From assembly GCF_005780165.1 (NCBI RefSeq), contig NZ_VAUV01000003.1:310001-374000 (forward strand): a stretch of 64,000 nt of DNA. Direction: 5' to 3'. The position numbers and the translations under genes are program-made. Positions 1-64,000 of the stretch are shown one piece after another (within the stretch, counting starts at the first letter, position 1; every line of letters begins with the position of its first letter). The notes below the pieces were generated by a model. The model saw only the letters and a list, made by a program, of their open reading frames with translations. It did not search any database and was not told the origin of the DNA. This stretch comes from Phragmitibacter flavus (GTDB lineage Bacteria > Verrucomicrobiota > Verrucomicrobiia > Verrucomicrobiales > Verrucomicrobiaceae).

Positions 1-585
1 TCGTCGGTGGTGCCGGTGGCGACCGGGTTGTTGCGCGAGTATTTTGGCGAGGCCATGCTGAACCTGCGGCATGATGTCGGCCTGGGCATCGGCGTGCAAT
101 ACCCGAAACCGGAAAGCATTGGTGCCGACCGGCTGGCGAATGCGGTGGCTGTGGCGCACTTGTATGGTGCTCCGGGAGTGGTGATTGATTTTGGCACGGC
201 GGTGACGTTCGACATCGTGTCGGAAGAAGCCGCGTATATCGGCGGCGTGATCGCGCCGGGGTTGAATTTGATGACGGAGTATCTGCATGAACGCACTGCG
301 CTGCTTCCAAGAGTGGTTCTGCGTGAGCCGGAATCAGCCATTGGCCGCTCGACCGAAGAAGCAATCTTGAGCGGAGCGGCCATCGGATACCGAGGCATGG
401 TGCGCGGAATTTTGCAGGCATTGAAGCGCGAACTGGGTGATCCGGCGAAGTTGCAGGTCGTCGCGACGGGTGGTGATGCAGCCTGGATTGCCTCGCAATT
501 GCCGGAAATTGATGGGGTGGACGCGGATTTGACCTTGCAGGGATTGCGTCTCGTGGGCAATTTGCACGCCCCTCTTCAGCCTTGA
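1..585 (+). CDS. coaX: Type III pantothenate kinase, 5'-truncated by the window edge
   Basis: This enzyme phosphorylates pantothenate with ATP, the first step of coenzyme A synthesis, in the cytosol. The reading frame is open from base 1, so the N-terminus with the first phosphate-binding motif lies outside the window. About 194 residues remain of a family of roughly 250. Visible family motifs are GADR (substrate pocket), the second phosphate motif around DFGTAVTFD, and a late ATGGDA stretch, all in the expected order for the CoaX group of the ASKHA fold. The stop codon lies in the first of three 7-bp tandem repeats. A ROK kinase gene follows within about 22 bases on the same strand, so the two may be cotranscribed. 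The identification is confident; the true start cannot be seen. Confidence 0.9.
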   Translation, partial: SSVVPVATGLLREYFGEAMLNLRHDVGLGIGVQYPKPESIGADRLANAVAVAHLYGAPGVVIDFGTAVTFDIVSEEAAYIGGVIAPGLNLMTEYLHERTALLPRVVLREPESAIGRSTEEAILSGAAIGYRGMVRGILQALKRELGDPAKLQVVATGGDAAWIASQLPEIDGVDADLTLQGLRLVGNLHAPLQP

Positions 586-599
586 GCCTTGAGCCTTGA
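579..599 (+). repeat. Three tandem copies of a 7-bp unit (gccttga)
   Basis: The unit gccttga occurs three times head to tail. The first copy supplies the coaX stop codon and the array fills most of the gap to the ROK gene. Because the stop is in the first copy, a change in copy number would alter only the intergenic spacing. Confidence 0.85.
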
Positions 600-607
600 A
601 TCAAATC

Positions 608-1555
608 ATGCAAAACAACAACATCACGTCCATCGGTGTGGATTTTGGCGGCACCACCATCAAGCTCGGCGTGTGTCGCGGGGCTGAATTGCTCGCCACG
701 GATGAGCCGATTCCAACCCAGGGCCATGCCAGTCCGACGGCCTTGATCCGGGTGATTGCCGACCGCGTGACGGCGTTGCAGGCCAGATACCCTGAGATTG
801 CCGCGGTGGGTGTGGGCGTTCCTGGACTGGTGGATTTCGACCGCGGTTTTGTGCACATTTTGACGAACGTGGCAGGTTGGAATCATATTCCGTTGAAGAA
901 AGTTCTCGGGGACATGACGGGGCTTCCTTGTGTGGTGGAGAACGACGCAAACGCCATGGCGTATGCCGAATGGCGTCACGGCGCGGGAAAAGGTTTGCGT
1001 AACGTGGTGGCGTTGACGCTTGGCACCGGGGTCGGCGGCGGGTTGATTTTGAATGGCGAGATGTATCGCGGCAGCCACTTCTCTGCGGGTGAAATCGGAC
1101 AGATGAGCGTCGACTACAATGGCGTGGTGGGGCATTACGGAAATTTCGGGGCTCTGGAAAAATACATGGGCAACCAGCAGATCGCGGAATATGCCATGCG
1201 TTGTTATGCCGACGCCGGGATGGTCAAAAAGGCTGAGGACTGCACCCCGAAAGCCATTGCGGAAGCCGCTGCAACTGGCGACGACGTCGCGTTGCAAATC
1301 TGGCATCAGATCGCCGACTGGCTCGGCACTGCGCTGGCGAGCATTGCCTGGCTGTTGAATCCCGATGCGTTTGTGATTGGCGGAGGCGTGGCCCAGGCAG
1401 GCGACTTGTTGTTCGAACCGCTGGAGAACAAAATGAAGTCAATGCTCTCGGCAGTGGTGCTGGAGGGCCTGACCATTGTGCCCGCCAAGTTCCAAACCGA
1501 AGCCGGCATCATCGGCAATGCGGCGCTTGCGGCAGATCTGGCTTTTGAGAAGTGA
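608..1555 (+). CDS. ROK family sugar kinase (glucokinase-like)
   Basis: ROK proteins are cytosolic ATP-dependent sugar kinases or sugar-responsive repressors. This 315-residue protein has no N-terminal helix-turn-helix, so it is a kinase type. The phosphate-1 motif DFGGTTIK sits at residues 12-19, the catalytic END-A-N motif lies in the middle, followed by LGTGVGGG, and a GGGVAQ adenosine motif is near the end. The classical ROK zinc signature, CxCGxxGCxE, reads GHYGNFGALE here, so its cysteines are absent. I chose the ATG at 608; an in-frame TTG at 596 would add four residues but lies in the tandem repeat. The gene follows coaX closely. The substrate cannot be told from sequence; glucose is the default guess. 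Confidence 0.85.
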   Translation: MQNNNITSIGVDFGGTTIKLGVCRGAELLATDEPIPTQGHASPTALIRVIADRVTALQARYPEIAAVGVGVPGLVDFDRGFVHILTNVAGWNHIPLKKVLGDMTGLPCVVENDANAMAYAEWRHGAGKGLRNVVALTLGTGVGGGLILNGEMYRGSHFSAGEIGQMSVDYNGVVGHYGNFGALEKYMGNQQIAEYAMRCYADAGMVKKAEDCTPKAIAEAAATGDDVALQIWHQIADWLGTALASIAWLLNPDAFVIGGGVAQAGDLLFEPLENKMKSMLSAVVLEGLTIVPAKFQTEAGIIGNAALAADLAFEK

Positions 1556-1586
1556 GTCGCCGAGATCAGTGAGGGACCTGTCTGGG

Positions 1587-2621
1587 CTAATCCATCTCGA
1601 CGCCAATTTTCTCGGACAGGAAGGCACGCAATTTTTCAATGCCTTCGCCCTCGTTGGCGGAAATGGGGAAGATCTTGATGCGCTTGAAGCGTTCCTTCAA
1701 CCGCTCGATGTTCTCGGCGGCGGCCGGAAGATCGGTTTTGTTGGCAAGGATGCACCAGGAACGTTTAGCCAGTTCTTCGCGGTAAAGTTTGACCTCGGTG
1801 CGCAAGGTTTCGATGTCGGTGACCGGATCGCGGGCTTCGCTGCCGGCGGCATCAACCACAAAAAGCAGAACGCGACAACGCATGATGTGACGCAGGAAGT
1901 CGTGGCCAAGCCCGACGTTCGCGTGTGCGCCTTCGATCAAACCAGGAATATCGGCAACGGTTCCGCGACGGGAATCGCTGAACTCCATGACTCCGACGTG
2001 CGGTTGCAGGGTGGTGAAGGGATAGTTGGCGATCTTGGGTTTGGCGCCTGAAAGTTTGGTGAGCAGGGTGGACTTGCCGGCATTGGGAAATCCGACCAGG
2101 CCGGCATCAGCGATGCTGCGCAGTTCAAAATGAAAAAATCCCAACTCGCCCTCTTCACCCGGAGTGAATTCGCGCGGTGCCTGGTGGGTGGGGCTTTTGA
2201 AATGGACGTTGCCTTTGCCGCCTTTGCCGCCTTTGCAAAGCACGTATTCCTGACCAACCGCCGTGAGGTCGGCATGAGGGATTTTGGTTTGGATGATTTC
2301 CCCGGTCTCGGGATCTTCGGTCTCTTCAATTCGGCTGATGAGCAGTCCGGCGGGAACGCGGTAGATCACGTTTTTGCCGGATCGTCCGGTCATCTGGGCG
2401 CCGGAGCCACGTGCACCATCTTCAGCCGCGAGCTTGGCGTTGAAAAAGAAATTGCGCAGACTGTCCGTGCTGTTGTCGACCATCAAAATGACGTCGCCAC
2501 CTTTGCCGCCATCGCCGCCATCGGGTCCGCCTTTGGGACGGAATTTACCGCGATGGAAGTGGGCGCTGCCATCGCCGCCGCGTCCGGCTTTGGCATAAAC
2601 TTTGATTTGGTCGACAAACAT
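1587..2621 (-). CDS. obg: GTPase Obg/CgtA, ribosome assembly
   Basis: Obg is an essential GTPase that acts in late 50S ribosomal subunit assembly and stress signalling. The 344 residues show the glycine-rich Obg fold (about residues 1-157, with many GGxGG turns) and then a G domain. The G1 motif is GFPNAGKS, G3 is DIPGL and G4 is NKTDLP. The protein ends after the G domain and has no C-terminal OCT domain, which is usual outside the Firmicutes. The ATG at 2621 begins the typical MFVDQIKVYAKAGRGGDG start. The gene is convergent with the ROK gene, 31 bases apart. The usual rplU-rpmA neighbours are not in the window. Confidence 0.97.
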   Translation of the reverse strand: MFVDQIKVYAKAGRGGDGSAHFHRGKFRPKGGPDGGDGGKGGDVILMVDNSTDSLRNFFFNAKLAAEDGARGSGAQMTGRSGKNVIYRVPAGLLISRIEETEDPETGEIIQTKIPHADLTAVGQEYVLCKGGKGGKGNVHFKSPTHQAPREFTPGEEGELGFFHFELRSIADAGLVGFPNAGKSTLLTKLSGAKPKIANYPFTTLQPHVGVMEFSDSRRGTVADIPGLIEGAHANVGLGHDFLRHIMRCRVLLFVVDAAGSEARDPVTDIETLRTEVKLYREELAKRSWCILANKTDLPAAAENIERLKERFKRIKIFPISANEGEGIEKLRAFLSEKIGVEMD

Positions 2622-2694
2622 GAACTCGCAAGTTAGTCGCGGACGGGGCCGGGGTCAAGGATGGACACATTTCTTCGGGGAAGGGCCCTGAATC

Positions 2695-3453
2695 CTAGTT
2701 CTTGTTCGAAGTCGGTTTGACGTAATCTCCACGGCTGAAGAATTTCTCCAGCCAGACGTAGGCGATAATGAAGAAATAGCGGCTGCCCATCTCCTTCAGC
2801 TTGAGTTTGGCTTCACCGGTGCGGCGGTTTTTCCAAGAAATCGGGATCACCGTCCAGGTGTAGCCGCGCACGATGGCCTTCAGCGGGATCTCCACGGTCA
2901 GGTTGAAATGCGGGGCAATGAGAGGGCGGCAGCCTTCGATCACCTCGCGCCGATAGGCCTTGAAAGCGTTGGTGGTGTCGTTGAGCGGGATGCGGAAAAC
3001 GTGTTTGATGCCAAGATTGACGAGGCGGTTGACGAACAGTTTGATTTTGGGGTAGTCCGTCACGGAACCGCCTTTGATGAAGCGGCTGCCGAGCACACAT
3101 TCGTAACCCTCATTGAGCTTGTTCCAGTAAGCGACCACTTCGTCGGGAGAATCGCTCTCATCCGCCATCATGATGACGACGGCGTCGCCCTTCATGTGGT
3201 TCAACCCGTAGATGATGGCGCGTCCAAATCCATGCGGCCCCAGATTATTGAGGGGACGGAGGTTGGGAATGTTCGCCTGCATGCTTTCCAGCAATGCCCA
3301 GGTGCCGTCCTTGCTGCCATCGTTGACCACGAGAATTTCATGCGGCACACCGTGCTGGGTCAAGGTCGCATGAAGATGCTCCACCGTGCTGGGGAGGCTG
3401 CCTTCTTCGTCCCTGGCGGGAATGACAATGCTAAGAAGTTGAAGAGGAGGCAT
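2695..3453 (-). CDS. Family 2 glycosyltransferase, dolichol-phosphate-mannose-synthase type
   Basis: This is a GT-A fold transferase that probably moves a sugar from a nucleotide donor to a polyprenyl phosphate or a glycan at the membrane face. Key features are the start region LSIVIPARDEEG, the nucleotide motif VVNDGSKDGT and a MADESDSPDE stretch in place of the usual DxD. The C-terminus is basic, with no obvious multi-helix membrane domain. I chose the ATG at 3453, four residues before the conserved beta strand. An upstream ATG at 3597 would add 48 low-complexity residues and overlap the divergent gene by 56 bases. It forms part of a sugar-nucleotide gene group with the two epimerases that follow. 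Donor and acceptor are unknown. Confidence 0.88.
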   Translation of the reverse strand: MPPLQLLSIVIPARDEEGSLPSTVEHLHATLTQHGVPHEILVVNDGSKDGTWALLESMQANIPNLRPLNNLGPHGFGRAIIYGLNHMKGDAVVIMMADESDSPDEVVAYWNKLNEGYECVLGSRFIKGGSVTDYPKIKLFVNRLVNLGIKHVFRIPLNDTTNAFKAYRREVIEGCRPLIAPHFNLTVEIPLKAIVRGYTWTVIPISWKNRRTGEAKLKLKEMGSRYFFIIAYVWLEKFFSRGDYVKPTSNKN

Positions 3454-3541
3454 GAATCGATCTTGAAGTTCGGAAAAAAGTTCCTTAGTGCTGGAGGATT
3501 TTCTTTGCAGCGTCAACGGAAAATCCTTATGGACGGTGGGT

Positions 3542-4597
3542 ATGTCTATCGCATTGATCACCGGCTCCTGTGGACTCATCGGCTCTGAAACCTGCAAACG
3601 CCTTCATGCCGAGGGGTATGAAGTGGTGGGTGTCGACAATGACATGCGCCGCTATTTTTTCGGTGCCGAGGCATCCACAGCGAAAACGCAGACCTCGCTC
3701 TCAGAGTTTCAACGTTACACCCATGAGTCCGTCGACATCCGCGATTGGGCGGCCGTGGAGGCGCTGTTCAAGAAACACGGCACCGCCATCGAAGTGGTGG
3801 TGCATACCGCCGCACAACCTTCCCACGACTGGGCCGCCAAGGAGCCGTTGACCGATTTCGGGGTGAATGCCCTTGGAACCCTGCACTTGCTGGAAGCCAC
3901 CCGACTGCATGCCCCCGACGCGACCTTCATCTTTACCAGCACCAACAAAGTTTACGGCGACACCCCCAACCTGCTTCCGCTGGTGGAGACGGAAACCCGC
4001 TGGGAGCTGGATGCGTCCCATGTTTGGCACGAGCGGGGCATCGACGAGACGATGAGCATCGATCACTGCAAACATTCCGTTTTTGGTGCAAGCAAGGTGG
4101 CGGCCGACGTGATGGTGCAGGAGTATGGTCGCTATTTCGGCATGAAGACCGCCTGCTTTCGCGGCGGCTGCCTGACCGGCCCGGCCCACGCGGGAGCTGA
4201 GTTGCATGGCTTCCTCGCCTACCTGATGAAATGCACGGTGACCGGGCGGCCTTACTCTGTGTTCGGATACAAGGGCAAGCAGGTGCGCGACAACATTCAC
4301 AGCCATGATTTGGTGGAGGCGTTCTGGCAGTTCATTCAAAAGCCTCGCTCGGGCGAAGTGTATAACTTGGGAGGTTCGCGGCACTCCAACTGCTCCATGC
4401 TGGAGGCGATCCGCCTTTGTGAAGACATCAGCGGCAACCAACTGACCTGGACCTACAAGGAAGACAACCGCATTGGCGATCACATCTGGTGGATCAGCGA
4501 CGTCAGCCGCTTTCAGCAGCATTACTCCGACTGGAAATATCGCTACGATCTGCGCACCACGCTTGAGGAAATCCATGCTGCCTGCGTGGCGGGTTGA
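3542..4597 (+). CDS. NAD-dependent epimerase/dehydratase (extended SDR, CDP-paratose 2-epimerase-like)
   Basis: This 351-residue cytosolic enzyme should modify a nucleotide-activated sugar. The NAD-binding GSCGLIG motif is at residues 8-14 and the FTSTNKVYG segment at about 131-139. The usual catalytic YxxxK reads F181-G-A-S-K185, so the tyrosine is replaced by phenylalanine, whereas the rest of the active-site context (RGGCLTGP, then VRDNIHS and YNLGG) is intact. From memory this FGASK form recurs in close relatives, so it may be a subfamily trait and not damage. The start is the ATG at 3542, right before the Rossmann strand. It is divergent from the GT2 gene and ends two bases from a second epimerase on the other strand. 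Confidence 0.88.
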
Positions 4598-4599
4598 CC

Positions 4600-5670
4600 T
4601 TATCCAGCGGAGATGTCCATCCAGTTGGGGCGCTCCGACGCGAACCCGGCGACTTCCTGAAACAAGCTCTCGCGGGTGATTTCCGGACGCCAATCCCACG
4701 TTTCACGGGCAAGCGAATCGTCCAGAACCAGCCAGGCAATGTCGAAAGGTCGCTCACTTCCATCGCGATGCACGGGCTTGTCGACACCGAAATGATGAGC
4801 GCACCATTCGCTCAGTTCAGCCAATGAGAAGGCGCTTTCCAAGCCCCCAGAGACGTTTGCGAGACGCGGTCTGGAGGTATCAGTGCCATAGGCCATCTGT
4901 TTGAGCAAAAGCGCGGCGAGGTCGTCGGGATGCAGGCAATCCCGCACTTGATGACCGTGACCGCCAAAGCCCAGATACCGCAATGGACGACCTTCCCGCC
5001 AGCTGTGAATCCAAAAAGCAATGATGCCTTGATCCGCGCGCCCGAATTGACCCGCTCCAGCCATGACCCCGCAGCGATTCACCCACACCGGCAATCCAAA
5101 CGTGCTGTGGTATTCAAGGGCCAAGTCTTCGCTCATCTTTTTGCTGACCCCGTAAAGCGAAAGAGGTGGCGCCGTGCTGAAAGATTCAGTCACGCCCCCG
5201 GCACTCGCTCCTGAAGGAAGTTTACTTGTGTCGAGCACGAACCTCGAGCCCTCGGTCTTCGTTGGCAGCGCCACCAATGATGGAACGGAATACACCCGGC
5301 TGGTGCTGAGAAGGATGAAACCCGCGCCGTGACGTTTGCAGTATTCCAGCATGTTCACCGTCCCGGCAAGATTGTGCTCAATGACCTGACGGCTGCTGCT
5401 TTTGCCATCCACACCGGCCAGCACACTGGGATTCGCCGCCGCATCGATCACCCAATCCACCGCAGGCAGACTCTCAAAATCACTCACCGAGCGCACATCA
5501 CCGTGGAAAAACTTCACGTCGAGTTTTTTGAGCAACTCGCGGTTGGATTCGCTCCCCGGACGGCAAAGGTTGTCGAGGCCAATCAGGGTGGCACTTTCCA
5601 TGGCCTCGCGGAACCGCTTCAAAAGGCGGCTGCCAACAAATCCACAAGCTCCGGTGACGAGAATACGCAT
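4600..5670 (-). CDS. NAD-dependent epimerase/dehydratase (extended SDR)
   Basis: This 356-residue protein is a second extended SDR. The NAD motif GACGFVG is at residues 7-13 and the catalytic YGVSK is intact, unlike in the convergent neighbour. The C-terminal part carries VRDCLHPDD and NVSGG, as in CDP-paratose 2-epimerase and GDP-sugar epimerases. I chose the ATG at 5670, directly before the Rossmann strand; an upstream in-frame ATG at 5769 would run into the preceding gene. It lies 25 bases after the large membrane protein gene on the same strand and is probably cotranscribed with it. Pairing of two related epimerases with a DPM-type transferase suggests synthesis and transfer of an unusual sugar, but the substrate is not readable. 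Confidence 0.87.
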   Translation of the reverse strand: MRILVTGACGFVGSRLLKRFREAMESATLIGLDNLCRPGSESNRELLKKLDVKFFHGDVRSVSDFESLPAVDWVIDAAANPSVLAGVDGKSSSRQVIEHNLAGTVNMLEYCKRHGAGFILLSTSRVYSVPSLVALPTKTEGSRFVLDTSKLPSGASAGGVTESFSTAPPLSLYGVSKKMSEDLALEYHSTFGLPVWVNRCGVMAGAGQFGRADQGIIAFWIHSWREGRPLRYLGFGGHGHQVRDCLHPDDLAALLLKQMAYGTDTSRPRLANVSGGLESAFSLAELSEWCAHHFGVDKPVHRDGSERPFDIAWLVLDDSLARETWDWRPEITRESLFQEVAGFASERPNWMDISAG

Positions 5671-5695
5671 GCGATAAAAAAATGAACGAGGTGAT

Positions 5696-8600
5696 CTAGG
5701 GATTCTTCCAAACAACGGGTCCCCACCAAACGTGCGCGGCAAGGCGTGTTTTGGTGGAGGCGGCTTCAACTATCAGCCGCTGTTTGGCATCAGGGCTGAA
5801 AGGAGGAAAATCAACATCAAAAAAGTGCGGTTGTTGATCAAGATCATGCTTCTGCGGGATCAGTGTCTGCGCGTATCCGGCAATTTTTTCTCCCCGTTTA
5901 TTGACAAGATGAATGCCGACGCTCACCTCTTCAGGAGTTGCGCCGGGAGCACTCACCACTGCAAACCGACCCGTGACTCCTCGCACCTGCGCCGGAACGC
6001 TGAACTCAAACCGGTTGGGTGCCCGACCCCCACAAGCCTCCAGTCCTTCCTGCAATCCGACTTGAAGGCTGCCATTGGCTCTCACCACTTCCGGAATGCC
6101 TGGGAAATACGGATACAGCAGCCCTTCCACAGTGGAGGTGGTCTCCAAACGCGTCGCCGGAGGAACCCATTCGAGCAACGTGTAGTGATAATCCCTCTTG
6201 TATTCTCCATCTGCATCCGCTTCCGCCTTGAGTCGAAATGACACCACCTCATTTTTTCCGCCGACATTGGCGCGCCAGCTCAAAAAGTCATCAATTGTCT
6301 CAAGGTAAGGACTCAACTGCACCCCGGTGCTGGCCAAGCTGGGAATGAACCGACGATTCACCTTTCGCCCGTCCTGCATCTGCAGAGTGAGCACTCCCAA
6401 AGCGGGTTGGTAAGCAAACCCTTTGAGTTTTCCTGAGCGACTGCGCGGAGCATCAACCTTGAGGGCGATCAGAGTGTTGGGTGGCCGGGAAGGCAGTTCG
6501 ATCGTCCGCCCCCAACGTGTCTTGCCTGACTGTAGCTCACGCCAGGTTCCTTGGGGAGCAATTGGTTGCGGTTTTTCAAGTAGCAAGAAACCCTTCTCAC
6601 GCAGCCGTGGCGTCCACCCGGTCAGCAAGTCGAGCATCAATGGCGCATCGTCGAGCCATGGATGGCGGGCATCGATCGACTCCAATTGAAACAACACCCA
6701 ATCCGGTCGCGAAGCAGATCGATAGTAGTCAAGATTCACCTGATGCAGATAAGGCGTGTAGCTGCTGTAACTTTGAAACACCGGACGCGGTTGGTAGTTC
6801 AGTCCGTTTAAGAATGCGTAGTTCTGTTGAAAATTGACAATGTCGACCTTCGCTCCCCGCACAAGATTGGTGATTTCTGGAAGCTGCCATTCGATCCTTT
6901 GTTCCGCAGGAATTTCGTTGAGTTGTGGCAGTTTGACGGAAGGCGAAGCAACGATGCGCTGGGCGGCGGTCTTCAGCGCCCAACCAGGGTGCATCCATCG
7001 TCCAGCACCTTGATAAGCGGCGGCAGCCGCAATGAACAACGCCACCAAGGCGGCACCGACGACCAAGGCAGGTCGCCAGGAAAACGTTTTTGGTTTTGTC
7101 CCAAAGGCTTCCAGCCCGGGAGCCACCGTCAGCAAACATGCATACGGAAACGCCATCGCCATGAAAAAATCCACGTGTCCCATGTCGGCTCGGACGAACC
7201 CGTGCTTCCAGGACAGAAACGCACAACCGAGCACAATTCCAGATTTCAATCCAGTCTCCATCCATCGACGACCAGAGACCGCCACATTGACCGCAGCACA
7301 AACAAGCAGTGCCGCTGCCAGCGCCAACCCCCATCCCAGCATGCCCGGAGCCGGCGGATAACTCATGGTTTCGCCATAGCCTGCCGAGATCTGCCAGGCA
7401 CCGATGAGGTAGCTAGGAAAGCCGAACAGCGATTGTCCGGCCAGCATCCAACCCACCAGATGCAACCCGGCAAAAGTGGTAGGCACGGCGATCGCGAATT
7501 TCCATCGTCGCTGCATCAGAAGCAGCGTGGTGAATCCAAAAATCATCGCACTGATGGCGAGAAAGTCCGTGAACTTTACCAAAGCGACCACAGCGCATCC
7601 GGCCATCAATCCGAGCCATTCCAGTCGGTCCGCCCTGGTGCGTTTGGATCCATTCATAAGCACACATGCCACCCCGGCGGCAAGCAAGGTGGGCGTGCTC
7701 GGGAAGAGAATTATGAACGCCCAAAACGGAATGCGCAAAATCCAGGGAAGCCTTCCTCCCACACGCCAGCCGACATAGGCAATGAACATGGCATATGCCC
7801 ACGCAAAGATCAGCCGCTCCACTGCAAACCCACCCAAGCCCCGCCCATCGAAAAGAAACCCGAGGGGTCCAAAGGTGTAAATCAAATCGCTGCCAAGCTG
7901 CCAGTTCCTCTGCGCGCCATACTCAAGCACCAACGGCCATGAATCATCAAGGCTTACTCCGGTGATCGACATGGTGCCTGCCAGTTTGAAATTGCCGGCA
8001 AAAATCATCAGCCATGCCAGCGGACCCAGGGCCCGCATCACCCGGTCAGTGCTTGGAGTTGACCACGAGCTTGCGGCCCCAACCGCGCCGACAATCCCGA
8101 GCGCGAGGAAGGCGAAGAGATAGATCGCAAGCGGCCAATTGGTCGGAGGTGGCGGTGGGATCAGTGGAAGTGGCGGAGGCGAAACCACGGCTGGCAGATC
8201 CACTTCAAAGGTGCGGAAAATCGTCTGCCGGATTGGATCTTTGACGAGTCGGTGTTCACTTGCAGGTGCCGCGTCATCAACGGGCAAAAGCGTTTCAGGA
8301 TCGAGTCGGCTTATCCGTTTCCCCGTGAATGTCTGCACAACAAGACTCCGCAGAATGACTTCTTCATTCGTCCCTACCCAAGAAAGCGTCAGCGACTGCC
8401 TGCCTTCCGTGTCCACCGACAGGGGCAGCGCCAGCCTCTCTGCGATGTTGTCGCCCTGAAAAGCAGATTCCGCGATGACCTTTTTGCCTTCATCAGCATG
8501 CCCCAATGACAGCGCCAATCGACCGGGATTTGAGCTCGAAAATTCGACAACCACCAAAACTTGCCCGTCATTTTTCCCCGCCGGCTCCACCGCTGACAGC

Positions 8601-8728
8601 ACCCGGACAGATGCGGCCAGCAAGAGCAGTGAGACAACAGACCACCGGAGGCAGGCAATGACACATTTTTGCAGACGACTGGTCGATGCGAAGATTTGGC
8701 GCATGTGAATGCCCAAGCGCATGGACAT
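5696..8728 (-). CDS. Large multispanning membrane protein of unknown function
   Basis: I do not recognise this 1010-residue protein as a named family. An N-terminal hydrophobic segment at about residues 25-45 is followed by a non-membrane domain to about 180, a proline run (PPPLPLIPPPPP type) and then roughly ten hydrophobic helices to about residue 560. The last 430 residues are soluble-looking and probably periplasmic. A stretch DDSWPLVLEYG followed by YTFGPLGFLF resembles the loop motifs of polytopic glycosyltransferases of the GT-C type; this is a weak analogy only. The likely start is the ATG at 8728, with alternatives at 8722 and 8704. It precedes an epimerase gene by 25 bases, which suggests a role in surface polysaccharide or lipid-linked sugar metabolism. 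Confidence 0.75.
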   Translation of the reverse strand: MSMRLGIHMRQIFASTSRLQKCVIACLRWSVVSLLLLAASVRVLSAVEPAGKNDGQVLVVVEFSSSNPGRLALSLGHADEGKKVIAESAFQGDNIAERLALPLSVDTEGRQSLTLSWVGTNEEVILRSLVVQTFTGKRISRLDPETLLPVDDAAPASEHRLVKDPIRQTIFRTFEVDLPAVVSPPPLPLIPPPPPTNWPLAIYLFAFLALGIVGAVGAASSWSTPSTDRVMRALGPLAWLMIFAGNFKLAGTMSITGVSLDDSWPLVLEYGAQRNWQLGSDLIYTFGPLGFLFDGRGLGGFAVERLIFAWAYAMFIAYVGWRVGGRLPWILRIPFWAFIILFPSTPTLLAAGVACVLMNGSKRTRADRLEWLGLMAGCAVVALVKFTDFLAISAMIFGFTTLLLMQRRWKFAIAVPTTFAGLHLVGWMLAGQSLFGFPSYLIGAWQISAGYGETMSYPPAPGMLGWGLALAAALLVCAAVNVAVSGRRWMETGLKSGIVLGCAFLSWKHGFVRADMGHVDFFMAMAFPYACLLTVAPGLEAFGTKPKTFSWRPALVVGAALVALFIAAAAAYQGAGRWMHPGWALKTAAQRIVASPSVKLPQLNEIPAEQRIEWQLPEITNLVRGAKVDIVNFQQNYAFLNGLNYQPRPVFQSYSSYTPYLHQVNLDYYRSASRPDWVLFQLESIDARHPWLDDAPLMLDLLTGWTPRLREKGFLLLEKPQPIAPQGTWRELQSGKTRWGRTIELPSRPPNTLIALKVDAPRSRSGKLKGFAYQPALGVLTLQMQDGRKVNRRFIPSLASTGVQLSPYLETIDDFLSWRANVGGKNEVVSFRLKAEADADGEYKRDYHYTLLEWVPPATRLETTSTVEGLLYPYFPGIPEVVRANGSLQVGLQEGLEACGGRAPNRFEFSVPAQVRGVTGRFAVVSAPGATPEEVSVGIHLVNKRGEKIAGYAQTLIPQKHDLDQQPHFFDVDFPPFSPDAKQRLIVEAASTKTRLAAHVWWGPVVWKNP

Positions 8729-8780
8729 CCATTGTCAAACACGGATTGATCGACGTTTGACGAATTGTCCCACCGCTCGA

Positions 8781-10289
8781 TCAAACGCCATCCACAAAAC
8801 GCTTCTTCAAATGCGCCAGATAGGGGGCCGTATCCGTCGCCTTGCCGGTCGCTGCGATCATCAAATCCTTCGGCGACAGGACTGAACCCGCCGCGTGGAC
8901 ATTCGTCTGAAGCCACTTCAACAGCGGTGCATACTCCGCATTGGCAACGGCTTTTTTGATGCCTGCGTTTTTAACCGCCGCTTTGAAAAGCTGCGCTGCA
9001 TTGAGATTACCCAAGGTATAGGTCGGAAAATAACCGAAGCCGCCCATCGACCAATGAATGTCCTGCAAACATCCGCGCGCATCATCCGGCGGCGTGCGTC
9101 CGAAGCTGGATTCAAACTCGGCATTCCACGCATCCGGCACCTCAGACACCTTCAGCGTGCCGTTGAAAAGTTTCCGCTCAATCGCAAAACGCAGCATGAT
9201 GTGCAGGTCATAAGTCGCCTCATCGGCCTCCACCCGGATGAACGAAAATTCCGCGCGGTTCACGCCGAGAAGGAATTGCTCCAAAGTCAGCTTCTTCAAA
9301 TGCGGAAACAGCGATTGAGCCCTTGGAAACCAGCGCTCCCAAAACGCGCGCGAACGTCCCACATGATTCTCCCAAAAGCGCGACTGCGATTCGTGAATGC
9401 CCAGTGATACCGCCGTGCCGGAGGGCAACCCCCACTCCTCTTCAGGCAGCCCTTGCTCATACATGCCATGTCCGGCCTCGTGCAGAACGCCGAAAAGGGA
9501 CGAAAGAAAATCACGCTCATCATAGCGGGTCGTCAACCGCACATCACCAGGTCCGAATCCCGAACAAAACGGATGCGTGGTGGTATCAATGCGACCCGCA
9601 TCGAAATCAAAACCCACGGACTCCGCCACTTCGCGATTCAACTGCTGCTGTTTGGCAATCGGACACGAACCCAGCAACGCTTTCATCGGTGGCGCTTCCC
9701 GTTCCGACCGCTCAACCGCCGCCCTGGCAATCTTTACCAGCGACGGACGCAATGAATTGAACAATGCCTCCACATCGTTCGCCGTGATGTCGCGTTCGTG
9801 CTCGTCCAACAGCACATCAAACGGCTCCGCCCCGTCGCTGATGCGACCCGCCATCTCGCGTGAAATTTCCACCAACTTCTGCAAGTGCGGTGCAAACCCT
9901 GCGAAATCCGATTCACCACGCGCCTTCGCCCAAGCCGCCTGACCCAGCGAGATCGCCGCACTTTGCTGCTCCACCAATCGCTTTGGAATGCGCACCGCCC
10001 GATCCACCTTCCAGCGAAACAACTTCACATTGGCTTTCGCGACGGAATGCTCCTCCGCCACCGACACCTCATCTTCCGCCTTTTCCAGCAACCCCTGAAA
10101 CCGTTTTGAAGTCAGTCGTTCGTGAGCAAGTCCGCTCAAATGCGCAAGAATGCGGGAGCGATGCGTGATGCCCTTGGGCGGCATGTAGGTTTCCTGATCC
10201 CAACCCAAAACATGGGTCGCTCCATTCACCAGGGCGACATCACGCGCCGCCTGACACAATTGATCATACGAGGAAAGAACCAAAGCCAT
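8781..10289 (-). CDS. M32 family metallocarboxypeptidase (carboxypeptidase Taq)
   Basis: Enzymes of this family are zinc-dependent, cytosolic carboxypeptidases that trim C-terminal residues from peptides. The 502 residues match the usual family length of about 500. The HEAGH zinc motif (HExxH) is near residue 268, followed by GMYEQGLP, then SLGIHESQSRFWEN with the third-ligand glutamate; a DxRxxT-type DVRLTTRYDE segment is just upstream. There is no signal peptide. The gene stands alone on the minus strand between the membrane protein gene and rlpA-like gene. The ATG at 10289 gives the expected N-terminal helix. Confidence 0.95.
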   Translation of the reverse strand: MALVLSSYDQLCQAARDVALVNGATHVLGWDQETYMPPKGITHRSRILAHLSGLAHERLTSKRFQGLLEKAEDEVSVAEEHSVAKANVKLFRWKVDRAVRIPKRLVEQQSAAISLGQAAWAKARGESDFAGFAPHLQKLVEISREMAGRISDGAEPFDVLLDEHERDITANDVEALFNSLRPSLVKIARAAVERSEREAPPMKALLGSCPIAKQQQLNREVAESVGFDFDAGRIDTTTHPFCSGFGPGDVRLTTRYDERDFLSSLFGVLHEAGHGMYEQGLPEEEWGLPSGTAVSLGIHESQSRFWENHVGRSRAFWERWFPRAQSLFPHLKKLTLEQFLLGVNRAEFSFIRVEADEATYDLHIMLRFAIERKLFNGTLKVSEVPDAWNAEFESSFGRTPPDDARGCLQDIHWSMGGFGYFPTYTLGNLNAAQLFKAAVKNAGIKKAVANAEYAPLLKWLQTNVHAAGSVLSPKDLMIAATGKATDTAPYLAHLKKRFVDGV

Positions 10290-10363
10290 GACTGAATGGT
10301 GAGCCCTCGCGCCTCAACATGCAAGCATCAGACACGGCAAAACCAAACTCGAACCAAGTCCAC

Positions 10364-10909
10364 CTAGCGCCCCGAAGCCAGACGGCGATAGGCAAGCTTC
10401 TTGGAAAACGAGTCATCCGATTTTGGCTCGGGTGCGGTCTCCGTTTTCGATTCCTCTTCTTTCTTGGCCTCCGGTGCCACCGGCGTCACTGCGACCGGTT
10501 GATCCTTTGGCAGCACCGTCACCTCCACCGCGACCACGCCCGCATTGGTCATGCGCAATTCCCTCGCCGCACGGGTTGATACGTCAATGATGCGCCCTTT
10601 CACATAAGGGCCGCGATTGTTGATTCGCAGCGTTACCTCGCGGCCATTGCGCAAATTTTTCACCAGGACCTTGGTGCCAAACCGCAACGTCGGATGTGCC
10701 GCCGTCAGCGTGTTCTGATCGTAGATTTCGCCGTTTGCCGTTTTTCGACCATGCCAGTAGCCTCCGTAAAATGATGCCTTGCCGCGATACACACTGGAAT
10801 CGGCGGAGGTTGCCTGAAGGGTGGTTGATTTTCCGCTGATCAAAAACAAGCCAATGGTGGCGAGGAGAACGGAAGTGAAGCGTGGAGTCGGGCGAATCAG
10901 TATAAGCAT
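10364..10909 (-). CDS. RlpA-like septal ring lytic transglycosylase family protein
   Basis: RlpA proteins are periplasmic or outer-membrane double-psi beta-barrel enzymes that cleave denuded peptidoglycan. The 181-residue protein has an N-terminal hydrophobic segment (about residues 11-25) as an export signal; no clear lipobox is seen. The barrel runs from ASFYGGYWHGRKTANGE to about residue 133. The catalytic glutamate is E61 and the conserved histidine H72, but the usual RINDRGP aspartate is asparagine (N98). The C-terminus is a charged Lys/Glu linker and it has no SPOR domain. I chose the ATG at 10909 over one 48 bases upstream because the export signal then lies at the N-terminus. Confidence 0.85.
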   Translation of the reverse strand: MLILIRPTPRFTSVLLATIGLFLISGKSTTLQATSADSSVYRGKASFYGGYWHGRKTANGEIYDQNTLTAAHPTLRFGTKVLVKNLRNGREVTLRINNRGPYVKGRIIDVSTRAARELRMTNAGVVAVEVTVLPKDQPVAVTPVAPEAKKEEESKTETAPEPKSDDSFSKKLAYRRLASGR

Positions 10910-11164
10910 GTCACTATCAAGGGATTTCGTGCAAATCGGGCAAGAAGCCTGCCGCACTCCGACCAGCTTGGCAACCCTGAAACGACTTTTGCATACCCCA
11001 AAAAACGGCCTTGCTTCACCTCAGATGCCCACCCAATACTCATTTTGAACGACTAACGGGCATCAATTCCCCTTTTACATCCGGGTAATATTCTATCGAA
11101 AATACCCCTCTTCATAGTCGTTTCGCGTCTAAATTTGGCGTTTTTATCGCCTAAAACATGGAAA

Positions 11165-11224
11165 GTAGAAGGCCCGTCCCGGGCCTTACCATCATTCATT
11201 CAAGGCTCGGGACGAGCCTTCTAC
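11165..11224. repeat. 23-bp inverted repeat, dispersed-repeat or terminator-like hairpin
   Basis: The left arm is 11165-11187 and the right arm 11202-11224, separated by 14 bases. The arms pair over 23 positions with only G-T type exceptions, and the core is a GTCCCGGG/CTCGGGAC palindrome. It lies just downstream of the minus-strand HIT gene, where it could act as a transcript end, although no long U run follows. The compound palindrome suggests a REP-like dispersed element. The rest of the 10910-11235 gap holds AT-richer sequence with no gene that I can see. Confidence 0.7.
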
Positions 11225-11235
11225 TCTCTTTCCCC

Positions 11236-11580
11236 TCAACCCGGCGGCCACCCCAACTCTCTCCCGGCCAGCAAATGCACATGCAAATGCGGCACCGATT
11301 CCCCGGCGTCGCGGCCATGATTGATCACCAGACGAAATCCTTTACTCGTCTCACTCACTCCCAATTGCTGCGCAATCTTCCCTGCTGCGACCATCAACGC
11401 CCCAAGCGTCGACTGATCACTTTCTACCGCTTCTCCCACCCTCGGGATCACCCGCTTGGGCACAATCAACACATGAATCGGAGCCTGCGGATTCACATCG
11501 TTGAACGCCGCCACCAGGTCATCCTGATAAATGATTTTCGCAGGAATCTCACCCGCGATGATTTTCTCAAAAATCGTCAT
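11236..11580 (-). CDS. HIT family nucleotide-binding protein (HinT-like)
   Basis: HinT-type proteins are cytosolic purine nucleoside phosphoramidate hydrolases. The 114-residue length is typical. The histidine triad is H98-L-H100-V-H102 followed by LLAGRELGWPPG, the standard C-terminal signature. The N-terminal TIFEKIIAGEIPAKI and the central HVLIVPK segments also match the family. The ATG at 11580 is the natural start. It is divergent from the LuxR-type regulator gene, with 98 bases between the two starts. The physiological substrate in this organism is unknown. Confidence 0.95.
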   Translation of the reverse strand: MTIFEKIIAGEIPAKIIYQDDLVAAFNDVNPQAPIHVLIVPKRVIPRVGEAVESDQSTLGALMVAAGKIAQQLGVSETSKGFRLVINHGRDAGESVPHLHVHLLAGRELGWPPG

Positions 11581-11678
11581 GTCTCCATCTCAGCACGGGA
11601 AGCCCTCCAAGGCAACTTCCGGAACCAACACGTTTGCCTTGCTTGCGCCACCCAATCTCCCCGGATTACCAACTACCC

Positions 11679-12488
11679 ATGGCCAGACTCAGCGCCAAAA
11701 TGCTCCACGGCCTTCTGGAAGCCACCCGCATCATCCACGATCACGAACATGGCACGTTTCATGACCGGCTGTTCCGCGCCTTGGACCTGGTCTACTCCGA
11801 TTCCGTCTACGCCCTCGAACTCTACGGTCGCGGCAACTCTTACTCCGCCGAAACCAACGTCCCCTTCGACCCTGCGCACAAACTTGAGATCCTCAACCGC
11901 ACCAACGAACTGGTGCAACTTCAAAGTCCCATGTTCCAGCGCCTCGCCGCCGGCGAAACTCAGCCCATGCGCCTGAGCGACTTCATCAGCCTGCGCGAAC
12001 TGCGCAGAACCGACCTCTACCAGGAAATCTTCCGTCCCGTCGGCATCACCCGTCAGATCGGCATCCCCATCCGCTCCTCCTACTGCCTCGGCGGACTCAC
12101 CATCAACCGCGATCATCGCGATTTCACCGTTGAAGACCACCTCGTCGCCTCACTGCTCGCCCCGCAAATCGCCACCGCTTTTGAAACTGACACTCTCCTC
12201 AAAAGTCTCACCCCCGCCATCCAGCGCAACCAGTCGACTGACCTCGCCCAACTGCGCCGACTCGGTCTCACCCGTCGCGAAGCCGAAATCTTTCTCTGGA
12301 TGATCGAAGGAAAACGCGATGGAGAAATCGCCATCATCCTCAGTATCAGCGTCCGCACCGTCAACAAACACGTCGGAACCATCCTTGCCAAACTCAACGC
12401 CGAGACCCGCACCGCTGCCGTCGCCACCGTCTTGAACCAGGAAATCCTGCATTCATCAGACGCTGGCCCTTTATTACGGAACCCTTAA
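11679..12488 (+). CDS. LuxR family transcriptional regulator with N-terminal GAF-like domain
   Basis: This 269-residue protein should bind DNA through a C-terminal LuxR/FixJ helix-turn-helix in roughly the last 70 residues: LGLTRREAEIFLWM, then ISVRTVNKHVGTILAKL. The N-terminal 180 residues look like a GAF-type sensor fold but lack a recognisable ligand motif, and there is no receiver-domain aspartate pattern. I chose the ATG at 11679, which drops 15 proline-rich residues predicted upstream. It stands between the HIT gene and rpmH; its targets cannot be inferred. Autoinducer binding is not suggested by the sequence. Confidence 0.82.
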   Translation: MARLSAKMLHGLLEATRIIHDHEHGTFHDRLFRALDLVYSDSVYALELYGRGNSYSAETNVPFDPAHKLEILNRTNELVQLQSPMFQRLAAGETQPMRLSDFISLRELRRTDLYQEIFRPVGITRQIGIPIRSSYCLGGLTINRDHRDFTVEDHLVASLLAPQIATAFETDTLLKSLTPAIQRNQSTDLAQLRRLGLTRREAEIFLWMIEGKRDGEIAIILSISVRTVNKHVGTILAKLNAETRTAAVATVLNQEILHSSDAGPLLRNP

Positions 12489-12536
12489 CTACCGCGACGT
12501 CCGCCAGCCTTCCTCTTGAGAACCTTCACTTGGCAT

Positions 12537-12564
12537 TTGACAACCATTCCCTTCCCGGTAATTT
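12537..12564 (+). promoter_or_regulatory. Sigma70-type promoter upstream of rpmH
   Basis: A consensus TTGACA at 12537-12542 is followed by 16 bases and TAATTT at 12559-12564, about 70 bases upstream of the rpmH start. This is the best promoter match in the region and would serve the rpmH-rnpA-yidD-yidC-khpB block. I saw no DnaA boxes here. Confidence 0.6.
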
Positions 12565-12631
12565 ACCCGCCCCTCTGAAACTGCCTGCGTCTTTCTACCG
12601 GGCCCTTGCAACTCTTTAATCCACCGTCACC

Positions 12632-12835
12632 ATGCCTAAACGCACCTATCAACCCTCCAAGCGCACCCGCAAGCAGCAGTTCGGTTTCCGCGTTCGCACC
12701 AAGACCGTCAACGGTCGCGCCATCCTTGCCCGCCGTCGTAAAGCAGGTCGCAAGCGTCTCCTTCCTAAAGGCGTTGAAGTCCACTTCAAGCGCCACACCC
12801 ATCAGCACAACACCAGCGGTCGCCCGACTTACTAA
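12632..12835 (+). CDS. rpmH: 50S ribosomal protein L34, with C-terminal extension
   Basis: L34 is a small basic protein of the large ribosomal subunit. The first ~45 residues match L34 ([20 protein letters not shown], then [11 protein letters not shown]). The protein is 67 residues, about 20 longer than the usual 44-47, with a His-rich tail [20 protein letters not shown]. It is followed by rnpA after 45 bases, the classical rpmH-rnpA order, and preceded by a strong promoter. The tail continues in frame to a clear stop, so it is unlikely to be a sequencing slip. Confidence 0.96.
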
Positions 12836-12880
12836 GTCAGCCACCGGGTTCCTGCCCGGGCAAGAATCCTCGCGTCACGC

Positions 12881-13276
12881 ATGGGTCTGCCCACCTCCAG
12901 TCGGCTGAGGTCCACCACGGAATTCAGCCTTGTGCGCACCAAGGGAACCTCGTTCCCTGCCCGATTCCTGGTTTTCAGCGTGCTGAAACTCGACGAACCC
13001 GACACGCCCACGCGTTTCGGGTTCATTACTTCCAAAAAGGTGGGCGGAGCCGTGCAACGCGTTCGTTTGCGCCGCCAATTTCGCGAAATCGCCCGCCTCA
13101 ATCCCCTCAAAAGCGGCTACTGGATTGTCACCATCGCCCGCTGGCGCGCTCCCCAGGCCAGTTTCGAAGAACTGAAACAAGACTGGCTCAAAGCCGCCCG
13201 TCGAGCCCGTGTCCTTGCCCCGGCACCCGCAGCGGAATCCCCACCCGCCACTTCGTCGTCGTCGTCATCATCATGA
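12881..13276 (+). CDS. rnpA: Ribonuclease P protein component
   Basis: RnpA assists the RNase P RNA in removing tRNA 5' leaders. The 131-residue protein has [29 protein letters not shown] and the basic helix [10 protein letters not shown]. The family RNR signature appears as RVR. The last residues are a run of seven serines encoded by a TCG/TCA trinucleotide repeat. The stop overlaps the yidD start (ATGA at 13273-13276), which indicates translational coupling. The position between rpmH and yidD is the conserved bacterial order. Confidence 0.93.
13252..13275 (+). repeat. TCG/TCA trinucleotide microsatellite at the rnpA-yidD overlap
   Basis: Consecutive tcg and tca triplets encode the serine tail of RnpA and run into the overlapping yidD ATG. 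Length changes would be in frame and would only alter the tail. Confidence 0.75.
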
Positions 13277-13605
13277 AGACTGTCGTTCGCATCCTTATCC
13301 GTGGCTACCAGTGGGTGATCTCACCCGTCATCCACTTCATTGGTGGACCCGGCACCGGCTGCCGCTTCACCCCCACCTGTTCCCAATATTTTCTCGAAGC
13401 CGTCGAAATCCACGGATTTTTTCGCGGCACCTGGCTCGGCGTCTACCGCATTCTGCGCTGTAATCCGTGGGGCGGAACCGGTCACGACCCCGTCCCTCCT
13501 GCGCGTGACGATCACAACACCACTGCGCATTGCACTTGCGAATCGTCTGCTTCTGGCCACAAGTCTCCTCCCGCCGATTCGCCCCCCGACCCCGGCAACC
13601 CTTAG
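13273..13605 (+). CDS. yidD: Membrane protein insertion efficiency factor YidD
   Basis: YidD is a small membrane-associated protein that supports YidC-dependent insertion. The family core is fully present: [31 protein letters not shown], then [24 protein letters not shown] with [10 protein letters not shown]. At 110 residues it is longer than the usual 70-85 because of a Ser/Pro-rich tail with a CTC motif. It overlaps rnpA by four bases and is followed by yidC after 46 bases, as in most bacteria. Confidence 0.95.
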
Positions 13606-13651
13606 TTCAGTTAGTCAGTCACTCCCATACCCACCGCCCTCTTTTAATTTC

Positions 13652-15529
13652 ATGGATCGCAAAGCTTGGATAGTCATCACACTCTGTGCCATCGGCATGG
13701 TCCTCAACGGTTGGTGGATGATCAAACACCCACCGCCACAGCCAGCCCCGGCACCAAACCCGCCCGCCGCTGCGACCGCCACCCCTGCGGCCGGCACCAC
13801 CCCTGCAACCGCAGCAACTCCCGGTGCTCCTGTCGCCGGAACCCCTGCTGACACTGCCGCTCCCGCAGCCGCTGTCGAAGAAAAAGTCGTCCTCACCAAC
13901 GACAAAGTCGCCTACACCTTCACCACCAAAGGCGGCGGTATCTTGTTGGCCGAACTCCACGACATCAAGGAGACCGTCACCATCAACACCGTCGGCAAAG
14001 CCGCCATCGGCTCCTTCGGCAGCGAGGCCAAGGTCTATGACGACCTCTTCTATCGCATCGTCGACAAGTCCGACAAACACATCGTCTTCGAAGCCACCAG
14101 CCCGGATCAAGTCGTCATCCGCAAGGAATACCGCTTCACCGAAGGCCCTGGCAGCAACGATCACCTGATTCATTTCCAGATTCACCTCGACAACAAAGGC
14201 CCCACCAAACACAGCCGCGACAACTACTACCTCTACACCGGTGCCGCCGCCTCCCTGCGCCCGGATGAGGTCGAACTCCCCGCCTACGTCTGGAACAATG
14301 CCGGCAGTTCCGACTACTTCGCGACCAGCAAGTTTCGCGACGGACCTAATTTCATCGGCATGGGTGGCCCCATCACCCAGCTTCCCCATCAAGCCTTCGA
14401 CCGCCTGCGCTGGGCCGGCGTCATGAGCCGCTTCTACGCCACCCTCATCACTACCAAGGACGATCAACCCGCCAAAGTCTGGGGCGAACGTTTTCTTGTC
14501 GACCACTCCAAGGACGAATTTGCCACCAATGCCAAATCCGCCACCGACTACGCCATCCACGGCGGCGTCAGCCTTCCTCCCATCGACCTCGAACCCGGTG
14601 CCTCCAAGTCCTATGACTTCCGCATCTACATCGGTGCCAAAATTTTCCATGATCTGAAGAAGATCGATCTCGACGGCGGCAAAGAAGGCCCACCCGACCG
14701 CCAGATGCGTCAGGTCATGTTCTACGGCATGTTCTCCGTCATCAGCCGCATCCTCGTCGGCGGTCTGCGCACTTTCCACGACTGGACCGGCAACTGGGGC
14801 GTCGCCATCATCCTCCTCACCATCTGCGTGCGCACCGTGCTCTGGCCCGTCCAGGCCCGCTCCAACCGCACCATGAAACGCATGGGCCTTCTCTCCCCCA
14901 AGCTCAAGGAGCTTCAGGAAAAATACAAGGACGAGCCGCAGAAGATCAATACCGAAATGATGAAGCTCTACCGCGAGTATGGCGTCAATCCCCTCGGCGG
15001 ATGTCTCCCCCTGCTCATCCAGATCCCCATCTTTTTCGGCTTCTACGCCGTGCTTCGTTTCGCCGCCGAACTGCGCAGCCAGGACTTCCTCTGGGTCAAA
15101 GATTTGTCGCTGCCCGACACCATCCACACCCTGCATTTTGGAACCTCCATTCCCTTCATCGGCGACCACTTCAACATCAATCCCCTGCCATTGATCATGG
15201 GCATCACCATGTTCCTGCAGATGAAGCTCACCCCGCAACCGGCCAGCGCGGACAAGATGCAGCAGCGCATCTTTCTGCTCATGCCCTTCATCTTTCTGAT
15301 CTTCTGCTACGGCTTCGCCTCCGCCCTCGCCCTTTACTGGAGCGCCCAAAACGTCTACAGCATCTTCCAGGCACAAATCAGCCGCCTCTGGCAGACCGAT
15401 CCCGTGCTTGAAAAAGTCGCTCCAGCGGACAATAGTTCCAGCAGCGGTTCCTCCTCGACTACGAAGAAGAAATCCGGCCCACCCCGTCTCGGCGGCGGCG
15501 GCACCAATTCCGCGAAAAAGCGCAAATAA
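13652..15529 (+). CDS. yidC: Membrane protein insertase YidC/Oxa1
   Basis: YidC inserts and folds inner-membrane proteins, alone or with SecYEG. The 625-residue protein begins with one membrane helix (MDRKAWIVITLCAIG), then an Ala/Pro-rich linker and a large periplasmic domain to about residue 345. The insertase core starts near WTGNWGVAIILLTICVRTVLWP with the conserved intramembrane arginine, and runs through NPLGGCLPLLIQIPIFFGFY to the YWSAQNVYSIFQ segment. The C-terminus is Ser/Lys-rich and basic, as for ribosome contact. I chose the ATG at 13652; the open frame upstream overlaps yidD and is not coding. The length and two-part build are those of Gram-negative YidC. Confidence 0.97.
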   Translation: MDRKAWIVITLCAIGMVLNGWWMIKHPPPQPAPAPNPPAAATATPAAGTTPATAATPGAPVAGTPADTAAPAAAVEEKVVLTNDKVAYTFTTKGGGILLAELHDIKETVTINTVGKAAIGSFGSEAKVYDDLFYRIVDKSDKHIVFEATSPDQVVIRKEYRFTEGPGSNDHLIHFQIHLDNKGPTKHSRDNYYLYTGAAASLRPDEVELPAYVWNNAGSSDYFATSKFRDGPNFIGMGGPITQLPHQAFDRLRWAGVMSRFYATLITTKDDQPAKVWGERFLVDHSKDEFATNAKSATDYAIHGGVSLPPIDLEPGASKSYDFRIYIGAKIFHDLKKIDLDGGKEGPPDRQMRQVMFYGMFSVISRILVGGLRTFHDWTGNWGVAIILLTICVRTVLWPVQARSNRTMKRMGLLSPKLKELQEKYKDEPQKINTEMMKLYREYGVNPLGGCLPLLIQIPIFFGFYAVLRFAAELRSQDFLWVKDLSLPDTIHTLHFGTSIPFIGDHFNINPLPLIMGITMFLQMKLTPQPASADKMQQRIFLLMPFIFLIFCYGFASALALYWSAQNVYSIFQAQISRLWQTDPVLEKVAPADNSSSSGSSSTTKKKSGPPRLGGGGTNSAKKRK

Positions 15530-15545
15530 ATGATCGGATGAAAAA

Positions 15546-15998
15546 ATGACCCCTCTCGAACACGCCCGACAAATCCTCGACACCCTCCTCGGGCATCTTG
15601 GATTCGTCGTGCAAATCGAAGAGGAACAGGCTCCCGAAGGTCCCACGCTTCAAATCCTCACCGAGCAATCCGACCTGCTGATCGGTCGTCGCGGTGAGGT
15701 GCTTGACGACATCCAATACCTCGTCAACCGCATCCTCCAGCGTCGCGACCCGCAGGCCCCACGAATCCGCGTCGACGTCGAATACTTCCGCACCATGCGT
15801 GAGGACCGCATGCTGGCCAAGGTCAACGAACTCGCCGACCGCGTCCGCAGCACCGGCCAGCCCCAAGTCCTCAACCCCATGAACAGTTATTACCGTCGCC
15901 TCGTTCACAACCTGTTCCTCCAGGACCCTCAAGTCGCTAGTGAGAGCGAAAAAGGCGACGACCGCTTCAAGCGCATCACCCTCAAGCGCCGGAAGTAG
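15546..15998 (+). CDS. khpB: KH and R3H domain RNA-binding protein (KhpB/Jag-like)
   Basis: KhpB/Jag is a cytosolic RNA-binding protein commonly encoded next to yidC. The 150 residues contain a KH-like region with LLIGRRGEVLDDIQYLVN (the GxxG loop) and a C-terminal R3H motif in NSYYRRLVHNLF. The N-terminal Jag domain found in Firmicutes is missing, so this is the short form. It begins 16 bases after yidC and is almost certainly cotranscribed. Confidence 0.9.
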   Translation: MTPLEHARQILDTLLGHLGFVVQIEEEQAPEGPTLQILTEQSDLLIGRRGEVLDDIQYLVNRILQRRDPQAPRIRVDVEYFRTMREDRMLAKVNELADRVRSTGQPQVLNPMNSYYRRLVHNLFLQDPQVASESEKGDDRFKRITLKRRK

Positions 15999-16003
15999 AA
16001 AAT

Positions 16004-16032
16004 TTTGGAGTGCGGCGATTTTCGCCGCTTTC
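16004..16032 (+). repeat. Dispersed GC-rich hairpin element downstream of khpB
   Basis: A 7-bp stem GCGGCGA / TCGCCGC with a three-base loop lies at 16012-16028, inside a sequence tttggagtgcggcg... that resembles the arms of the inverted repeat at 46311-46431. It may act as a weak transcript end after khpB. The remaining bases up to rpoZ hold no gene I can support. Confidence 0.5.
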
Positions 16033-16203
16033 CCAACGCTCTCTTCCCACCAACCCGCTCTCATTTCACATCGCGGCCTCTCTCCCCCATCTACTTCGGT
16101 AATGTCGACCCCGACACTTTCCCTTGCAAATTTCCCGTCCCCCGTTATCTTCCATGCTCCCCTCGTCCCACCCAGCCCCGGGGAACGTTTTCCACTGCCA
16201 CTT

Positions 16204-16416
16204 ATGAAATCCGAACTCGTCGACAGAGCCGCCCTAATCATCACGGATCCTCCAATCCTCATCAACATGGTTTCCAAGCGCGTGCGCCAGCTCAACATGG
16301 GCCGCCCTGCCCTCGTCGAACGCCGTCCCGGCATGCGTGAAGCCGACGTCGCCCTCACCGAAATCATCGAAGGCAAAATCAGAGCCGAGTTTCTTTCGGA
16401 CATCGAACCTGCTTAA
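16204..16416 (+). CDS. rpoZ: DNA-directed RNA polymerase omega subunit
   Basis: Omega helps fold beta-prime and assembles with RNA polymerase. The 70-residue protein contains the family core: INMVSKRVRQLNMGRPALVE, then DVALTEIIEGKI. I chose the ATG at 16204; the longer open frame upstream has no omega similarity. The gene lies between khpB and smpB on the same strand. The match is short but the RP...DVALxEIxEGKI pattern is specific. Confidence 0.87.
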   Translation: MKSELVDRAALIITDPPILINMVSKRVRQLNMGRPALVERRPGMREADVALTEIIEGKIRAEFLSDIEPA

Positions 16417-16467
16417 TCGCGCTCGAGTTCGCTTTTTGCGGTTCTTTGCCAAACCTTCCCTCTCACC

Positions 16468-16929
16468 GTGGCCGACATAGCCTCCAACCGCAAGGCGGGC
16501 CGCGACTACCATTTCCTCGAAAAATACGAGGCTGGCATCGCCCTCAAGGGCACCGAAGTCAAATCCATCCGGCTTGGCTTCATGAACCTCAACGACGCCT
16601 TTGCCCGCGTTGATCGAGGTCAGGCATTTCTCTACAACTGCGACATTCGTCCCTACGAACGCGCCAGCCACGAACAGCACGAAGCCCGCGCCCCACGTCG
16701 CCTGCTCCTGCACAAAAAGGAGATCTTCAAACTCCTCGCCGCCACCCAGCAAAAAGGCCTAACCCTCGTCGCCACCCGCGCCTACTGGAAAAATAAGAAG
16801 GTCAAAGTGGAAATCATCGTCGGTCGCGGCAAGACCCACGGCGACCAGCGCCAGGATCTCAAAGACCGCGTCGAAACCCGCGAAGCCGCCCGTGAAATGG
16901 CCCGGTTCAACGAACGCAAAGGTCACTAA
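16468..16929 (+). CDS. smpB: SsrA-binding protein SmpB
   Basis: SmpB binds tmRNA and delivers it to stalled ribosomes for trans-translation. At 153 residues it has the standard length. Motifs are NRKAGRDYHFLEKYEAGIALKGTEVKSIR, the CDIRPYERASHEQHEARAPRRLLLHKKEI block, then VKVEIIVGRGKTHGDQRQDLK; the tail is basic. The start codon is GTG at 16468. The ssrA gene itself was not found in the window. Confidence 0.97.
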   Translation: MADIASNRKAGRDYHFLEKYEAGIALKGTEVKSIRLGFMNLNDAFARVDRGQAFLYNCDIRPYERASHEQHEARAPRRLLLHKKEIFKLLAATQQKGLTLVATRAYWKNKKVKVEIIVGRGKTHGDQRQDLKDRVETREAAREMARFNERKGH

Positions 16930-16987
16930 CAAGGGAACACCTTCTGGAGAAAAGGAGCGCCCACAACCACGACCTGGTTGGTCGCTC

Positions 16988-17020
16988 ACTTCCGACTTCC
17001 GACTTCCGACTTCCGACTTC
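16988..17020. repeat. 7-bp tandem repeat (acttccg, about 4.5 copies)
   Basis: Four exact acttccg units and a partial one sit between the convergent ends of smpB and the symporter gene. An imperfect stem at 16955-16987 (gagcg...cgctc) precedes it and may end smpB transcription. Confidence 0.85.
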
Positions 17021-17030
17021 GAAGTCCCCC

Positions 17031-18620
17031 TCACTTCAGCGACGGATCACGTGGCTCCGACTTCCGCCACAGAAACCCGCACAAAAACGTGATCGCGAAA
17101 TTGATTGGATACAACCACGCATACGTCATCTGCAAGCGGTGCTCCTTGAACCAATCCCCCTCGCCCGCCACCACAAAAATATCCCCGCGCACCCACGTCG
17201 TCATCAAAACCGACAATACCAGCCCCACCCACAGCGCCGCTGTCTTTGCTGGAATGCGCCACAACGCCAGCAGGAAAATCGCCAGCAACGAACCATAGGT
17301 GTAGGACACCATCCCAAACGCCAGACTCAACAACTGGATGTTCGCCGACTCCTTCAACTGATACAACACCACCGTCATCCCGGCCAAAAACACCGCCCAA
17401 CCCAACACCGTCATCCGCGAGATGAACACCAGCTTTTTCTCATCCGGCATGTCCTTCTCCCGACCGTGATACCACAACGAAATCGACGTCTGTGACAGCG
17501 CGGCCAGCGCCGAATCCAAACTCGAAATTGCCGCCGCAAACGCCCCCGCCAGCAACAACCCGGTCAACCCCGCTGGCAGCACCGTGGTGATCCACACCGC
17601 AAACACCAGATCGGTGTCTTTCGCAAACTCCGCCGCCGTCCCCGCATCCGGCGGATACACGCTGTAATAAGCAAACAACCCCGCGCCCACCATCAGCATC
17701 ACCAGCGTCGCGATCTGCCCCACCCCGCTGAAGATGATCGCCTTCGTCGCATCCGACGCATTCCGACAGCAAAACATCCGCTGCGCGTTCAACTGATCCG
17801 TCCCATACGCCGCCAAATTCTGAAACGGCATCGCCAGCAGCGCCGTCCACATGGTGAACTCCGTGTCCCGCACCCACTCCACCATCCCCTGCTCCGAACC
17901 CACTCCCGGCATCCAGCGCCACAATTCGAACTTGCCCGCCTCCCCCGCAATTTGCAAAAACTGTGGAAACCCTTCCGGCAAACTGATGGTGATCCACACC
18001 AACGCCAAAATCCCCGCAAACAAAAACATCCCGAACTGGATCACATCCGTCCAGATCACCGTCGTCATCCCCCCCATCCATGTCCACAACACCCCAAACA
18101 CCGAAATCACCAAAATGCTCTCCACCATGTCGAACGGTGTCACCGTCCGCAACACCAGCGCCGGCACCAACACCCGCACACTCTGACCCAACACCGACCC
18201 CACCATGAACAACAAGGTTGTAATCGTCTTCGCCGACTTGCCCAGCCGGTTCGCAATGAAATCATACGGACTAAAAATCTCGTGCTCATAAAATGCCCGC
18301 ACAAAATAAACCCCCACAATGCATCGCGCGATGATCGACCCGATCGCCCACTGCAAATACGTAAAATTCCCGTTCGCCGCAAACACCGCCCCAGGCACCC
18401 CGATGAACGTCACCGCACTGATCTCTGTCGCAATGATCGAACCCGACACCGCCGGCCATGGCAACGACCGTCCCGCCAGAAAGAAATCCTTGATCGTCGA
18501 CTGCTTCCCGCTCAGCCGATGTCCAATCCAAGTGCAGAACCCCAGGTAGGAAAACAACACCACCCAGTCCAGCCAACGGAAATGCTCATGCACCGGAACA
18601 GCAGCAATAAAATCAATCAT
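17031..18620 (-). CDS. Sodium:solute symporter family transporter (SSS)
   Basis: This 529-residue inner-membrane protein should couple sodium entry to uptake of a small solute. It has about 13 hydrophobic helices. Family features are LAGRSLPWPAVSGSIIATEISAVTFIGVPG near the start and FAAAISSLDSALAALSQ, the sodium-site helix, near the middle. The substrate cannot be read; sugars, sialic acid or amino acids are all possible in this family. It stands alone on the minus strand, convergent with smpB and divergent from argA, whereas the surrounding plus strand stays C-rich. Confidence 0.92.
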   Translation of the reverse strand: MIDFIAAVPVHEHFRWLDWVVLFSYLGFCTWIGHRLSGKQSTIKDFFLAGRSLPWPAVSGSIIATEISAVTFIGVPGAVFAANGNFTYLQWAIGSIIARCIVGVYFVRAFYEHEIFSPYDFIANRLGKSAKTITTLLFMVGSVLGQSVRVLVPALVLRTVTPFDMVESILVISVFGVLWTWMGGMTTVIWTDVIQFGMFLFAGILALVWITISLPEGFPQFLQIAGEAGKFELWRWMPGVGSEQGMVEWVRDTEFTMWTALLAMPFQNLAAYGTDQLNAQRMFCCRNASDATKAIIFSGVGQIATLVMLMVGAGLFAYYSVYPPDAGTAAEFAKDTDLVFAVWITTVLPAGLTGLLLAGAFAAAISSLDSALAALSQTSISLWYHGREKDMPDEKKLVFISRMTVLGWAVFLAGMTVVLYQLKESANIQLLSLAFGMVSYTYGSLLAIFLLALWRIPAKTAALWVGLVLSVLMTTWVRGDIFVVAGEGDWFKEHRLQMTYAWLYPINFAITFLCGFLWRKSEPRDPSLK

Positions 18621-18817
18621 ACAAAAAAAGAAACCAAGCTAGAGGACGACACTGTCGCCATTGGACTCCCAACCACCCGCCCCGTAAAGCAGAATCAGAA
18701 CCAGATTTAGAATCGGAATGATGCGCCCGCTTCAACACCCAATCTCCAAAAAACTCCATACCTCCCTTTTCAATCCCCTCAATGCGCGTAGTATGCCGGT
18801 TCAGCAGGATCGGCACC

Positions 18818-20104
18818 ATGAAATTTGAAGACCTCAGAGGCATTTTGCAATACGTTCCCCAGTTTCGGGAACGCATTTTTGTCGTGGCATTGGATGGCCG
18901 CGTCATGCGCCTCCCCAACTTCAATTCGCTTCTCCAGGACATTGCCGTGCTCCAGTCACTGAGCATCCACGTCGTGCTCGTTTTCGGTGCCCGATCACAA
19001 ATCCAACAGCTCGCCGCCCTGCGCGACGTTAATCTTTCCAGCGACGACGGCATGGGCCTCACCGATGCCGCCACCCTTTCCGTCAGCACCGAAGCCATCT
19101 CGCGCCTCACCAACGAACTCATGGCCGCGCTCACCGCCCTTGAGCTTCGCGTCGCCGTTCCCAATGCCCTCGCCGTCCATCCCGCCGGCGTCATCAACGG
19201 CATCGACCTCCAATACACCGGCCGTATTGAACGTGTCGATGAACCCATGCTCCAGTCCCTGCTGAAGCAAAACATCATCCCATTGCTCCCACCGATGGGC
19301 TTCGACGGACACGGCACCACCTTGCGCCTCAACTCCGACGAAATCGCCGTCGATGTCGCCCTTGCCCTCGACGCCGCCAAAGTCATCTTTGTCGCCGAAG
19401 AAGGCCTCATTGACGCCAACGGCGAACGCCTCGCTCAACTCCCCGTTGCCCAGGCCCGCGACATCTCGCGTCGCAAAGACACCGGCATGGACCCCAGCCT
19501 GTTGTCCAAACTTCGCCACGCCGCCCTCGCCTGTTCTGAAGGTGTGCCCCGAGTCCACATCATCGACGGTGGACAAAACGAAGTCCTCCTCGCCGAGTTG
19601 TTCAGCAACGAAGGCGTCGGCACCATGATCCACGCCGACGATTACCAGCAGATCCGCAAAGCCCACCTCAGCGACATCCCCGTCCTGATGACCATGATGC
19701 GCGAAAGCATTGAAGACGCCGCCCTCGCCCCCCGCAGTCGCGAACAAATCCAGCAACGCATCAACGACTTCTTCGTCCTCGAACTCGACGGCAACCCCGT
19801 CGGCTGCGTTGCCGTGCATTCCTACAACCAGCCCGACGAAACCAAAGTCTCCGAGCTCGCCTGCCTCTTCGTCCGTCGCGCCCACAAGAACCAGGGCCAT
19901 GGACGCAAGCTTGTCACTTACGCTGAAACCATCGCCCGCGAACGCGGCAGCGCCTGGCTCTTCGCCTTGAGCACCCAGGCCTCCCGATTTTTCGAAGAAA
20001 AAATGGGCTACCAGCTCGCCACCAGCGGCATTCTCCCCGAGCCGCGCCGCGAAGCCTACCTCAGCAACGGCCGCAACTCCCGCGTCCTCACCAAGACCCT
20101 TTAG
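18818..20104 (+). CDS. argA: Amino-acid N-acetyltransferase (N-acetylglutamate synthase)
   Basis: ArgA acetylates glutamate with acetyl-CoA, the first step of arginine synthesis. The 428-residue cytosolic protein has an N-terminal amino-acid-kinase fold (about residues 1-280: FVVALDGRVM, LVFGARSQI, then MGFDGHG and LNSDEIAVDVA) and a C-terminal GNAT domain with the acetyl-CoA loop RRAHKNQGHGRKLV. This two-domain build is that of classical bacterial ArgA. I chose the ATG at 18818, just before MKFEDLRGILQYVPQFRER. It is a single gene; two hairpins and a strong terminator follow. Confidence 0.93.
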   Translation: MKFEDLRGILQYVPQFRERIFVVALDGRVMRLPNFNSLLQDIAVLQSLSIHVVLVFGARSQIQQLAALRDVNLSSDDGMGLTDAATLSVSTEAISRLTNELMAALTALELRVAVPNALAVHPAGVINGIDLQYTGRIERVDEPMLQSLLKQNIIPLLPPMGFDGHGTTLRLNSDEIAVDVALALDAAKVIFVAEEGLIDANGERLAQLPVAQARDISRRKDTGMDPSLLSKLRHAALACSEGVPRVHIIDGGQNEVLLAELFSNEGVGTMIHADDYQQIRKAHLSDIPVLMTMMRESIEDAALAPRSREQIQQRINDFFVLELDGNPVGCVAVHSYNQPDETKVSELACLFVRRAHKNQGHGRKLVTYAETIARERGSAWLFALSTQASRFFEEKMGYQLATSGILPEPRREAYLSNGRNSRVLTKTL

Positions 20105-20115
20105 TCTCTCCGTGA

Positions 20116-20159
20116 CACCGGCTTGCCGCCGGTGGGTCGAACAGGCATTTTGCCTGTTC
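20116..20159. repeat. Two adjacent palindromic hairpins after argA
   Basis: CACCGGC/GCCGGTG (20116-20134) and GAACAGGCA/TGCCTGTTC (20139-20159) form perfect stems of 7 and 9 bp. They sit between the argA stop and the terminator at 20191 and look like a dispersed palindromic element. Confidence 0.65.
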
Positions 20160-20190
20160 CCTCAGTGACCAGCGCCCCCAACCCCACTCA

Positions 20191-20222
20191 CCCGTCGCCG
20201 CTAACCCCCGCGACGGGTTTTT
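20191..20222 (+). terminator. Intrinsic terminator downstream of argA
   Basis: An 8-bp perfect GC stem, CCCGTCGC / GCGACGGG with an 11-base loop, is followed directly by five T residues. The orientation fits argA. Confidence 0.8.
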
Positions 20223-20317
20223 CGTGCCCGCTTACCAACAATCGTCAAAAATCGCACCTCCCCTGCTGAATACTTCGCCACCACCATTGTCTAATAAAAC
20301 AATGAATTCGCACGACC

Positions 20318-21370
20318 ATGCACACCCAGTCACCACAGAGGTTCTCGTGGATGCTGGCAGAAGGCTGGCTAGGCCGGTTTTTTGACCTTCCACGTAAAGA
20401 CCACAATCCAAGCATCCCCCGCATCGGCCTCGCGCTGTCATGCGGCGGTGCCAGAGGACTCGCCCACATCGGCGCCATTCAAGTCCTCGAAGAAGAACGC
20501 ATCCCCATCGCCACCATCATCGGCAGCAGCATGGGCTCCTACGTCGGCGCTCTGTGGGCTTCCGGCGTGAGCGGCAAGGAACTCGAAATCCTCGCCGCCG
20601 AAATCAAAGACCGCCGCACCCTCATGCGCCTCATCGATCCCGTCTGCCCACCCACCTCCGGCTTCATCTACGGCCATAAAGTCCGCAAACACCTCGAACG
20701 CACCCTTGGCGACCTCACCATCGCCGACCTCAAAATCCCCACCCTTATCGTCGCCACCAATCTCGACACCCTCAACGGCGAAATCTTTCCCCCCGACACC
20801 CCCGTCGCCGCCGCCATCCAGGCCAGTTGCGCCATCCCCGGCATCTGCAGTCCCGTCTATCTCAACGGCAAACGTTACATCGACGGCGCCGCCGCCCAAC
20901 CTCTTCCCGTCTCCATGCTGCGCGACCACACCAGCGTCGACGCCACCATCGCCGTCAACGTCATGGCCCCCAGTGCCGCCGTCGCCGCCACCCTCGATGT
21001 CTCCCCCCCCCCGCCGCTCGACCCCATCGGCACCAGCGCCCGCCTGCGCCGCTTCTTCAACCGCAACCTCAACCTCTTCGCCTACGGCAACGTGCTCGAC
21101 ACCTTCAAACGCTGCCTCAGCTCCGCCCAACTGCGCCTCCTCGCTTACGAATCCGCCGCCGCCGACGTCCTCATCCACCCCTACCTCACCGAGTCGCGCT
21201 GGTATGACTACGAAAACTTTCAACGCTACATCGACGCCGGACGGAAAGCCGCCCAGGACGCCCTCCCCCACATCCATTCTCTCATGAACCTGAAAACCAA
21301 TACCACCAACCCACCCAACTCCAATGACACCCTTCCTTTCATCACCCCTGTGGGACACAGCAGCGCCTGA
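20318..21370 (+). CDS. Patatin-like phospholipase family protein (NTE-type)
   Basis: Patatin-like enzymes are serine hydrolases that free fatty acids from phospholipids or acylglycerols. The 350-residue protein has the oxyanion motif GGARG at 43-47, the nucleophile elbow G69-S-S71-M-G and the catalytic aspartate D189 in DGA, so the Ser-Asp dyad is complete. There is no signal peptide, so it is probably cytosolic or peripheral at the inner membrane. It has no cyclic-nucleotide domain. Its end overlaps the next gene by 47 bases, so the two are translated together; the neighbours encode acyl activation and beta-oxidation, which suggests it supplies fatty acids to them. Confidence 0.93.
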   Translation: MHTQSPQRFSWMLAEGWLGRFFDLPRKDHNPSIPRIGLALSCGGARGLAHIGAIQVLEEERIPIATIIGSSMGSYVGALWASGVSGKELEILAAEIKDRRTLMRLIDPVCPPTSGFIYGHKVRKHLERTLGDLTIADLKIPTLIVATNLDTLNGEIFPPDTPVAAAIQASCAIPGICSPVYLNGKRYIDGAAAQPLPVSMLRDHTSVDATIAVNVMAPSAAVAATLDVSPPPPLDPIGTSARLRRFFNRNLNLFAYGNVLDTFKRCLSSAQLRLLAYESAAADVLIHPYLTESRWYDYENFQRYIDAGRKAAQDALPHIHSLMNLKTNTTNPPNSNDTLPFITPVGHSSA

Positions 21371-22823
21371 GTTCTGGCAAGAATGGCAGATCCGCCGCCT
21401 GCGCGACTACCTCGCCCACCGCGTCCTGCCCTACTCCGCCCACTACCGCAAACTCTTTGAGGCGAACCACCTCTCCGTGCACGATCTGCGCACCCTCGAC
21501 GACATGCGCAAAATTCCCTTCAGCAGCAAAGTCGACCTCACCGTCCCCCGCGAACAACAACGCGAGTTCGTCCTCATCCCCGACGAAAAATCCCTCAAAC
21601 GCGAACCGCGTGTGATCCTCACCGCCCTGCTGCGCGGTCGCAACTTCGTCAAAGACAAACTCGACGCCGAGTTCCGCCCCGTGCTCCTCACCAGCACCAC
21701 CGGTCGCAGCAGCGACCCCGTCCCGTTTGTCTACACCAAACACGACCTCGCCAATCTCGAAACCTCCGGACGTCGCCTCATGGAAGTGGGCCGCAGTCAA
21801 AAAGACTACCGCCACGTCAACATGTTCCCCTTCGCCCCCCACCTCGCCTTCTGGCAAACCCACTACGCCGGCACCGCCTTCGGCACCTTCGTCCTCTCCA
21901 CCGGCGGCGGCAAAACCATCGGCACCGACGGCAACATCAACATTGTCGAAAAAATCCAGCCCGACATCCTCATCGGCATGCCCACGTTTGTCTACCACGT
22001 CCTCTCCCAGGCCGTGGCCGAAAACCGTCACTGGCCCAACCTCAAACGCATCGTCCTCGGCGGCGAAAAAACCCCCGCCGGATTGCGCGCGAAACTACGC
22101 GACCTCTGCGGCCAGCTCGGCGCCCTCGGCGTTTATGTCATCAGCACCTACGCCTTCACCGAAGCCAAAATGGCCTGGCCTGAATGCCCCACCCTTCCCC
22201 ATGAAGGCTCCAGTGGTTTCCACCTCTATCCCGACCTCGGCATCGTCGAACTCGTCGACCCCCAAACCGGCGACCCCGTCCCCCCCGGCAGCCCCGGCGA
22301 AATCGTCTACACCCCCCTCGACTCACGCGGCACCGTCGTCCTTCGTTACCGCACCGGCGACATCGCCAGCGGCGGCCTCACCTGGGAACCCTGCCCCCAC
22401 TGCGGACGCAATGCCCCACGACTCCTCGGCCCCATCTCCCGCGTCAGCGAACGCCGCACCCTTCACCTTGACAAGGTCAAAGGCACCCTCGTCGACTTCA
22501 ACGTCCTCGACCACCTGCTCGACGACATGCGCGGCCTCGGAGCCTGGCAGATCGAACTCCGCAAACGTCACGACGACCCCCTCGACTGCGACGAAATCCA
22601 TCTCCACGTCCATTCCGAAAATCGCACGCCGCAGCAAGAGTCCACCCTTCGCCAGCAGCTCAACCGTCGATTCCAGGAAGTCACCGAACTCACCCCCAAC
22701 GCCATCCACTTCCACACCCTGGAAGAAATGCGCACCCTCCTCGGCGTCGGCAAACTCCTCAAAGAAGAAAAACTCGCCGACCACCGTCCCAAACCCACCA
22801 CCGCCCAGGCGGTTTCCTCATAA
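21324..22823 (+). CDS. AMP-dependent CoA ligase of the phenylacetate-CoA ligase (PaaK) type
   Basis: This 499-residue adenylate-forming enzyme should activate a carboxylic acid to its CoA thioester. The nucleotide loop TSTTGRSSDPVP corresponds to the SSGTTGxP motif. STYAFTEA is the A5-like motif, YRTGDIA is A7, and CPHCGRNAPRLLGPISR is the Cys-containing block seen in PaaK proteins. FadD-type motifs are not seen. It overlaps the patatin gene and is followed by thiolase, hydratase-dehydrogenase and acyl-CoA dehydrogenase, so a fatty or aryl acid is the likely substrate. There is no sign of a phenylacetate pathway in the window. Confidence 0.85.
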   Translation: MTPFLSSPLWDTAAPEFWQEWQIRRLRDYLAHRVLPYSAHYRKLFEANHLSVHDLRTLDDMRKIPFSSKVDLTVPREQQREFVLIPDEKSLKREPRVILTALLRGRNFVKDKLDAEFRPVLLTSTTGRSSDPVPFVYTKHDLANLETSGRRLMEVGRSQKDYRHVNMFPFAPHLAFWQTHYAGTAFGTFVLSTGGGKTIGTDGNINIVEKIQPDILIGMPTFVYHVLSQAVAENRHWPNLKRIVLGGEKTPAGLRAKLRDLCGQLGALGVYVISTYAFTEAKMAWPECPTLPHEGSSGFHLYPDLGIVELVDPQTGDPVPPGSPGEIVYTPLDSRGTVVLRYRTGDIASGGLTWEPCPHCGRNAPRLLGPISRVSERRTLHLDKVKGTLVDFNVLDHLLDDMRGLGAWQIELRKRHDDPLDCDEIHLHVHSENRTPQQESTLRQQLNRRFQEVTELTPNAIHFHTLEEMRTLLGVGKLLKEEKLADHRPKPTTAQAVSS

Positions 22824-22861
22824 TTTTAGCCTTCATCACTTAGCCTTTATCCTTTCCTGAT

Positions 22862-24139
22862 ATGACTCCCTTATTCATCTTCGACGGCACCCGCACCCCC
22901 TTCACCCGTGCCGGAACCACCCTCGCCGACCTCAGCGCTGTCGACCTCGCCCGCGCTGCCGTCACCGCCCTCTTCACCCGCACCGGCTTCAACCCTGCGC
23001 TCATCGACGAAACCATCTTCGGCTGCGTCGCCTCACCCGCCGACGCCGCCAACCTCAGCCGCATCATCGCCCTCCGTGCCGGTGTCCCCAAAGAAAAACC
23101 CGCCATGACCGTCAACCGCAACTGCGCCAGCGGATTGCAGGCCATCGCCACCGCCCAGGAAAAACTCGCCTCCGGCAACGGCAGCCTTTTTCTCGTCGGC
23201 GGCGTCGAAAGCATGTCCCAGATGCCTCTGCTCTTCCGACACGAAGCCGCCATCAAATTTGCCATGCTCTCCCGAGCCAAAACCGTCGGCACCCGCACCC
23301 GCGCCCTCGCCGCCTTCCGACCTCAAGACTTCATGCCCCTGCTCGCCCTTAAGATGGGCCTCACCGATCCCATCGCCGCCCTCAACATGGGTGAAACCGC
23401 CGAGATCCTCGCCCGCGAATTCCGCATCAGTCGCGACGCCCAGGACGCCTTCGCCGTCCGCTCCCACCTCAACGCCGCCGCCAACCAAACCCACCTCGCT
23501 ACCGAAATCACCCCCGTCTACGCTGGCACCCAAAAAGTCCGCGCCATCACCGAAGACAATGGTGTCCGACCCGACAGCTCCCTCGAAAAACCCGCCAAAC
23601 TCCCCGCCATCTTCGATCCCCTCATGGGCAGCGTCACCGCCGGCAACTCCTCGCAAATCACCGACGGAGCCGTCGCTCTTCTCGTCGGCGACGAATCCCA
23701 TGCCTACACCTTCAAGTCCGATCCCCTCGGCCGCGTTGTCAGTCAGGCCTTCACCGGCTGCGACCCCGCCCGCATGGGACTCGGACCCGTCAAAGCCATC
23801 GAGCTCGCCCTCCAACGCGCTGGATGGAAACTCGACGATGTCGACCTCATCGAAATCAACGAAGCCTTCGCCGCCCAGACCCTCGCCGTGCTTAAATGCC
23901 TCCGCGACAAATCCGCCGCCCAACGCGCCGGCCTCTCCACTCCCCTCGGCGAAATCGACAGCGACCGACTCAACCCTCAAGGCGGCTCCATCGCCCTCGG
24001 CCACCCCGTCGGAGCCAGCGGTGCCCGCCTCATCCTCACCGCCCTCAAACAACTCCAGCGCACCCACAAAAAACGCGCCCTCGTCACCCTCTGCGTCGGC
24101 GGCGGCCAGGGAGCAGCCCTCTGCCTTGAGAGGGAATGA
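22862..24139 (+). CDS. Acetyl-CoA C-acyltransferase (thiolase, beta-oxidation type)
   Basis: This enzyme cleaves 3-ketoacyl-CoA with CoA to acetyl-CoA and a shortened acyl-CoA. The 425-residue protein has the acyl-accepting cysteine C88 in NRNCASGLQA, the GHPVGASGAR histidine motif and the final CVGGGQGAA cysteine. The length and the inserted loop resemble FadI-type subunits that pair with a FadJ-type alpha subunit, which is the next gene. It is cytosolic. The start is the ATG at 22862. Confidence 0.94.
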   Translation: MTPLFIFDGTRTPFTRAGTTLADLSAVDLARAAVTALFTRTGFNPALIDETIFGCVASPADAANLSRIIALRAGVPKEKPAMTVNRNCASGLQAIATAQEKLASGNGSLFLVGGVESMSQMPLLFRHEAAIKFAMLSRAKTVGTRTRALAAFRPQDFMPLLALKMGLTDPIAALNMGETAEILAREFRISRDAQDAFAVRSHLNAAANQTHLATEITPVYAGTQKVRAITEDNGVRPDSSLEKPAKLPAIFDPLMGSVTAGNSSQITDGAVALLVGDESHAYTFKSDPLGRVVSQAFTGCDPARMGLGPVKAIELALQRAGWKLDDVDLIEINEAFAAQTLAVLKCLRDKSAAQRAGLSTPLGEIDSDRLNPQGGSIALGHPVGASGARLILTALKQLQRTHKKRALVTLCVGGGQGAALCLERE

Positions 24140-24155
24140 CCAATGTCCAAGCGCC

Positions 24156-24248
24156 AATGACCAATGAAACACCCAACCCTTTCCCACCTCCATTGACCTT
24201 CCTCATTCGGATTTTCCTTGGTCATTGAGCCATTGCTCATTGGTCATT
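24156..24248. repeat. Inverted repeat between thiolase and FadJ-type genes
   Basis: The 12-bp sequence aatgaccaatga (24156-24167) recurs in inverted form as tcattggtcatt (24237-24248), with further ggtcatt-like copies in between. The spacer holds no gene. Confidence 0.6.
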
Positions 24249-24284
24249 TATCCCATTTCCACATCTCACCCCACTTCTTTTCCC

Positions 24285-26360
24285 ATGAATCCCATCATCT
24301 TAGATCCCACCCAAGATCCCGATCAAGACCACACCAACGTCTTGCATCCCCATCACCCCCACCATCACATCGACGCCCCTGCCGCCTTCAAACGCGACAT
24401 CGACAGCGACGGCATCTGCTGGCTGACTTTCGACACCCCCGACTCCAGCGCCAACGTCTGGAACCACGCCACGCTTGACCAGTTCGACGCCCAAATCGAA
24501 GAAGTCCATCGCGACAGCACCATCCGCGCCCTCGTCATCCGCAGCGCCAAACCCCGCGTCTTCGTTGCTGGAGCCGACCTCAAAAATCTCTCTACCCTCC
24601 CCCCTGACCAGCTCAACGAACTCCTCATCCTCGGCCAGGACGTCTTCACTCACCTCGAATCCCTGCGCATCCCAAAAATCGCCATGATCCACGGCGCCTG
24701 TGTCGGCGGTGGATACGAAATGGCTCTTGCCTGCGACATTCGCATCGCCAGCGATGACGATGCCACCCGCATCGGCCTTCCGGAAACCCAGCTCGGCCTC
24801 ATCCCTTCCTGGGGCGGCAGCACCCGACTGCCCCGACTCATTGGCGTTCCCAAAGCCCTTGACCTCATCGTGCGCGGCAAAACCCTCAAACCTCATCACT
24901 CCAAAAAGCTCGGCCTCGTCGACCACGTCCTGCCCATCGAAAACCTCGAAGCGTTTGCCAAGAAACTTGCCCTTTCCGAGCACCCACCGCTCGACCACCA
25001 TCGTTTCCATCCCACCCAGCTCAGTCCCCTTCCCCAACTGCTGCGCCTCTACACCAAAACCACCCTGCGCAACAAATACCCCTGGATGGCCAAGAACCCC
25101 ACCGCCCCGCTCAGTGCCATCGATGTCGTGACCCGCGGTGCCACCCGCACCGTCGAAAAATCCCTCGCCATCGAGCAACGCACCATGCGCGAACTCATCG
25201 GCACCACCAGCACCAAACGCTTCATCGAAACCTTCTTCCGCAAGGAGGCCGCAAGCAAAAAACTGCCCGCCCATCTTGCCGAAGTTCGCACCACCCCCAT
25301 CACCCACGCCGCCGTCATCGGCTCCGGAGTGATGGGCTCCGGCATCGCCTACACCCTCGCCAGCCGCGGCACCCGCGTCGTCCTCGCCGACACCACCCCC
25401 GACGCCCTTGCCAACGGCTTCACCCGCATCCGCAAACTTCTGCGCGGCGGCGTCAAAAGCCATGCCATCACCAGAGTCCAAGCCCGCGATCTCGACGACC
25501 GCATCCAACCCACCCACGAAACCGTCCCCCTCCAACACCAGCAACTCATCATTGAAGCCATCGTCGAAAACCTTCCGGCCAAAAAGGCCCTCTTCGCCGA
25601 TCTCGCCAGCCGCACCAGTCCCACCACCATCCTGGCCAGCAACACCTCCGCCCTCTCCATCACGGAGATGGCCAAGGACGTTCCCCATCCCGAACGCGTC
25701 ATCGGCCTGCACTTCTTCAACCCCGCGCATCTCATGCCCTTGGTTGAAGTCGTCACCCATCCCGGCAACACCCCCGAGGTGATTGCCACCGCCATCAAAT
25801 ACATCCAAAGCCTCGGCAAAACCCCTATCCTCGTCAACGACCGCCCCGGCTTCGTCGTCAACCGCATCCTCATGCCTTATCTCCTCGGTGCCGTTGCCCT
25901 CGCCGAACAACTCCACGATCCTTGGGAAATCGACGACGCCATGCTCGAATTCGGCATGCCCATGGGGCCCCTCCGACTCCTCGACGAAATCGGTTTCGAT
26001 GTCGCCCTTCACGTCGAACAAACCCTGCGCGCCGAACACGGCAACCGACTCCCCACCACCAACCTCCTCCAGCGCCTCGTTGAATCCGGCCATCTCGGAG
26101 CCAAAAACCACAAAGGTTTTTATCGCGCCCACCACGAAAAATCCGGCCCTCAACCCAATACCGACATCCTCAAATACCTCACCCCTAAATCTTACCCTCC
26201 CTACAAAGAGAAGTCCGACATCGCCAATCACCTGAACCAGTTCATGCAGGAAGAAGCCGCCCTGTGTCTTGAAGAGGGTGTCACGGCGACTGCCGCCAAC
26301 ATCGAACTCGCCATGATTCTGGGCACTGGTTATCCGCCTTTCCGCCGCCTGTTGCCCTAG
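24285..26360 (+). CDS. Enoyl-CoA hydratase / 3-hydroxyacyl-CoA dehydrogenase fusion (FadB/FadJ type)
   Basis: This 691-residue protein performs hydration and NAD-dependent oxidation, the middle two steps of beta-oxidation. The N-terminal crotonase domain (about residues 35-230) has FVAGADLKNL, GACVGGGYEMALACD and the catalytic glutamate region LPETQLGLIPSWGG. The dehydrogenase domain starts near residue 340 with AAVIGSGVMGSGIA, contains HFFNPAHLMPLVEV and RPGFVVNRIL, and ends with the helical C-terminal domains. The start at 24285 gives an unusual His-rich leader (HPHHPHHH). It lies next to its thiolase partner. Confidence 0.95.
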   Translation: MNPIILDPTQDPDQDHTNVLHPHHPHHHIDAPAAFKRDIDSDGICWLTFDTPDSSANVWNHATLDQFDAQIEEVHRDSTIRALVIRSAKPRVFVAGADLKNLSTLPPDQLNELLILGQDVFTHLESLRIPKIAMIHGACVGGGYEMALACDIRIASDDDATRIGLPETQLGLIPSWGGSTRLPRLIGVPKALDLIVRGKTLKPHHSKKLGLVDHVLPIENLEAFAKKLALSEHPPLDHHRFHPTQLSPLPQLLRLYTKTTLRNKYPWMAKNPTAPLSAIDVVTRGATRTVEKSLAIEQRTMRELIGTTSTKRFIETFFRKEAASKKLPAHLAEVRTTPITHAAVIGSGVMGSGIAYTLASRGTRVVLADTTPDALANGFTRIRKLLRGGVKSHAITRVQARDLDDRIQPTHETVPLQHQQLIIEAIVENLPAKKALFADLASRTSPTTILASNTSALSITEMAKDVPHPERVIGLHFFNPAHLMPLVEVVTHPGNTPEVIATAIKYIQSLGKTPILVNDRPGFVVNRILMPYLLGAVALAEQLHDPWEIDDAMLEFGMPMGPLRLLDEIGFDVALHVEQTLRAEHGNRLPTTNLLQRLVESGHLGAKNHKGFYRAHHEKSGPQPNTDILKYLTPKSYPPYKEKSDIANHLNQFMQEEAALCLEEGVTATAANIELAMILGTGYPPFRRLLP

Positions 26361-26460
26361 AAATCCTCCTCCTACTCTTACTCCTCCTCCTACTCCTACT
26401 CCATCTCAGAGGACGAGGAGGAGAACGAGGACGATCCAACCACCAACCCACCTCACCACC
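26361..26460. repeat. Polypyrimidine/polypurine leader upstream of the acyl-CoA dehydrogenase
   Basis: Bases 26364-26402 are almost pure pyrimidine with a tcc/tac triplet rhythm, and 26408-26435 are almost pure purine (gaggac/gaggag). The two tracts can pair imperfectly into a long hairpin in the leader of the next gene. I see no terminator T run. Confidence 0.6.
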
Positions 26461-28329
26461 ATGAATCCCACCCTTCCCCAACCCCCCATTCCCCCATCCG
26501 TCCTCGACACCTCGAAAATGTCTGCCGGACAACGCGCTGCCATCGAAATGACCGAAGCCGCCCGCGACGAAAGCGCCAGCACCCTCAGCTTCGCCGCCAG
26601 CCTCTTCAATGGTGATCCCGACTTCACCACCCTTCTCCCCTATCCCGTCCAAAGCGTCGAAGACCGCGACCAGGGCGACGCCTTCCTTCACCGCATGGAA
26701 TCCTTCCTTGCACTCGAAGTCGACCCCGACGCAATCGACCGCGACAGCGAAATCCCCGACCACGTCCTCCACGGACTCGCCCAACTCGGCGCCTTCGGCA
26801 TCAAGATCCCCACCAAATACGGCGGACTCGGCCTCAGCCAAACCAACTACTCACGCACCGCCGCCCTGCTCGGTGGCATCTGCGGAAACCTCACCGCTCT
26901 GCTCTCCGCTCACCAAAGCATCGGCGTCCCCCAACCCCTCATCGTGTTCGGCACCGAGGAACAAAAACAAAAATTCCTGCCCCGCTGCGCTCGTGGTGAA
27001 ATCAGCGCCTTCGCCCTCACCGAACCCGATGTCGGCTCCGATCCCGCCCGCATGAAAACCACCGCCATCGCTGACAGCGACGACTACCTCATCAACGGCG
27101 AAAAACTCTGGTGCACCAACGGCACCAAAGCCGGCCTCATCGTCGTCATGGCCAAAACCCCCACCGAAAAACATCCCCACGCCACCACCGCCTTCATCGT
27201 CGAAACCAGCATGCCCGGTGTCGAAATCGTCCAACGCTGTCACTTCATGGGCCTGCGCGCCCTCTACAACGGCGTCATCCGATTCCACAACGTTCGCGTT
27301 CCCAAAGAAAACATCATCGGTGGCGAAGGACGTGGTCTCAAGGTCGCCCTCACCACCCTCAACACCGGTCGCATCACCCTCCCCGCCGCCTGTGCCGGGC
27401 TCGCCAAACGCTGCCTCGAATGGACCACCCAGTGGGCCGCCCAACGCGAACAATGGGGACAACCCATCGGCAAACACGCCGCCATCGCCGACAAAATCGC
27501 CCGCATGGCCGCGCACACCTTTGCCCTCGAAGCCATGGTCCATTACGTCAGCTTCCTCGTCGACCGCGACAAATCCGCCGACGTCCGACTCGAGGCCGCT
27601 TTGGCAAAACTCTGGGGCACCGAACGCAGTTGGCAGATCGTCGACGACACCATGCAGATCCGCGGCGGACGCGGTTACGAAACCGCCGACTCCCAACGCG
27701 ACCGCGGCGAAAAAATCCCCATGCCCATCGAGCGTTTCTTCCGCGACTCCCGCATCAACACCCTCTTTGAAGGCAGCAGCGAAATCATGCGCCTCTTCAT
27801 CGCCCGCGAATTCCTCGATCCTCATCTCAAACTTGGTGCCGCCATCTTCAACACCAAACTCCCCCTCACCACCCGCGCCCGCACCTTCGTCAAAGCCGGC
27901 TGGCACTACGCCCGCTGGTATCCCAGCCGCTGGCTCCCCGGCCGCAGCGCCTCCACTCATGCCATCACCCATCCCCTCCTCGAAGACGAGCTGCGCCACA
28001 TGCAGGCCCTCAGCCGCAAGCTCTCCCGCAGCGTATTCCACGCCATGCTCAAGTTCGGTCCCAAACTCGAGCGCGAACAACTCGTCCTCGGCCGGCTCGT
28101 CGACATCGGTGCCGATCTCTTCGCCTGGAGCTGCGCCATTTCCCGCGCCGAATCCATCGTCGAAAACTCCAGCCAATCCCAAGCTGAAGTCGACCACACC
28201 ATCAAGCTCGTCCAACACCTCGGCTCCCTCATGCAGGAAAACATCCACACCAACTTCCAAAACCTCTTCCGCAAGATCGATCATCAAGGTTACTCTTTGG
28301 CGAAACATCTCCTCGAACATCCCCATTAA
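26461..28329 (+). CDS. Acyl-CoA dehydrogenase family protein
   Basis: This FAD enzyme introduces the trans-2 double bond into acyl-CoA, the first oxidative step of beta-oxidation. The 622 residues are longer than the 380-residue short-chain type and resemble the long form with a C-terminal helical extension. Motifs are FALTEPDVGSDPARM and WCTNGTKAG in the middle domain, IRGGRGYE, and the catalytic glutamate in NTLFEGSSEIM near residue 437. The family N-terminal domain begins near residue 75 after a low-complexity leader. An electron-transfer flavoprotein is not encoded in the window. Confidence 0.94.
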   Translation: MNPTLPQPPIPPSVLDTSKMSAGQRAAIEMTEAARDESASTLSFAASLFNGDPDFTTLLPYPVQSVEDRDQGDAFLHRMESFLALEVDPDAIDRDSEIPDHVLHGLAQLGAFGIKIPTKYGGLGLSQTNYSRTAALLGGICGNLTALLSAHQSIGVPQPLIVFGTEEQKQKFLPRCARGEISAFALTEPDVGSDPARMKTTAIADSDDYLINGEKLWCTNGTKAGLIVVMAKTPTEKHPHATTAFIVETSMPGVEIVQRCHFMGLRALYNGVIRFHNVRVPKENIIGGEGRGLKVALTTLNTGRITLPAACAGLAKRCLEWTTQWAAQREQWGQPIGKHAAIADKIARMAAHTFALEAMVHYVSFLVDRDKSADVRLEAALAKLWGTERSWQIVDDTMQIRGGRGYETADSQRDRGEKIPMPIERFFRDSRINTLFEGSSEIMRLFIAREFLDPHLKLGAAIFNTKLPLTTRARTFVKAGWHYARWYPSRWLPGRSASTHAITHPLLEDELRHMQALSRKLSRSVFHAMLKFGPKLEREQLVLGRLVDIGADLFAWSCAISRAESIVENSSQSQAEVDHTIKLVQHLGSLMQENIHTNFQNLFRKIDHQGYSLAKHLLEHPH

Positions 28330-28393
28330 GCATCTTTCTTCTCATGTGGACTTGTTTGATGACACGTGACAGATTGGAAAAACCCATCCAACG

Positions 28394-29011
28394 ATGCGTA
28401 TCATCAAACTTCTCGCCGCGATATTCTGCCTGCTGATATCGGTATCAGCAGCCGCTCGCCAATTTAAGACCGATCACATCGCTCCGCTGGTCTTCTCCGC
28501 CCTCGCTCTTATCCCCCTCCTCTTCATTCGACCACAGTGGTTTAGACTTTCGTGCCTCATCCCGTTGATTGGGGTTGGCCTGATCTTGATCGATGCCTAC
28601 GTTCTTCGACATCGAATCGCCGTGGAATACCGTTGTTGGAACCCTCTGTGGGATATCACCAGCATTCGTGAGATAATCTCATCCCCATCTGGAGACACGA
28701 CCGTTTACCTAATCAACAGCAGTTTCACAGATTCTTCTTACTGGATTTATCTTTCGACTGGTGGTTTGTTTCCCAAACATGGTTATCTGACTCACACGAG
28801 CAGCGACATGTATCGTCGCAATTTGGTCATTGGATGGAAGGATCAGTGGTTCTACATCGGCGAACGCCTCATCTCCTTTGCTTACAACGAGGTATCAAAT
28901 GAAGTCCTTAGCTACTCCGGATGGAATCCCCGGCTCGGCAGCACTGACCGCTCGCTTGAAGCTTTTGATCAGGATATCCGTCAAAAAATTGATATTGTCC
29001 CGAGCCAATAG
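28394..29011 (+). CDS. Hypothetical membrane protein
   Basis: I do not recognise this 205-residue protein. It has an N-terminal hydrophobic segment (about residues 3-20) and two more near 33-46 and 52-70, then a hydrophilic C-terminal domain rich in Trp and Tyr that is probably outside the cytoplasm. The codon use is visibly less C-rich than in the beta-oxidation genes before it. It begins a run of small genes that ends at about 31.1 kb. The ATG at 28394 is the only good start. Confidence 0.65.
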   Translation: MRIIKLLAAIFCLLISVSAAARQFKTDHIAPLVFSALALIPLLFIRPQWFRLSCLIPLIGVGLILIDAYVLRHRIAVEYRCWNPLWDITSIREIISSPSGDTTVYLINSSFTDSSYWIYLSTGGLFPKHGYLTHTSSDMYRRNLVIGWKDQWFYIGERLISFAYNEVSNEVLSYSGWNPRLGSTDRSLEAFDQDIRQKIDIVPSQ

Positions 29012-29043
29012 ATGTCTTGTTTCAGTCTCGACATCAAAACACC

Positions 29044-29421
29044 ATGCCAACCATGAAACCCCAAGGCTCCGCCACCACCTTCCACGTATCCAACCTCGAT
29101 ATCTCCCTCAAATACTACACCGAAATCCTCGGCTTCTCCGAACGCTTCCGCTTCGGTGACTACGGCGGAGTCGAGTATGGGGAGATCCAAATCCACCTTT
29201 CCGGCCCTGCAGCCACCAACAAGAAAGCCGTCGGTCAGGGCAGCATCTACATCTTCTGCGACGACGTGGATGCCTACCACGCCGAAGTCCAGGCAAAGGG
29301 CGCCAAAATTCAGGCTCCTCCGAAGAACTACGACTACGGTATGAGAGATTTTGTCATCGAGGATCCCGACACCAACCTGATCGGCTTCGGCCAAGAGTCA
29401 GCTGCTTCCGTATCGAGATGA
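29044..29421 (+). CDS. VOC superfamily (glyoxalase/bleomycin-resistance-like) protein
   Basis: VOC proteins are small metal-dependent enzymes or ligand-binding proteins built from paired beta-alpha-beta-beta-beta units. This 125-residue example has FHVSNLDISLKYYTEILGF at the start, YGEIQIHLSG in the middle, and DPDTNLIGF at the end, the common C-terminal metal-site form. The second half includes YIFCDDVDAYHAEVQAKG. I chose the ATG at 29044; a start at 29053 is equally possible. The substrate is unknown. Confidence 0.85.
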   Translation: MPTMKPQGSATTFHVSNLDISLKYYTEILGFSERFRFGDYGGVEYGEIQIHLSGPAATNKKAVGQGSIYIFCDDVDAYHAEVQAKGAKIQAPPKNYDYGMRDFVIEDPDTNLIGFGQESAASVSR

Positions 29422-29433
29422 GGCAACGCTCCC

Positions 29434-29796
29434 ATGCCCATGACCAAACCCAAACATTCCATCTTTTCGATGCCTTTTGCGAAAGTCTATCCGCTCTATG
29501 TTCAAAAGGCGGAACGCAAAAATCGAAGCAAAGAAGAAGTTGATCAGCTGATTCGTTGGCTGACGGGATATGATCAAATTGGCCTGCAACGGCAAATCGA
29601 ACGACAGATCGACTTTGAAACCTTTTTCGATCAGGCCCCGTGCCTTCACCCCAACAGCCATCTCATCAAGGGTGTGGTATGCGGAGTTCGCATTGAAGAG
29701 ATTGCAGATCCTTTGATGAAGAAAATTCGGCTTCTCGACAAACTTATCGATGAGCTTGCCAAGGGTAAAACCATGGAGAAAATTCTGAGACAATAA
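29434..29796 (+). CDS. DUF2200 family protein
   Basis: This 120-residue cytosolic protein matches the DUF2200 family from memory: [27 protein letters not shown], then WLTGY, the [19 protein letters not shown] block and [10 protein letters not shown] at the end. Its function is not known. The gene starts 12 bases after the VOC gene and probably shares its transcript. An in-frame ATG at 29440 is an alternative start. Confidence 0.82.
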
Positions 29797-29803
29797 ACAT
29801 TTT

Positions 29804-30157
29804 ATGAAATACGCCTTCTTGGTCCTGCTCGCCGGTTGCGCCTTTTTGAGCGTGGTTCACTCTGCTGAAATTCCAGTTTTTAAGGTGAAAGCAGGAGATA
29901 TAGAAAACATCGTTGTTGATGCGACGCCAAGCAAACCCTGGATCTTTTCAATCACGTTGACAGCACCGAAGCTTGCCCAATACCAGAAGTTCACTGAAAA
30001 GAATCTCAACCGCCAGATCTCCTTGGTGGTTGCAGATGTGGAGATTTACCAACCCATGATTCAATCGGTGGTGAAATCGAATCCACTGACCTTCCGCATG
30101 TTTGAGAAAAAGAAATTCCTTTCGATCCTGGCAGCTCTTCCGGCCGATCCTGAATGA
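29804..30157 (+). CDS. Small secreted protein of unknown function
   Basis: The 117-residue product begins with a clear signal peptide (KYAFLVLLAGCAFLSVVHSA, cleavage likely after residue 20). The mature part is mixed alpha-beta with no cysteine and no motif that I recognise. It follows the DUF2200 gene by 7 bases, which argues for a shared transcript. Confidence 0.65.
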   Translation: MKYAFLVLLAGCAFLSVVHSAEIPVFKVKAGDIENIVVDATPSKPWIFSITLTAPKLAQYQKFTEKNLNRQISLVVADVEIYQPMIQSVVKSNPLTFRMFEKKKFLSILAALPADPE

Positions 30158-30229
30158 GGCCCAGGCTTGACACCTTCTTGCGATGCCAGAGACGGATGCT
30201 AAACTTGCTCACAGTTGAACCTGCGACCT

Positions 30230-30676
30230 ATGGATTTGCGCTCTTTAAACGGACGGTGGTTCATCCACTACACCAACTTTCCCCTATGGTTGAAAGGAGA
30301 CAAGACGCATCCGGTCATCACTTATGATGCTCGGCAGTCATCGCGCTCCATGCGTGATGTGGTGACTTATCAAAAGAACGGCAAGGAACGGTCCATCAAA
30401 GGCGTGGATCGCCAGATATCCGACAAGCAATTTCGCTGGCGCGGATCAGCCCTTCTTGCCCTCATCACCAGCGACTGGAAGATTGATCATCTCTCAAACG
30501 ACGACAATTGGATGATCATCAGCTTTCAAAAAAGTCTGTTCACTCCGAAAGCGAATGACATTCTCGCTCGCGGCCCGATGATCTCCCCATTGCTGGCCGC
30601 AGAGATGTTGGAGGTCTTTGAGTCTTTGCACCGAGGTCAAACGCTCCAGCATGTCTATCACACGAACTTACCATGA
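30230..30676 (+). CDS. Lipocalin-like small protein
   Basis: The 148-residue protein opens with LNGRWFIHYTNFPLWLKGD, which resembles the GxW start of lipocalin-like ligand-binding barrels, and has alternating beta strands through about residue 105. No signal peptide is visible. It overlaps the following cupin gene in an ATGA junction, so the two are translationally coupled. The lipocalin call rests on pattern similarity alone. I chose the ATG at 30230 rather than the non-ATG start 15 bases upstream. Confidence 0.65.
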   Translation: MDLRSLNGRWFIHYTNFPLWLKGDKTHPVITYDARQSSRSMRDVVTYQKNGKERSIKGVDRQISDKQFRWRGSALLALITSDWKIDHLSNDDNWMIISFQKSLFTPKANDILARGPMISPLLAAEMLEVFESLHRGQTLQHVYHTNLP

Positions 30677-31065
30677 TCACACCGGAATCTACCCCACAAG
30701 CCATCGTCCGACATGAAGGCCACACCGCGCGCGAACGCAGTGCCTGTGGCTGGCGCGACCGACTGATCAGTCACGAGGATGTCGCGCTTGAGCCTGCAGC
30801 CTGGGCACATGCGGTCGATATCGACGGAGCCAAACCGCATTATCACCAACATTCCACCGAACTGTATTATGTGCTGGAGGGCAGCGGTTGCGTCATTCTC
30901 GATGGAATAGAGGAACCCGTTTCCAAAGGGTCGCTGGTGCACATTCCGCCTGGAGTGGTGCATGGGGCCCGCGGTCGGATGAGAGTGCTGGTGGTGGGGA
31001 TTCCAGACATAGCGGATGACGACTATTTTGAAGTGCCGGAGGAGAAACTTTTGACTGTAGAATAG
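30673..31065 (+). CDS. Cupin domain-containing protein
   Basis: This 130-residue protein has the two cupin motifs: PHYHQHSTELYYVLEGSG (metal-binding histidines and glutamate) and GSLVHIPPGVVHGARG (second histidine). It should therefore be a small metal-binding beta barrel, enzymatic or regulatory. The substrate is not readable. It overlaps the lipocalin-like gene by four bases and is convergent with cysA. Confidence 0.88.
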   Translation: MITPESTPQAIVRHEGHTARERSACGWRDRLISHEDVALEPAAWAHAVDIDGAKPHYHQHSTELYYVLEGSGCVILDGIEEPVSKGSLVHIPPGVVHGARGRMRVLVVGIPDIADDDYFEVPEEKLLTVE

Positions 31066-31080
31066 CTCAGAAGCAAGGAC

Positions 31081-31099
31081 CGCGAAGTTGCACTTCGCG
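31081..31099. terminator. Hairpin between convergent cupin and cysA genes
   Basis: A perfect 8-bp stem CGCGAAGT / ACTTCGCG with a three-base loop sits between the two convergent stops. It has no long T run on either side, so it may be a weak bidirectional terminator. Confidence 0.5.
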
Positions 31100-31112
31100 A
31101 TCCCGCTTTGAT

Positions 31113-31838
31113 TCACGCCTCGATAAAGTCGGAAACGAACTGGTTGACGGGTTTGTCGCGCAGTTGGTCGGGGGTGCCGACTTGCTGGATTTCGCCCTGG
31201 CCCAAGACGACGACGCGGTCGGCGAGTTCGAAGGCTTCGTCCTGATCGTGGGTGACAAACAAGGTGGTGAGCTTGATGTTGTCGTGGAACTCGCGCAGCC
31301 AGCGGCGCAGTTCTTTGCGGACCTTGGCATCGAGCGCTCCGAAGGGCTCGTCGAGAAGGAGGACCTGCGGATTGACGGCGAGGGCACGGGCCAGCGCGAC
31401 GCGTTGACGTTGACCGCCGGAGAGCTGATTCGGATAACGTCCGCTGTATTCGGGCAGCTGGATGCGCTCCAGCAAATCGGTGACGATCTCCTTGCGTTTG
31501 ATTTTGGGGAGTCGCTCAAAACGTTTTTTGACCTTGAGTCCGAACTCGATGTTTTGGGCGACAGTAAGGTGATTGAACAGGGCGTAGTGCTGGAACACAA
31601 AACCGGCTTTGCGGTCGTAGGCGGATTGATAAGTCACCTCGCTGCCGTGGAAGTTGATTTTGCCTTTGCCTTCATCGGGGAACTCGAGTCCGGCGATGAT
31701 GCGCAGCAGGGTGGTTTTTCCAGATCCAGAGGGGCCAAGCAGGGCGACCAGTTCGCCGGTGTTCACATCCAGGGAGATGTCGCTGAGCACGGAGGTGCGG
31801 TCGAAGTGTTTGCTGATGTGTTCGATGTGGATGCTCAT
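31113..31838 (-). CDS. cysA: Sulfate/thiosulfate ABC transporter ATP-binding protein, short form
   Basis: CysA hydrolyses ATP to drive sulfate import. Walker A is GPSGSGKT at residues 35-42, the signature is [15 protein letters not shown], Walker B is [12 protein letters not shown] and the switch histidine is in FVTHDQDEA. At 241 residues it lacks the C-terminal regulatory/TOBE region of typical 350-residue CysA proteins. It overlaps cysW by four bases and is the last gene of the minus-strand sulfate locus. The genes upstream confirm the substrate class. Confidence 0.93.
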
Positions 31839-32833
31839 GGGTGGGTGTGAATTTCGTGGTTTTGGGCGGCTTCGCGCAGCGTCTGCTCGGCGCGCCAGGC
31901 GGCGATGCTTTTGATGACAAGGGTGAGGACGGCGACGAGGGCGAGGACTGAGGCGACAGCGAAGGCGGGGACGAACTGGTATTCGTTGTAGAGCACTTCG
32001 ATGTGCAGCGGCATGGTATTGGTCTGGTTGCGGATGTGGCCGGAGACGACGGAGACGGCTCCGAACTCACCGAAGGATCGGGCGTTGCAGAGGATGACGC
32101 CATAAAACAGGCTCCAGCGGATTTTGGGGACGGTGATGCGCCAGAAGGTCTGCCAGCCGTTGGCACCGAGGGTGAGGGCGGCCTCTTCTTCGGCGCGACC
32201 GAGGGCTTCAAGCTGCGGGGTGACCACGCGGGCGACGAAGGGGAAGGTGACGAAGATGGTGCTGAGCACGATCCCGGGCAGGGCGAAGATGATCTTCACC
32301 GACTCCATCGGATGCCATCCCCAGCCTTCTCCTTCGATGAAGCGAGGCACCAGGATCGGCGAGCCAAAGAAGGTGGGATCGGCGAGCCAGGGTCCGAGCA
32401 AACCTTGGCGGCCAAACAGCAGCACATAGATGAGTCCTGCAACGACAGGTGAGACCCACAGGGGCAGTTCGATGAGGATGCTCAACAGTCGCTTGCCACG
32501 GAACTTGAACTGGGCGACGGCCCACGCGGCCGCGAGTCCGAAGATGGTGTTCAAGGGGACGGCAATGAGCGCGACGATGAGGGTCAGCTTGATGGAGTGG
32601 ACGGTGGCACGATCATCGAACGAAGCGAAAAAGGCGGCTGATCCTTTGCGCAGCGCCTCTTCGAAAATCAGCACCAGGGGCAGCAGGAAGAAGGTGACGA
32701 GAAAGCTGAGGCAGAGTGTCAGGATGATGCCCTTCATCCACCACGGATCGGTGGTGGCGCGACGGGCGAGTGAATGTTTGGCGCGCACGCGGGCGCGACT
32801 GTCTTCGATGTTGAGGGAGGCGATTCCGGCCAT
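31835..32833 (-). CDS. cysW: Sulfate ABC transporter permease CysW
   Basis: CysW is one of two inner-membrane channel subunits for sulfate import. The 332-residue protein has about six membrane helices and the cytoplasmic EAA-type loop [30 protein letters not shown]. The segment [20 protein letters not shown] is typical of CysW. It overlaps cysA by four bases and follows cysT by 19 bases. An extra ~45-residue Arg-rich N-terminal stretch precedes the first helix; a later start is possible. Confidence 0.93.
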
Positions 32834-32852
32834 GGGTCAGAAGGGAAAGGGG

Positions 32853-33674
32853 TCAGGCTTTGATTTTGCTGTTCCAGGCCTGAAACAGGTTGGAGAGGAG
32901 AAGGATGGTGAAGGAGATGACCAGGAGGATGACGCCCAGCGCGGCGGCACCCGTGTAGTTGTATTGCTCAAGCCGGGTGACGATCAGCAAGGGGGCGATT
33001 TCGGTCTTGAAGGGCAGGTTGCCGGAGATGAAAACGACGGAGCCGTATTCGCCAACCGCGCGACCGAAGGCGAGGGTCATTCCGGCCAGGGAGCTGGGCA
33101 AAAGGGTGGGGATGATGACCTTGGTGAAAGTTTGCCAGCGGCTGGCTCCGAGGCAGGCGGCGGCTTCTTCGACCTCAAGGGACAGGCCTTGGATGATAGG
33201 CTGCACGGTTCTCACCACAAAAGGAAAGCCGATGAAGATGAGCGCGACGGTGACGCCGATGGGGGTGTAGGCGACTTTGATTCCGAGGGGTTCAAGCAGG
33301 CTGCCAATCCAGCCATTTTGGCCGTAGAGCGAGCAGAGGGCGATGCCGGCAACGGCGGTGGGCAGGGCGAAGGGAAGGTCGACCATGGCATCGAGGATGC
33401 GTTTGCCGGGGAAGGTGTAACGTTCCATGGCCCACGCGGTGAGCACGCCGAAGAAGCCACTCACAAGCGCTGCGATGAAGGAGGCGGTGAAACTCAGCTT
33501 GAGTGAGGCGAGCACCTGTTTGTTGGTGAGGGTGCTGACGAAGACGTCAATGCCTCCACCGGATGCCTTCCACGCCAGCGCGGCAAACGGAATGATCACG
33601 ATCAGGCTGAGATAGGTGATGGTGTAACCAACGGATAAGTTGAAGCCTGGGAGGATATGTCGGTTGCGGGACAT
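32853..33674 (-). CDS. cysT: Sulfate ABC transporter permease CysT
   Basis: CysT (CysU) pairs with CysW to form the sulfate channel. The 273-residue protein begins RNRHILPGFNLSVGYTITYLSLIVIIPF, as in the family, and has about six helices. The cytoplasmic loop is EVEEAAACLGASRWQTFTKVIIP, and the FGRAVGEYGSVVFISGNLP segment is characteristic. I chose the ATG at 33674, because the upstream in-frame stretch covers a hairpin repeat. It is 51 bases downstream of the M14 gene. Confidence 0.94.
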   Translation of the reverse strand: MSRNRHILPGFNLSVGYTITYLSLIVIIPFAALAWKASGGGIDVFVSTLTNKQVLASLKLSFTASFIAALVSGFFGVLTAWAMERYTFPGKRILDAMVDLPFALPTAVAGIALCSLYGQNGWIGSLLEPLGIKVAYTPIGVTVALIFIGFPFVVRTVQPIIQGLSLEVEEAAACLGASRWQTFTKVIIPTLLPSSLAGMTLAFGRAVGEYGSVVFISGNLPFKTEIAPLLIVTRLEQYNYTGAAALGVILLVISFTILLLSNLFQAWNSKIKA

Positions 33675-33687
33675 GGATGGGTGAGGT

Positions 33688-33719
33688 GGAGAGGCGATCT
33701 GGAGATCGCCTCTCCTTGG
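33688..33719. repeat. Hairpin repeat between the M14 gene and cysT
   Basis: A perfect 12-bp stem, GGAGAGGCGATC / GATCGCCTCTCC with a four-base loop, spans 33688-33715. A close copy in opposite orientation lies at 34480-34509, on the other side of the M14 gene. Confidence 0.8.
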
Positions 33720-33725
33720 TGTCAA

Positions 33726-34466
33726 TTACAGGTTGGGGGCGTGGGCGAGGAGGAGCCGGTATTGGGCGAGGATTGCTTTGACAGCATCGACGTTGGCGGC
33801 TACCTGTTTTTCCATGCTGGCACGGTTTGGGGTTTCGAAGACAATCTCGATGGGGCGTGGATGCTGGTCGGGCGGGGCGCTCAGCACGCCTTGATAACCT
33901 TCGGTAACGATGCCGTCCTTGGCGAGGAAACCATCAATCAAGGGCTCGCGATTGATTGGCAGGTGTTTCTCGGCGGCGGCCAAGGCGGGTTTCAAAACCT
34001 GTGCGCTCAAGACGTCGCCACTGACAAAACCGTAGACGCCATCGCTATCTTCATCGGCGTGAAGCGAGATGATGATATGGTAACGTTCGCGTTTAAGCTC
34101 GTTTTCGAGATAGACCACTTCAGGCTCCTGCGATCCGGTCCAGAACTCGCGGTTGAGGTCGCGATCATTGATGGAGTGCCGGGTGCCGAGGTTACGGCCG
34201 GAAGGATTGCAAATCGGATAAACGTGGAGGGAGAAATCGTGGATTTCTTCGGGGTCATTCCAGGCCCAGCGGATGAGGTCGAAGGCGGCGTGGGTGCCGG
34301 CTTCCTCATCGCCATGGAGACGGGCAAAGATGCCAACCTTGATGATCTGTTGTTTTCTTCCTGGCGTGTAGACCAGCTTGGGAATGGTGATCGGGGGGGC
34401 GTGGCGGGCACGGGTGGCCTGCTTTCTGACGTAACGCTCTTCGTAAGTCGGCTCAAGAATTTTCAT
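33726..34466 (-). CDS. M14/AstE-AspA-like zinc carboxypeptidase-family protein inside the sulfate operon
   Basis: The 246-residue protein looks like a zinc hydrolase of the M14/succinylglutamate-desuccinylase fold. The zinc ligands read H51-G-D-E54 and H136, with NPSGRNLGTR and DRDLNREFW between them (substrate arginine and DLNR-type motif) and a possible catalytic glutamate in EIVFETPN near the C-terminus. No signal peptide is seen, so it is likely cytosolic. I chose the ATG at 34466. It sits between the sulfate-binding protein gene and cysT on the same strand, an unusual place for a peptidase. It may act on a sulfur-containing amide or peptide, but that is speculation from position only. 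Confidence 0.82.
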   Translation of the reverse strand: MKILEPTYEERYVRKQATRARHAPPITIPKLVYTPGRKQQIIKVGIFARLHGDEEAGTHAAFDLIRWAWNDPEEIHDFSLHVYPICNPSGRNLGTRHSINDRDLNREFWTGSQEPEVVYLENELKRERYHIIISLHADEDSDGVYGFVSGDVLSAQVLKPALAAAEKHLPINREPLIDGFLAKDGIVTEGYQGVLSAPPDQHPRPIEIVFETPNRASMEKQVAANVDAVKAILAQYRLLLAHAPNL

Positions 34467-34479
34467 GGCTGTGTTCGGT

Positions 34480-34509
34480 CCAAGGAGAGGCGGTCTCCAG
34501 CCCGCCTGG
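34480..34509. repeat. Second hairpin repeat copy, upstream of the M14 gene
   Basis: The sequence ccaaggagaggcggtctcc... matches the reverse complement of the copy at 33688-33719 over about 26 bases with three differences. The two copies bracket the M14 gene in opposite orientation. Confidence 0.75.
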
Positions 34510-34545
34510 TCAGTAAGTTGATGCTGTCTGGAAATAACCGTGAAG

Positions 34546-35550
34546 TTATTGCGGCGCGTAGATCTGGTCGAAGTAACCGCCATCACCGAAGTGGGTTTTG
34601 TGCGCCTCTGCCCAACCGCCGAATTTTTCGTCGATGGTGAACAATTCCACCTTCACAAACTGCTCGGCATATTTGGCGGCGGCTTTCTCGGAACGTGGGC
34701 GGTAGAAGTGTTTGCCGGCAAGGTCCTGGGCTTCTTCGGTGTAGAGGAAGTTCAGATAGGCTTCGGCGGCTTCACGGGTGCCTTTTTTATCAACGACTTT
34801 GTCAACAACGGCGATGGTGGGTTCAGCGAGGATGCTGAGGGACGGGACAACGGTGGTGAATTTGTCGGCACCGAACTCGCGCTGGACCAGGAAGGCTTCA
34901 TTCTCCCAGGAGATGAAGACGTCACCGATGCCGCGCTGCACGAACGTGGTGGTGGAACCACGGGCTCCGCTGTCGAGCACAGCCACATTTTTGTAGATCG
35001 CTTTGACGAACTCTTTTGCGGTGGCGTCGCTGCCGCCTGGTTGGCGACGGGCGTATTCCCAGGCCGCAAGGTAATTCCACTGGGCACCACCGGACGTTTT
35101 GGGGTTTGGGGTGATCACGGACACGCCTTCTTTGGCGAGGTCATTCCAGTCTTTGATGCCCTTTGGATTGCCCGCGCGGACGATGAAAACGATCGTGCTG
35201 GTGTAGGGAGCCGAGTTTTGGGGAAGACGAGACTGCCAGTCCTCCTTGATCAATCCGGCTTTGGCGACGGCGTTGACATCATTGGCCAGCGCGAGGGTGA
35301 CCACATCGGCCTCCAGGCCGTCAACGACTGAACGGGCTTGTTTGCCGGAACCACCGTGGGATTGGTCAATGCTGATGGTCTTGCCGGATTTTTCTTTCCA
35401 ATGTTTGGCGAAGAGTTCGTTGTATTCCCCGTAGAATTCCCGGGTGGGATCGTAGGAGACATTGAGAAGGCTTTGTGAGAAGGTGGAGCCTGCGATGAGA
35501 CCGCTGACGGCGAGGCCAAGGAGGGTTTTGATTTTGAAGGATGTTTTCAT
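34546..35550 (-). CDS. sbp: Sulfate ABC transporter substrate-binding protein
   Basis: This periplasmic protein captures sulfate for the CysTWA importer. The 334-residue precursor has a signal peptide (about residues 1-25, ending STFSQS) and the family blocks [61 protein letters not shown] and the [12 protein letters not shown] segment. The length is normal. It lies upstream of the M14, cysT, cysW and cysA genes on the same strand, separated from the porin gene by about 150 bases that hold GC-rich palindromic sequence and the likely promoter. Confidence 0.96.
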
Positions 35551-35704
35551 GATGTTGTAATGGTTTGGTTTGTAAGTCAGGTTAGGTGTCGATGTTTGGA
35601 GATGAGATAGAGTTTGGGGGGGTTCTCATCCGGTGGTTTTGGTCGCTTGGCTCCCGTCACCACCGGCTAAGTTCCTCGCCCCTGCGTGGCGGGATGCTAC
35701 GGGG

Positions 35705-36898
35705 TTAGAACGAGAGGCGGACGCCGGTCAGGAAGGTCCAGCCGTCGAAGTCGCCACCATTGCCGCCGCCATCAAGGGTGGCGTATTCGGCTCCAGCGAG
35801 GAGCTTCAGATTTTGGCCGTAGATGAAGTATTGAAGGCCGCCGGAGACGGACTGGTATTGGTCGCCACGTCCGCTGCCGGTGAGGTCGGGGGCGCGTCGC
35901 TCATAACGGCTTTGGACCTGGATGCTGTTGTTGCCGTCGCCGGTGGAGAAGGAGTAGCGACCCACAAGTTGCAGCTTGTCTTTGACGATGTCGAAGGAGG
36001 GCTGGATGAAGAACCCGGAGGCATCTCCCCAACCTGGATCTCCGCCGGTGGCGTAGAAGAATTCGGTTACAATGTGGAAGCGCCCTTCCTTGACCCAGAA
36101 GGTCGCGGTGAAGAGGTCTTCGTAGCGGTCCAGGATGGTGGCCTCAGCGTCGTTGTCGCTGTGCAACCAATCGAACCGAAGGTCCGCCTTGCTGGTGCCG
36201 AGGGCATCCTTGAGGTCAAATCCAAAGCCTGCACCGTAGGCGATGCCGGCGTTGAATTGACCGAACTCAAGGTCAACATCGTTGGAAAAGACACCTGCCT
36301 GATAGGTGAAGATGCCATGTTTGCCTTGGGCGACGACACCGGTGAGACGATCCACGCGAAGCTGGTTGAAGATCTGCGAGCGCTCGAAGGTATCCTGCTG
36401 GCTGGTGGTGGACTGAAGGAAATCGTAGTAAGCGATCTGCGGCTTCTGTTTACCCACGGTGAGGTTGAAGGATTTTGATGGCTCCCACTTGATGTAGGCG
36501 TCGACCAAGCCGCTGTAGAACGGGTCCCAGGTGTCGTTGCTTTGTGCATCAAGGCGGATGGCAAACTGATTGAACAGTTTGGCATCGAACCCGAAACGGG
36601 AGCGACGGTTTTCCCAGTCATCGGAATCGCCCTGATCGGAATCAAGCCAATGGTATTGACCTTGATAACGACCACGGAGTTTCAATTCCTGGATGACAGG
36701 GTTATCCTTGTTTTTATAAAGTGTGGCGAGTCCCCAGATCTGGTCGAAGAGGGACTCTTCTGCCTCGGTGGTGACGGCGATTTCTTTGGATGACTTGCTG
36801 TAGGCTGGCGAGCCGGCCTGGGTGCTTGTCGGGAGGGTGATCGCAGCAACGGCGGCGAGCAGACTGGATTTGATGATGATGATGGATTGGCGTTTCAT
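35705..36898 (-). CDS. OprP-like outer-membrane porin, sulfate-locus copy
   Basis: The 397-residue protein has a signal peptide (about residues 1-28, TLPTSTQAGS) and then alternating beta strands ending in the outer-membrane signature LTGVRLSF with terminal Phe. The sequence resembles phosphate-selective porins OprO/OprP: LYKNKDNPVIQELKLRGRYQGQYH, a WENRRSRFGFDAKLFNQ block and QSRYERRAP. It lies between sbp and yezD-rrf2 on the same strand, so the anion carried may be sulfate and not phosphate. It is closely related to the porin at 38873-40072. I chose the ATG at 36898 at the signal peptide. Confidence 0.88.
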   Translation of the reverse strand: MKRQSIIIIKSSLLAAVAAITLPTSTQAGSPAYSKSSKEIAVTTEAEESLFDQIWGLATLYKNKDNPVIQELKLRGRYQGQYHWLDSDQGDSDDWENRRSRFGFDAKLFNQFAIRLDAQSNDTWDPFYSGLVDAYIKWEPSKSFNLTVGKQKPQIAYYDFLQSTTSQQDTFERSQIFNQLRVDRLTGVVAQGKHGIFTYQAGVFSNDVDLEFGQFNAGIAYGAGFGFDLKDALGTSKADLRFDWLHSDNDAEATILDRYEDLFTATFWVKEGRFHIVTEFFYATGGDPGWGDASGFFIQPSFDIVKDKLQLVGRYSFSTGDGNNSIQVQSRYERRAPDLTGSGRGDQYQSVSGGLQYFIYGQNLKLLAGAEYATLDGGGNGGDFDGWTFLTGVRLSF

Positions 36899-37028
36899 GG
36901 ACGTAGTCGATGAAGCGCTGGCGCGTCCAGGGTGAGGATGACGTGCGCGGTGGTTGTTGTTTAGGTAGATGTGTGTTTGTTTTGAAGTGCCTCCGTTGGT
37001 GTCGGTAGGCAAAGTGTCTATCTGGCGG

Positions 37029-37226
37029 CTAGCTGCGGATCGTGACGCGATTGGGGGCGTTGTCAGGGCCGCTGCTGAGCCGGGTTTTTTCGGTGCTTTC
37101 CACCTGGGTCACGCGACCTTCGTGGACAATGATTTGCACGGAACCGAAGCGCATGGCTTCGACTTTGGCTTTGACGATGTTGAGCCAGGATTCTTGAATG
37201 TTGGACTGATTGGAAAGAGAGGACAT
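37029..37226 (-). CDS. YezD family (DUF2292) small protein
   Basis: This 65-residue protein has the DUF2292 core: W..IVKAKVEAMRFGSVQIIVHEGRVTQVESTEKTRL. Its function is not known; in other bacteria relatives are found near sulfur assimilation genes and Rrf2 regulators. Here it starts 7 bases after the rrf2 stop, so it is cotranscribed. I chose the ATG at 37226; the upstream open frame covers the C-terminal coding part of the regulator. Confidence 0.85.
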   Translation of the reverse strand: MSSLSNQSNIQESWLNIVKAKVEAMRFGSVQIIVHEGRVTQVESTEKTRLSSGPDNAPNRVTIRS

Positions 37227-37233
37227 GGGATGG

Positions 37234-37812
37234 TCAGGCGGATTTTTTGGTGTCGTTAAGGAATGCGAGGAACCCGTCGGCGGGATCGGCGTGGCGGGGT
37301 CGGGAGGCGTAGCCGGTGCTACATCGATCGGAAGTTGCGGAGGTGATGTTTGCCGGAATGACGGCGAGGCCATCACGTTCGAGTTTGCGGAGCGTGACTT
37401 CGACCACGTCGTGAAGGGTGTAGCGGTCGAGGATGTTGGCGATGGCGTTGCGGACGTCGATCATCAGCATGCGCAGGCCGCAATGATCTTCGTCGGGGCA
37501 GGTGCAGGCTTCGTATTCGGTTTCGCTGGCGCAGCCGATGGGAGCGAGTTTGCCGTCGATGAGGCGGACGATCTCACCCATACGAATTTCGTTTTGGGGT
37601 TTGGCGAGACGGGCACCGCCGACCTTGCCGCGTTTGCTTTCGATGTAGCCGGCACCGCGCAGGGTGAAGAGGATTTGCTCGAGGAACTTGAAGGGAAGTT
37701 TTTCGCTGGCAGCGAGTGAAGACACCGAAACGACATCCTTGCCGGTGCGGTGGGCCACGCCGAGTTGGATGAGGGTGCGGAGTGCGTATTCGCCTTTTTT
37801 GGTCAGCTTCAC
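37234..37812 (-). CDS. Rrf2 family transcriptional regulator with cysteine cluster
   Basis: Rrf2 proteins are winged-helix regulators such as IscR, NsrR and CymR. The DNA-binding part is MKLTKKGEYALRTLIQLG, then SLAASEKLPFKFLEQILFTLRGAGYIESKRGKVGG. A cluster C94, C103, C105 and C111 (with H110) occupies the Fe-S ligand region of IscR-like proteins. A 35-residue tail follows, so the protein is 192 residues, longer than the usual 140-160. The start is GTG at 37812, and a palindrome abuts it. As first gene of the minus-strand group with yezD, porin and sulfate transporter, it is probably a sulfur or redox regulator; that link is inferred from position. Confidence 0.9.
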   Translation of the reverse strand: MKLTKKGEYALRTLIQLGVAHRTGKDVVSVSSLAASEKLPFKFLEQILFTLRGAGYIESKRGKVGGARLAKPQNEIRMGEIVRLIDGKLAPIGCASETEYEACTCPDEDHCGLRMLMIDVRNAIANILDRYTLHDVVEVTLRKLERDGLAVIPANITSATSDRCSTGYASRPRHADPADGFLAFLNDTKKSA

Positions 37813-37829
37813 GCCGCTTTAGTAGCGGC
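37813..37829. promoter_or_regulatory. Palindrome directly upstream of the rrf2 start
   Basis: GCCGCT / AGCGGC with a five-base spacer lies immediately before the GTG start on the minus strand. It covers the place where a ribosome-binding site would be, and no purine-rich Shine-Dalgarno sequence is seen. It could be an operator or an RNA hairpin limiting translation. Confidence 0.4.
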
Positions 37830-37901
37830 TTAATGTATACTGCGCAAGTAAGAATTATAAAAAGTTTGGAATGGGGGTTTGAGATTTGTGGGGTTTCGGT
37901 T

Positions 37902-38133
37902 CACTCGTCCCGTTGGGACGATTTATGATAGCCCAGCAAAGGGTGCCTCTGCTGAATTTCACTTGTCCCGTCGGGGCGACTCATAATAGCCCGGCACAGG
38001 GTGCCTCTGCGGAAGCTCACTCGTCCCGTCGGGACGATTAATAATAGCCCGGCACAGGGGGCCTCTTCGGAAGTTCACTCGTCCCATCGGGACGATTCAT
38101 AGTAGCCCGGCACAGGGTGCCGGGTTTCGCATG
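37902..38133. repeat. REP-like array: four direct 58-bp units with palindromic core
   Basis: Units begin at 37902, 37960, 38018 and 38076, a constant 58-bp period. Each contains a CGTCCCG...CGGGACG palindrome, then ataatagcccggcacagggtgcc. The copies differ at a few positions, including compensatory ones in the stem. The period has no unique spacer, so it is not a CRISPR. It fills the 366-base stretch between the regulator and the transposase remnant. Confidence 0.9.
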
Positions 38134-38178
38134 GGGAAGCATTTGCGTCCTGAGGGGACGCCTCATGCGCATGGCGGT

Positions 38179-38630
38179 TTAATCCCACACAAACCTCTCA
38201 TCATACTCCACGTCGTATTTGCGGAGGAACTCTCGGTATTCCTCCTGGAACCCTTTGACCCGATGATGTTCTTCCTGTTGGTCGATGTAGGCGAGCAACT
38301 CAGGGAGTTGGGACATCCCTAATGAAAAGGCACCGTATCCGGTTTGCCAATGGAATCCAGCGTGGTTTACCCCTTCGCGCTTGATCCAAACGGACGAGGT
38401 GAATTTCACCTTCTTGACGAATCGGCAACGGACAGCTTGCGCGTTAACTGGACAGCGATATGAACATGATCCGCCATGCCGCCAACGCGGTAGACAACAC
38501 AGCCCAAATCCCGGCCGACCTCGGCAAGATAGGCGAATGCGGGTGATCGGATCTTGCCATCAAGCCACGGTTCGCGGTTTTTGGTAGCGAAAACCAGATG
38601 GGGGAGGCGTCCGTTCAGGACGCGATCCAT
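38179..38630 (-). pseudogene. REP-associated tyrosine transposase (RAYT, IS200-like Y1), frameshifted
   Basis: The gene is split between two frames. The 5' part (from the ATG at 38630) reads MDRVLNGRLPHLVFATKNREP and then GGMADHVHIAV, the HUH motif of Y1 transposases. The 3' part reads TSSVWIKREG, then FHWQTGYGAFSLGMSQ and LLAYIDQQEEHH with the probable catalytic tyrosine, ending in ERFVWD. Near 38419-38422 one base is missing: ATTCGTC where ATTTCGTC would give SVADFVKKVKF. Restoring one base gives a 150-codon frame, the normal size. It is flanked by REP-like units, so it is most likely the dead partner of this repeat family. Confidence 0.87.
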
Positions 38631-38639
38631 ATCGCCAGG

Positions 38640-38765
38640 AAACCCGGCACCTTGTGCCGGGCTGGTATGAGTCGTCCCGTTGGGACGGAAATGTCTGCGC
38701 GACATTCGGAGCATCAGCTTGTGCCGGGCTGGTATGAGTCGTCCCGTTAGGACGGAAATACGGTG
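38640..38765. repeat. Two REP-like units upstream of the transposase, in inverted orientation
   Basis: The sequence ttgtgccgggctggtatgag plus gtcgtcccgttgggacgg appears twice, 67 bases apart (around 38644-38692 and 38717-38759). It is the reverse complement of the 58-bp unit on the other side of the transposase. The arrays thus bracket the gene head to head. Confidence 0.85.
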
Positions 38766-38801
38766 CCTTCTAAAAGAATATGGGACACCGACACCCAGAC
38801 A

Positions 38802-38833
38802 CAAAAAAGAGCGCGGGATTTCTCCCGCGCTCT
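38802..38833 (-). terminator. Intrinsic terminator of the second porin gene
   Basis: Read on the minus strand, an 11-bp perfect stem AGAGCGCGGGA / TCCCGCGCTCT with a four-base loop is followed by six T residues. It lies 40 bases after the porin stop. Confidence 0.9.
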
Positions 38834-38872
38834 GAATGTCGAACAAGACAAGTTCAACCAACCAAAGGAAAA

Positions 38873-40072
38873 TTAGAAGGACAAGCGGAATGCTGCCAGG
38901 AAGGTGACGCCATCAAAGTCGCCGCCGTCGCCGCCGCCATCCATGTTGTGGTATTCAACGCCACCCATGAACTTGAGCTTGTGCCCGTAGAGGTAGTAGT
39001 TGAGGCCGGCATAGACCGCGTTGTATTGTTCGCCACGACCACCATCGGTGAGGTCAGGAGCAAGACGCTCATAACGGCTCTGAAGGCGGAGGCTGTCGGA
39101 GTCTCCGGTGGCAAACTGATAGCGCAACACCGCTTGAAGTTTTTCTTCAACGATGTAGTAGGCTGGCATGAGGATGACACCGAAGACATCACCTTGGCCG
39201 CCCTGACCGAAACCGGCGAGCACGTCGGAATAGAAGCCGAAGCGTCCGTTTTCGTAGGTGCTGTTGAGGGAGATGGCATTGTCGAACAAGCCAGCGCCGC
39301 CAGCGTTACCTTCGTCGGTGCTGTGCTGGAATTCGAGTTTAGTGAATGCCTTCTTGGCGCCAACGGCTTCGCTGTAGTCATAACCAAGGGAGACCTGGAT
39401 CATTTCACCAGCGCTGAAGGTGTCGAGTTCGTCATCTTCCGCAGCAGCGTAAACGCCAATACCATAGAGGAAGTTGCCAGCTTTGCCATCAGCCCAGGCA
39501 CCGACGAGTTCGCCAGCGAAAAGGGTGTTGGAAAGAAGGGAACGCTCAACGGTGAGGATGTTGTTCGACGAGATGCCTTGCTCAAGACCGAAGTAGTTGG
39601 CTTTGCGTTTGCCGACGCCGAGGTTAAAGTTCTTGTTTGGGCTCCAGATCAAACGCAGGTCATAGATGCTGTCGTAGAAAGGATCAATGTCAGGACTGAC
39701 GTTGATCATACCGTCCAAGGTGAATTGATTGAACAACTTGGACTTCAAACCGAGACGCCAGCGGCGCACTTCGACCTCATCACCCCAGGTGACTTCTTCT
39801 GGACGGTCAGAGGTGCCATAGTTGCCTTCATCGGAATCGCCATAGGCATATTGAAGATGGATACGGCCTTGAAGGGCAAGCTCTTGGATGATTGGGTTCT
39901 CTTTATTTTTGTAAAGAGTGGTCAATCCCCAGATCTTGTCATAGATGGATTCTTCTTTTTCGGTGGTCACCGCGGCTTCCGTATTCTTGCCAACGCTGGT
40001 GGCGATTTCGCCGCCGAAGGCTTGGGTGGACAGCCCCGCGATGAGCAGGAGGAGTGCTGTAGTTGGTTTCAT
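38873..40072 (-). CDS. OprP-like outer-membrane porin, second copy
   Basis: The 399-residue precursor has a signal peptide (KPTTALLLLIAGLSTQAFGG) and a beta-barrel ending in FLAAFRLSF. It shares with the porin at 35705 the blocks IYDKIWGLTTLYKNKENPIIQEL, RWRLGLKSKLFNQFTLDG, QSRYERLAPDLT and GGDGGDFDG. The two are evident paralogues. This copy has its own promoter region and terminator and is separated from the sulfate locus by the REP/RAYT region. The anion carried is not known. I chose the ATG at 40072; upstream residues predicted in frame are not signal-like. Confidence 0.88.
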   Translation of the reverse strand: MKPTTALLLLIAGLSTQAFGGEIATSVGKNTEAAVTTEKEESIYDKIWGLTTLYKNKENPIIQELALQGRIHLQYAYGDSDEGNYGTSDRPEEVTWGDEVEVRRWRLGLKSKLFNQFTLDGMINVSPDIDPFYDSIYDLRLIWSPNKNFNLGVGKRKANYFGLEQGISSNNILTVERSLLSNTLFAGELVGAWADGKAGNFLYGIGVYAAAEDDELDTFSAGEMIQVSLGYDYSEAVGAKKAFTKLEFQHSTDEGNAGGAGLFDNAISLNSTYENGRFGFYSDVLAGFGQGGQGDVFGVILMPAYYIVEEKLQAVLRYQFATGDSDSLRLQSRYERLAPDLTDGGRGEQYNAVYAGLNYYLYGHKLKFMGGVEYHNMDGGGDGGDFDGVTFLAAFRLSF

Positions 40073-40166
40073 GTGTCGTTGTTGATTTGAGTGTTGTTGT
40101 CTGAGGCAGGTGCCTTTTGACGAGTCGCATCGTAGGGCGGCAAAAGAAGGCGTCGAGGCGGGGAGG

Positions 40167-40182
40167 GTGACCTTTTTGTCAC
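40167..40182. promoter_or_regulatory. Inverted repeat in the porin upstream region
   Basis: GTGAC-N6-GTCAC lies about 95 bases upstream of the porin start. It could be an operator half-site pair, but no comparison is available in the window. The rest of the 40073-40348 gap shows no gene. Confidence 0.3.
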
Positions 40183-40348
40183 TTTTGAACGTTCTGAAAA
40201 GAGGTGTCCAAAACCTCGAAAACGGGACTCTACCTACTGCCGCCATCCCCCTGTTCCTTCGCACAACTGAGGATCCTCACGGTTTTCCTTGTGCTCGCAT
40301 CGGCGGTTTCAGATACTTCCATTCCATGCACCACACTCTTCCATTGAT

Positions 40349-42520
40349 ATGCGCGCTTTGATTTCCACCCTTGCCATTGCCCTCACACTTGTCTCCGCAG
40401 GATCGATGCACGCGGAAACTCAAAAGCCTTACGATCTCGTCGTTTATGGCGGCAGCTCCGCCGGCATTGCGGCTGCGGTGCAGATCAAACGCATGGGTGG
40501 CACGGTGGTGATCATCGAGCCCAGTCAGCGCATTGGAGGGTTGACCACCGGTGGCCTCGGGCAGACCGACATCGGCAACAAGCATGTCATCGGCGGCATC
40601 GCGCGCGAGTTCTACCAGCAGGTTCGCCAATGGTATAACCTGCCCGAAGCCTGGAAATGGGAACCCCAACCGAAAGACGGAAAATTTGTCGGCACCGGCC
40701 AGAGCAAAACCGACGCCAATGAAGACACACTCTGGACCTTCGAACCCAGCGTCGCCCTCACCATCTATCAACGCTGGATCAAGGAAAACGACATTCCCGT
40801 GGTCTTCGGTGAACGACTGGACCGCAGCGGCGAAGGCAAGTCAGCCGATCGCGGCGACGGCTTCCACATCGCCAAGCCCGGTTCAGTCGCGAAAGGGGTC
40901 ATCAAGGACGGCAACCGCATCACCGCAATTGTCATGGAATCCGGCAAACGATTTGAAGGCCGCCACTTCATGGACGCCACTTATGAAGGCGACCTGATGG
41001 CCGCCGCCGGGGTGGCCTTCACCAAAGGTCGCGAAGGCCGCTCCGTTTACGGTGAAGGTCTCAATGGAGTGCAACTCAGCCAGGCCCGACATCATCAACT
41101 GGTTGACGGCGTCGACCCTTATGTGATCAAAGGCGATCCAAGCAGCGGGCTGTTGCCCGGCATCGACACCAACGGGCCGTTGGTCGAAGGCGCGAGCGAT
41201 CATCGCATCCAGGCCTACTGCTTCCGCATGTGCCTCACCGATGTTGATGAAAACCGCATCCCCTTTCACAAGCCTGAAGGTTATGACGAACAGCGCTATG
41301 AACTGCTTTTCCGCAATTACGAAGCCGGAGCCAAAGGTTTTCCGTGGATCAATTCGATGATGCCCAATCGCAAAACCGACACCAACAACCGCGACGGATT
41401 TTCCACTGACTTTATTGGTCAAAACTACGATTGGCCGGAAGCCAGTTATGACGCTCGTTTAGAAATTCGCGCCAAACATCTCACCTATCAACAGGGCCTC
41501 ATGTGGACCCTTGCCCATCATCCTCGCACCCCTGAATACCTTCGCGAAGTCTATTCCAAATGGGGCATGACCAAGGATGAATTCACCGAAGGCGACGGCT
41601 GGCAGGCGCAGATCTATGTGCGGGAAGGACGCCGCATGATCTCCGATCTCGTCATGACGCAGCACCATTGTGAGCGTATCGAAGCCATCGAACACTCCGT
41701 GGGCATGGGCGCTTACACGATGGACTCCCATCATGTTCAACGCCACATCAACGCCGCCGGTCATGTCAAAAACGAAGGCGATGTGCAGGTCGGTGGATTC
41801 CCGCCGTATCCCATCGACTACCGCAGCATCGTGCCGCGCGAATCCGAGTGCAGCAACCTCACCGTGCCCATCGCCCTCAGTGCCTCGCACATCGCCTTTG
41901 GCAGCATCCGCATGGAACCGGTTTTCATGATCCTTGGTCAAAGCGGTGCCACCGCCGCCATGCATGCCATCGAACAGAAGACCAGTTTGCAAAAGGTCGA
42001 CCCCGAAAAACTGAAAGCCAGGCTGCTTGAAGACAAACAGATCCTCGACTACGAAGCTCCCAACCATTACATCAAGCTCAACACTCTCAGCGGGGTGATC
42101 GTCGACGACACTGAGGCCAGGCTGGAAGGCCCATGGAACAAGGGCTCGTTGCCCTACGGCGTTCACAAGGGTTACCATCACGCCGATCCCGGAGCGGGCA
42201 TTTGCAAGGCGTTCTTCACCCTCCACGTCCCTGCGGACGGCGTCTATTCGGTGCAGCTCGCGTCATTGCCCAATGCCAATCGTTCGACCAAAACTCGTGT
42301 GCGCGTTCGCAGCTCCGCTGGAGCTGAGGAGATGCGCATCGATCAACGATCCAAGCCACCCGTCGATGGGCTTTGGATTCCATTGCAGGAGATCACACTG
42401 AAGGCTGATGAAGAAGTCACGGTATTCATCAGCAACGAAGACAGCGACGGACATGTGATTCTTGATGCGGCGCGGTTGCTGCCCAAGAAGCAAGGTCACG
42501 GCCGCGGATGGAACTTGTGA
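40349..42520 (+). CDS. Secreted FAD-dependent oxidoreductase
   Basis: The 723-residue protein has a signal peptide (RALISTLAIALTLVSAGSMHAE) and then an FAD-binding Rossmann motif, VYGGSSAGIAAAVQIKRMGG with VVIIEPSQRIGG and LTTGGLG. From memory this belongs to the FAD-dependent oxidoreductase family PF12831, which is expanded in Planctomycetes and Verrucomicrobia. The C-terminal 130 residues are beta-rich and resemble a carbohydrate-binding or golvesin-like module. It is probably periplasmic and active on a sugar or glycan, but this is inference. The 3' end overlaps xerD, on the other strand, by 25 bases. Confidence 0.87.
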   Translation: MRALISTLAIALTLVSAGSMHAETQKPYDLVVYGGSSAGIAAAVQIKRMGGTVVIIEPSQRIGGLTTGGLGQTDIGNKHVIGGIAREFYQQVRQWYNLPEAWKWEPQPKDGKFVGTGQSKTDANEDTLWTFEPSVALTIYQRWIKENDIPVVFGERLDRSGEGKSADRGDGFHIAKPGSVAKGVIKDGNRITAIVMESGKRFEGRHFMDATYEGDLMAAAGVAFTKGREGRSVYGEGLNGVQLSQARHHQLVDGVDPYVIKGDPSSGLLPGIDTNGPLVEGASDHRIQAYCFRMCLTDVDENRIPFHKPEGYDEQRYELLFRNYEAGAKGFPWINSMMPNRKTDTNNRDGFSTDFIGQNYDWPEASYDARLEIRAKHLTYQQGLMWTLAHHPRTPEYLREVYSKWGMTKDEFTEGDGWQAQIYVREGRRMISDLVMTQHHCERIEAIEHSVGMGAYTMDSHHVQRHINAAGHVKNEGDVQVGGFPPYPIDYRSIVPRESECSNLTVPIALSASHIAFGSIRMEPVFMILGQSGATAAMHAIEQKTSLQKVDPEKLKARLLEDKQILDYEAPNHYIKLNTLSGVIVDDTEARLEGPWNKGSLPYGVHKGYHHADPGAGICKAFFTLHVPADGVYSVQLASLPNANRSTKTRVRVRSSAGAEEMRIDQRSKPPVDGLWIPLQEITLKADEEVTVFISNEDSDGHVILDAARLLPKKQGHGRGWNL

Positions 42521-43392
42521 TGCACCGCCTTCAAGCGGGTCTGATCGACGTGCGTGTAAATTTGCGTCGTTGAGATATCCGCATGTCCGAGCATCTCCTG
42601 GATCACCCGCAAGTCCGCCCCGCCCTGCAACAAATGGGTGGCAAAACTGTGTCTCAACAAATGCGGATAAATCTTGTCGGCGTCCAGCCCGGCGAGTTTT
42701 GACCGTTCCTTGACGATCTGCCAGATTCTCGCCGTGGTGAGCTTGCCGCCATTGCGATTAAGGAAAATCCAGCTCTGCGTTTTTGCATTTACCAACGCAG
42801 GTCGCGACCCATCAAGATACCGCTGCAAAGCATCCCGCGCCGCGCCGCCAACCGGGATCAAGCGTGTCTTGTTACCCTTCCCCGTCACCCTGATCCAGCC
42901 TTCTTCCAGACTCAACGATTCAAGCCGGGTCGAAGTAACTTCACCGACCCGCAGCCCGCTCGCATACATCAGCTCCAGCATGGCACGGTCGCGAATATCC
43001 AGCGTGGCATCGCCGCTCACGCTCTCCACCAGTTGCTTCATCTGCGGCTCGTTGAGCGTGTCGGGCAGCCACTGCTCGAGCTTTGGGGGAAGGATCGCAT
43101 CGGCAGGATCACCCACTCGCTTTCCACGCACATTCAACCAGCGGAAGAAAATCTTCAACGCCACCAGCTCCAACCTGACCGATGATGCGGCCAGCCCGTC
43201 GGTCCCTTTGCGGTGCATCAGGTAATCGGACAGATCCACCGTCTCCACCGCTGCCACCGATGTTTTTCCACGCTCGTTCCGGCTCCATAGCGCGAAACGT
43301 TCCAACACCCGACGAACCAGAATTTGATAATTGTCCGACAACCCCCGCTCGGTCGCGAGGTGCAGCAGAAAGGCATCAACATCATCCAGCAC
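42496..43392 (-). CDS. xerD: Tyrosine recombinase XerD
   Basis: XerD with XerC resolves chromosome dimers at dif and acts in the cytosol. The 298 residues have normal length and all catalytic residues: R148, K172, H244, R247, H270 and Y279, in ASGLRVGE, HLLRHSFATHL and LGHADISTTQIYTHV. The N-terminal SAM-like domain spans about residues 1-90. XerC is possible from family similarity, but the sequence reads more like XerD. No integron or phage gene adjoins, so a housekeeping role is likely. It is convergent with the oxidoreductase gene. Confidence 0.92.
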   Translation of the reverse strand: MLDDVDAFLLHLATERGLSDNYQILVRRVLERFALWSRNERGKTSVAAVETVDLSDYLMHRKGTDGLAASSVRLELVALKIFFRWLNVRGKRVGDPADAILPPKLEQWLPDTLNEPQMKQLVESVSGDATLDIRDRAMLELMYASGLRVGEVTSTRLESLSLEEGWIRVTGKGNKTRLIPVGGAARDALQRYLDGSRPALVNAKTQSWIFLNRNGGKLTTARIWQIVKERSKLAGLDADKIYPHLLRHSFATHLLQGGADLRVIQEMLGHADISTTQIYTHVDQTRLKAVHHKFHPRP

Positions 43393-43434
43393 CTTTTACC
43401 GATGCGTTACAACCGCACCGCTTTCAACCTGGAT

Positions 43435-44310
43435 TCACCCTTCCTTCTTTTCCCGCGCCAGCCACCAGCAATAACTGCCACTCGGCACCGGCAAAACCCC
43501 CTCCGCGCCGCGCAACTGCATCTCGCCCATTTCAAATTCATCCGCGCCGCGATTGAACTCCTGCTTCATCAAATGATGCAGGCTGATCGGCGTGAGTTCG
43601 GGCGTGTGGCAGGACATCAATACGCCCAGCGGCTGATCCGACATCAAACGCCCGATGGTATTGAGCAACACCGGCAGATCGTTCTCGATCTTGAACACCT
43701 CTCCCTTCGCCCCGCGACCGTAACTTGGCGGATCGAGGATCACCAAATCATAAGCCCGTTCACGACGGATCTCCCGCTCCAAAAACTTGTTCACGTCATC
43801 CACGATCCAGCGCACCGGGCGGTCATCCAGACCATTCAGCGCCGCATTTTTGCGAGCCCATTCGACCATGCCCTTCGACGCATCCACATGGCAGACCTCC
43901 GCCCCCGCCAATGCCGGTGCCAGCGTGCTGCCACCGGAATACGCAAACAGATTGATCACCCGCGCCGCGCGTCCATGTTTTTTTCGATAAGCTTCGCACA
44001 ACGTGCGGATGCGTTTCCACTGATCGCGTTGCTCCGCAAAGATACCGAGGTGACCAAAGTCGGTGGAACTCAATTGAAACTTGATGCCATCGACCTCAAT
44101 CACCCAGGTGGCGGGGAGTTTTTCGCGTCCCTTCCATTGATTGCCACCTTCGCGATGAAACATCGCCGTCGCCTCACGCCAGCGGGATTCGGGAAGCTGC
44201 TTGCGCCACACGGCCTGCGCACAGGGTCTGGCCAGCACACAGGTTCCAAAGCGCTCCAGCTTCTGGAACCCACCGCTGTCGAGCAATTCGTAATCGTTAT
44301 TGGAAGTCAC
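43435..44310 (-). CDS. Class I SAM-dependent methyltransferase (RlmI/RlmK-like)
   Basis: The 291-residue protein has the SAM-binding motif INLFAYSGGSTLAPALAGA with DASKGMVEWARKN and the catalytic-region motif LVILDPPSYGRGAKGE. These are the features of the RlmI/K group of rRNA cytosine or guanine methyltransferases. The N-terminus lacks the PUA domain of full RlmI, so the target may differ. It lies downstream of xerD on the same strand, separated by 42 bases. Target RNA is not known. Confidence 0.85.
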   Translation of the reverse strand: MTSNNDYELLDSGGFQKLERFGTCVLARPCAQAVWRKQLPESRWREATAMFHREGGNQWKGREKLPATWVIEVDGIKFQLSSTDFGHLGIFAEQRDQWKRIRTLCEAYRKKHGRAARVINLFAYSGGSTLAPALAGAEVCHVDASKGMVEWARKNAALNGLDDRPVRWIVDDVNKFLEREIRRERAYDLVILDPPSYGRGAKGEVFKIENDLPVLLNTIGRLMSDQPLGVLMSCHTPELTPISLHHLMKQEFNRGADEFEMGEMQLRGAEGVLPVPSGSYCWWLAREKKEG

Positions 44311-44355
44311 GTGGATTCCTCTCTAAAAACAGCGCTCCAGCTGACGTGCAAGGGA

Positions 44356-45057
44356 TTATTTGTTTGCGCCCTCAAGACTCGTCAGAAAACCCGTCCACAG
44401 CGCATCGAGATCCATGCCGGTCTTTTTTTTGAACAACGCATCCGAATAGGTGCCGCGCCGCAACGCCAGATTGGCCTCTTGAACAATCAACGGTGCATGA
44501 GTTGTCTCAATCCAGGCCAAAAACGCTCCCGTTACCCGGTAACCTTTGCGATAATGATCGGTGCCGCGATTGATCTTTGGTTGTCCGCCAGGTTCGGCTT
44601 TCCAAAAGCGGATGTAATCGGCAATCCCCTCCACCAGCCACCAGTGTTCCTTTTGCGGTGGATAACCCTGAATCACATGCACCATTTCGTGCAGCACCAT
44701 GCCGATATCCTGTGGCTGTTTTTTGATCCAATCGCGCGAGATGTGGATCGTATGGCCACTGGCATGAGCGACGCCTTTCATCTCAAGGAATATCAGCAAA
44801 ATTTCCGGCGGCGGTCTCCAGCCCGGTGTGTCCAGATAGGTCGCGATGATGGGAAACCAAAGCTCCACCATGGCCTTCGCTTGTTGACCCCAGGCTTCGC
44901 ATTCAGGTGCTTGGGAACAATCGACATGAACCACCAATTCCTTGCTGGAAAGCGGCTCCAGCAAGGCTGGAACCACGATCACTGGCTTGGCTTTAGCCGC
45001 TGCAAAGCTGCCAACCAAGACCAACAAGATCAGCACCACAGGGCATCGTTGTTTCAT
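44356..45057 (-). CDS. Secreted basic-secretory-protein-like metallopeptidase
   Basis: The 233-residue protein has a signal peptide (about residues 1-23) and a zinc motif H123-E124-M-V-H127, with EGIADYIRF supplying a third glutamate ligand 20 residues later. The layout (IFLEMKGVAHASGHTIHISRDWI, then WWLVEGIADY) matches the plant basic secretory protein family, a gluzincin-like peptidase. It is probably extracytoplasmic. It precedes a beta-propeller gene on the same strand. Family assignment is from memory of the motif order. Confidence 0.82.
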   Translation of the reverse strand: MKQRCPVVLILLVLVGSFAAAKAKPVIVVPALLEPLSSKELVVHVDCSQAPECEAWGQQAKAMVELWFPIIATYLDTPGWRPPPEILLIFLEMKGVAHASGHTIHISRDWIKKQPQDIGMVLHEMVHVIQGYPPQKEHWWLVEGIADYIRFWKAEPGGQPKINRGTDHYRKGYRVTGAFLAWIETTHAPLIVQEANLALRRGTYSDALFKKKTGMDLDALWTGFLTSLEGANK

Positions 45058-45084
45058 CCGTATAGAATGACAGAAAACGGCAAA

Positions 45085-46242
45085 TTACTTCAAGGAAAGA
45101 AACTTGATGCAGACCGGAGCTCCAACCTCATGACGCTCGCCGGTCGGAGTCAGTTTGCCAGTGGTCTGATCAATCGCAAACACCACAATGTCATTCGATT
45201 GCTGACCGGCCGCGATAAGCCACTTGCCCGACGGGTCAACGTTGAAGTTGCGCGGGATCGCCACCACACTCGGAGCGGCTTCGACAAAGGTCAGCTTGCC
45301 CGTCACCTCATCCACCGTGAACGTGGCCAGACTGTTGTGGCCGCGATTGGAGACATACACAAACTTGCCACTTGGATGCGCCACCGTTTCCGCAGTTGAG
45401 AATCCTTCGATAGCCGTTCCTTCCGGCAGGGTGGAGATCGTCTCCAGAGCCTTCAATGCACCTGCATCGGCATCGTAGGAAAAGGAGGTCACAGCCATGG
45501 TCAATTCATTGCAGGCGTAGCCAAATTTTCCGTTTGGATGAAAGGCAAAATGACGTGGGCCGCCACCAGGAGGCACGTTGGCCGATCCGGCTTCATTGGC
45601 CGTCAACGCACCTGTTGCAGGATCGAGTTGATAGACAAACACCCGGTCACAGCCGAGATCGCAGGACAAGGCATAACGGTTATCTGGCGAAGGATAAAAC
45701 GAATGCGCGTGTGGTCCCTTTTGACGACCTTTGGCGTTCACATTCGAGGGAGGACCTTGTTGAATGGCGGTGATGGCATCGCCAATCGACCCGTCTTCCT
45801 TGATAGCCAGCGAGGCCACATGGCCGCTGCCGTAATTGGCCACAAAAAGCACCTTGCCTGTCGCGTCCACACTCACATGACACGGACCCGAACCCTGTGA
45901 CGATTGCTGATTGAGCAGCGTCAGCTTCCCTGAACTTGGGTCGATGGAATAGCTCGACAATCCTCCCTGTTTGCCATCCCCTTCGGCCACTGCATAAAGA
46001 AACTTTTTGGAAGGGTGCAACGCGAGGAAACTCGGTTTGTTGGCCTCCGCCGCCACGCCCATCGGCGTCAGTTTGCCGGAGGTGGAATCCAGTCCGTAAA
46101 CATAAATGCCCTTGCTGGGGCTCTTTCCGCCCGTGTAGGTGCCTACATAGACCAGTTGATCATGTGCTTCGGAAGTCTGAGTCCATGAGACGGACAACGT
46201 GGCTACCAGCGCGACAACAGTGAAGAAGATTCGGCGTTTCAT
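45085..46242 (-). CDS. Secreted lactonase-family beta-propeller protein (6-phosphogluconolactonase-like)
   Basis: The 385-residue protein has a signal peptide (about residues 1-26) and seven-bladed propeller repeats: LVYVGTYTGGKSPSKGIYVY, SFLALHPSKKFLYAVAE, GPCHVSVDATGKVLFVANYGSG and GGGPRHFAFHPNGKFGYACNE. It belongs to the Pgl/YbhE-type lactonase family. With an export signal it is unlikely to be a cytosolic pentose-phosphate enzyme; a periplasmic sugar lactonase is more plausible. I chose the ATG at 46242. Confidence 0.88.
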   Translation of the reverse strand: MKRRIFFTVVALVATLSVSWTQTSEAHDQLVYVGTYTGGKSPSKGIYVYGLDSTSGKLTPMGVAAEANKPSFLALHPSKKFLYAVAEGDGKQGGLSSYSIDPSSGKLTLLNQQSSQGSGPCHVSVDATGKVLFVANYGSGHVASLAIKEDGSIGDAITAIQQGPPSNVNAKGRQKGPHAHSFYPSPDNRYALSCDLGCDRVFVYQLDPATGALTANEAGSANVPPGGGPRHFAFHPNGKFGYACNELTMAVTSFSYDADAGALKALETISTLPEGTAIEGFSTAETVAHPSGKFVYVSNRGHNSLATFTVDEVTGKLTFVEAAPSVVAIPRNFNVDPSGKWLIAAGQQSNDIVVFAIDQTTGKLTPTGERHEVGAPVCIKFLSLK

Positions 46243-46310
46243 CACTTCACCAACAACCGCAACAAGTGGTCTGGCAAGCACGAAATTGGCATTCTCGGAG
46301 GACGGCCTCT

Positions 46311-46431
46311 TTTGGAATGCGGTGCTTTGCGCCGCTTTGGATGTGGTCGAGCGCAGTGGGAGGAAAGCACCGCCATCAGCCAGTCAACGCGCCCTGCCGA
46401 ACCAAAGCGCTGCGGAGCAGCGCACTCCAAA
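46311..46431. repeat. Inverted repeat element with 30-bp arms
   Basis: The left arm tttggaatgcggtgctttgc... (46311-46340) and the right arm (46402-46431) are imperfect reverse complements; each arm is itself palindromic (GCGGTG/CGCCGC type). It lies between the lactonase and phosphatase genes. A related half-element occurs at 16004-16032. Confidence 0.7.
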
Positions 46432-46437
46432 TACTGA

Positions 46438-46764
46438 CTAGGGCAGATACGGAGCACAGCGCATTTTCAACAAGTCGATCAGCGCGGGATCCATGTATTC
46501 GTAATTGTCGGGAATGTTCAATACGACGATGCGCTTGCCGCCCAAGGCATGTTGGAACTTTCGATTGAGACGTTCGCGATGGGTTTTTTCCATCACCACG
46601 ATCAGATCTGCCCACTCAATTTGTTCATGGGAAAGAGGGACTTCGGCGTCGTTGTTGAGTCCTGCCGAATCGACTTCGATGCCCTGATGACCTCTGAAAA
46701 TCGTCTCGGCGGTCGGGCTGCGCAGTTTGTTTTGGGAACAAAGGAAAAGGATGCGCTTGTTCAT
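46438..46764 (-). CDS. Low molecular weight protein-tyrosine phosphatase-like protein
   Basis: This 108-residue cytosolic protein has the catalytic P-loop C9-SQNKL-R15 followed by SPTAE, the CX5R signature of low molecular weight phosphatases. The usual CX5RS phosphate loop reads CSQNKLRS. A possible general acid lies in NIPDNYEYMDP. It is shorter than the usual 150 residues but this short form recurs in bacteria. It follows the TPR gene on the same strand. The function in this organism is unknown. I chose the ATG at 46764. Confidence 0.82.
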   Translation of the reverse strand: MNKRILFLCSQNKLRSPTAETIFRGHQGIEVDSAGLNNDAEVPLSHEQIEWADLIVVMEKTHRERLNRKFQHALGGKRIVVLNIPDNYEYMDPALIDLLKMRCAPYLP

Positions 46765-46810
46765 CCCATCGCTACCCAGCTTTTCATTCACGCAATCGCC
46801 CATTCCAAAA

Positions 46811-49492
46811 CTAGATGCTGTCGGCGGTAGCGGTATTGCTGCTGGTGCTTTCAGGAGCCGGAACGGGTTCGGCGGGAGCAATCTCTGCTGCTGGGGGATC
46901 CGGAGCCGGGGGCTCTTCCTGCACAGGGGGAGGTGGCATGGCCTTGGCCGGGGCCGGCACCTTGGGGGTGAAGGCCGGGTATTTGGATTTCACCAGGCTG
47001 CGCATCGCAGTGGCCTGTTTCACATCGTCCGTTTTTTCGAACATCTCGGCAGCTTTCCAGGCGGCTTCCGGGGTGATTTCAGGATCGACAAAAAACTGGC
47101 TCACCACCACGTATTGGGCGAGCGCTTTGGCCCATTGTTGTTTGGCGGCATCCATGGAGCCCTTGCCTGCAAAGGTGTCGCCGCGGGCGCTGAAAACGTC
47201 GCCATCAAGAATCTGCAACTGCCCTTTCAGCTTGCCGGTTTTGATCAGGGTGAGGGCGTCATTGATGCTTTTCTGGGCTTCGTCAAAAAGCGCGGCACCG
47301 AGCTGGCCCTTGGCTTTGCCGTAAAGTCCGAGCACGTGTCCCTGGCCAGTGGGAGTCTTGCTGAGGTAGTGGTCGAAGGCGATAATGGCTCCGGTATAAT
47401 GGCCGGTTTCAATGCGCGCCATGCCGAGGTAATTCCACACGGGGGCTTCGGTGGCCTCGGGCTGGTCGGGCGTGCTGGCGAGGCTAAGATAGCGGTTGCT
47501 GGCCTCGTAGTTGCCGCGATTAAAATAGTTCACGCCCAGGAAGGTGAGGCCTTGGGGATTGATGCGGGCACCTTTGCGGGCGTCGAGATAGGTGTCGACT
47601 TCTTTGGCCATGCCATCGACGTCCTCACGAAGCCACTGGCAGTTGATGAGAAGCTGGCTGGATTTGTCGAGATACCCCTCGCGATTCAGCTCGATGGATT
47701 TGCGCAATGGATCGAGGGCCTTGCCAAATGATTCCTTGTCATTGAGGCTGAAATAACCTTTGCCGATGTTGAAGGAGGCTTCGGCGGCGGCGGCGGTTTT
47801 GGGGAATTTCTGCAACAGCAATTCGTAATCGGCAATCATTCCGGCGACGTCGCGGGTTTCGCTTTTGATGAAGCCGCTTTGATAGAGCGCCATTTCCAGG
47901 GCGGGGTGGCCTCCATGATTTTTGATGATAAGGGTGAAGTCGGTCAGGGCCTTGTCAAAAGCGCGGACATTCTTCTGCGCAATGCCGCGCTGGGCGAGGG
48001 CGGCCGGGACGTTGGCGTCCTGGGGGTATTTTTCCAGGAAGTTGGTGAGGGTGGTGATGGCTTCGTTATTTTTGCCAGCTTCGACTTCGGTGAAACCCTT
48101 TTTGTAGAGGATACTGGGAAGCACTTTTTCGGGCACCTGGGTAATATTGATACCGGTGAAAGCTTCGGAGGCTTTGAGGTAGTCGCCTTTGCCAAACCAC
48201 CAGTCAGCGCGGATGATGCGCGACATGGTGAGGTATTCGTGGTCGGGATGGCTGGTTCTGTAAAGCTCTTCAAAGGCGAGTGCAAACTCGGGGATGTTCT
48301 CGTTGCCGAGCTGGTAGAAGGAGAGCAGTTTTTGATAACCGGCATCAATCGCTTCTGGCGAATCGGGGTGGTTTTTCTCGAGGAGCAGATAGGTCTCGAT
48401 GGCCTGCCGGTAACTCTGAAGCTGCTTTTGGGCGTTGCCAACCAGCAGGAGCATCTTGGCATGGATGTCGCCGGGAGGTAAGGTGGTGGCGTTGGAAGTG
48501 TAGGTGCTGATGACGGTCTGGTAGTCCTTCTTTAAATAGGCAGACTGGATGATGCCGAAGAGCGCCATGCCGCGTTGTTCACGCGGAACGGTGGTGTTGC
48601 TGAGCACACGTTTAAAGTTTTTGACCGCTTCATCGGTTTTGCCGAGTTCGTTGAGAATCAATCCCGAGCGGAGCAGGGCATCGCCGAGGATTTCTTCGTC
48701 TTTGGTGATGTCGATGAGGTCGTTGAACGCGGTGAGGGCCTCTTGATTTCGGCCTTGATCGAGATAAGCCGTGGCCATTTTACCGAGGGCGGTCTCGCGG
48801 TATTTGTTGGGGGGTTTGACCGCCGCAACCTGCTCATAAGCAGCGGTGGCGCGTTTGGCGTCTCCCCCCTGTTCGTAGGCGATGGCGCTGTTGTAAAGGG
48901 CGGGAAGTTTGATGGCAGGGTTGGTGGTGAGGCGGGCGCAGGTGGAGAACTGGGCGGCGGCTTCGAGGAAGTTTTTGTCGGCATAGGCATAGGCGCCGAG
49001 GCGGTAGGCGGCGGAGCCGGCACTTTCCGATTTCGAGTGGGAGGTAAGGACCTGGTTGTAGGCGCGCTTGGCTTGGGCGCGGTCGCCGGTTTCGTGATGG
49101 CATTCGCCAAGTCGGAACCAGGCTTCTGCAGCATGCCGACCCTGGGGATAGAGACGCACATAATCGCTAAGCGGTTTGATCGCAATGTTGTGGTCGCCCT
49201 GGGTAAAGCAAAGGGTGGCGTATTCGTAGAGGTCTTCGTCAGGTCCGCTGGGCCGGTTCGATACGGGAGGCGCCGCAGGACGCGGGTCTTCCACCGCTTG
49301 GGCACGCGAGGGTGCGGGCGCAGGCATGGAACCGTCGGTAACGGGCAGGGCGCGGGGTGGTGCTTCGTCGACCGGAACGGCGCGAGGGACATTATTCTGG
49401 GCGACTGCCAGGGCTCCTGCCAGAAACATCGGGCAGAGAAGGAGTCGGAGAAACAGCGTGCGGGGCTGGCGCTTGATCAAGAGGGGATTCAT
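46811..49492 (-). CDS. Secreted tetratricopeptide repeat protein
   Basis: The 893-residue protein has a signal peptide (FLRLLLCPMFLAGALAVAQ), a Pro/Ala-rich segment to about residue 85 and then many TPR-type helical pairs with regular AxxxYxxxxxxxP spacing, for example EAWFRLGECHHETGDRAQAKRAYNQVL. The C-terminus is again Pro/Ala/Glu-rich. It is probably periplasmic and serves as a protein-interaction scaffold. The gene follows exbD by 9 bases, so it forms an exbB-exbD-TPR transcript. I do not recognise a named orthologue. Confidence 0.85.
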   Translation of the reverse strand: MNPLLIKRQPRTLFLRLLLCPMFLAGALAVAQNNVPRAVPVDEAPPRALPVTDGSMPAPAPSRAQAVEDPRPAAPPVSNRPSGPDEDLYEYATLCFTQGDHNIAIKPLSDYVRLYPQGRHAAEAWFRLGECHHETGDRAQAKRAYNQVLTSHSKSESAGSAAYRLGAYAYADKNFLEAAAQFSTCARLTTNPAIKLPALYNSAIAYEQGGDAKRATAAYEQVAAVKPPNKYRETALGKMATAYLDQGRNQEALTAFNDLIDITKDEEILGDALLRSGLILNELGKTDEAVKNFKRVLSNTTVPREQRGMALFGIIQSAYLKKDYQTVISTYTSNATTLPPGDIHAKMLLLVGNAQKQLQSYRQAIETYLLLEKNHPDSPEAIDAGYQKLLSFYQLGNENIPEFALAFEELYRTSHPDHEYLTMSRIIRADWWFGKGDYLKASEAFTGINITQVPEKVLPSILYKKGFTEVEAGKNNEAITTLTNFLEKYPQDANVPAALAQRGIAQKNVRAFDKALTDFTLIIKNHGGHPALEMALYQSGFIKSETRDVAGMIADYELLLQKFPKTAAAAEASFNIGKGYFSLNDKESFGKALDPLRKSIELNREGYLDKSSQLLINCQWLREDVDGMAKEVDTYLDARKGARINPQGLTFLGVNYFNRGNYEASNRYLSLASTPDQPEATEAPVWNYLGMARIETGHYTGAIIAFDHYLSKTPTGQGHVLGLYGKAKGQLGAALFDEAQKSINDALTLIKTGKLKGQLQILDGDVFSARGDTFAGKGSMDAAKQQWAKALAQYVVVSQFFVDPEITPEAAWKAAEMFEKTDDVKQATAMRSLVKSKYPAFTPKVPAPAKAMPPPPVQEEPPAPDPPAAEIAPAEPVPAPESTSSNTATADSI

Positions 49493-49501
49493 GATTTCAG
49501 G

Positions 49502-49942
49502 TCAGGAAGAGGGCGGCGCGGCATCCGGTTCGGGCGGGCGCGTCGCGAAGGATACGTTCCAGATGCCCGCTTTATGGCAGGCATTGAGGATGTCGATGGT
49601 GTGGTTGTTGGTGCTTTTTTCGTCGAGACGAAGGATCACTGCCTGGTCTTTGTGGACGCTGGCGATGATTTGGAATTTGTTGAGCAATTGCTCGAGTGTG
49701 ATGGTCTCGCCTTCGACGACGATGGACCCGTCTTCGCGGACATTGACGACAATTTCGCCCAGTTGGCGGTTTTCGTTGTCTTTGCCTTCATCAGCGGCGG
49801 GGACCATGATGGTGAGCTCGGTTTCACGGCGTCCCATGTCGAGGGTGATGATGAAGAACAGCAGCAACAGCAGCAGCACGTCGATCATCGGTGCAAGCTG
49901 GAGCGGGATGGGCTCGATGTGCCGGACGTTGCGGAATCTCAT
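49502..49942 (-). CDS. exbD: ExbD/TolR family biopolymer transport protein
   Basis: ExbD works with ExbB as a proton-driven motor for outer-membrane energy transfer or envelope stability. The 146-residue protein has one N-terminal membrane helix with the proton-channel aspartate (LQLAPMIDVLLLLLLFFII) and a periplasmic domain ending near NVSFATRP. The helix and the ID motif are intact. It lies between exbB and the TPR gene. Whether it serves a TonB or Tol role is not readable; no tonB gene is in the window. Confidence 0.92.
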   Translation of the reverse strand: MRFRNVRHIEPIPLQLAPMIDVLLLLLLFFIITLDMGRRETELTIMVPAADEGKDNENRQLGEIVVNVREDGSIVVEGETITLEQLLNKFQIIASVHKDQAVILRLDEKSTNNHTIDILNACHKAGIWNVSFATRPPEPDAAPPSS

Positions 49943-50026
49943 GGGGAAAACGAAGGCGAAACCAGGAAACGAAACAGTGGGGGTGAAACTAGACGGAGCG
50001 TGCCAGGGTTTAATTCAATCGGTTCA

Positions 50027-50905
50027 TTACATCGCCTGTTCGTGCGGGATCTGGGCGGGTCCGCGGGTGGCGGCGGCGCGGGCGGCGCGTTTGTATTGGG
50101 TGGAAAGCAGCGCCATGAGGTGGGTGGAGGCAGCTTCGAGCTCGGAAATCAGACGCTGGGCCTTGCCACGATACATGGAATAAACGACGAGCGCGGGGAT
50201 GCCGATGATGAGTCCGACGGCGGTGCAGTAAAGCGCTTCATAAACCCCGGCGGCAACGCCTGCGGCCTGGCTGCCGGCGAACTGGGTCTGGGAGATCTGG
50301 TTGAAGGAGGTGATGAGGCCGAACACGGTGCCGAGCAGGCCCATCATGGGAGCGATGGCACCGATGTCGCCCAGGTAGGAGACGCGTTGCAGGATGAGAC
50401 TTGACTGGCGGCTGCCTTCGGCTTCGGTGACTTCGCGCACCTCGTCGAAGCTGGCGGTGGGGGTTTTGGTGGCGAAATCGAGCGCCTTGGCGGTGACTTT
50501 TGCGACGCATTCATTGCGGCGGTTGCAGACGGAGAGCAGTCCGAGGTAGTCCTGTTTGCGGATGAGGGCATCGGCGGAATTCATGAATCCGTCGCTGACC
50601 ACGGTGTTTTGCCGCACGGTGAAGGCGATGAACAGCATCAGCATGGCGGCAATGAGCGAAAGGGCGAGCAGCGGGTAGAAGAGATAACCCATCTTGTGTT
50701 TGATGCCCGCGATGCCGGTGAGTTCCTCCGTGGCAGCTGGATTGGTAGCGGCGGCTGCGACCGCAGGGGCGGCGCTCATGCTCGGCGTTGCGCCAGCGGC
50801 TGGTGCCGGGGTGGGAACGGGCACTTCCGCTTGTGCGTGCAGATGGGGCTGCGGCAGACCAAGAACGAGTAGAACACCCAAAATAAGGAGGGAAAGGGAA
50901 CGCAT
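50027..50905 (-). CDS. exbB: MotA/TolQ/ExbB proton channel family protein
   Basis: The 292-residue protein has a signal peptide-like N-terminus (SLSLLILGVLLVLGLPQPHLHAQA), an Ala/Pro-rich linker, a first helix (LFYPLLALSLIAAMLMLFIAF) and the core MotA_ExbB segment GAIAPMMGLLGTVFGLITSFNQ, followed by AVGLIIGIPALVVYSMYRG. The periplasmic extension before the channel core is common in Verrucomicrobia-type ExbB. It lies upstream of exbD on the same strand. I chose the ATG at 50905; a longer frame to 51016 lacks a signal. Confidence 0.9.
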   Translation of the reverse strand: MRSLSLLILGVLLVLGLPQPHLHAQAEVPVPTPAPAAGATPSMSAAPAVAAAATNPAATEELTGIAGIKHKMGYLFYPLLALSLIAAMLMLFIAFTVRQNTVVSDGFMNSADALIRKQDYLGLLSVCNRRNECVAKVTAKALDFATKTPTASFDEVREVTEAEGSRQSSLILQRVSYLGDIGAIAPMMGLLGTVFGLITSFNQISQTQFAGSQAAGVAAGVYEALYCTAVGLIIGIPALVVYSMYRGKAQRLISELEAASTHLMALLSTQYKRAARAAATRGPAQIPHEQAM

Positions 50906-51069
50906 CGGTAGGGAAAGTAGGGGCGACGCGACTTTTTGCAAACCTTTACCATCACTTCCCACGCCTTCGCACACGGGCAGCGCCGTGATCGAGAGAGACG
51001 CAACGATTTGCATCATGAATTTGCCCTGGCTGCGATCTGTGCTTTAATGCTGGCCCTTACCTTACCATC

Positions 51070-51666
51070 ATGGCACTCACCAAGATCACCCAAGTCGGCG
51101 GCACCGGCGTTTACGTTCCCGGAACTGATATCGACACCGACCGCATCATCCCTGCCCGTTTCATGAAATGTGTGACCTTTGACGGTCTGGGCGAATACGC
51201 TTTTTACGACGTCCGCAAGAATCCCGACGGCACCGACAAACCTCATCCATTGAACGACGACCGCTTCAAAGGCGCGAACATTCTCCTCTCCGGTGCCAAC
51301 TTCGGCTGCGGCAGCTCCCGTGAGCATGCTCCCCAAGCCTTGTATCGCTTCGGTATTCGTGCAGTGATCGCGGAGAGTTTTGCCGAGATCTTCTTCGGCA
51401 ACTGCACCACCCTCGGCATCCCCTGCGCCGTGGCCACCGCCCAGGACATCCAGGTGCTCGCAGCGGAAATTGAGCGCAATCCCAAGCTCGAGATCACCGT
51501 GGATATCAACGCAGGCCGCGTGTATTTCGAAGATCAGGATTTCACCGTGGTGCTTCCGGACACGGCGCGGGATGCGCTGAGCAGCGGTCAGTGGGATCCG
51601 ATTGCAGAACTTTTGGAGAACCGGGCGGCGGTGACGCGCACGCTGAAATCGCTGGAGCTGGCGTAA
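51070..51666 (+). CDS. leuD: 3-isopropylmalate dehydratase small subunit
   Basis: LeuD with LeuC isomerises 2- to 3-isopropylmalate in leucine synthesis. The 198-residue protein has GTDIDTDRIIPARFMK, the family motif GANFGCGSSREHAPQAL, and IAESFAEIFFGNC. These are diagnostic. leuC is not in the window. The start is the ATG at 51070. The gene is divergent from exbB, and an inorganic diphosphatase-like gene follows by 9 bases. Confidence 0.97.
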   Translation: MALTKITQVGGTGVYVPGTDIDTDRIIPARFMKCVTFDGLGEYAFYDVRKNPDGTDKPHPLNDDRFKGANILLSGANFGCGSSREHAPQALYRFGIRAVIAESFAEIFFGNCTTLGIPCAVATAQDIQVLAAEIERNPKLEITVDINAGRVYFEDQDFTVVLPDTARDALSSGQWDPIAELLENRAAVTRTLKSLELA

Positions 51667-51675
51667 TTTTCCTGC

Positions 51676-53358
51676 GTGGATCTTCCCAATCAAGACACCA
51701 TTTTTGTCATCGGACACCGCAATCCTGACACGGATGCGATTTGTGCGGCGATTGGCTACGCCGCCTTTTTGAAGGCTTCGCATCCCGAGGTCGATGCCCG
51801 ATCAGCGCGTTGCGGGGAGTTGAACGCACGCACCTCCTGGGTGTTGGCGCAGGCGAATGTGGAGTCGCCACGTTTGGTCATGGATGTAAGGCCGACTGCC
51901 GGAACGGTTTGCCGACGCGAACCCATCACTGTGCGGCGCGAGGAGACTTTTTTGTCGGTCTACCGCAAGATGGTGGAGCACGGATTTCGCAGTCTTCCCG
52001 TGGTGGATGAGGACGGGCACATCATCGGCATGCCGTCGCTTCAGGAACTGGTGCAGCTGTTCCTGCCGGCCACTTCGACTGATCATGACGCCAATCGACA
52101 CGTGCGCAGCAGCGAGGCGAACATGCTGGCGGAGTTGAACGGCAGTTTCCCCAATGGTCGACCACCCACCACCCACGCGGAGGATTACATTTTAACCGTC
52201 GCCGGATCGAGTCTGGCAACGGCGGAAGCGCGCATGAGGCGTTTTCCGAAATCCTCCGTGATCATGCTGGTGGGCGATCGTCCCGATGTGCAGCGCATGG
52301 CCCTGTGCTCAGGAGCGCGTTGTTTGATTGTCACCGGTGGCTTTGAGGTGGACGACGAGACCACCGCCCTCGCCCGCGAGAAAGGCGTTCCCATCATCCT
52401 CACGCCGTATGACACGGCGAGTGCGGCGCAGATCGTGCGTTTTTCGCGACCCATTTCCGATGCGCTGATCGCCGATTGCATCCGATTCAAGGCCAAGACG
52501 CCGTTGAAAGAGGTGATGGCCGCCGTGCATGATTCCAACCAGCCATTGTTCGCCGTGGTGGATGATGACGGGCAGAAATTGATTGGAGTCATTTCCAAAT
52601 CCGACCTCGTGGACGTGCCGCGCACCAAGCTCGCCTTGGTGGATCACAACGAGTTTTCCCAAGCCGTCACCGGCGCTGATGAAGCCGAGATTCTTGAAGT
52701 GCTGGATCACCATCGCCTGAGTGGTGACCTGCGCACCCGGGAGCCGGTGCGCTTCATCAACGAGCCGGTGGGCAGCACCAGCACCTTGGTGGCGATGATG
52801 TATCGCCTGCGCGGACTGGTCCCCGACAAAAGCACCGCGATATGTCTCAGCGCCGGTTTGATCGCGGATACGCTGAAGCTGACATCCCCCACCACGACGA
52901 ACACCGACCGGGAAATTTTGCCCTGGCTCGCCGAACTGGGGGGTATCATCGTGGATGACTTTGCCGCCGGGTTTTTCTCTGCGGGCTCCATGTTGAAAGA
53001 CAACGCGCCTGAAGTGGCGATTGAATCCGACCGCAAAACCTTCGAGGAAAGTGGCTGGCGTTTTAGTTTGTCGCAGATCGAGGAACTGGGACTGGATGAA
53101 TTCTGGAAGAACGAAACCGAGCTGCTTGAGGCGCTGAAAAAACTGGTCGCAGCCCAGGGTCTGCATTTCGCCGGTCTTTTGGTGACTGACATCGCCCGGC
53201 ACAACAGCGTCCTTCTCGTTGTGGGTGATGAACGCGTCGAAGCCGCCGTGGAATACCCCCGCATCAAGCGTCATCTGTTTGAGCTCAACGGCGTGGTCAG
53301 CCGCAAAAAGCAGCTTTTGCCCTACGTATGCCGCCTCGTGGGTCGTTTGACCGCGTAG
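51676..53358 (+). CDS. Manganese-dependent inorganic diphosphatase with CBS and DRTGG domains
   Basis: This 560-residue cytosolic enzyme should split pyrophosphate. The DHH-family motifs are in place: VIGH14RNPD18TD20A, LALVDHNEFSQA, LDHHRLSGD and GSTSTLVAMM. A CBS pair with an intervening DRTGG-like region (about residues 75-315) is inserted, as in regulated family II diphosphatases that respond to adenine nucleotides. The gene start is a GTG at 51676, directly after leuD. The regulatory ligand is inferred from family knowledge only. Confidence 0.92.
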   Translation: MDLPNQDTIFVIGHRNPDTDAICAAIGYAAFLKASHPEVDARSARCGELNARTSWVLAQANVESPRLVMDVRPTAGTVCRREPITVRREETFLSVYRKMVEHGFRSLPVVDEDGHIIGMPSLQELVQLFLPATSTDHDANRHVRSSEANMLAELNGSFPNGRPPTTHAEDYILTVAGSSLATAEARMRRFPKSSVIMLVGDRPDVQRMALCSGARCLIVTGGFEVDDETTALAREKGVPIILTPYDTASAAQIVRFSRPISDALIADCIRFKAKTPLKEVMAAVHDSNQPLFAVVDDDGQKLIGVISKSDLVDVPRTKLALVDHNEFSQAVTGADEAEILEVLDHHRLSGDLRTREPVRFINEPVGSTSTLVAMMYRLRGLVPDKSTAICLSAGLIADTLKLTSPTTTNTDREILPWLAELGGIIVDDFAAGFFSAGSMLKDNAPEVAIESDRKTFEESGWRFSLSQIEELGLDEFWKNETELLEALKKLVAAQGLHFAGLLVTDIARHNSVLLVVGDERVEAAVEYPRIKRHLFELNGVVSRKKQLLPYVCRLVGRLTA

Positions 53359-53443
53359 CGAGTTGCAGCAACCCGCAAAAATGATTTGCGAACTTCCTGG
53401 TTGAAGTGTAAATGCCATCCCGCTCAATTTAATTTGGCGGAAC

Positions 53444-53518
53444 GCGCGATTAGCTCAGTGGTAGAGCATTACCTTGACATGGTAGGGGTCGCAGGTTCGA
53501 ACCCTGCATCGCGCACCA
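53444..53518 (+). tRNA. tRNA-Val(GAC)
   Basis: The 7-bp acceptor stem GCGCGAT/ATCGCGC is perfect. The anticodon arm TTACC-TTGACAT-GGTAG has anticodon GAC at 53476-53478, which is valine. The T arm contains GGTTCGAACCC, and a 3' CCA is encoded at 53516-53518. The D arm is normal (GCTCAGTGGTAGAGC). No integrase or repeated 3' end was seen next to it. Confidence 0.97.
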
Positions 53519-53551
53519 GTTTATTTTTGAATAGCTGGCAACTGGGCGGGT

Positions 53552-54814
53552 TCAATCAGCAAGCCACTTTTGAACGATGGATAGCGTCTCTGGCTGATTA
53601 AGAATTTCCACATGCTGATGGGGGAGATGCATGGATGATCTCGAGCTTTGTTTGATGCGGGGATCGGTTTCGCTTTCGACGGTAACCACGCCGTCGTTCT
53701 CACCTCGTAAGTAGAAGGGACCGTCTTTGATGGAACCGTAGATCAAATCATGCGTGGTGCCTTTGGGTAATGGGGTGGAATAGAGTTTGAGCAGGAAGTC
53801 GCTGCCCGGTTGGACATCAAGCCAGGATGGGACGGGCTTTTTTAAATTGCGGACGCCGGACTCGGCGGCCTTGTGTCCTCCCCATGGGGTGGAAATGGTG
53901 ACGAATTTTGGAATGAAATTTTTTCCTTCTGCCGCGACTGCTTCATTGATGGCGGCGCGTGAAGCAAGGCCGCCCATGCTGTGCGCGACGACAAAACATT
54001 TGGCGAATCCGTGGCGCTGTTTAAGAAGACGCAATCCGGTCGACAACAGGCCGGACACGCGGTCGAGTCGCATCCCACTTGGATAATGATAGAACCAGAG
54101 CTGATATTTGGACCGGTCGAAGTGCTCAATGAAATAACGAAAATCTTGTGGGCTGCCGCCCATGCCATAGACGAGCAGGACGGGAATGCGCTTGGGATCA
54201 TAGGGTTCGGTGAAGTAGATGCCGATGGTGTTGCCACTTAGAAAATCCAGCGGACGCCACATGCTGCCGCTGCCAGATTCACGGGCGAAACGTTTTTCAT
54301 CGAGCGAAACGACTTCGCCGATTGAAACATTAGTCCTGCTTCCGAGGGCTGCATTTTCCTTAGGCATTTGAATCACCGTGCCTGCTGCCAGACCATGATC
54401 GCGCGTCAGGATAAGCTTCCATATTTTGGGTTTGATGGTTGGATCACTAAGTGAAAGGGGCCTTACTGACATCTCGATTCCGAGGGGTTCGCCGGCATCG
54501 TAGGCGCGGTTGCCATTTTCATCGGTAAATGCGCCAACGCGGTAAGTCTCGGTCAGGTTCAGGTTGAATGAGGCAATGCCGCTGGGGGCCACCTGCTGAA
54601 ATCCGGCGGAGTCTTTGCGCATGCCATTCTCCATTCGCCAGACAAGAGCATAGGTTGCCGCTTCGCCTGGTGGCAAGGGAGTTACTTGGACGGTGATCCC
54701 GCCTCTCTTTTCCAATGTCTCGACCTGTTTACGAAGACCAACTAGACCACAGGAACTGAGCAGACTTACGACGAGCGGAAGAGTGCAGGCGGAATATAGA
54801 GAATTGAGATTCAT
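53552..54814 (-). CDS. Lipoprotein alpha/beta hydrolase (lipase-like), first of a tandem pair
   Basis: The 420-residue precursor has a lipobox LLSSC with lipidation cysteine C22. The hydrolase core has the oxyanion region VLLVYGMGGSP near residue 213 and the nucleophile AHSMGG with S279. A beta-rich domain of about 150 residues precedes the core. It probably sits in the outer membrane or periplasm and may cleave lipids or esters. It is the last gene of a long minus-strand run and lies 16 bases after its tandem partner. Confidence 0.87.
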   Translation of the reverse strand: MNLNSLYSACTLPLVVSLLSSCGLVGLRKQVETLEKRGGITVQVTPLPPGEAATYALVWRMENGMRKDSAGFQQVAPSGIASFNLNLTETYRVGAFTDENGNRAYDAGEPLGIEMSVRPLSLSDPTIKPKIWKLILTRDHGLAAGTVIQMPKENAALGSRTNVSIGEVVSLDEKRFARESGSGSMWRPLDFLSGNTIGIYFTEPYDPKRIPVLLVYGMGGSPQDFRYFIEHFDRSKYQLWFYHYPSGMRLDRVSGLLSTGLRLLKQRHGFAKCFVVAHSMGGLASRAAINEAVAAEGKNFIPKFVTISTPWGGHKAAESGVRNLKKPVPSWLDVQPGSDFLLKLYSTPLPKGTTHDLIYGSIKDGPFYLRGENDGVVTVESETDPRIKQSSRSSMHLPHQHVEILNQPETLSIVQKWLAD

Positions 54815-54830
54815 GAAAGGCCGAAAGGGG

Positions 54831-56453
54831 CTAGCGGTTGGGAAGGGTATCTTTATGCAGCAAGAGGATGCGTTGAATCTCTGCGATGGCTTCAGGATTC
54901 GTCTGCGCGCCGTGATCGGATCGAACAACGAACTCTGAATCCACGCCTTCGATATGGGCGCTGTTGTAGGGAACGACTCCGTCGGAACACTTCAAATCGG
55001 TGAGCGGCCGCCCGTCCTTGTTGCCGATGATCGAGTGCATGTGCAGACCGGGTTTGATGGGCATGCGATTGGATTCCACGACAAATCGCGACTTGGAGGA
55101 AAGGTTGTCGATGCTGCTGGGAAGTCCCTTCTCAAGCAATTGTTTGATCAGGCCACTGCGTGGCACATCGCCCTGAAGGAGATCAAAGGTGTTGCCAAGC
55201 ACGCGACCGGGCAATCGTATCAAACGTCGGCCAATAGCTCCGGCGAATCCATCGGCCATGCTGCTTCCGCGATGGGGAGTGCAGACGAAGATCACACGGT
55301 CAACATGGGGATTGGGGCTGAATTCGAGGTATTGTCGGAAGTCGTCCAATTCCTCTTGGGTGAGTCCTAACTGGTCGCGTGGTGCTCCAAAAACCTTTAC
55401 CCATAATTGATCGCCGCTGCTCACCAATTGCATTTTGCTGACCAAACCGCCCATGCTGTGGCCGATGAGCACCATGTGGTTCGCGGCCCGATGATTTCCA
55501 ATGCGGGTAAATTCCTCATGCAACAGGGTGAGTTGAGCACGGAACTTGGCGGCACTGTAGATGACCGGCACGCCGCTTGGGTAACGAAAGAAAAAGACTT
55601 GATAATTTTTGGCGATTTCGGGGTCGGCTCCCAGAACATTAAACGCATGAAGCCAGGTGACGGGTCGCGACATGAGACCATGCACGCAGATGACGGGAAT
55701 GCGATCACGGGACAGAGGTTCGAGTGAAATGAGGCCCAGTTTGTCGAGAAATTTCTCGCTGTTCCGAAGCGCTCCAAGACCTGACATGCCAAGATTCTTT
55801 TGTTCTGATAACGAATGGATCAATTCGCTTGCTGATGAAAAGTCACTATACAGAGGATGATTGCGGCCAGCGATGGTCGTGGTTTTTTCCGTGCGCGGAT
55901 CATGCACGCGCAGGATGGCTTCGCGAGTCGCGTTGCCTCGGTTGCGAAAGTCGAGAATCACGGTCACGGCGGTCATGTAACCTCCGTCAGATAGAAAGGG
56001 TTCCCTCTTTTTTCGCTCGTCCGAGTAATGCCAGCGGGATACGAAAGCGGCTCCGACACCATCGCGCAACAGGGGTTCGGGAAGGTAGCGTTTGTTGAGC
56101 GGCGCAGCGGGAACCAGTTCGTCAAAGCGCAGGTTTTTCGGCCAGGAGGCAGAGAGTCGATAGGCATGTTCGCCTCCCTGGACGATCATGGTGCGGTCGC
56201 CTGAAGTGGGGCCCTCGCGTTTTTGCCACAGGTCGACGACTTGATTGATGGCGTCCGCATAGTTACGTCGTTGTTCGGGGGTCGAAAGATCACTGGTGCT
56301 CGCAGCCTCAGCGCGCGTCAGCGCATGGACGAACCTTGATGATTCGTCTGCGGCAACGGAGCTTGAAGTCGTCCGTTCTTTGGGGACTATATTGCAGGCG
56401 CTGAGCCCAATTAGGCAAACACCGGCGAAAAGGATGAGAGGTCCGTTCAGCAT
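54831..56453 (-). CDS. Lipoprotein alpha/beta hydrolase (lipase-like), second of a tandem pair
   Basis: The 540-residue precursor has a lipobox LSAC with lipidation cysteine C20. The core has VICVHGLMSRPVTW near residue 255 and the nucleophile GHSMGG with S333; a TPHRGSSMAD loop follows. An N-terminal alpha/beta extension of about 250 residues precedes the core and differs from that of the neighbour. The sequence resembles PGAP1-like or lipase-like hydrolases. The substrate is unknown. It lies 33 bases after the small lipoprotein gene. Confidence 0.87.
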   Translation of the reverse strand: MLNGPLILFAGVCLIGLSACNIVPKERTTSSSVAADESSRFVHALTRAEAASTSDLSTPEQRRNYADAINQVVDLWQKREGPTSGDRTMIVQGGEHAYRLSASWPKNLRFDELVPAAPLNKRYLPEPLLRDGVGAAFVSRWHYSDERKKREPFLSDGGYMTAVTVILDFRNRGNATREAILRVHDPRTEKTTTIAGRNHPLYSDFSSASELIHSLSEQKNLGMSGLGALRNSEKFLDKLGLISLEPLSRDRIPVICVHGLMSRPVTWLHAFNVLGADPEIAKNYQVFFFRYPSGVPVIYSAAKFRAQLTLLHEEFTRIGNHRAANHMVLIGHSMGGLVSKMQLVSSGDQLWVKVFGAPRDQLGLTQEELDDFRQYLEFSPNPHVDRVIFVCTPHRGSSMADGFAGAIGRRLIRLPGRVLGNTFDLLQGDVPRSGLIKQLLEKGLPSSIDNLSSKSRFVVESNRMPIKPGLHMHSIIGNKDGRPLTDLKCSDGVVPYNSAHIEGVDSEFVVRSDHGAQTNPEAIAEIQRILLLHKDTLPNR

Positions 56454-56486
56454 GGAAAGTTAGGTTGCGCGTGCTTGCTCGCTTGC

Positions 56487-56687
56487 TTAGTGCATGACCC
56501 GGTCGAACCACGCATCGGTTCGCTCCTGCCGAGCATCCAGGCGCATCTCACGTCGCTCTTGAAGATTGGAGTGATTTTGATTGCGACGCTCGAGTCGGTC
56601 TTCGAGTTCGGCATTGCTTGCGCAGGAGCTGAAGCCAAGGACTAGGGTCATCAGCGCGATGGTGAGTTTGAGTGTTGGGATGTTCAT
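56487..56687 (-). CDS. Small lipoprotein
   Basis: The 66-residue product has a lipoprotein signal (ALMTLVLGFSSC, lipidation at C22). The mature 44 residues are highly charged and rich in Arg, Glu and Asn, with a helix-like RLERRNQNHSNLQERREMRLDAR stretch. I do not recognise a family. It lies 12 bases after the cyclase gene on the same strand. Confidence 0.65.
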   Translation of the reverse strand: MNIPTLKLTIALMTLVLGFSSCASNAELEDRLERRNQNHSNLQERREMRLDARQERTDAWFDRVMH

Positions 56688-56699
56688 GATGGATGTGTA

Positions 56700-58421
56700 T
56701 TATTTGGTCAGCATGTGCGAAGAGCCATCCCAATCGGCGGCGGGTGGATTCTCGCGAAAGGTTGCGATGCGTTTCAGGAAGAGCTGAGAAGGCGCATCGT
56801 CAGGGCGCAAGGTGAGGCAGTGTTGAAAGGCGGTTTCGGCTGACGTCCACTCGCGCTGCCGGAATGCGCTCAGTGCAGTTGAAAAGTTTTCGACTAGTTC
56901 ACGCAGCGCTGATGAACCATCTTCGCCTGGGAGACCGAGCAATTCAAACAGGCGGGTGGGTTCCGTTTTGCCTTTCACTACCACGGCATCGATTTCGCGA
57001 ACCATGATCGCATCGCCTGCCCTTTCGCGTGTGGTTTCGCAAAGCAGGATGCGTGTGCCATAGAGTTGATTGAGATGTTCGAGCCGCGAGGCGACATTCA
57101 CGGCGTCACCCATCACGGTATAACTGCGTGTGTTTTCAGAGCCGATGTTGCCAACGACGACCTCGCCGGTGCTGATGCCGATGCGGATGTTCACGCGCGG
57201 TGGATTGCGCCGCAGACCAGTCAGGTCCGGCAGTTCCTTGGCAAGTGTCCCGATGGCACTTATCTCATCGAGAGCTGCACGACAGGCCAGCAATGCTGAG
57301 TCCGCTGCTTGCGTGAAAGGTGGTCCCCAGAAGGCCATCACGGCATCGCCAATGAATTTGTCGATAACTCCATCGTGACCTTGAATCGCGGCAGCCTGCA
57401 GGGTGAAATGTCGATTGATGAGATTGACGAGGTTGGTGGCCGTGAGGTGTTCGCCGATGTCGGTGAACCCGACCAAGTCAGAAAAGCTGATGGTCATCTC
57501 CTGCCGTTCCGCTCCGGAATCTTTAAGGGCGGGACTGCTGATGATGCGGGCAAGGATGCGTGGATCGACATACTTTCCGAAGGTGCTGCGCATCTCCTCT
57601 TTAAGGCGCAGCTCGCCGACAAAATAATTAAATGCCTGAGTGACGGCTCCGACTTCATCGCGCGATTGCACGGCCAATTGCACGGTGAGATCGCCACCCT
57701 GAACCTGTCCGATGCCGGTGACCAACGAGCGCACGGGGCGGACCAGCCGCGAGGTGATCAGCGCGGCGAGACTCAGACCCAGGGCAACGGAAACGAGTGT
57801 CGCAGCGATGCTCAACCATAACATGCGTTTGTGTTGTCCCGCAGCATGGGCGGCGGCCATATCAATGATGGCATGGACCCCTTGCTGAACCTCGTCGCGT
57901 CGGTTTTGCAGCGCGACTTGAATATCATCCAGCAAAACCAACAAGGGCTCGGCTTGGGTTGCTTCTCCACGTCGAGCCATCTCGAGCACCTCCTGCTGCC
58001 GGGTGTTGACAATGGAATGGGCGGTGGCAATGCCCTCGGTCTGGGCGCGGATACGCTCGAAGGATTGGATGAATCGGCTGTCAATGCCGACAAGGTCGAG
58101 GATTCTTTTGGTCTCGCCGAGATGGACATCGATTTGAGCCGTGAACTTCTCGAAGTCGACCGTGGCTTCCGTGAGTGCGGCGTCCCTCCCCTCGTCCGCT
58201 GATAGGGCGGCAAACGAACGTTCGAAAGCGATGCGCTGTCTCAGTCCGGCTTCGTTCAAATTGACGAGTGCATCCTGGAGGGGTTGGTAGGTTTGCCTAA
58301 AATCACGGAGAGTTTGCGTGATTGAAGAGGCCTGCACGAGAAGGAACGTGACCAGCGCCATCATGATCGTGACCAGCACGAGGGCCAGTCCGAAAATTTT
58401 TGCGGCGATGCTGGATTTCAT
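56700..58421 (-). CDS. Membrane-bound class III adenylate/guanylate cyclase with HAMP domain
   Basis: The 573-residue protein has a membrane helix at about residues 10-30, a periplasmic sensor region 31-198, a second helix 199-223, a HAMP domain 224-276 and the cyclase domain from about 307. The metal aspartates are D315 (FSDLVGF) and D359 (GDAVMAFWGPP), with K355 in the base-binding position and a NVASRLEHL segment for transition-state residues. The lysine suggests ATP as substrate. No cAMP receptor is encoded in the window. I chose the ATG at 58421. A second messenger role in controlling the neighbouring envelope genes is only an inference. Confidence 0.9.
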   Translation of the reverse strand: MKSSIAAKIFGLALVLVTIMMALVTFLLVQASSITQTLRDFRQTYQPLQDALVNLNEAGLRQRIAFERSFAALSADEGRDAALTEATVDFEKFTAQIDVHLGETKRILDLVGIDSRFIQSFERIRAQTEGIATAHSIVNTRQQEVLEMARRGEATQAEPLLVLLDDIQVALQNRRDEVQQGVHAIIDMAAAHAAGQHKRMLWLSIAATLVSVALGLSLAALITSRLVRPVRSLVTGIGQVQGGDLTVQLAVQSRDEVGAVTQAFNYFVGELRLKEEMRSTFGKYVDPRILARIISSPALKDSGAERQEMTISFSDLVGFTDIGEHLTATNLVNLINRHFTLQAAAIQGHDGVIDKFIGDAVMAFWGPPFTQAADSALLACRAALDEISAIGTLAKELPDLTGLRRNPPRVNIRIGISTGEVVVGNIGSENTRSYTVMGDAVNVASRLEHLNQLYGTRILLCETTRERAGDAIMVREIDAVVVKGKTEPTRLFELLGLPGEDGSSALRELVENFSTALSAFRQREWTSAETAFQHCLTLRPDDAPSQLFLKRIATFRENPPAADWDGSSHMLTK

Positions 58422-58444
58422 GGTTGTCGTAATCAGCCTACCTA

Positions 58445-58831
58445 TCAGGAGACCTTGGAGGCCTTGGCATTTTGAATGCGGCCCCACAATCCGGTGATGG
58501 TGGTTTGCGCCGCCGCCGTGAGTTCTTCGATGCTTTTGCCGGAGGGGAGATCGGCTTCGATGACCGGGTCTCCCGACAATCCATCCAACAGCATGACCGC
58601 CTCGGCAGCATCATTGTAAAGGAACTGTTCCTTCTCCGCTTCAGACAGGACAAACACAGCCAGGTTGATGACCCATGTGCCGTCCTTGCGAAGAAGGAAA
58701 CGATCCTGTTTTAAGGTCATGCTTCCAGGGGGAGATCCTGTCTGCCGAATCAGAAACGGTCCTCGCTGGTTTGGGCCATAGCCGAGATTGAGCAATTCAC
58801 ATTGGTGATAGGAGTTGGATATGGTGGGCAT
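58445..58831 (-). CDS. Hypothetical protein
   Basis: The 128-residue product has no signal peptide and no motif that I recognise. It begins ISNSYHQCELLNLGYGP and carries a Trp-containing WVINLAVFVLSEAEKEQF segment; the C-terminal half is helical. It lies between the 56-residue ORF and the cyclase gene on the same strand, so it is probably part of that transcript. Confidence 0.6.
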   Translation of the reverse strand: MPTISNSYHQCELLNLGYGPNQRGPFLIRQTGSPPGSMTLKQDRFLLRKDGTWVINLAVFVLSEAEKEQFLYNDAAEAVMLLDGLSGDPVIEADLPSGKSIEELTAAAQTTITGLWGRIQNAKASKVS

Positions 58832-58879
58832 GGCATTCGAGTTACAGGATTCAACTGCTGGATGATTTCAGTGCGACGG

Positions 58880-59050
58880 TCATCTCGGGAAAAACACTTG
58901 GGCGGCTTCGCTCAAGATGTCGCAATTCTTGACGGCTTCATAAATGGGATCGGGCTCCCCACGACTGCGGGCCAGTAGATGGCAGGCGCTGATGGCCTCA
59001 AAACTGGGGTTAAGCGAACCGAGCATGGGGAATCGTTCCCCTTTGCTCAT
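58880..59050 (-). CDS. Small ORF, 56 residues, unknown
   Basis: The frame from the ATG at 59050 to a TGA at 58880-58882 encodes 56 residues beginning MSKGERFPMLGSLNPSFEAI and ending VFFPR, with two cysteines. It fits the only gap of this size in the run and has no competing gene. There is no clear Shine-Dalgarno sequence. No family is recognised; support is its position between two same-strand genes. Confidence 0.45.
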   Translation of the reverse strand: MSKGERFPMLGSLNPSFEAISACHLLARSRGEPDPIYEAVKNCDILSEAAQVFFPR

Positions 59051-59100
59051 GTTGATGTTTGTTGGTTGAACTGATGATTGATGGAATGGTAGGGTCGAAG

Positions 59101-60591
59101 TTACTTGTCGGACTTTTCAGCGCTGAATCCGCCGCCCAAGGCCAAGTGAAGATTCACCCGTTCGCGCAAACGCGAGGCGCGGATTTGGGCGAGCTGAATT
59201 TTAGCTGCCAGAGACTCTCCGGAGAGACGCAGCACGACGAACATGTCGGCCTTGCCGGTATCGAACTGGTCGCGGGAGAGCCGCACGGTTTCACCGCTAG
59301 CAGTTACCATTTCGGAAAGGACACCCTCGCGAAGGCGCAGGGTGCGTTCGTTGGTCAGTGACGTTTCCACATCCTCAAATGCCCGCAATGCCGTGCCGGT
59401 GTAGGCTGCCATGGCTGCTCTCTGCTCGGCTTTGCGAACGTCCTCTACCGCTTTGAGTTCACCGCCGAAGAAGATGGGTTGGGTGACACTGGAGCCTAGG
59501 GTCCACATGAACGAATCCAGTGCGCCCACTCCATCAAGCTGGGCGGATCCGATGCCTCCGGTTGCCGTTAAAGCGAAGCGTGGCAGGCGCGCTGCCTTGG
59601 CTTCCTTGGCGCGGTGAAACGCGGCTGCCACACGGCGTTCCGCAGCGATCACATCAGGACGGCGCTCCAGCAATTGCGAAGGCAATCCAGCAGGGACGTT
59701 GCGCGGAAGGGATGGGAACTGACTGCTGGTCTTGAGATTGCCTGCGGGATATTCGCCGACAAGAACCTCGATAGCCCGCACGGCCTGCTCTCTTGCGCCT
59801 TCGGCGGTATGCAGCACATCCTTGGCTCCGGCCACGCGAGTATTGACTTGGGCCATTTCGAAGTCGCTGGCCACTCCTTGTTCTTTACGAACTTCGAACA
59901 GCTTCAGGAAGTCATCGTAGAGGGAAAGCGTTTCGCGAGCGTTGGCGGCTTGTTGAGAGGCTTCAATGGCGGAAAACCAGGCGCGCGCGGTTTGGGCTGC
60001 CAGTGATTGCCGGGCAAATTCGTAGTCGGCAGCGAGGGCTTCGCTATCGCTTTTCGCGGCGGCACGTTTGTTGCGCACGCGGCCCCACACATCAGCCTCC
60101 CATGAGGCACCAATTCCAAGACCATAGACCCATTGCTGCGAGGAACTGTCGATGCTGCGAGTGTCCGCTCCTGCGGTTTCCACTCCACGGCCCAGACCGC
60201 CAAGGTTTGGCGCATCCAATCCGAGTCCGAGGTCTCCACTTAGCTCGCGTCCGTGGCGTTCACCGATGGCACCACCGGCCACACGGGGATAGAGGGCTGC
60301 GCGGGCAATGCGCACGGCGGCTTGTGAAGCTTCGACCTTTGCGGCGGCGGCCACGAGATCGGGATTTCTCTCCAGCGCTTGTTGAACTAATTTGGTAAGG
60401 CGTGGATCGCCGAAACCGCGAATCCAGTTAGGCACCACGGGGCCGCTTTGGGTCGTTCCGGTCCATTGATCGGGAATTTTTCCCTTGGCACGATCCGTCA
60501 GAATGTCGGACCATCCCGGCGGCGTTTTTAAAGCGCAGCCAGTAAGTGCCGAACACGACACGAGGACATAAAAGAAAGAGTTTTTCATCAT
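59101..60591 (-). CDS. Outer-membrane efflux lipoprotein (TolC/OprM, NodT family)
   Basis: The 496-residue precursor has a lipobox (SALTGC) for outer-membrane anchoring and the two OEP repeats of the TolC fold. Typical segments are RNPDLVAAAAKVEASQAAVRIARAALYPR, ERRPDVIAAERRVAAAFHRAKEAKAARLP and LTATGGIGSAQLDG. The TolC-type trimer would form the exit duct. It lies 20 bases after the HlyD gene. No RND, MFS or ABC pump lies in the window to complete the system. I chose the ATG at 60591. Confidence 0.92.
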   Translation of the reverse strand: MMKNSFFYVLVSCSALTGCALKTPPGWSDILTDRAKGKIPDQWTGTTQSGPVVPNWIRGFGDPRLTKLVQQALERNPDLVAAAAKVEASQAAVRIARAALYPRVAGGAIGERHGRELSGDLGLGLDAPNLGGLGRGVETAGADTRSIDSSSQQWVYGLGIGASWEADVWGRVRNKRAAAKSDSEALAADYEFARQSLAAQTARAWFSAIEASQQAANARETLSLYDDFLKLFEVRKEQGVASDFEMAQVNTRVAGAKDVLHTAEGAREQAVRAIEVLVGEYPAGNLKTSSQFPSLPRNVPAGLPSQLLERRPDVIAAERRVAAAFHRAKEAKAARLPRFALTATGGIGSAQLDGVGALDSFMWTLGSSVTQPIFFGGELKAVEDVRKAEQRAAMAAYTGTALRAFEDVETSLTNERTLRLREGVLSEMVTASGETVRLSRDQFDTGKADMFVVLRLSGESLAAKIQLAQIRASRLRERVNLHLALGGGFSAEKSDK

Positions 60592-60611
60592 CGGAGACGA
60601 TTCGATTCGAC

Positions 60612-61793
60612 TTAGTGAAGTTTGAGAATCAGCCAATCCAGCTTGGTGCCGACACGGACCATGACCTTGCGAATGATGTGGAGCATGGCACCCGAATCAG
60701 TGAACACGGCACCGGCACCTGAGGCACCTGCGGCAAGCAAAACATCCTTGTCCTTGCCATCAAGCAAAAGCCGAACCGCAAATTTTCCAGCGGGCATGGG
60801 TTGCGTCATTTGTCCGGGGATGGTTCCTGAGATGGGCAACTGACCTGTGCCGGAGGCCCAGATGATCGAATCCACCTTGCATTTAAAAATGCGGTTGGGA
60901 TGCGTGTGGAGGGAGATTTCCGCTTCGTTGCCGGACTTGATGGTGCGCAGCTCATTTTGGCTGAAGAGCATCAGCACCCATTGTTTGTTCTCCACAAAGC
61001 TGAGCGACGGCATGGTGGGGAACGCGGTGACCGTTGAACCCTCGCGAAGTTGAAGGTTCACCGCTGTGCCGTCGGTGGGGGCAAATACGGTGCATTCGGC
61101 TACTTTCCATTTTGCTTCGGCGAGATCCGCCTCTGCTGCTGCCAGCTCGGCACGCGCCTGGGCAATGGTCGCCAGTTCACCATCAGGCATCTTGGCGGCG
61201 AGTTGTTGGACGACTTGTGATTCGCTGGCTACCGCAGAGGCGAGTTCCGCTTCCAGAGCTTTCAGATCCGACAAGGCCTTTTCCCAGTCAAACTTCGATC
61301 CTGCACCACGATCCGCCAGTTCCTTGGTTTGGCTTTCGCGCTTGCGCGCGAGCTCTACATTGGCTTCAACGGCTTGTTTCTTTGCTATGACCGATTGAAG
61401 CTGAAGCTCCAACTGTCGTTGTGCCGCTTCTGCGACCACGACGGCTCCTTTGAGTCGCACCGTTTTTGCCTCAAGCGACTTGGCTTGCTGCTCATACGGC
61501 GTGGGATCAATTTTGAAAAGCACCTGACCCTTGCTGATGGGACGATCTGGCTCAATGGGCACGTCAACCACACGACCTGAGACTCGCGGCACGATCTGCA
61601 CCACATAATTGATGACCCGCACATCATGGGACGAAGGAGCGAAAATGTTAAGTAGAAGAATCGTCATCATCAACCCGACCACGGGCAGGGTAACCACGAT
61701 CACCTGACTAACAAAAGTCCAGGGCAGCCACTTAAACCTGAAGAAGATGAGCCAGACGAAAAATGAATAGATGAGTAGTAAAAGGATTTCCAT
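60612..61793 (-). CDS. HlyD/EmrA family membrane fusion protein (YibH-like)
   Basis: The 393-residue protein has two N-terminal hydrophobic segments (about residues 1-18 and 26-51), then a lipoyl-like beta motif VPRVSGRVVDVPIEPDRPISKGQVLFKIDP, a helical coiled-coil of about 150 residues and a beta-barrel part. This is the periplasmic adaptor of a tripartite efflux or secretion unit. The start overlaps the stop of the DUF3302 gene by one base (TAATG). The partnership with DUF3302 matches the YibH-YibI type pair known in enteric bacteria. Confidence 0.9.
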   Translation of the reverse strand: MEILLLLIYSFFVWLIFFRFKWLPWTFVSQVIVVTLPVVGLMMTILLLNIFAPSSHDVRVINYVVQIVPRVSGRVVDVPIEPDRPISKGQVLFKIDPTPYEQQAKSLEAKTVRLKGAVVVAEAAQRQLELQLQSVIAKKQAVEANVELARKRESQTKELADRGAGSKFDWEKALSDLKALEAELASAVASESQVVQQLAAKMPDGELATIAQARAELAAAEADLAEAKWKVAECTVFAPTDGTAVNLQLREGSTVTAFPTMPSLSFVENKQWVLMLFSQNELRTIKSGNEAEISLHTHPNRIFKCKVDSIIWASGTGQLPISGTIPGQMTQPMPAGKFAVRLLLDGKDKDVLLAAGASGAGAVFTDSGAMLHIIRKVMVRVGTKLDWLILKLH

Positions 61794-62281
61794 TATGCTT
61801 TCCTCCCTTTGAGGTTGCTGGCGGCAAGTTGTGCTTCGAGTGTCGCGATCTGATCGCGAAGTTTTTGGGTCTCGTCATTGGCCACAAGAGGTGCGTCTTT
61901 TTTATTGCCATGATGGCCGACGCTTTCATCGACATCGGTGCCGTAAGCCAGTTTATGCAGGACGGGTTTTGAGTAGGCCCAAAGCCAGGCTAGGGGCCAT
62001 AGCAGTCCACCGAAAAACAGCGACAGCAGGCACAGGCATTGGATGGCTGGCGTTTGCGGATGTTTCTTTTTCTCCGCGATCTTTTCAGGCATGATGTGCA
62101 GAATAAGGAACACTCCGATCAGCACAATGGGTGCAATGATGAGTGCCAGCCAGCTCATGCCTTCGGCGACTTTGTCGAGTGCTTCACCTTTAAACAATGA
62201 GGCGTGCGCTGAAGCGGGGCAAGCTAGCAAGCCAGCACTAAAGACAAAAAAATGGCGACGGATAAAGTTAAACGGCTTCAT
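61793..62281 (-). CDS. DUF3302 family membrane protein (YibI-like)
   Basis: The 162-residue protein has a signal-like N-terminus with an Ala-rich end (CPASAHAS), then two hydrophobic helices: MSWLALIIAPIVLIGVFLILHIMPEKIAEKKKHPQ and LCLLSLFFGGLLWPLAWLWAYSKPV. This is the DUF3302 pattern. The C-terminus forms a short coiled-coil (ETQKLRDQIATLEAQL). It is coupled to the HlyD gene by a one-base overlap. Its molecular role is unknown. Confidence 0.85.
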   Translation of the reverse strand: MKPFNFIRRHFFVFSAGLLACPASAHASLFKGEALDKVAEGMSWLALIIAPIVLIGVFLILHIMPEKIAEKKKHPQTPAIQCLCLLSLFFGGLLWPLAWLWAYSKPVLHKLAYGTDVDESVGHHGNKKDAPLVANDETQKLRDQIATLEAQLAASNLKGRKA

Positions 62282-62302
62282 GGAGTTTGAATGGGGTGGT
62301 CT

Positions 62303-62692
62303 TTAGTAGATATCGACATCAAAAGATCCAACGGGAGGGGGAGGTGCGGGGTAGCCGTTGTTTGATTCGATGTTGATATAAACCGTGCGACCCATGTGCA
62401 TGTAGGGGTAATAGAAGCGAGGGCCAACGCGGTAATAACTGTAGCCCCGATACGCATACGCTGCGGCACCGACCGGCAGTCCATAGACTGCACGGCGCCG
62501 TGTGCGGGACACCTGCCGGCCTGTTTGTCGCGCCATGCGTGCCCCTTGACGGCCTGCAGCGCGGTCGCGTGGCAGGGCTTGCGATTCTGATGGCGCAAGA
62601 ACCACGCTAATTGCGGCGCCTACGGTCAGAAGCGGAAGGGATTCGCCAACGACCATCCAGGCAGAGATGAAGAAAACTAGAATGCGTTTCAT
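62303..62692 (-). CDS. Small secreted Arg/Tyr-rich protein
   Basis: The 129-residue product has a signal peptide (to about residue 40, LAPSESQA) and then a basic Arg/Gln stretch, a run YAYRGYSYYRVGPRFYYPY and a Pro-rich tail. I do not recognise a family. The composition suggests a cell-surface or envelope-associated protein. It lies between the DUF2092 and DUF3302 genes on the same strand. Confidence 0.65.
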   Translation of the reverse strand: MKRILVFFISAWMVVGESLPLLTVGAAISVVLAPSESQALPRDRAAGRQGARMARQTGRQVSRTRRRAVYGLPVGAAAYAYRGYSYYRVGPRFYYPYMHMGRTVYINIESNNGYPAPPPPVGSFDVDIY

Positions 62693-62729
62693 GATGGGGA
62701 AGTTTATAGTTTGTTCAGGGTTGAGCGGC

Positions 62730-63485
62730 TCAATCAGCCAGAGGGATCATTTCAATGGCCCGACTTCCAGAAGGGATTTTGGCGGTGAGGTCACTGTCGG
62801 TCACGGAGGCATCCAACTCCCATTGCGTCATGGTCGCCGACATCTTCAAAGGAGCGCCGCCTTCGCCGTTGGGATGGGTAACGGAGATTTGACGTGGCAG
62901 GCTGTCGGCTTTGGCCACCCACAGTTCCCAAGCAAAACCTTCCTGTTCGAAGGCCATGTGGTCGCACTCCACTCCGCCAACTTTGTCGAGGCCGATGTAT
63001 TTGACTGATGTGACGCCTTCCAACAAAAAGGTGTGCGGATCGTTGACCAGCAGTTCAGCCACGGGCGGGATGAAACCATAAGTGTGCTGGATTTGTCTCA
63101 CCGCTCCATCGAGATCGGCGGACGCTTTGACAATGCTGTGGGTGTCTGATGTGTGATCAATCAAGGTCAGCGTGCCATTGTCGAAGCCGATGGTGCGAGC
63201 TCCCAAACTCGTCTTGGCATTTGCCAGCAGTTGACCGGGTCTGCGCACAACGACGCTTCCGGTGGCACGTTCGGCGACGGGTGCTCCGGCGTAGAATCCT
63301 GAAGAAGTTTCGCGGGTAGCCTTTACGCGGATGGTCTTCGCCGAGGCAAGTTTATCGGACATGGCTTGAAGCACTGAATCCGTTTTCGGATCGAGCTTGG
63401 CCATCGATGTGGTTGAAGCGCATGAGGCCAGGAAACTGCCTCCCACCAGGGCCAAGATCGCGTGAAGAAAGGGAAAACGTTTCAT
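62730..63485 (-). CDS. DUF2092 family lipoprotein
   Basis: The 251-residue precursor has a lipobox (FLASC, cysteine about 22). The rest matches the DUF2092 pattern from memory: LDPKTDSVLQAMSDKLASAKTIRVKATRE, VVVRRPGQLLANAKTSLG and VGGVECDHMAFEQEGFAWELWV, as in LolA-like or outer-membrane lipoprotein-sorting folds. It is likely periplasmic or outer-membrane. Its function is not known. Confidence 0.82.
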   Translation of the reverse strand: MKRFPFLHAILALVGGSFLASCASTTSMAKLDPKTDSVLQAMSDKLASAKTIRVKATRETSSGFYAGAPVAERATGSVVVRRPGQLLANAKTSLGARTIGFDNGTLTLIDHTSDTHSIVKASADLDGAVRQIQHTYGFIPPVAELLVNDPHTFLLEGVTSVKYIGLDKVGGVECDHMAFEQEGFAWELWVAKADSLPRQISVTHPNGEGGAPLKMSATMTQWELDASVTDSDLTAKIPSGSRAIEMIPLAD

Positions 63486-63599
63486 GATGGAATTCGGAAG
63501 TGGCTATTCGGTGTATCAAAAAAACACATCAGGGCCGCAGCGGCTATCGGACCTTGGTCTTATAAAGTTGGTTATTTGGTTTAGCGTGAGTGATCGAAG

Positions 63600-63971
63600 T
63601 CAGGCAGAGATGGCTTTGCGGACGGCCTGTAAAAACAACTCGTCATCGAATGGTTTGAGAAAGAATGCGCATGCTCCACCAGCCAGGGCCGCCGCTTTGT
63701 GACTGGGATCACTTTCACCGGTGATGACGATCACCCGCGCATCGGGTGAGACGGTTTGCAATTCGGCGAGGACTTCGAGTCCACTCATTCCGGGCATGCG
63801 GATGTCGATGACGGCAAACTCGACTAATTGATTGCGGGCGTGATCCAGCAAAACTTGGGGCTCGCAAAATTTGAGCACCCGGAAGCCATCGGACATCAAT
63901 AGTCGGCCGAGGGCGCGGAGCACCGAAGGTTCGTCATCAAGGACACAGACAGTGTGGTTGGAATGGGGCAC
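63600..63971 (-). CDS. Single-domain response regulator (receiver domain), 5' end possibly beyond the window
   Basis: The 123-residue protein is a CheY/FixJ-type receiver: the acidic pair in VLDDEPSV, phosphoacceptor D56 in VIDIRMPGMSG, T84 in VITGESD and K106 in FFLKPF. It has no output domain. The start is a GTG at 63971, but the frame is open upstream to the window edge, so a longer protein or a fused N-terminal domain cannot be excluded. The gene precedes the DUF2092 gene by about 115 bases. Confidence 0.85.
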   Translation of the reverse strand: MPHSNHTVCVLDDEPSVLRALGRLLMSDGFRVLKFCEPQVLLDHARNQLVEFAVIDIRMPGMSGLEVLAELQTVSPDARVIVITGESDPSHKAAALAGGACAFFLKPFDDELFLQAVRKAISA

Positions 63972-64000
63972 GTCGCAGACAGATCGCAGTTGGTATCTGT

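Follow-up and report, generated by a model that had tools for sequence, protein, structure and literature searches.

The window analysed here is a 64,000-nucleotide stretch of the Phragmitibacter flavus genome (G000; 5.9 Mb, 44 contigs), corresponding to positions 310001-374000 of contig C3. It carries a 608-bp element in which two inverted half-units, each built of three palindromes, enclose the remnant of a Y1/HUH transposase gene (Table 1). Each half-unit comprises, in order, a first palindrome P1 (CGTCCC, 3 nt, GGGACG), a YTCAT tag, a second palindrome P2 (CCCGGCAC, 3 nt, GTGCCGGG), approximately 20 nt that are not conserved, a third palindrome P3 (GCGTCC...GGACGC) and a second YTCAT tag; the tag beside P3' has been lost from the right half-unit. 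Adjoining the element on the minus strand (window positions 34546-37812) are genes for a solute-binding protein (PF13531), a Porin_O_P protein (PF07396) and an Rrf2-type regulator (PF02082).

An earlier note on this DNA had described four 58-bp units with a palindromic core on one side of the gene and two inverted, related units on the other. A repeat search of the window recovered all of these, comprising four units at 58-bp spacing starting at 37901, 37959, 38017 and 38075, and two inverted units at 38648-38692 and 38715-38759, 67 bp apart; the true unit is, however, larger than described. The last unit on the left and the first on the right run on into a second and a third palindrome, and the element is therefore an inverted pair of three-palindrome halves, one part of which (P1 and part of P2) is repeated locally in tandem as the 58-bp unit.

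Table 1 Features of the element and its surroundings, in window coordinates
Feature	Position	Strand	Basis
Whole element, two inverted three-palindrome half-units with the broken transposase gene inside, 608 bp	38080..38687	.	Paired R1 matches, contig C3 348080-348169(+) / 348599-348687(-)
Left half-unit	38080..38169	+	Sequence, inverted repeats I1 and I7, R1 98.5 bits
Left half-unit, P1	38080-38094		
Left half-unit, P2	38106-38124		
Left half-unit, P3, followed by a CTCAT tag	38145-38161		
Right half-unit, inverted	38599..38687	-	Sequence, inverted repeats I1 and I7, R1 88.4 bits
Right half-unit, P3'	38607-38623		
Right half-unit, P2'	38643-38661		
Right half-unit, P1'	38673-38687		
Three tandem outer units of ~58 bp (P1, tag, P2 without full second arm)	37901..38079	+	Direct repeat D1
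Second, truncated P1-type unit outside the right half	38715..38759	-	Direct repeat D2
Y1/HUH transposase gene remnant, subclass 1.2 type	38179..38630	-	PF01797 in both frames; alignment with 13 relatives and the intact paralogue
P2-tag-P1 stretch matching RF01687	38080..38124	-	30.2 bits, below the 37-bit gathering score
Mirror match to RF01687	38643-38687	+	29.8 bits, below cut-off
Weaker match to RF01687	38022-38059	-	21.6 bits
Weaker match to RF01687	37906-37943	-	20.7 bits

Two overlapping minus-strand frames of the gene remnant match the Y1_Tnp profile PF01797 (5.7e-11 for the N-terminal and 7.9e-05 for the C-terminal frame), with the motif DHVH in the N-terminal frame and the motifs YIDQQEEHH and DERFVWD in the C-terminal one, that is, in a different frame. 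Since both overlapping frames match the profile, the transposase gene has been split by a frameshift, which falls in the region near 38420 where the earlier note had placed a break in a Y1/HUH gene. An alignment with relatives indicates that the first codons of the remnant coincide with the P3' palindrome and that the conserved start of the relatives (M-P/A/S-Q/H-S) is absent. The copy is dead, as had been claimed.

The tyrosine motif of the window gene has the form Y---Q--HH, which fits TnpA-Y1 subclass 1.2; this form is found in 103 of 108 relatives and Y---NP in none of them (0/108). The alignment with relatives also reveals a conserved C-terminal stretch ending in DERYVWD, a candidate for the C-terminal domain specific to the subclass. 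Among solved structures the nearest chains comprise putative transposases together with ISHp608-type TnpA, i.e. proteins of the IS200/IS605 type. As set out in excerpts of Quentin et al. 2018 (PMC6006769), subclass 1.2 shares with the present genes a length of ~150 aa, the motifs DH[VI]H, WQ and Y---Q--HH, and probably a conserved C-terminal stretch. An intact subclass 1.2 gene of 150 aa (P0001), which matches PF01797 at 7e-26, is present on contig C10 of the same genome (C10:36378-37013), where it lies between half-units of its own GCCCC type and is adjoined by roughly 10 tandem copies of a 10-bp repeat. Near-identical gene copies in the style of IS200/IS605 (subclass 1.1) were not found in the P. 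flavus genome, in which the C-terminal fragment matches itself and one relative at 53% identity, nor was a close intact relative of the window gene found among 68 family genomes, the best being 63% identical to the C-terminal fragment. Eight further loci of the genome (L003-L009 and L013), apart from the element, carry Y1 genes with the class 2 motif Y---NP.

The palindromic core CGTCCCGTYGGGACG produced 37 strand-hits with at most one mismatch in the 5.9-Mb genome compared to two for the same pattern read backwards, a count in which near-palindromic sites may score on both strands, so the unit is not confined to the window. A covariance model (R1) constructed from an alignment (A1) of 21 halves, these being of the same kind as the halves analysed with it, returned at least 61 matches at E<=0.01. 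Excluding 12 opposite-strand echoes, two units that belong to the array in the window and a single short match (C5:323516), 46 halves were analysed, 30 of which form 15 inverted pairs, while 16 have no recognised partner. P1 faces outward in all 15 pairs. Fourteen pairs, situated in unrelated parts of the genome, are gene-free and 193-230 bp long (197-204 bp in 11 of the 14), the fifteenth being the 608-bp window locus, and one 201-bp copy folded as single-stranded DNA forms a single long hairpin (z -11.4). Beyond P1, conservation across the 46 halves drops sharply from approximately 1.8 bits to 0.5 bit or less, and the positions immediately outside (-4 to -1) are pyrimidine-rich in 35, 38, 39 and 31 of the 46 halves, respectively. 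The family consensus before P1 is ATGAG, and the C10 family has CGTAGG at this place. Halves of other P1/P3 subfamilies are located at C30:250, C12:4275, C32:3848 and 4066, C2:404371 and C7:1231, the six inspected of at least 18 beside the C10 pair, and look as if they were leftovers of earlier invasions.

There is no second genome in the genus, and relatives were sought more widely. The C-terminal fragment has an encoded relative in 58 of the 68 family genomes, and a scan with the intact paralogue P0001 retained 80 of 153 relatives, largely with Verrucomicrobiota and Planctomycetota labels and including some from Bacteroidota, Acidobacteria and others; many of these records are MAGs whose taxon labels may be wrong, and at least six loci shared out over the two relative sets are on contigs that match in length and are probably the same, so the counts of relatives hold some duplicates. 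An inverted repeat with a score of at least 12 between the 250-bp gene flanks was detected at 90 of 105 loci, versus 0.57% of shuffled flanks, and was absent at 15 of the 105 (L145 was omitted owing to its short flank). The same test was positive for 10 of 11 Bacteroidota-labelled loci. The designation "Verrucomicrobia-type" given in the earlier note is too narrow, as related genes in records labelled Planctomycetota, Bacteroidota and others also lie between inverted repeats. Subclass 1.2 as published (excerpts of PMC6006769) has no REPs and no IS-type ends or other IS features and occurs mostly in Cyanobacteria and Bacteroidetes, whereas the genes considered here have three-palindrome ends and come largely from records labelled Verrucomicrobiota and Planctomycetota.

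Four of the 110 gene loci (L078, L088, L127 and L150) could not be oriented. With a P2-like hairpin as the only requirement, 96 halves (90 of them distinct) were obtained from 208 flanks, at 65 of 106 loci, the remaining 112 flanks yielding no P2 under this strict rule. A perfect P1 stem of at least 5 was present in 74 of the 90 distinct halves (shuffled mean 2.6, maximum 7) and a perfect P3 stem of at least 5 in 57 (shuffled mean 3.5, maximum 8), with 31 different P1 hairpin sequences represented. By the strict rule, 36 of 106 loci have a half in which P1 and P3 are both perfect and normally spaced. The stems covary, 14 of 18 base pairs having changed on both sides in 38 aligned halves picked for intact stems (alignment A2, comprising 35 of 46 halves with perfect stems and three from P. 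flavus), in which the 100% pairing comes from this selection. The 7-nt tags following P1 and P3 of one half agree at 0.556 versus 0.404 when shuffled (0/2000; 36 halves, kinship ignored). Based on a general model (R2), halves occur in at least 60 of the 68 family genomes and exceed two per gene in at least 46. Half count follows gene count (rho 0.68), and the correlation is weak once two flanking halves per gene are subtracted (rho 0.22, p 0.076; lower-bound counts).

Another enzyme could have moved the dispersed pairs, either as passengers or as components of miniature DDE-type transposons, with the Y1 gene merely among them; near-identical copies in two other genomes bear on this possibility. 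In G067, 17 of the 20 fetched loci (L246-L262, L264, L265) consist of units measuring 325-430 bp, which have CCAATGCCATCAGGG...CCCTGATGGCATTGG as their outer ends and paired half-units inside. Many of these copies are 94-99.7% identical, the near-identical ones being 325-371 bp long, and of the 17 loci with both ends, L254 and L264 show exact 8-bp duplications and three more show duplications that agree at 7/8 positions. Three 299-bp copies in G060 (L217, L226 and L227), 98-99% identical and situated in unrelated places, likewise hold paired half-units between hairpin ends of another, CTATTGAG type. Both sets of recently spread copies favour such passengers, and because they are composites that end in other terminal repeats they offer no testimony for the Y1 enzyme; we therefore rejected them as proof of Y1-driven movement, given the different ends and the 8-bp target duplications in G067. 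In P. flavus, however, the edge of the unit is P1 itself, no outer terminal repeat was seen beyond P1 in the 46 halves, and 12 of the 14 gene-free pairs lack any exact duplication of at least 4 bp. Hairpin ends also accompany subclass 1.2 genes at many loci, and we consider carriage by DDE-type transposons an unlikely explanation of the dispersed pairs. G065 and G067 share, at one orthologous intergenic position, a half that G064 lacks; the flanks do not align cleanly, and a clean empty site was not found.

The REPtron-like arrangement proposed in the earlier note is well supported in form, with inverted palindromic repeats dispersed in the genome, and neither of the results that the note had named as refuting it was obtained. 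As in RAYT/TnpAREP REPtrons and their REPINs, a Y1 gene lies between inverted palindromic repeats, gene-free inverted pairs are dispersed, and a short tag stands by the hairpin. The dispersed pairs agree with REPINs in consisting of two inverted palindromic units (P1 outward in 15/15 pairs), here with three palindromes per unit. The RAYT identity given to the gene does not hold. A classical RAYT REPtron, that is, a class 2 TnpAREP with GTAG-type REPs arisen independently in this lineage, would share this layout and the REPIN-like pairing, but RAYTs are Y---NP enzymes of class 2 (excerpts of PMC6006769) whose REPs have a GT[AG]G tag and one hairpin each, whereas the window gene has YIDQQEEHH, the tag is ATGAG-like and each half contains three palindromes. 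Together with the IS200/IS605-type affinity of the closest solved chains and the separate presence of class 2 genes in the same genome, this makes a RAYT origin very improbable, and membership of the RAYTs was rejected on the Y motif and the tag.

Other described systems correspond in part. IS200/IS605 elements (subclass 1.1) share the Y1 core, the Y---Q motif and hairpins near the ends; their ends are not described as inverted copies of each other, whereas those reported here mirror one another and contain three hairpins apiece. Di Nocera et al. 2013 (PMC3733652) described CGTC REPs, REPtrons and tyrosine transposases flanked by TIRs, and excerpts of that paper indicate that TIRYTs and TIRtrons resemble the present element in having a Y1 gene between terminal inverted repeats, some of them self-complementary, and repeated genome copies. 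The TIRYTs fall in subclass 2.1 (20 of 26) or in subclasses 2.2 and 2.5 (6 of 26), and none in 1.2, according to excerpts of PMC6006769. Membership of the CGTC REPs was rejected as the CGTC of P1 lies paired inside the stem and not unpaired at the hairpin end. None of the three systems described by Di Nocera et al. fits every feature found here.

The P2-tag-P1 part of the half-units also matches the Rfam family RF01687, "Acido-Lenti-1 RNA", which at its founding was listed as a probable RNA that is not cis-regulatory (excerpts of PMC2864571). Matches over the cut-off were found in at least two places in the P. flavus genome (41.0 bits on C10 and 37.2 bits on C5) and, within or close to the regions flanking subclass 1.2 genes, at 13 of 20 loci of nearer relatives. 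None of 20 loci of more distant relatives and none of the eight class 2 gene loci exceeded the cut-off, with weaker matches within the gene flanks at 4 of 13 distant loci. A search of the phylum yielded matches in at least 24 of 145 genomes, at least 14 of them over the cut-off, and none in 14 control genomes among the matches listed. A subclass 1.2 gene lies within 1.5 kb of 5 of 30 fetched RF01687 loci, one being the C10 locus. Twenty-five of the 30 were examined further (L283 and L286-L289 were omitted as partial or weak); a mirror partner with an identity of 65% or more exists for 13 of these, two being the halves of one pair, and 15 have a P3-like stem of at least 5, compared to a shuffled mean of 4.0 and maximum of 8. 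Judged by these sequence matches, RF01687 models the P2-tag-P1 part of such ends. The family is catalogued as an sRNA of unknown function, and excerpts of a 2026 paper (PMC13298647) still consider that it might regulate protease genes. No mention of a mirror copy or of P3 was found in the printed excerpts available, and no link to a transposase was found in those of PMC13298647, PMC10059132 and PMC7682815. Literature searches with the palindrome letters, and with Prosthecobacter, transposase and repeats, gave no match. That the half-units are RNA structures (an RF01687-like sRNA or terminators) whose repetition is secondary is highly doubtful, since the construction of RF01687 as an RNA family and the covariation of 14 of 18 pairs, in an alignment selected for intact stems, are set against matches that mirror one another, on both strands, to either side of transposase genes and against the mirror partners and P3-like stems at the RF01687 loci.

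Based on these findings, we consider it likely that the locus is a decayed autonomous HUH-Y1 single-strand mobile element from the lineage of TnpA-Y1 subclass 1.2, accompanied by orphan REPIN-like copies, and we infer that its movement was effected by the enzyme. The end of such an element would become single-stranded, the transposase would recognise the hairpin together with the neighbouring tag and cut in the pyrimidine-rich edge outside P1, and the single strand would then be moved or copied. By analogy with IS200/IS605 and TnpAREP, as presented in excerpts of PMC6006769 and PMC8266576, the tag would act as a guide sequence, and the short gene-free copies may have been moved in trans, like REPINs. 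As the genome holds no close intact match to the window transposase, these short copies are probably orphans now.

More tentatively, although we lean towards it, we propose that subclass 1.2 comprises the enzymes of a separate, phylum-spanning single-strand element with symmetric three-hairpin ends and REPIN-like derivatives, and that RF01687 represents the outer two hairpins of these DNA ends and not an RNA gene. The new elements are the association between subclass 1.2 enzymes and three-palindrome ends and the reinterpretation of RF01687. If true, this would supply a DNA substrate for a transposase group described as having none, mean that REPtron-like organisation also reaches the IS200 side of the Y1 transposases, and provide a directly testable re-reading of a curated Rfam family.
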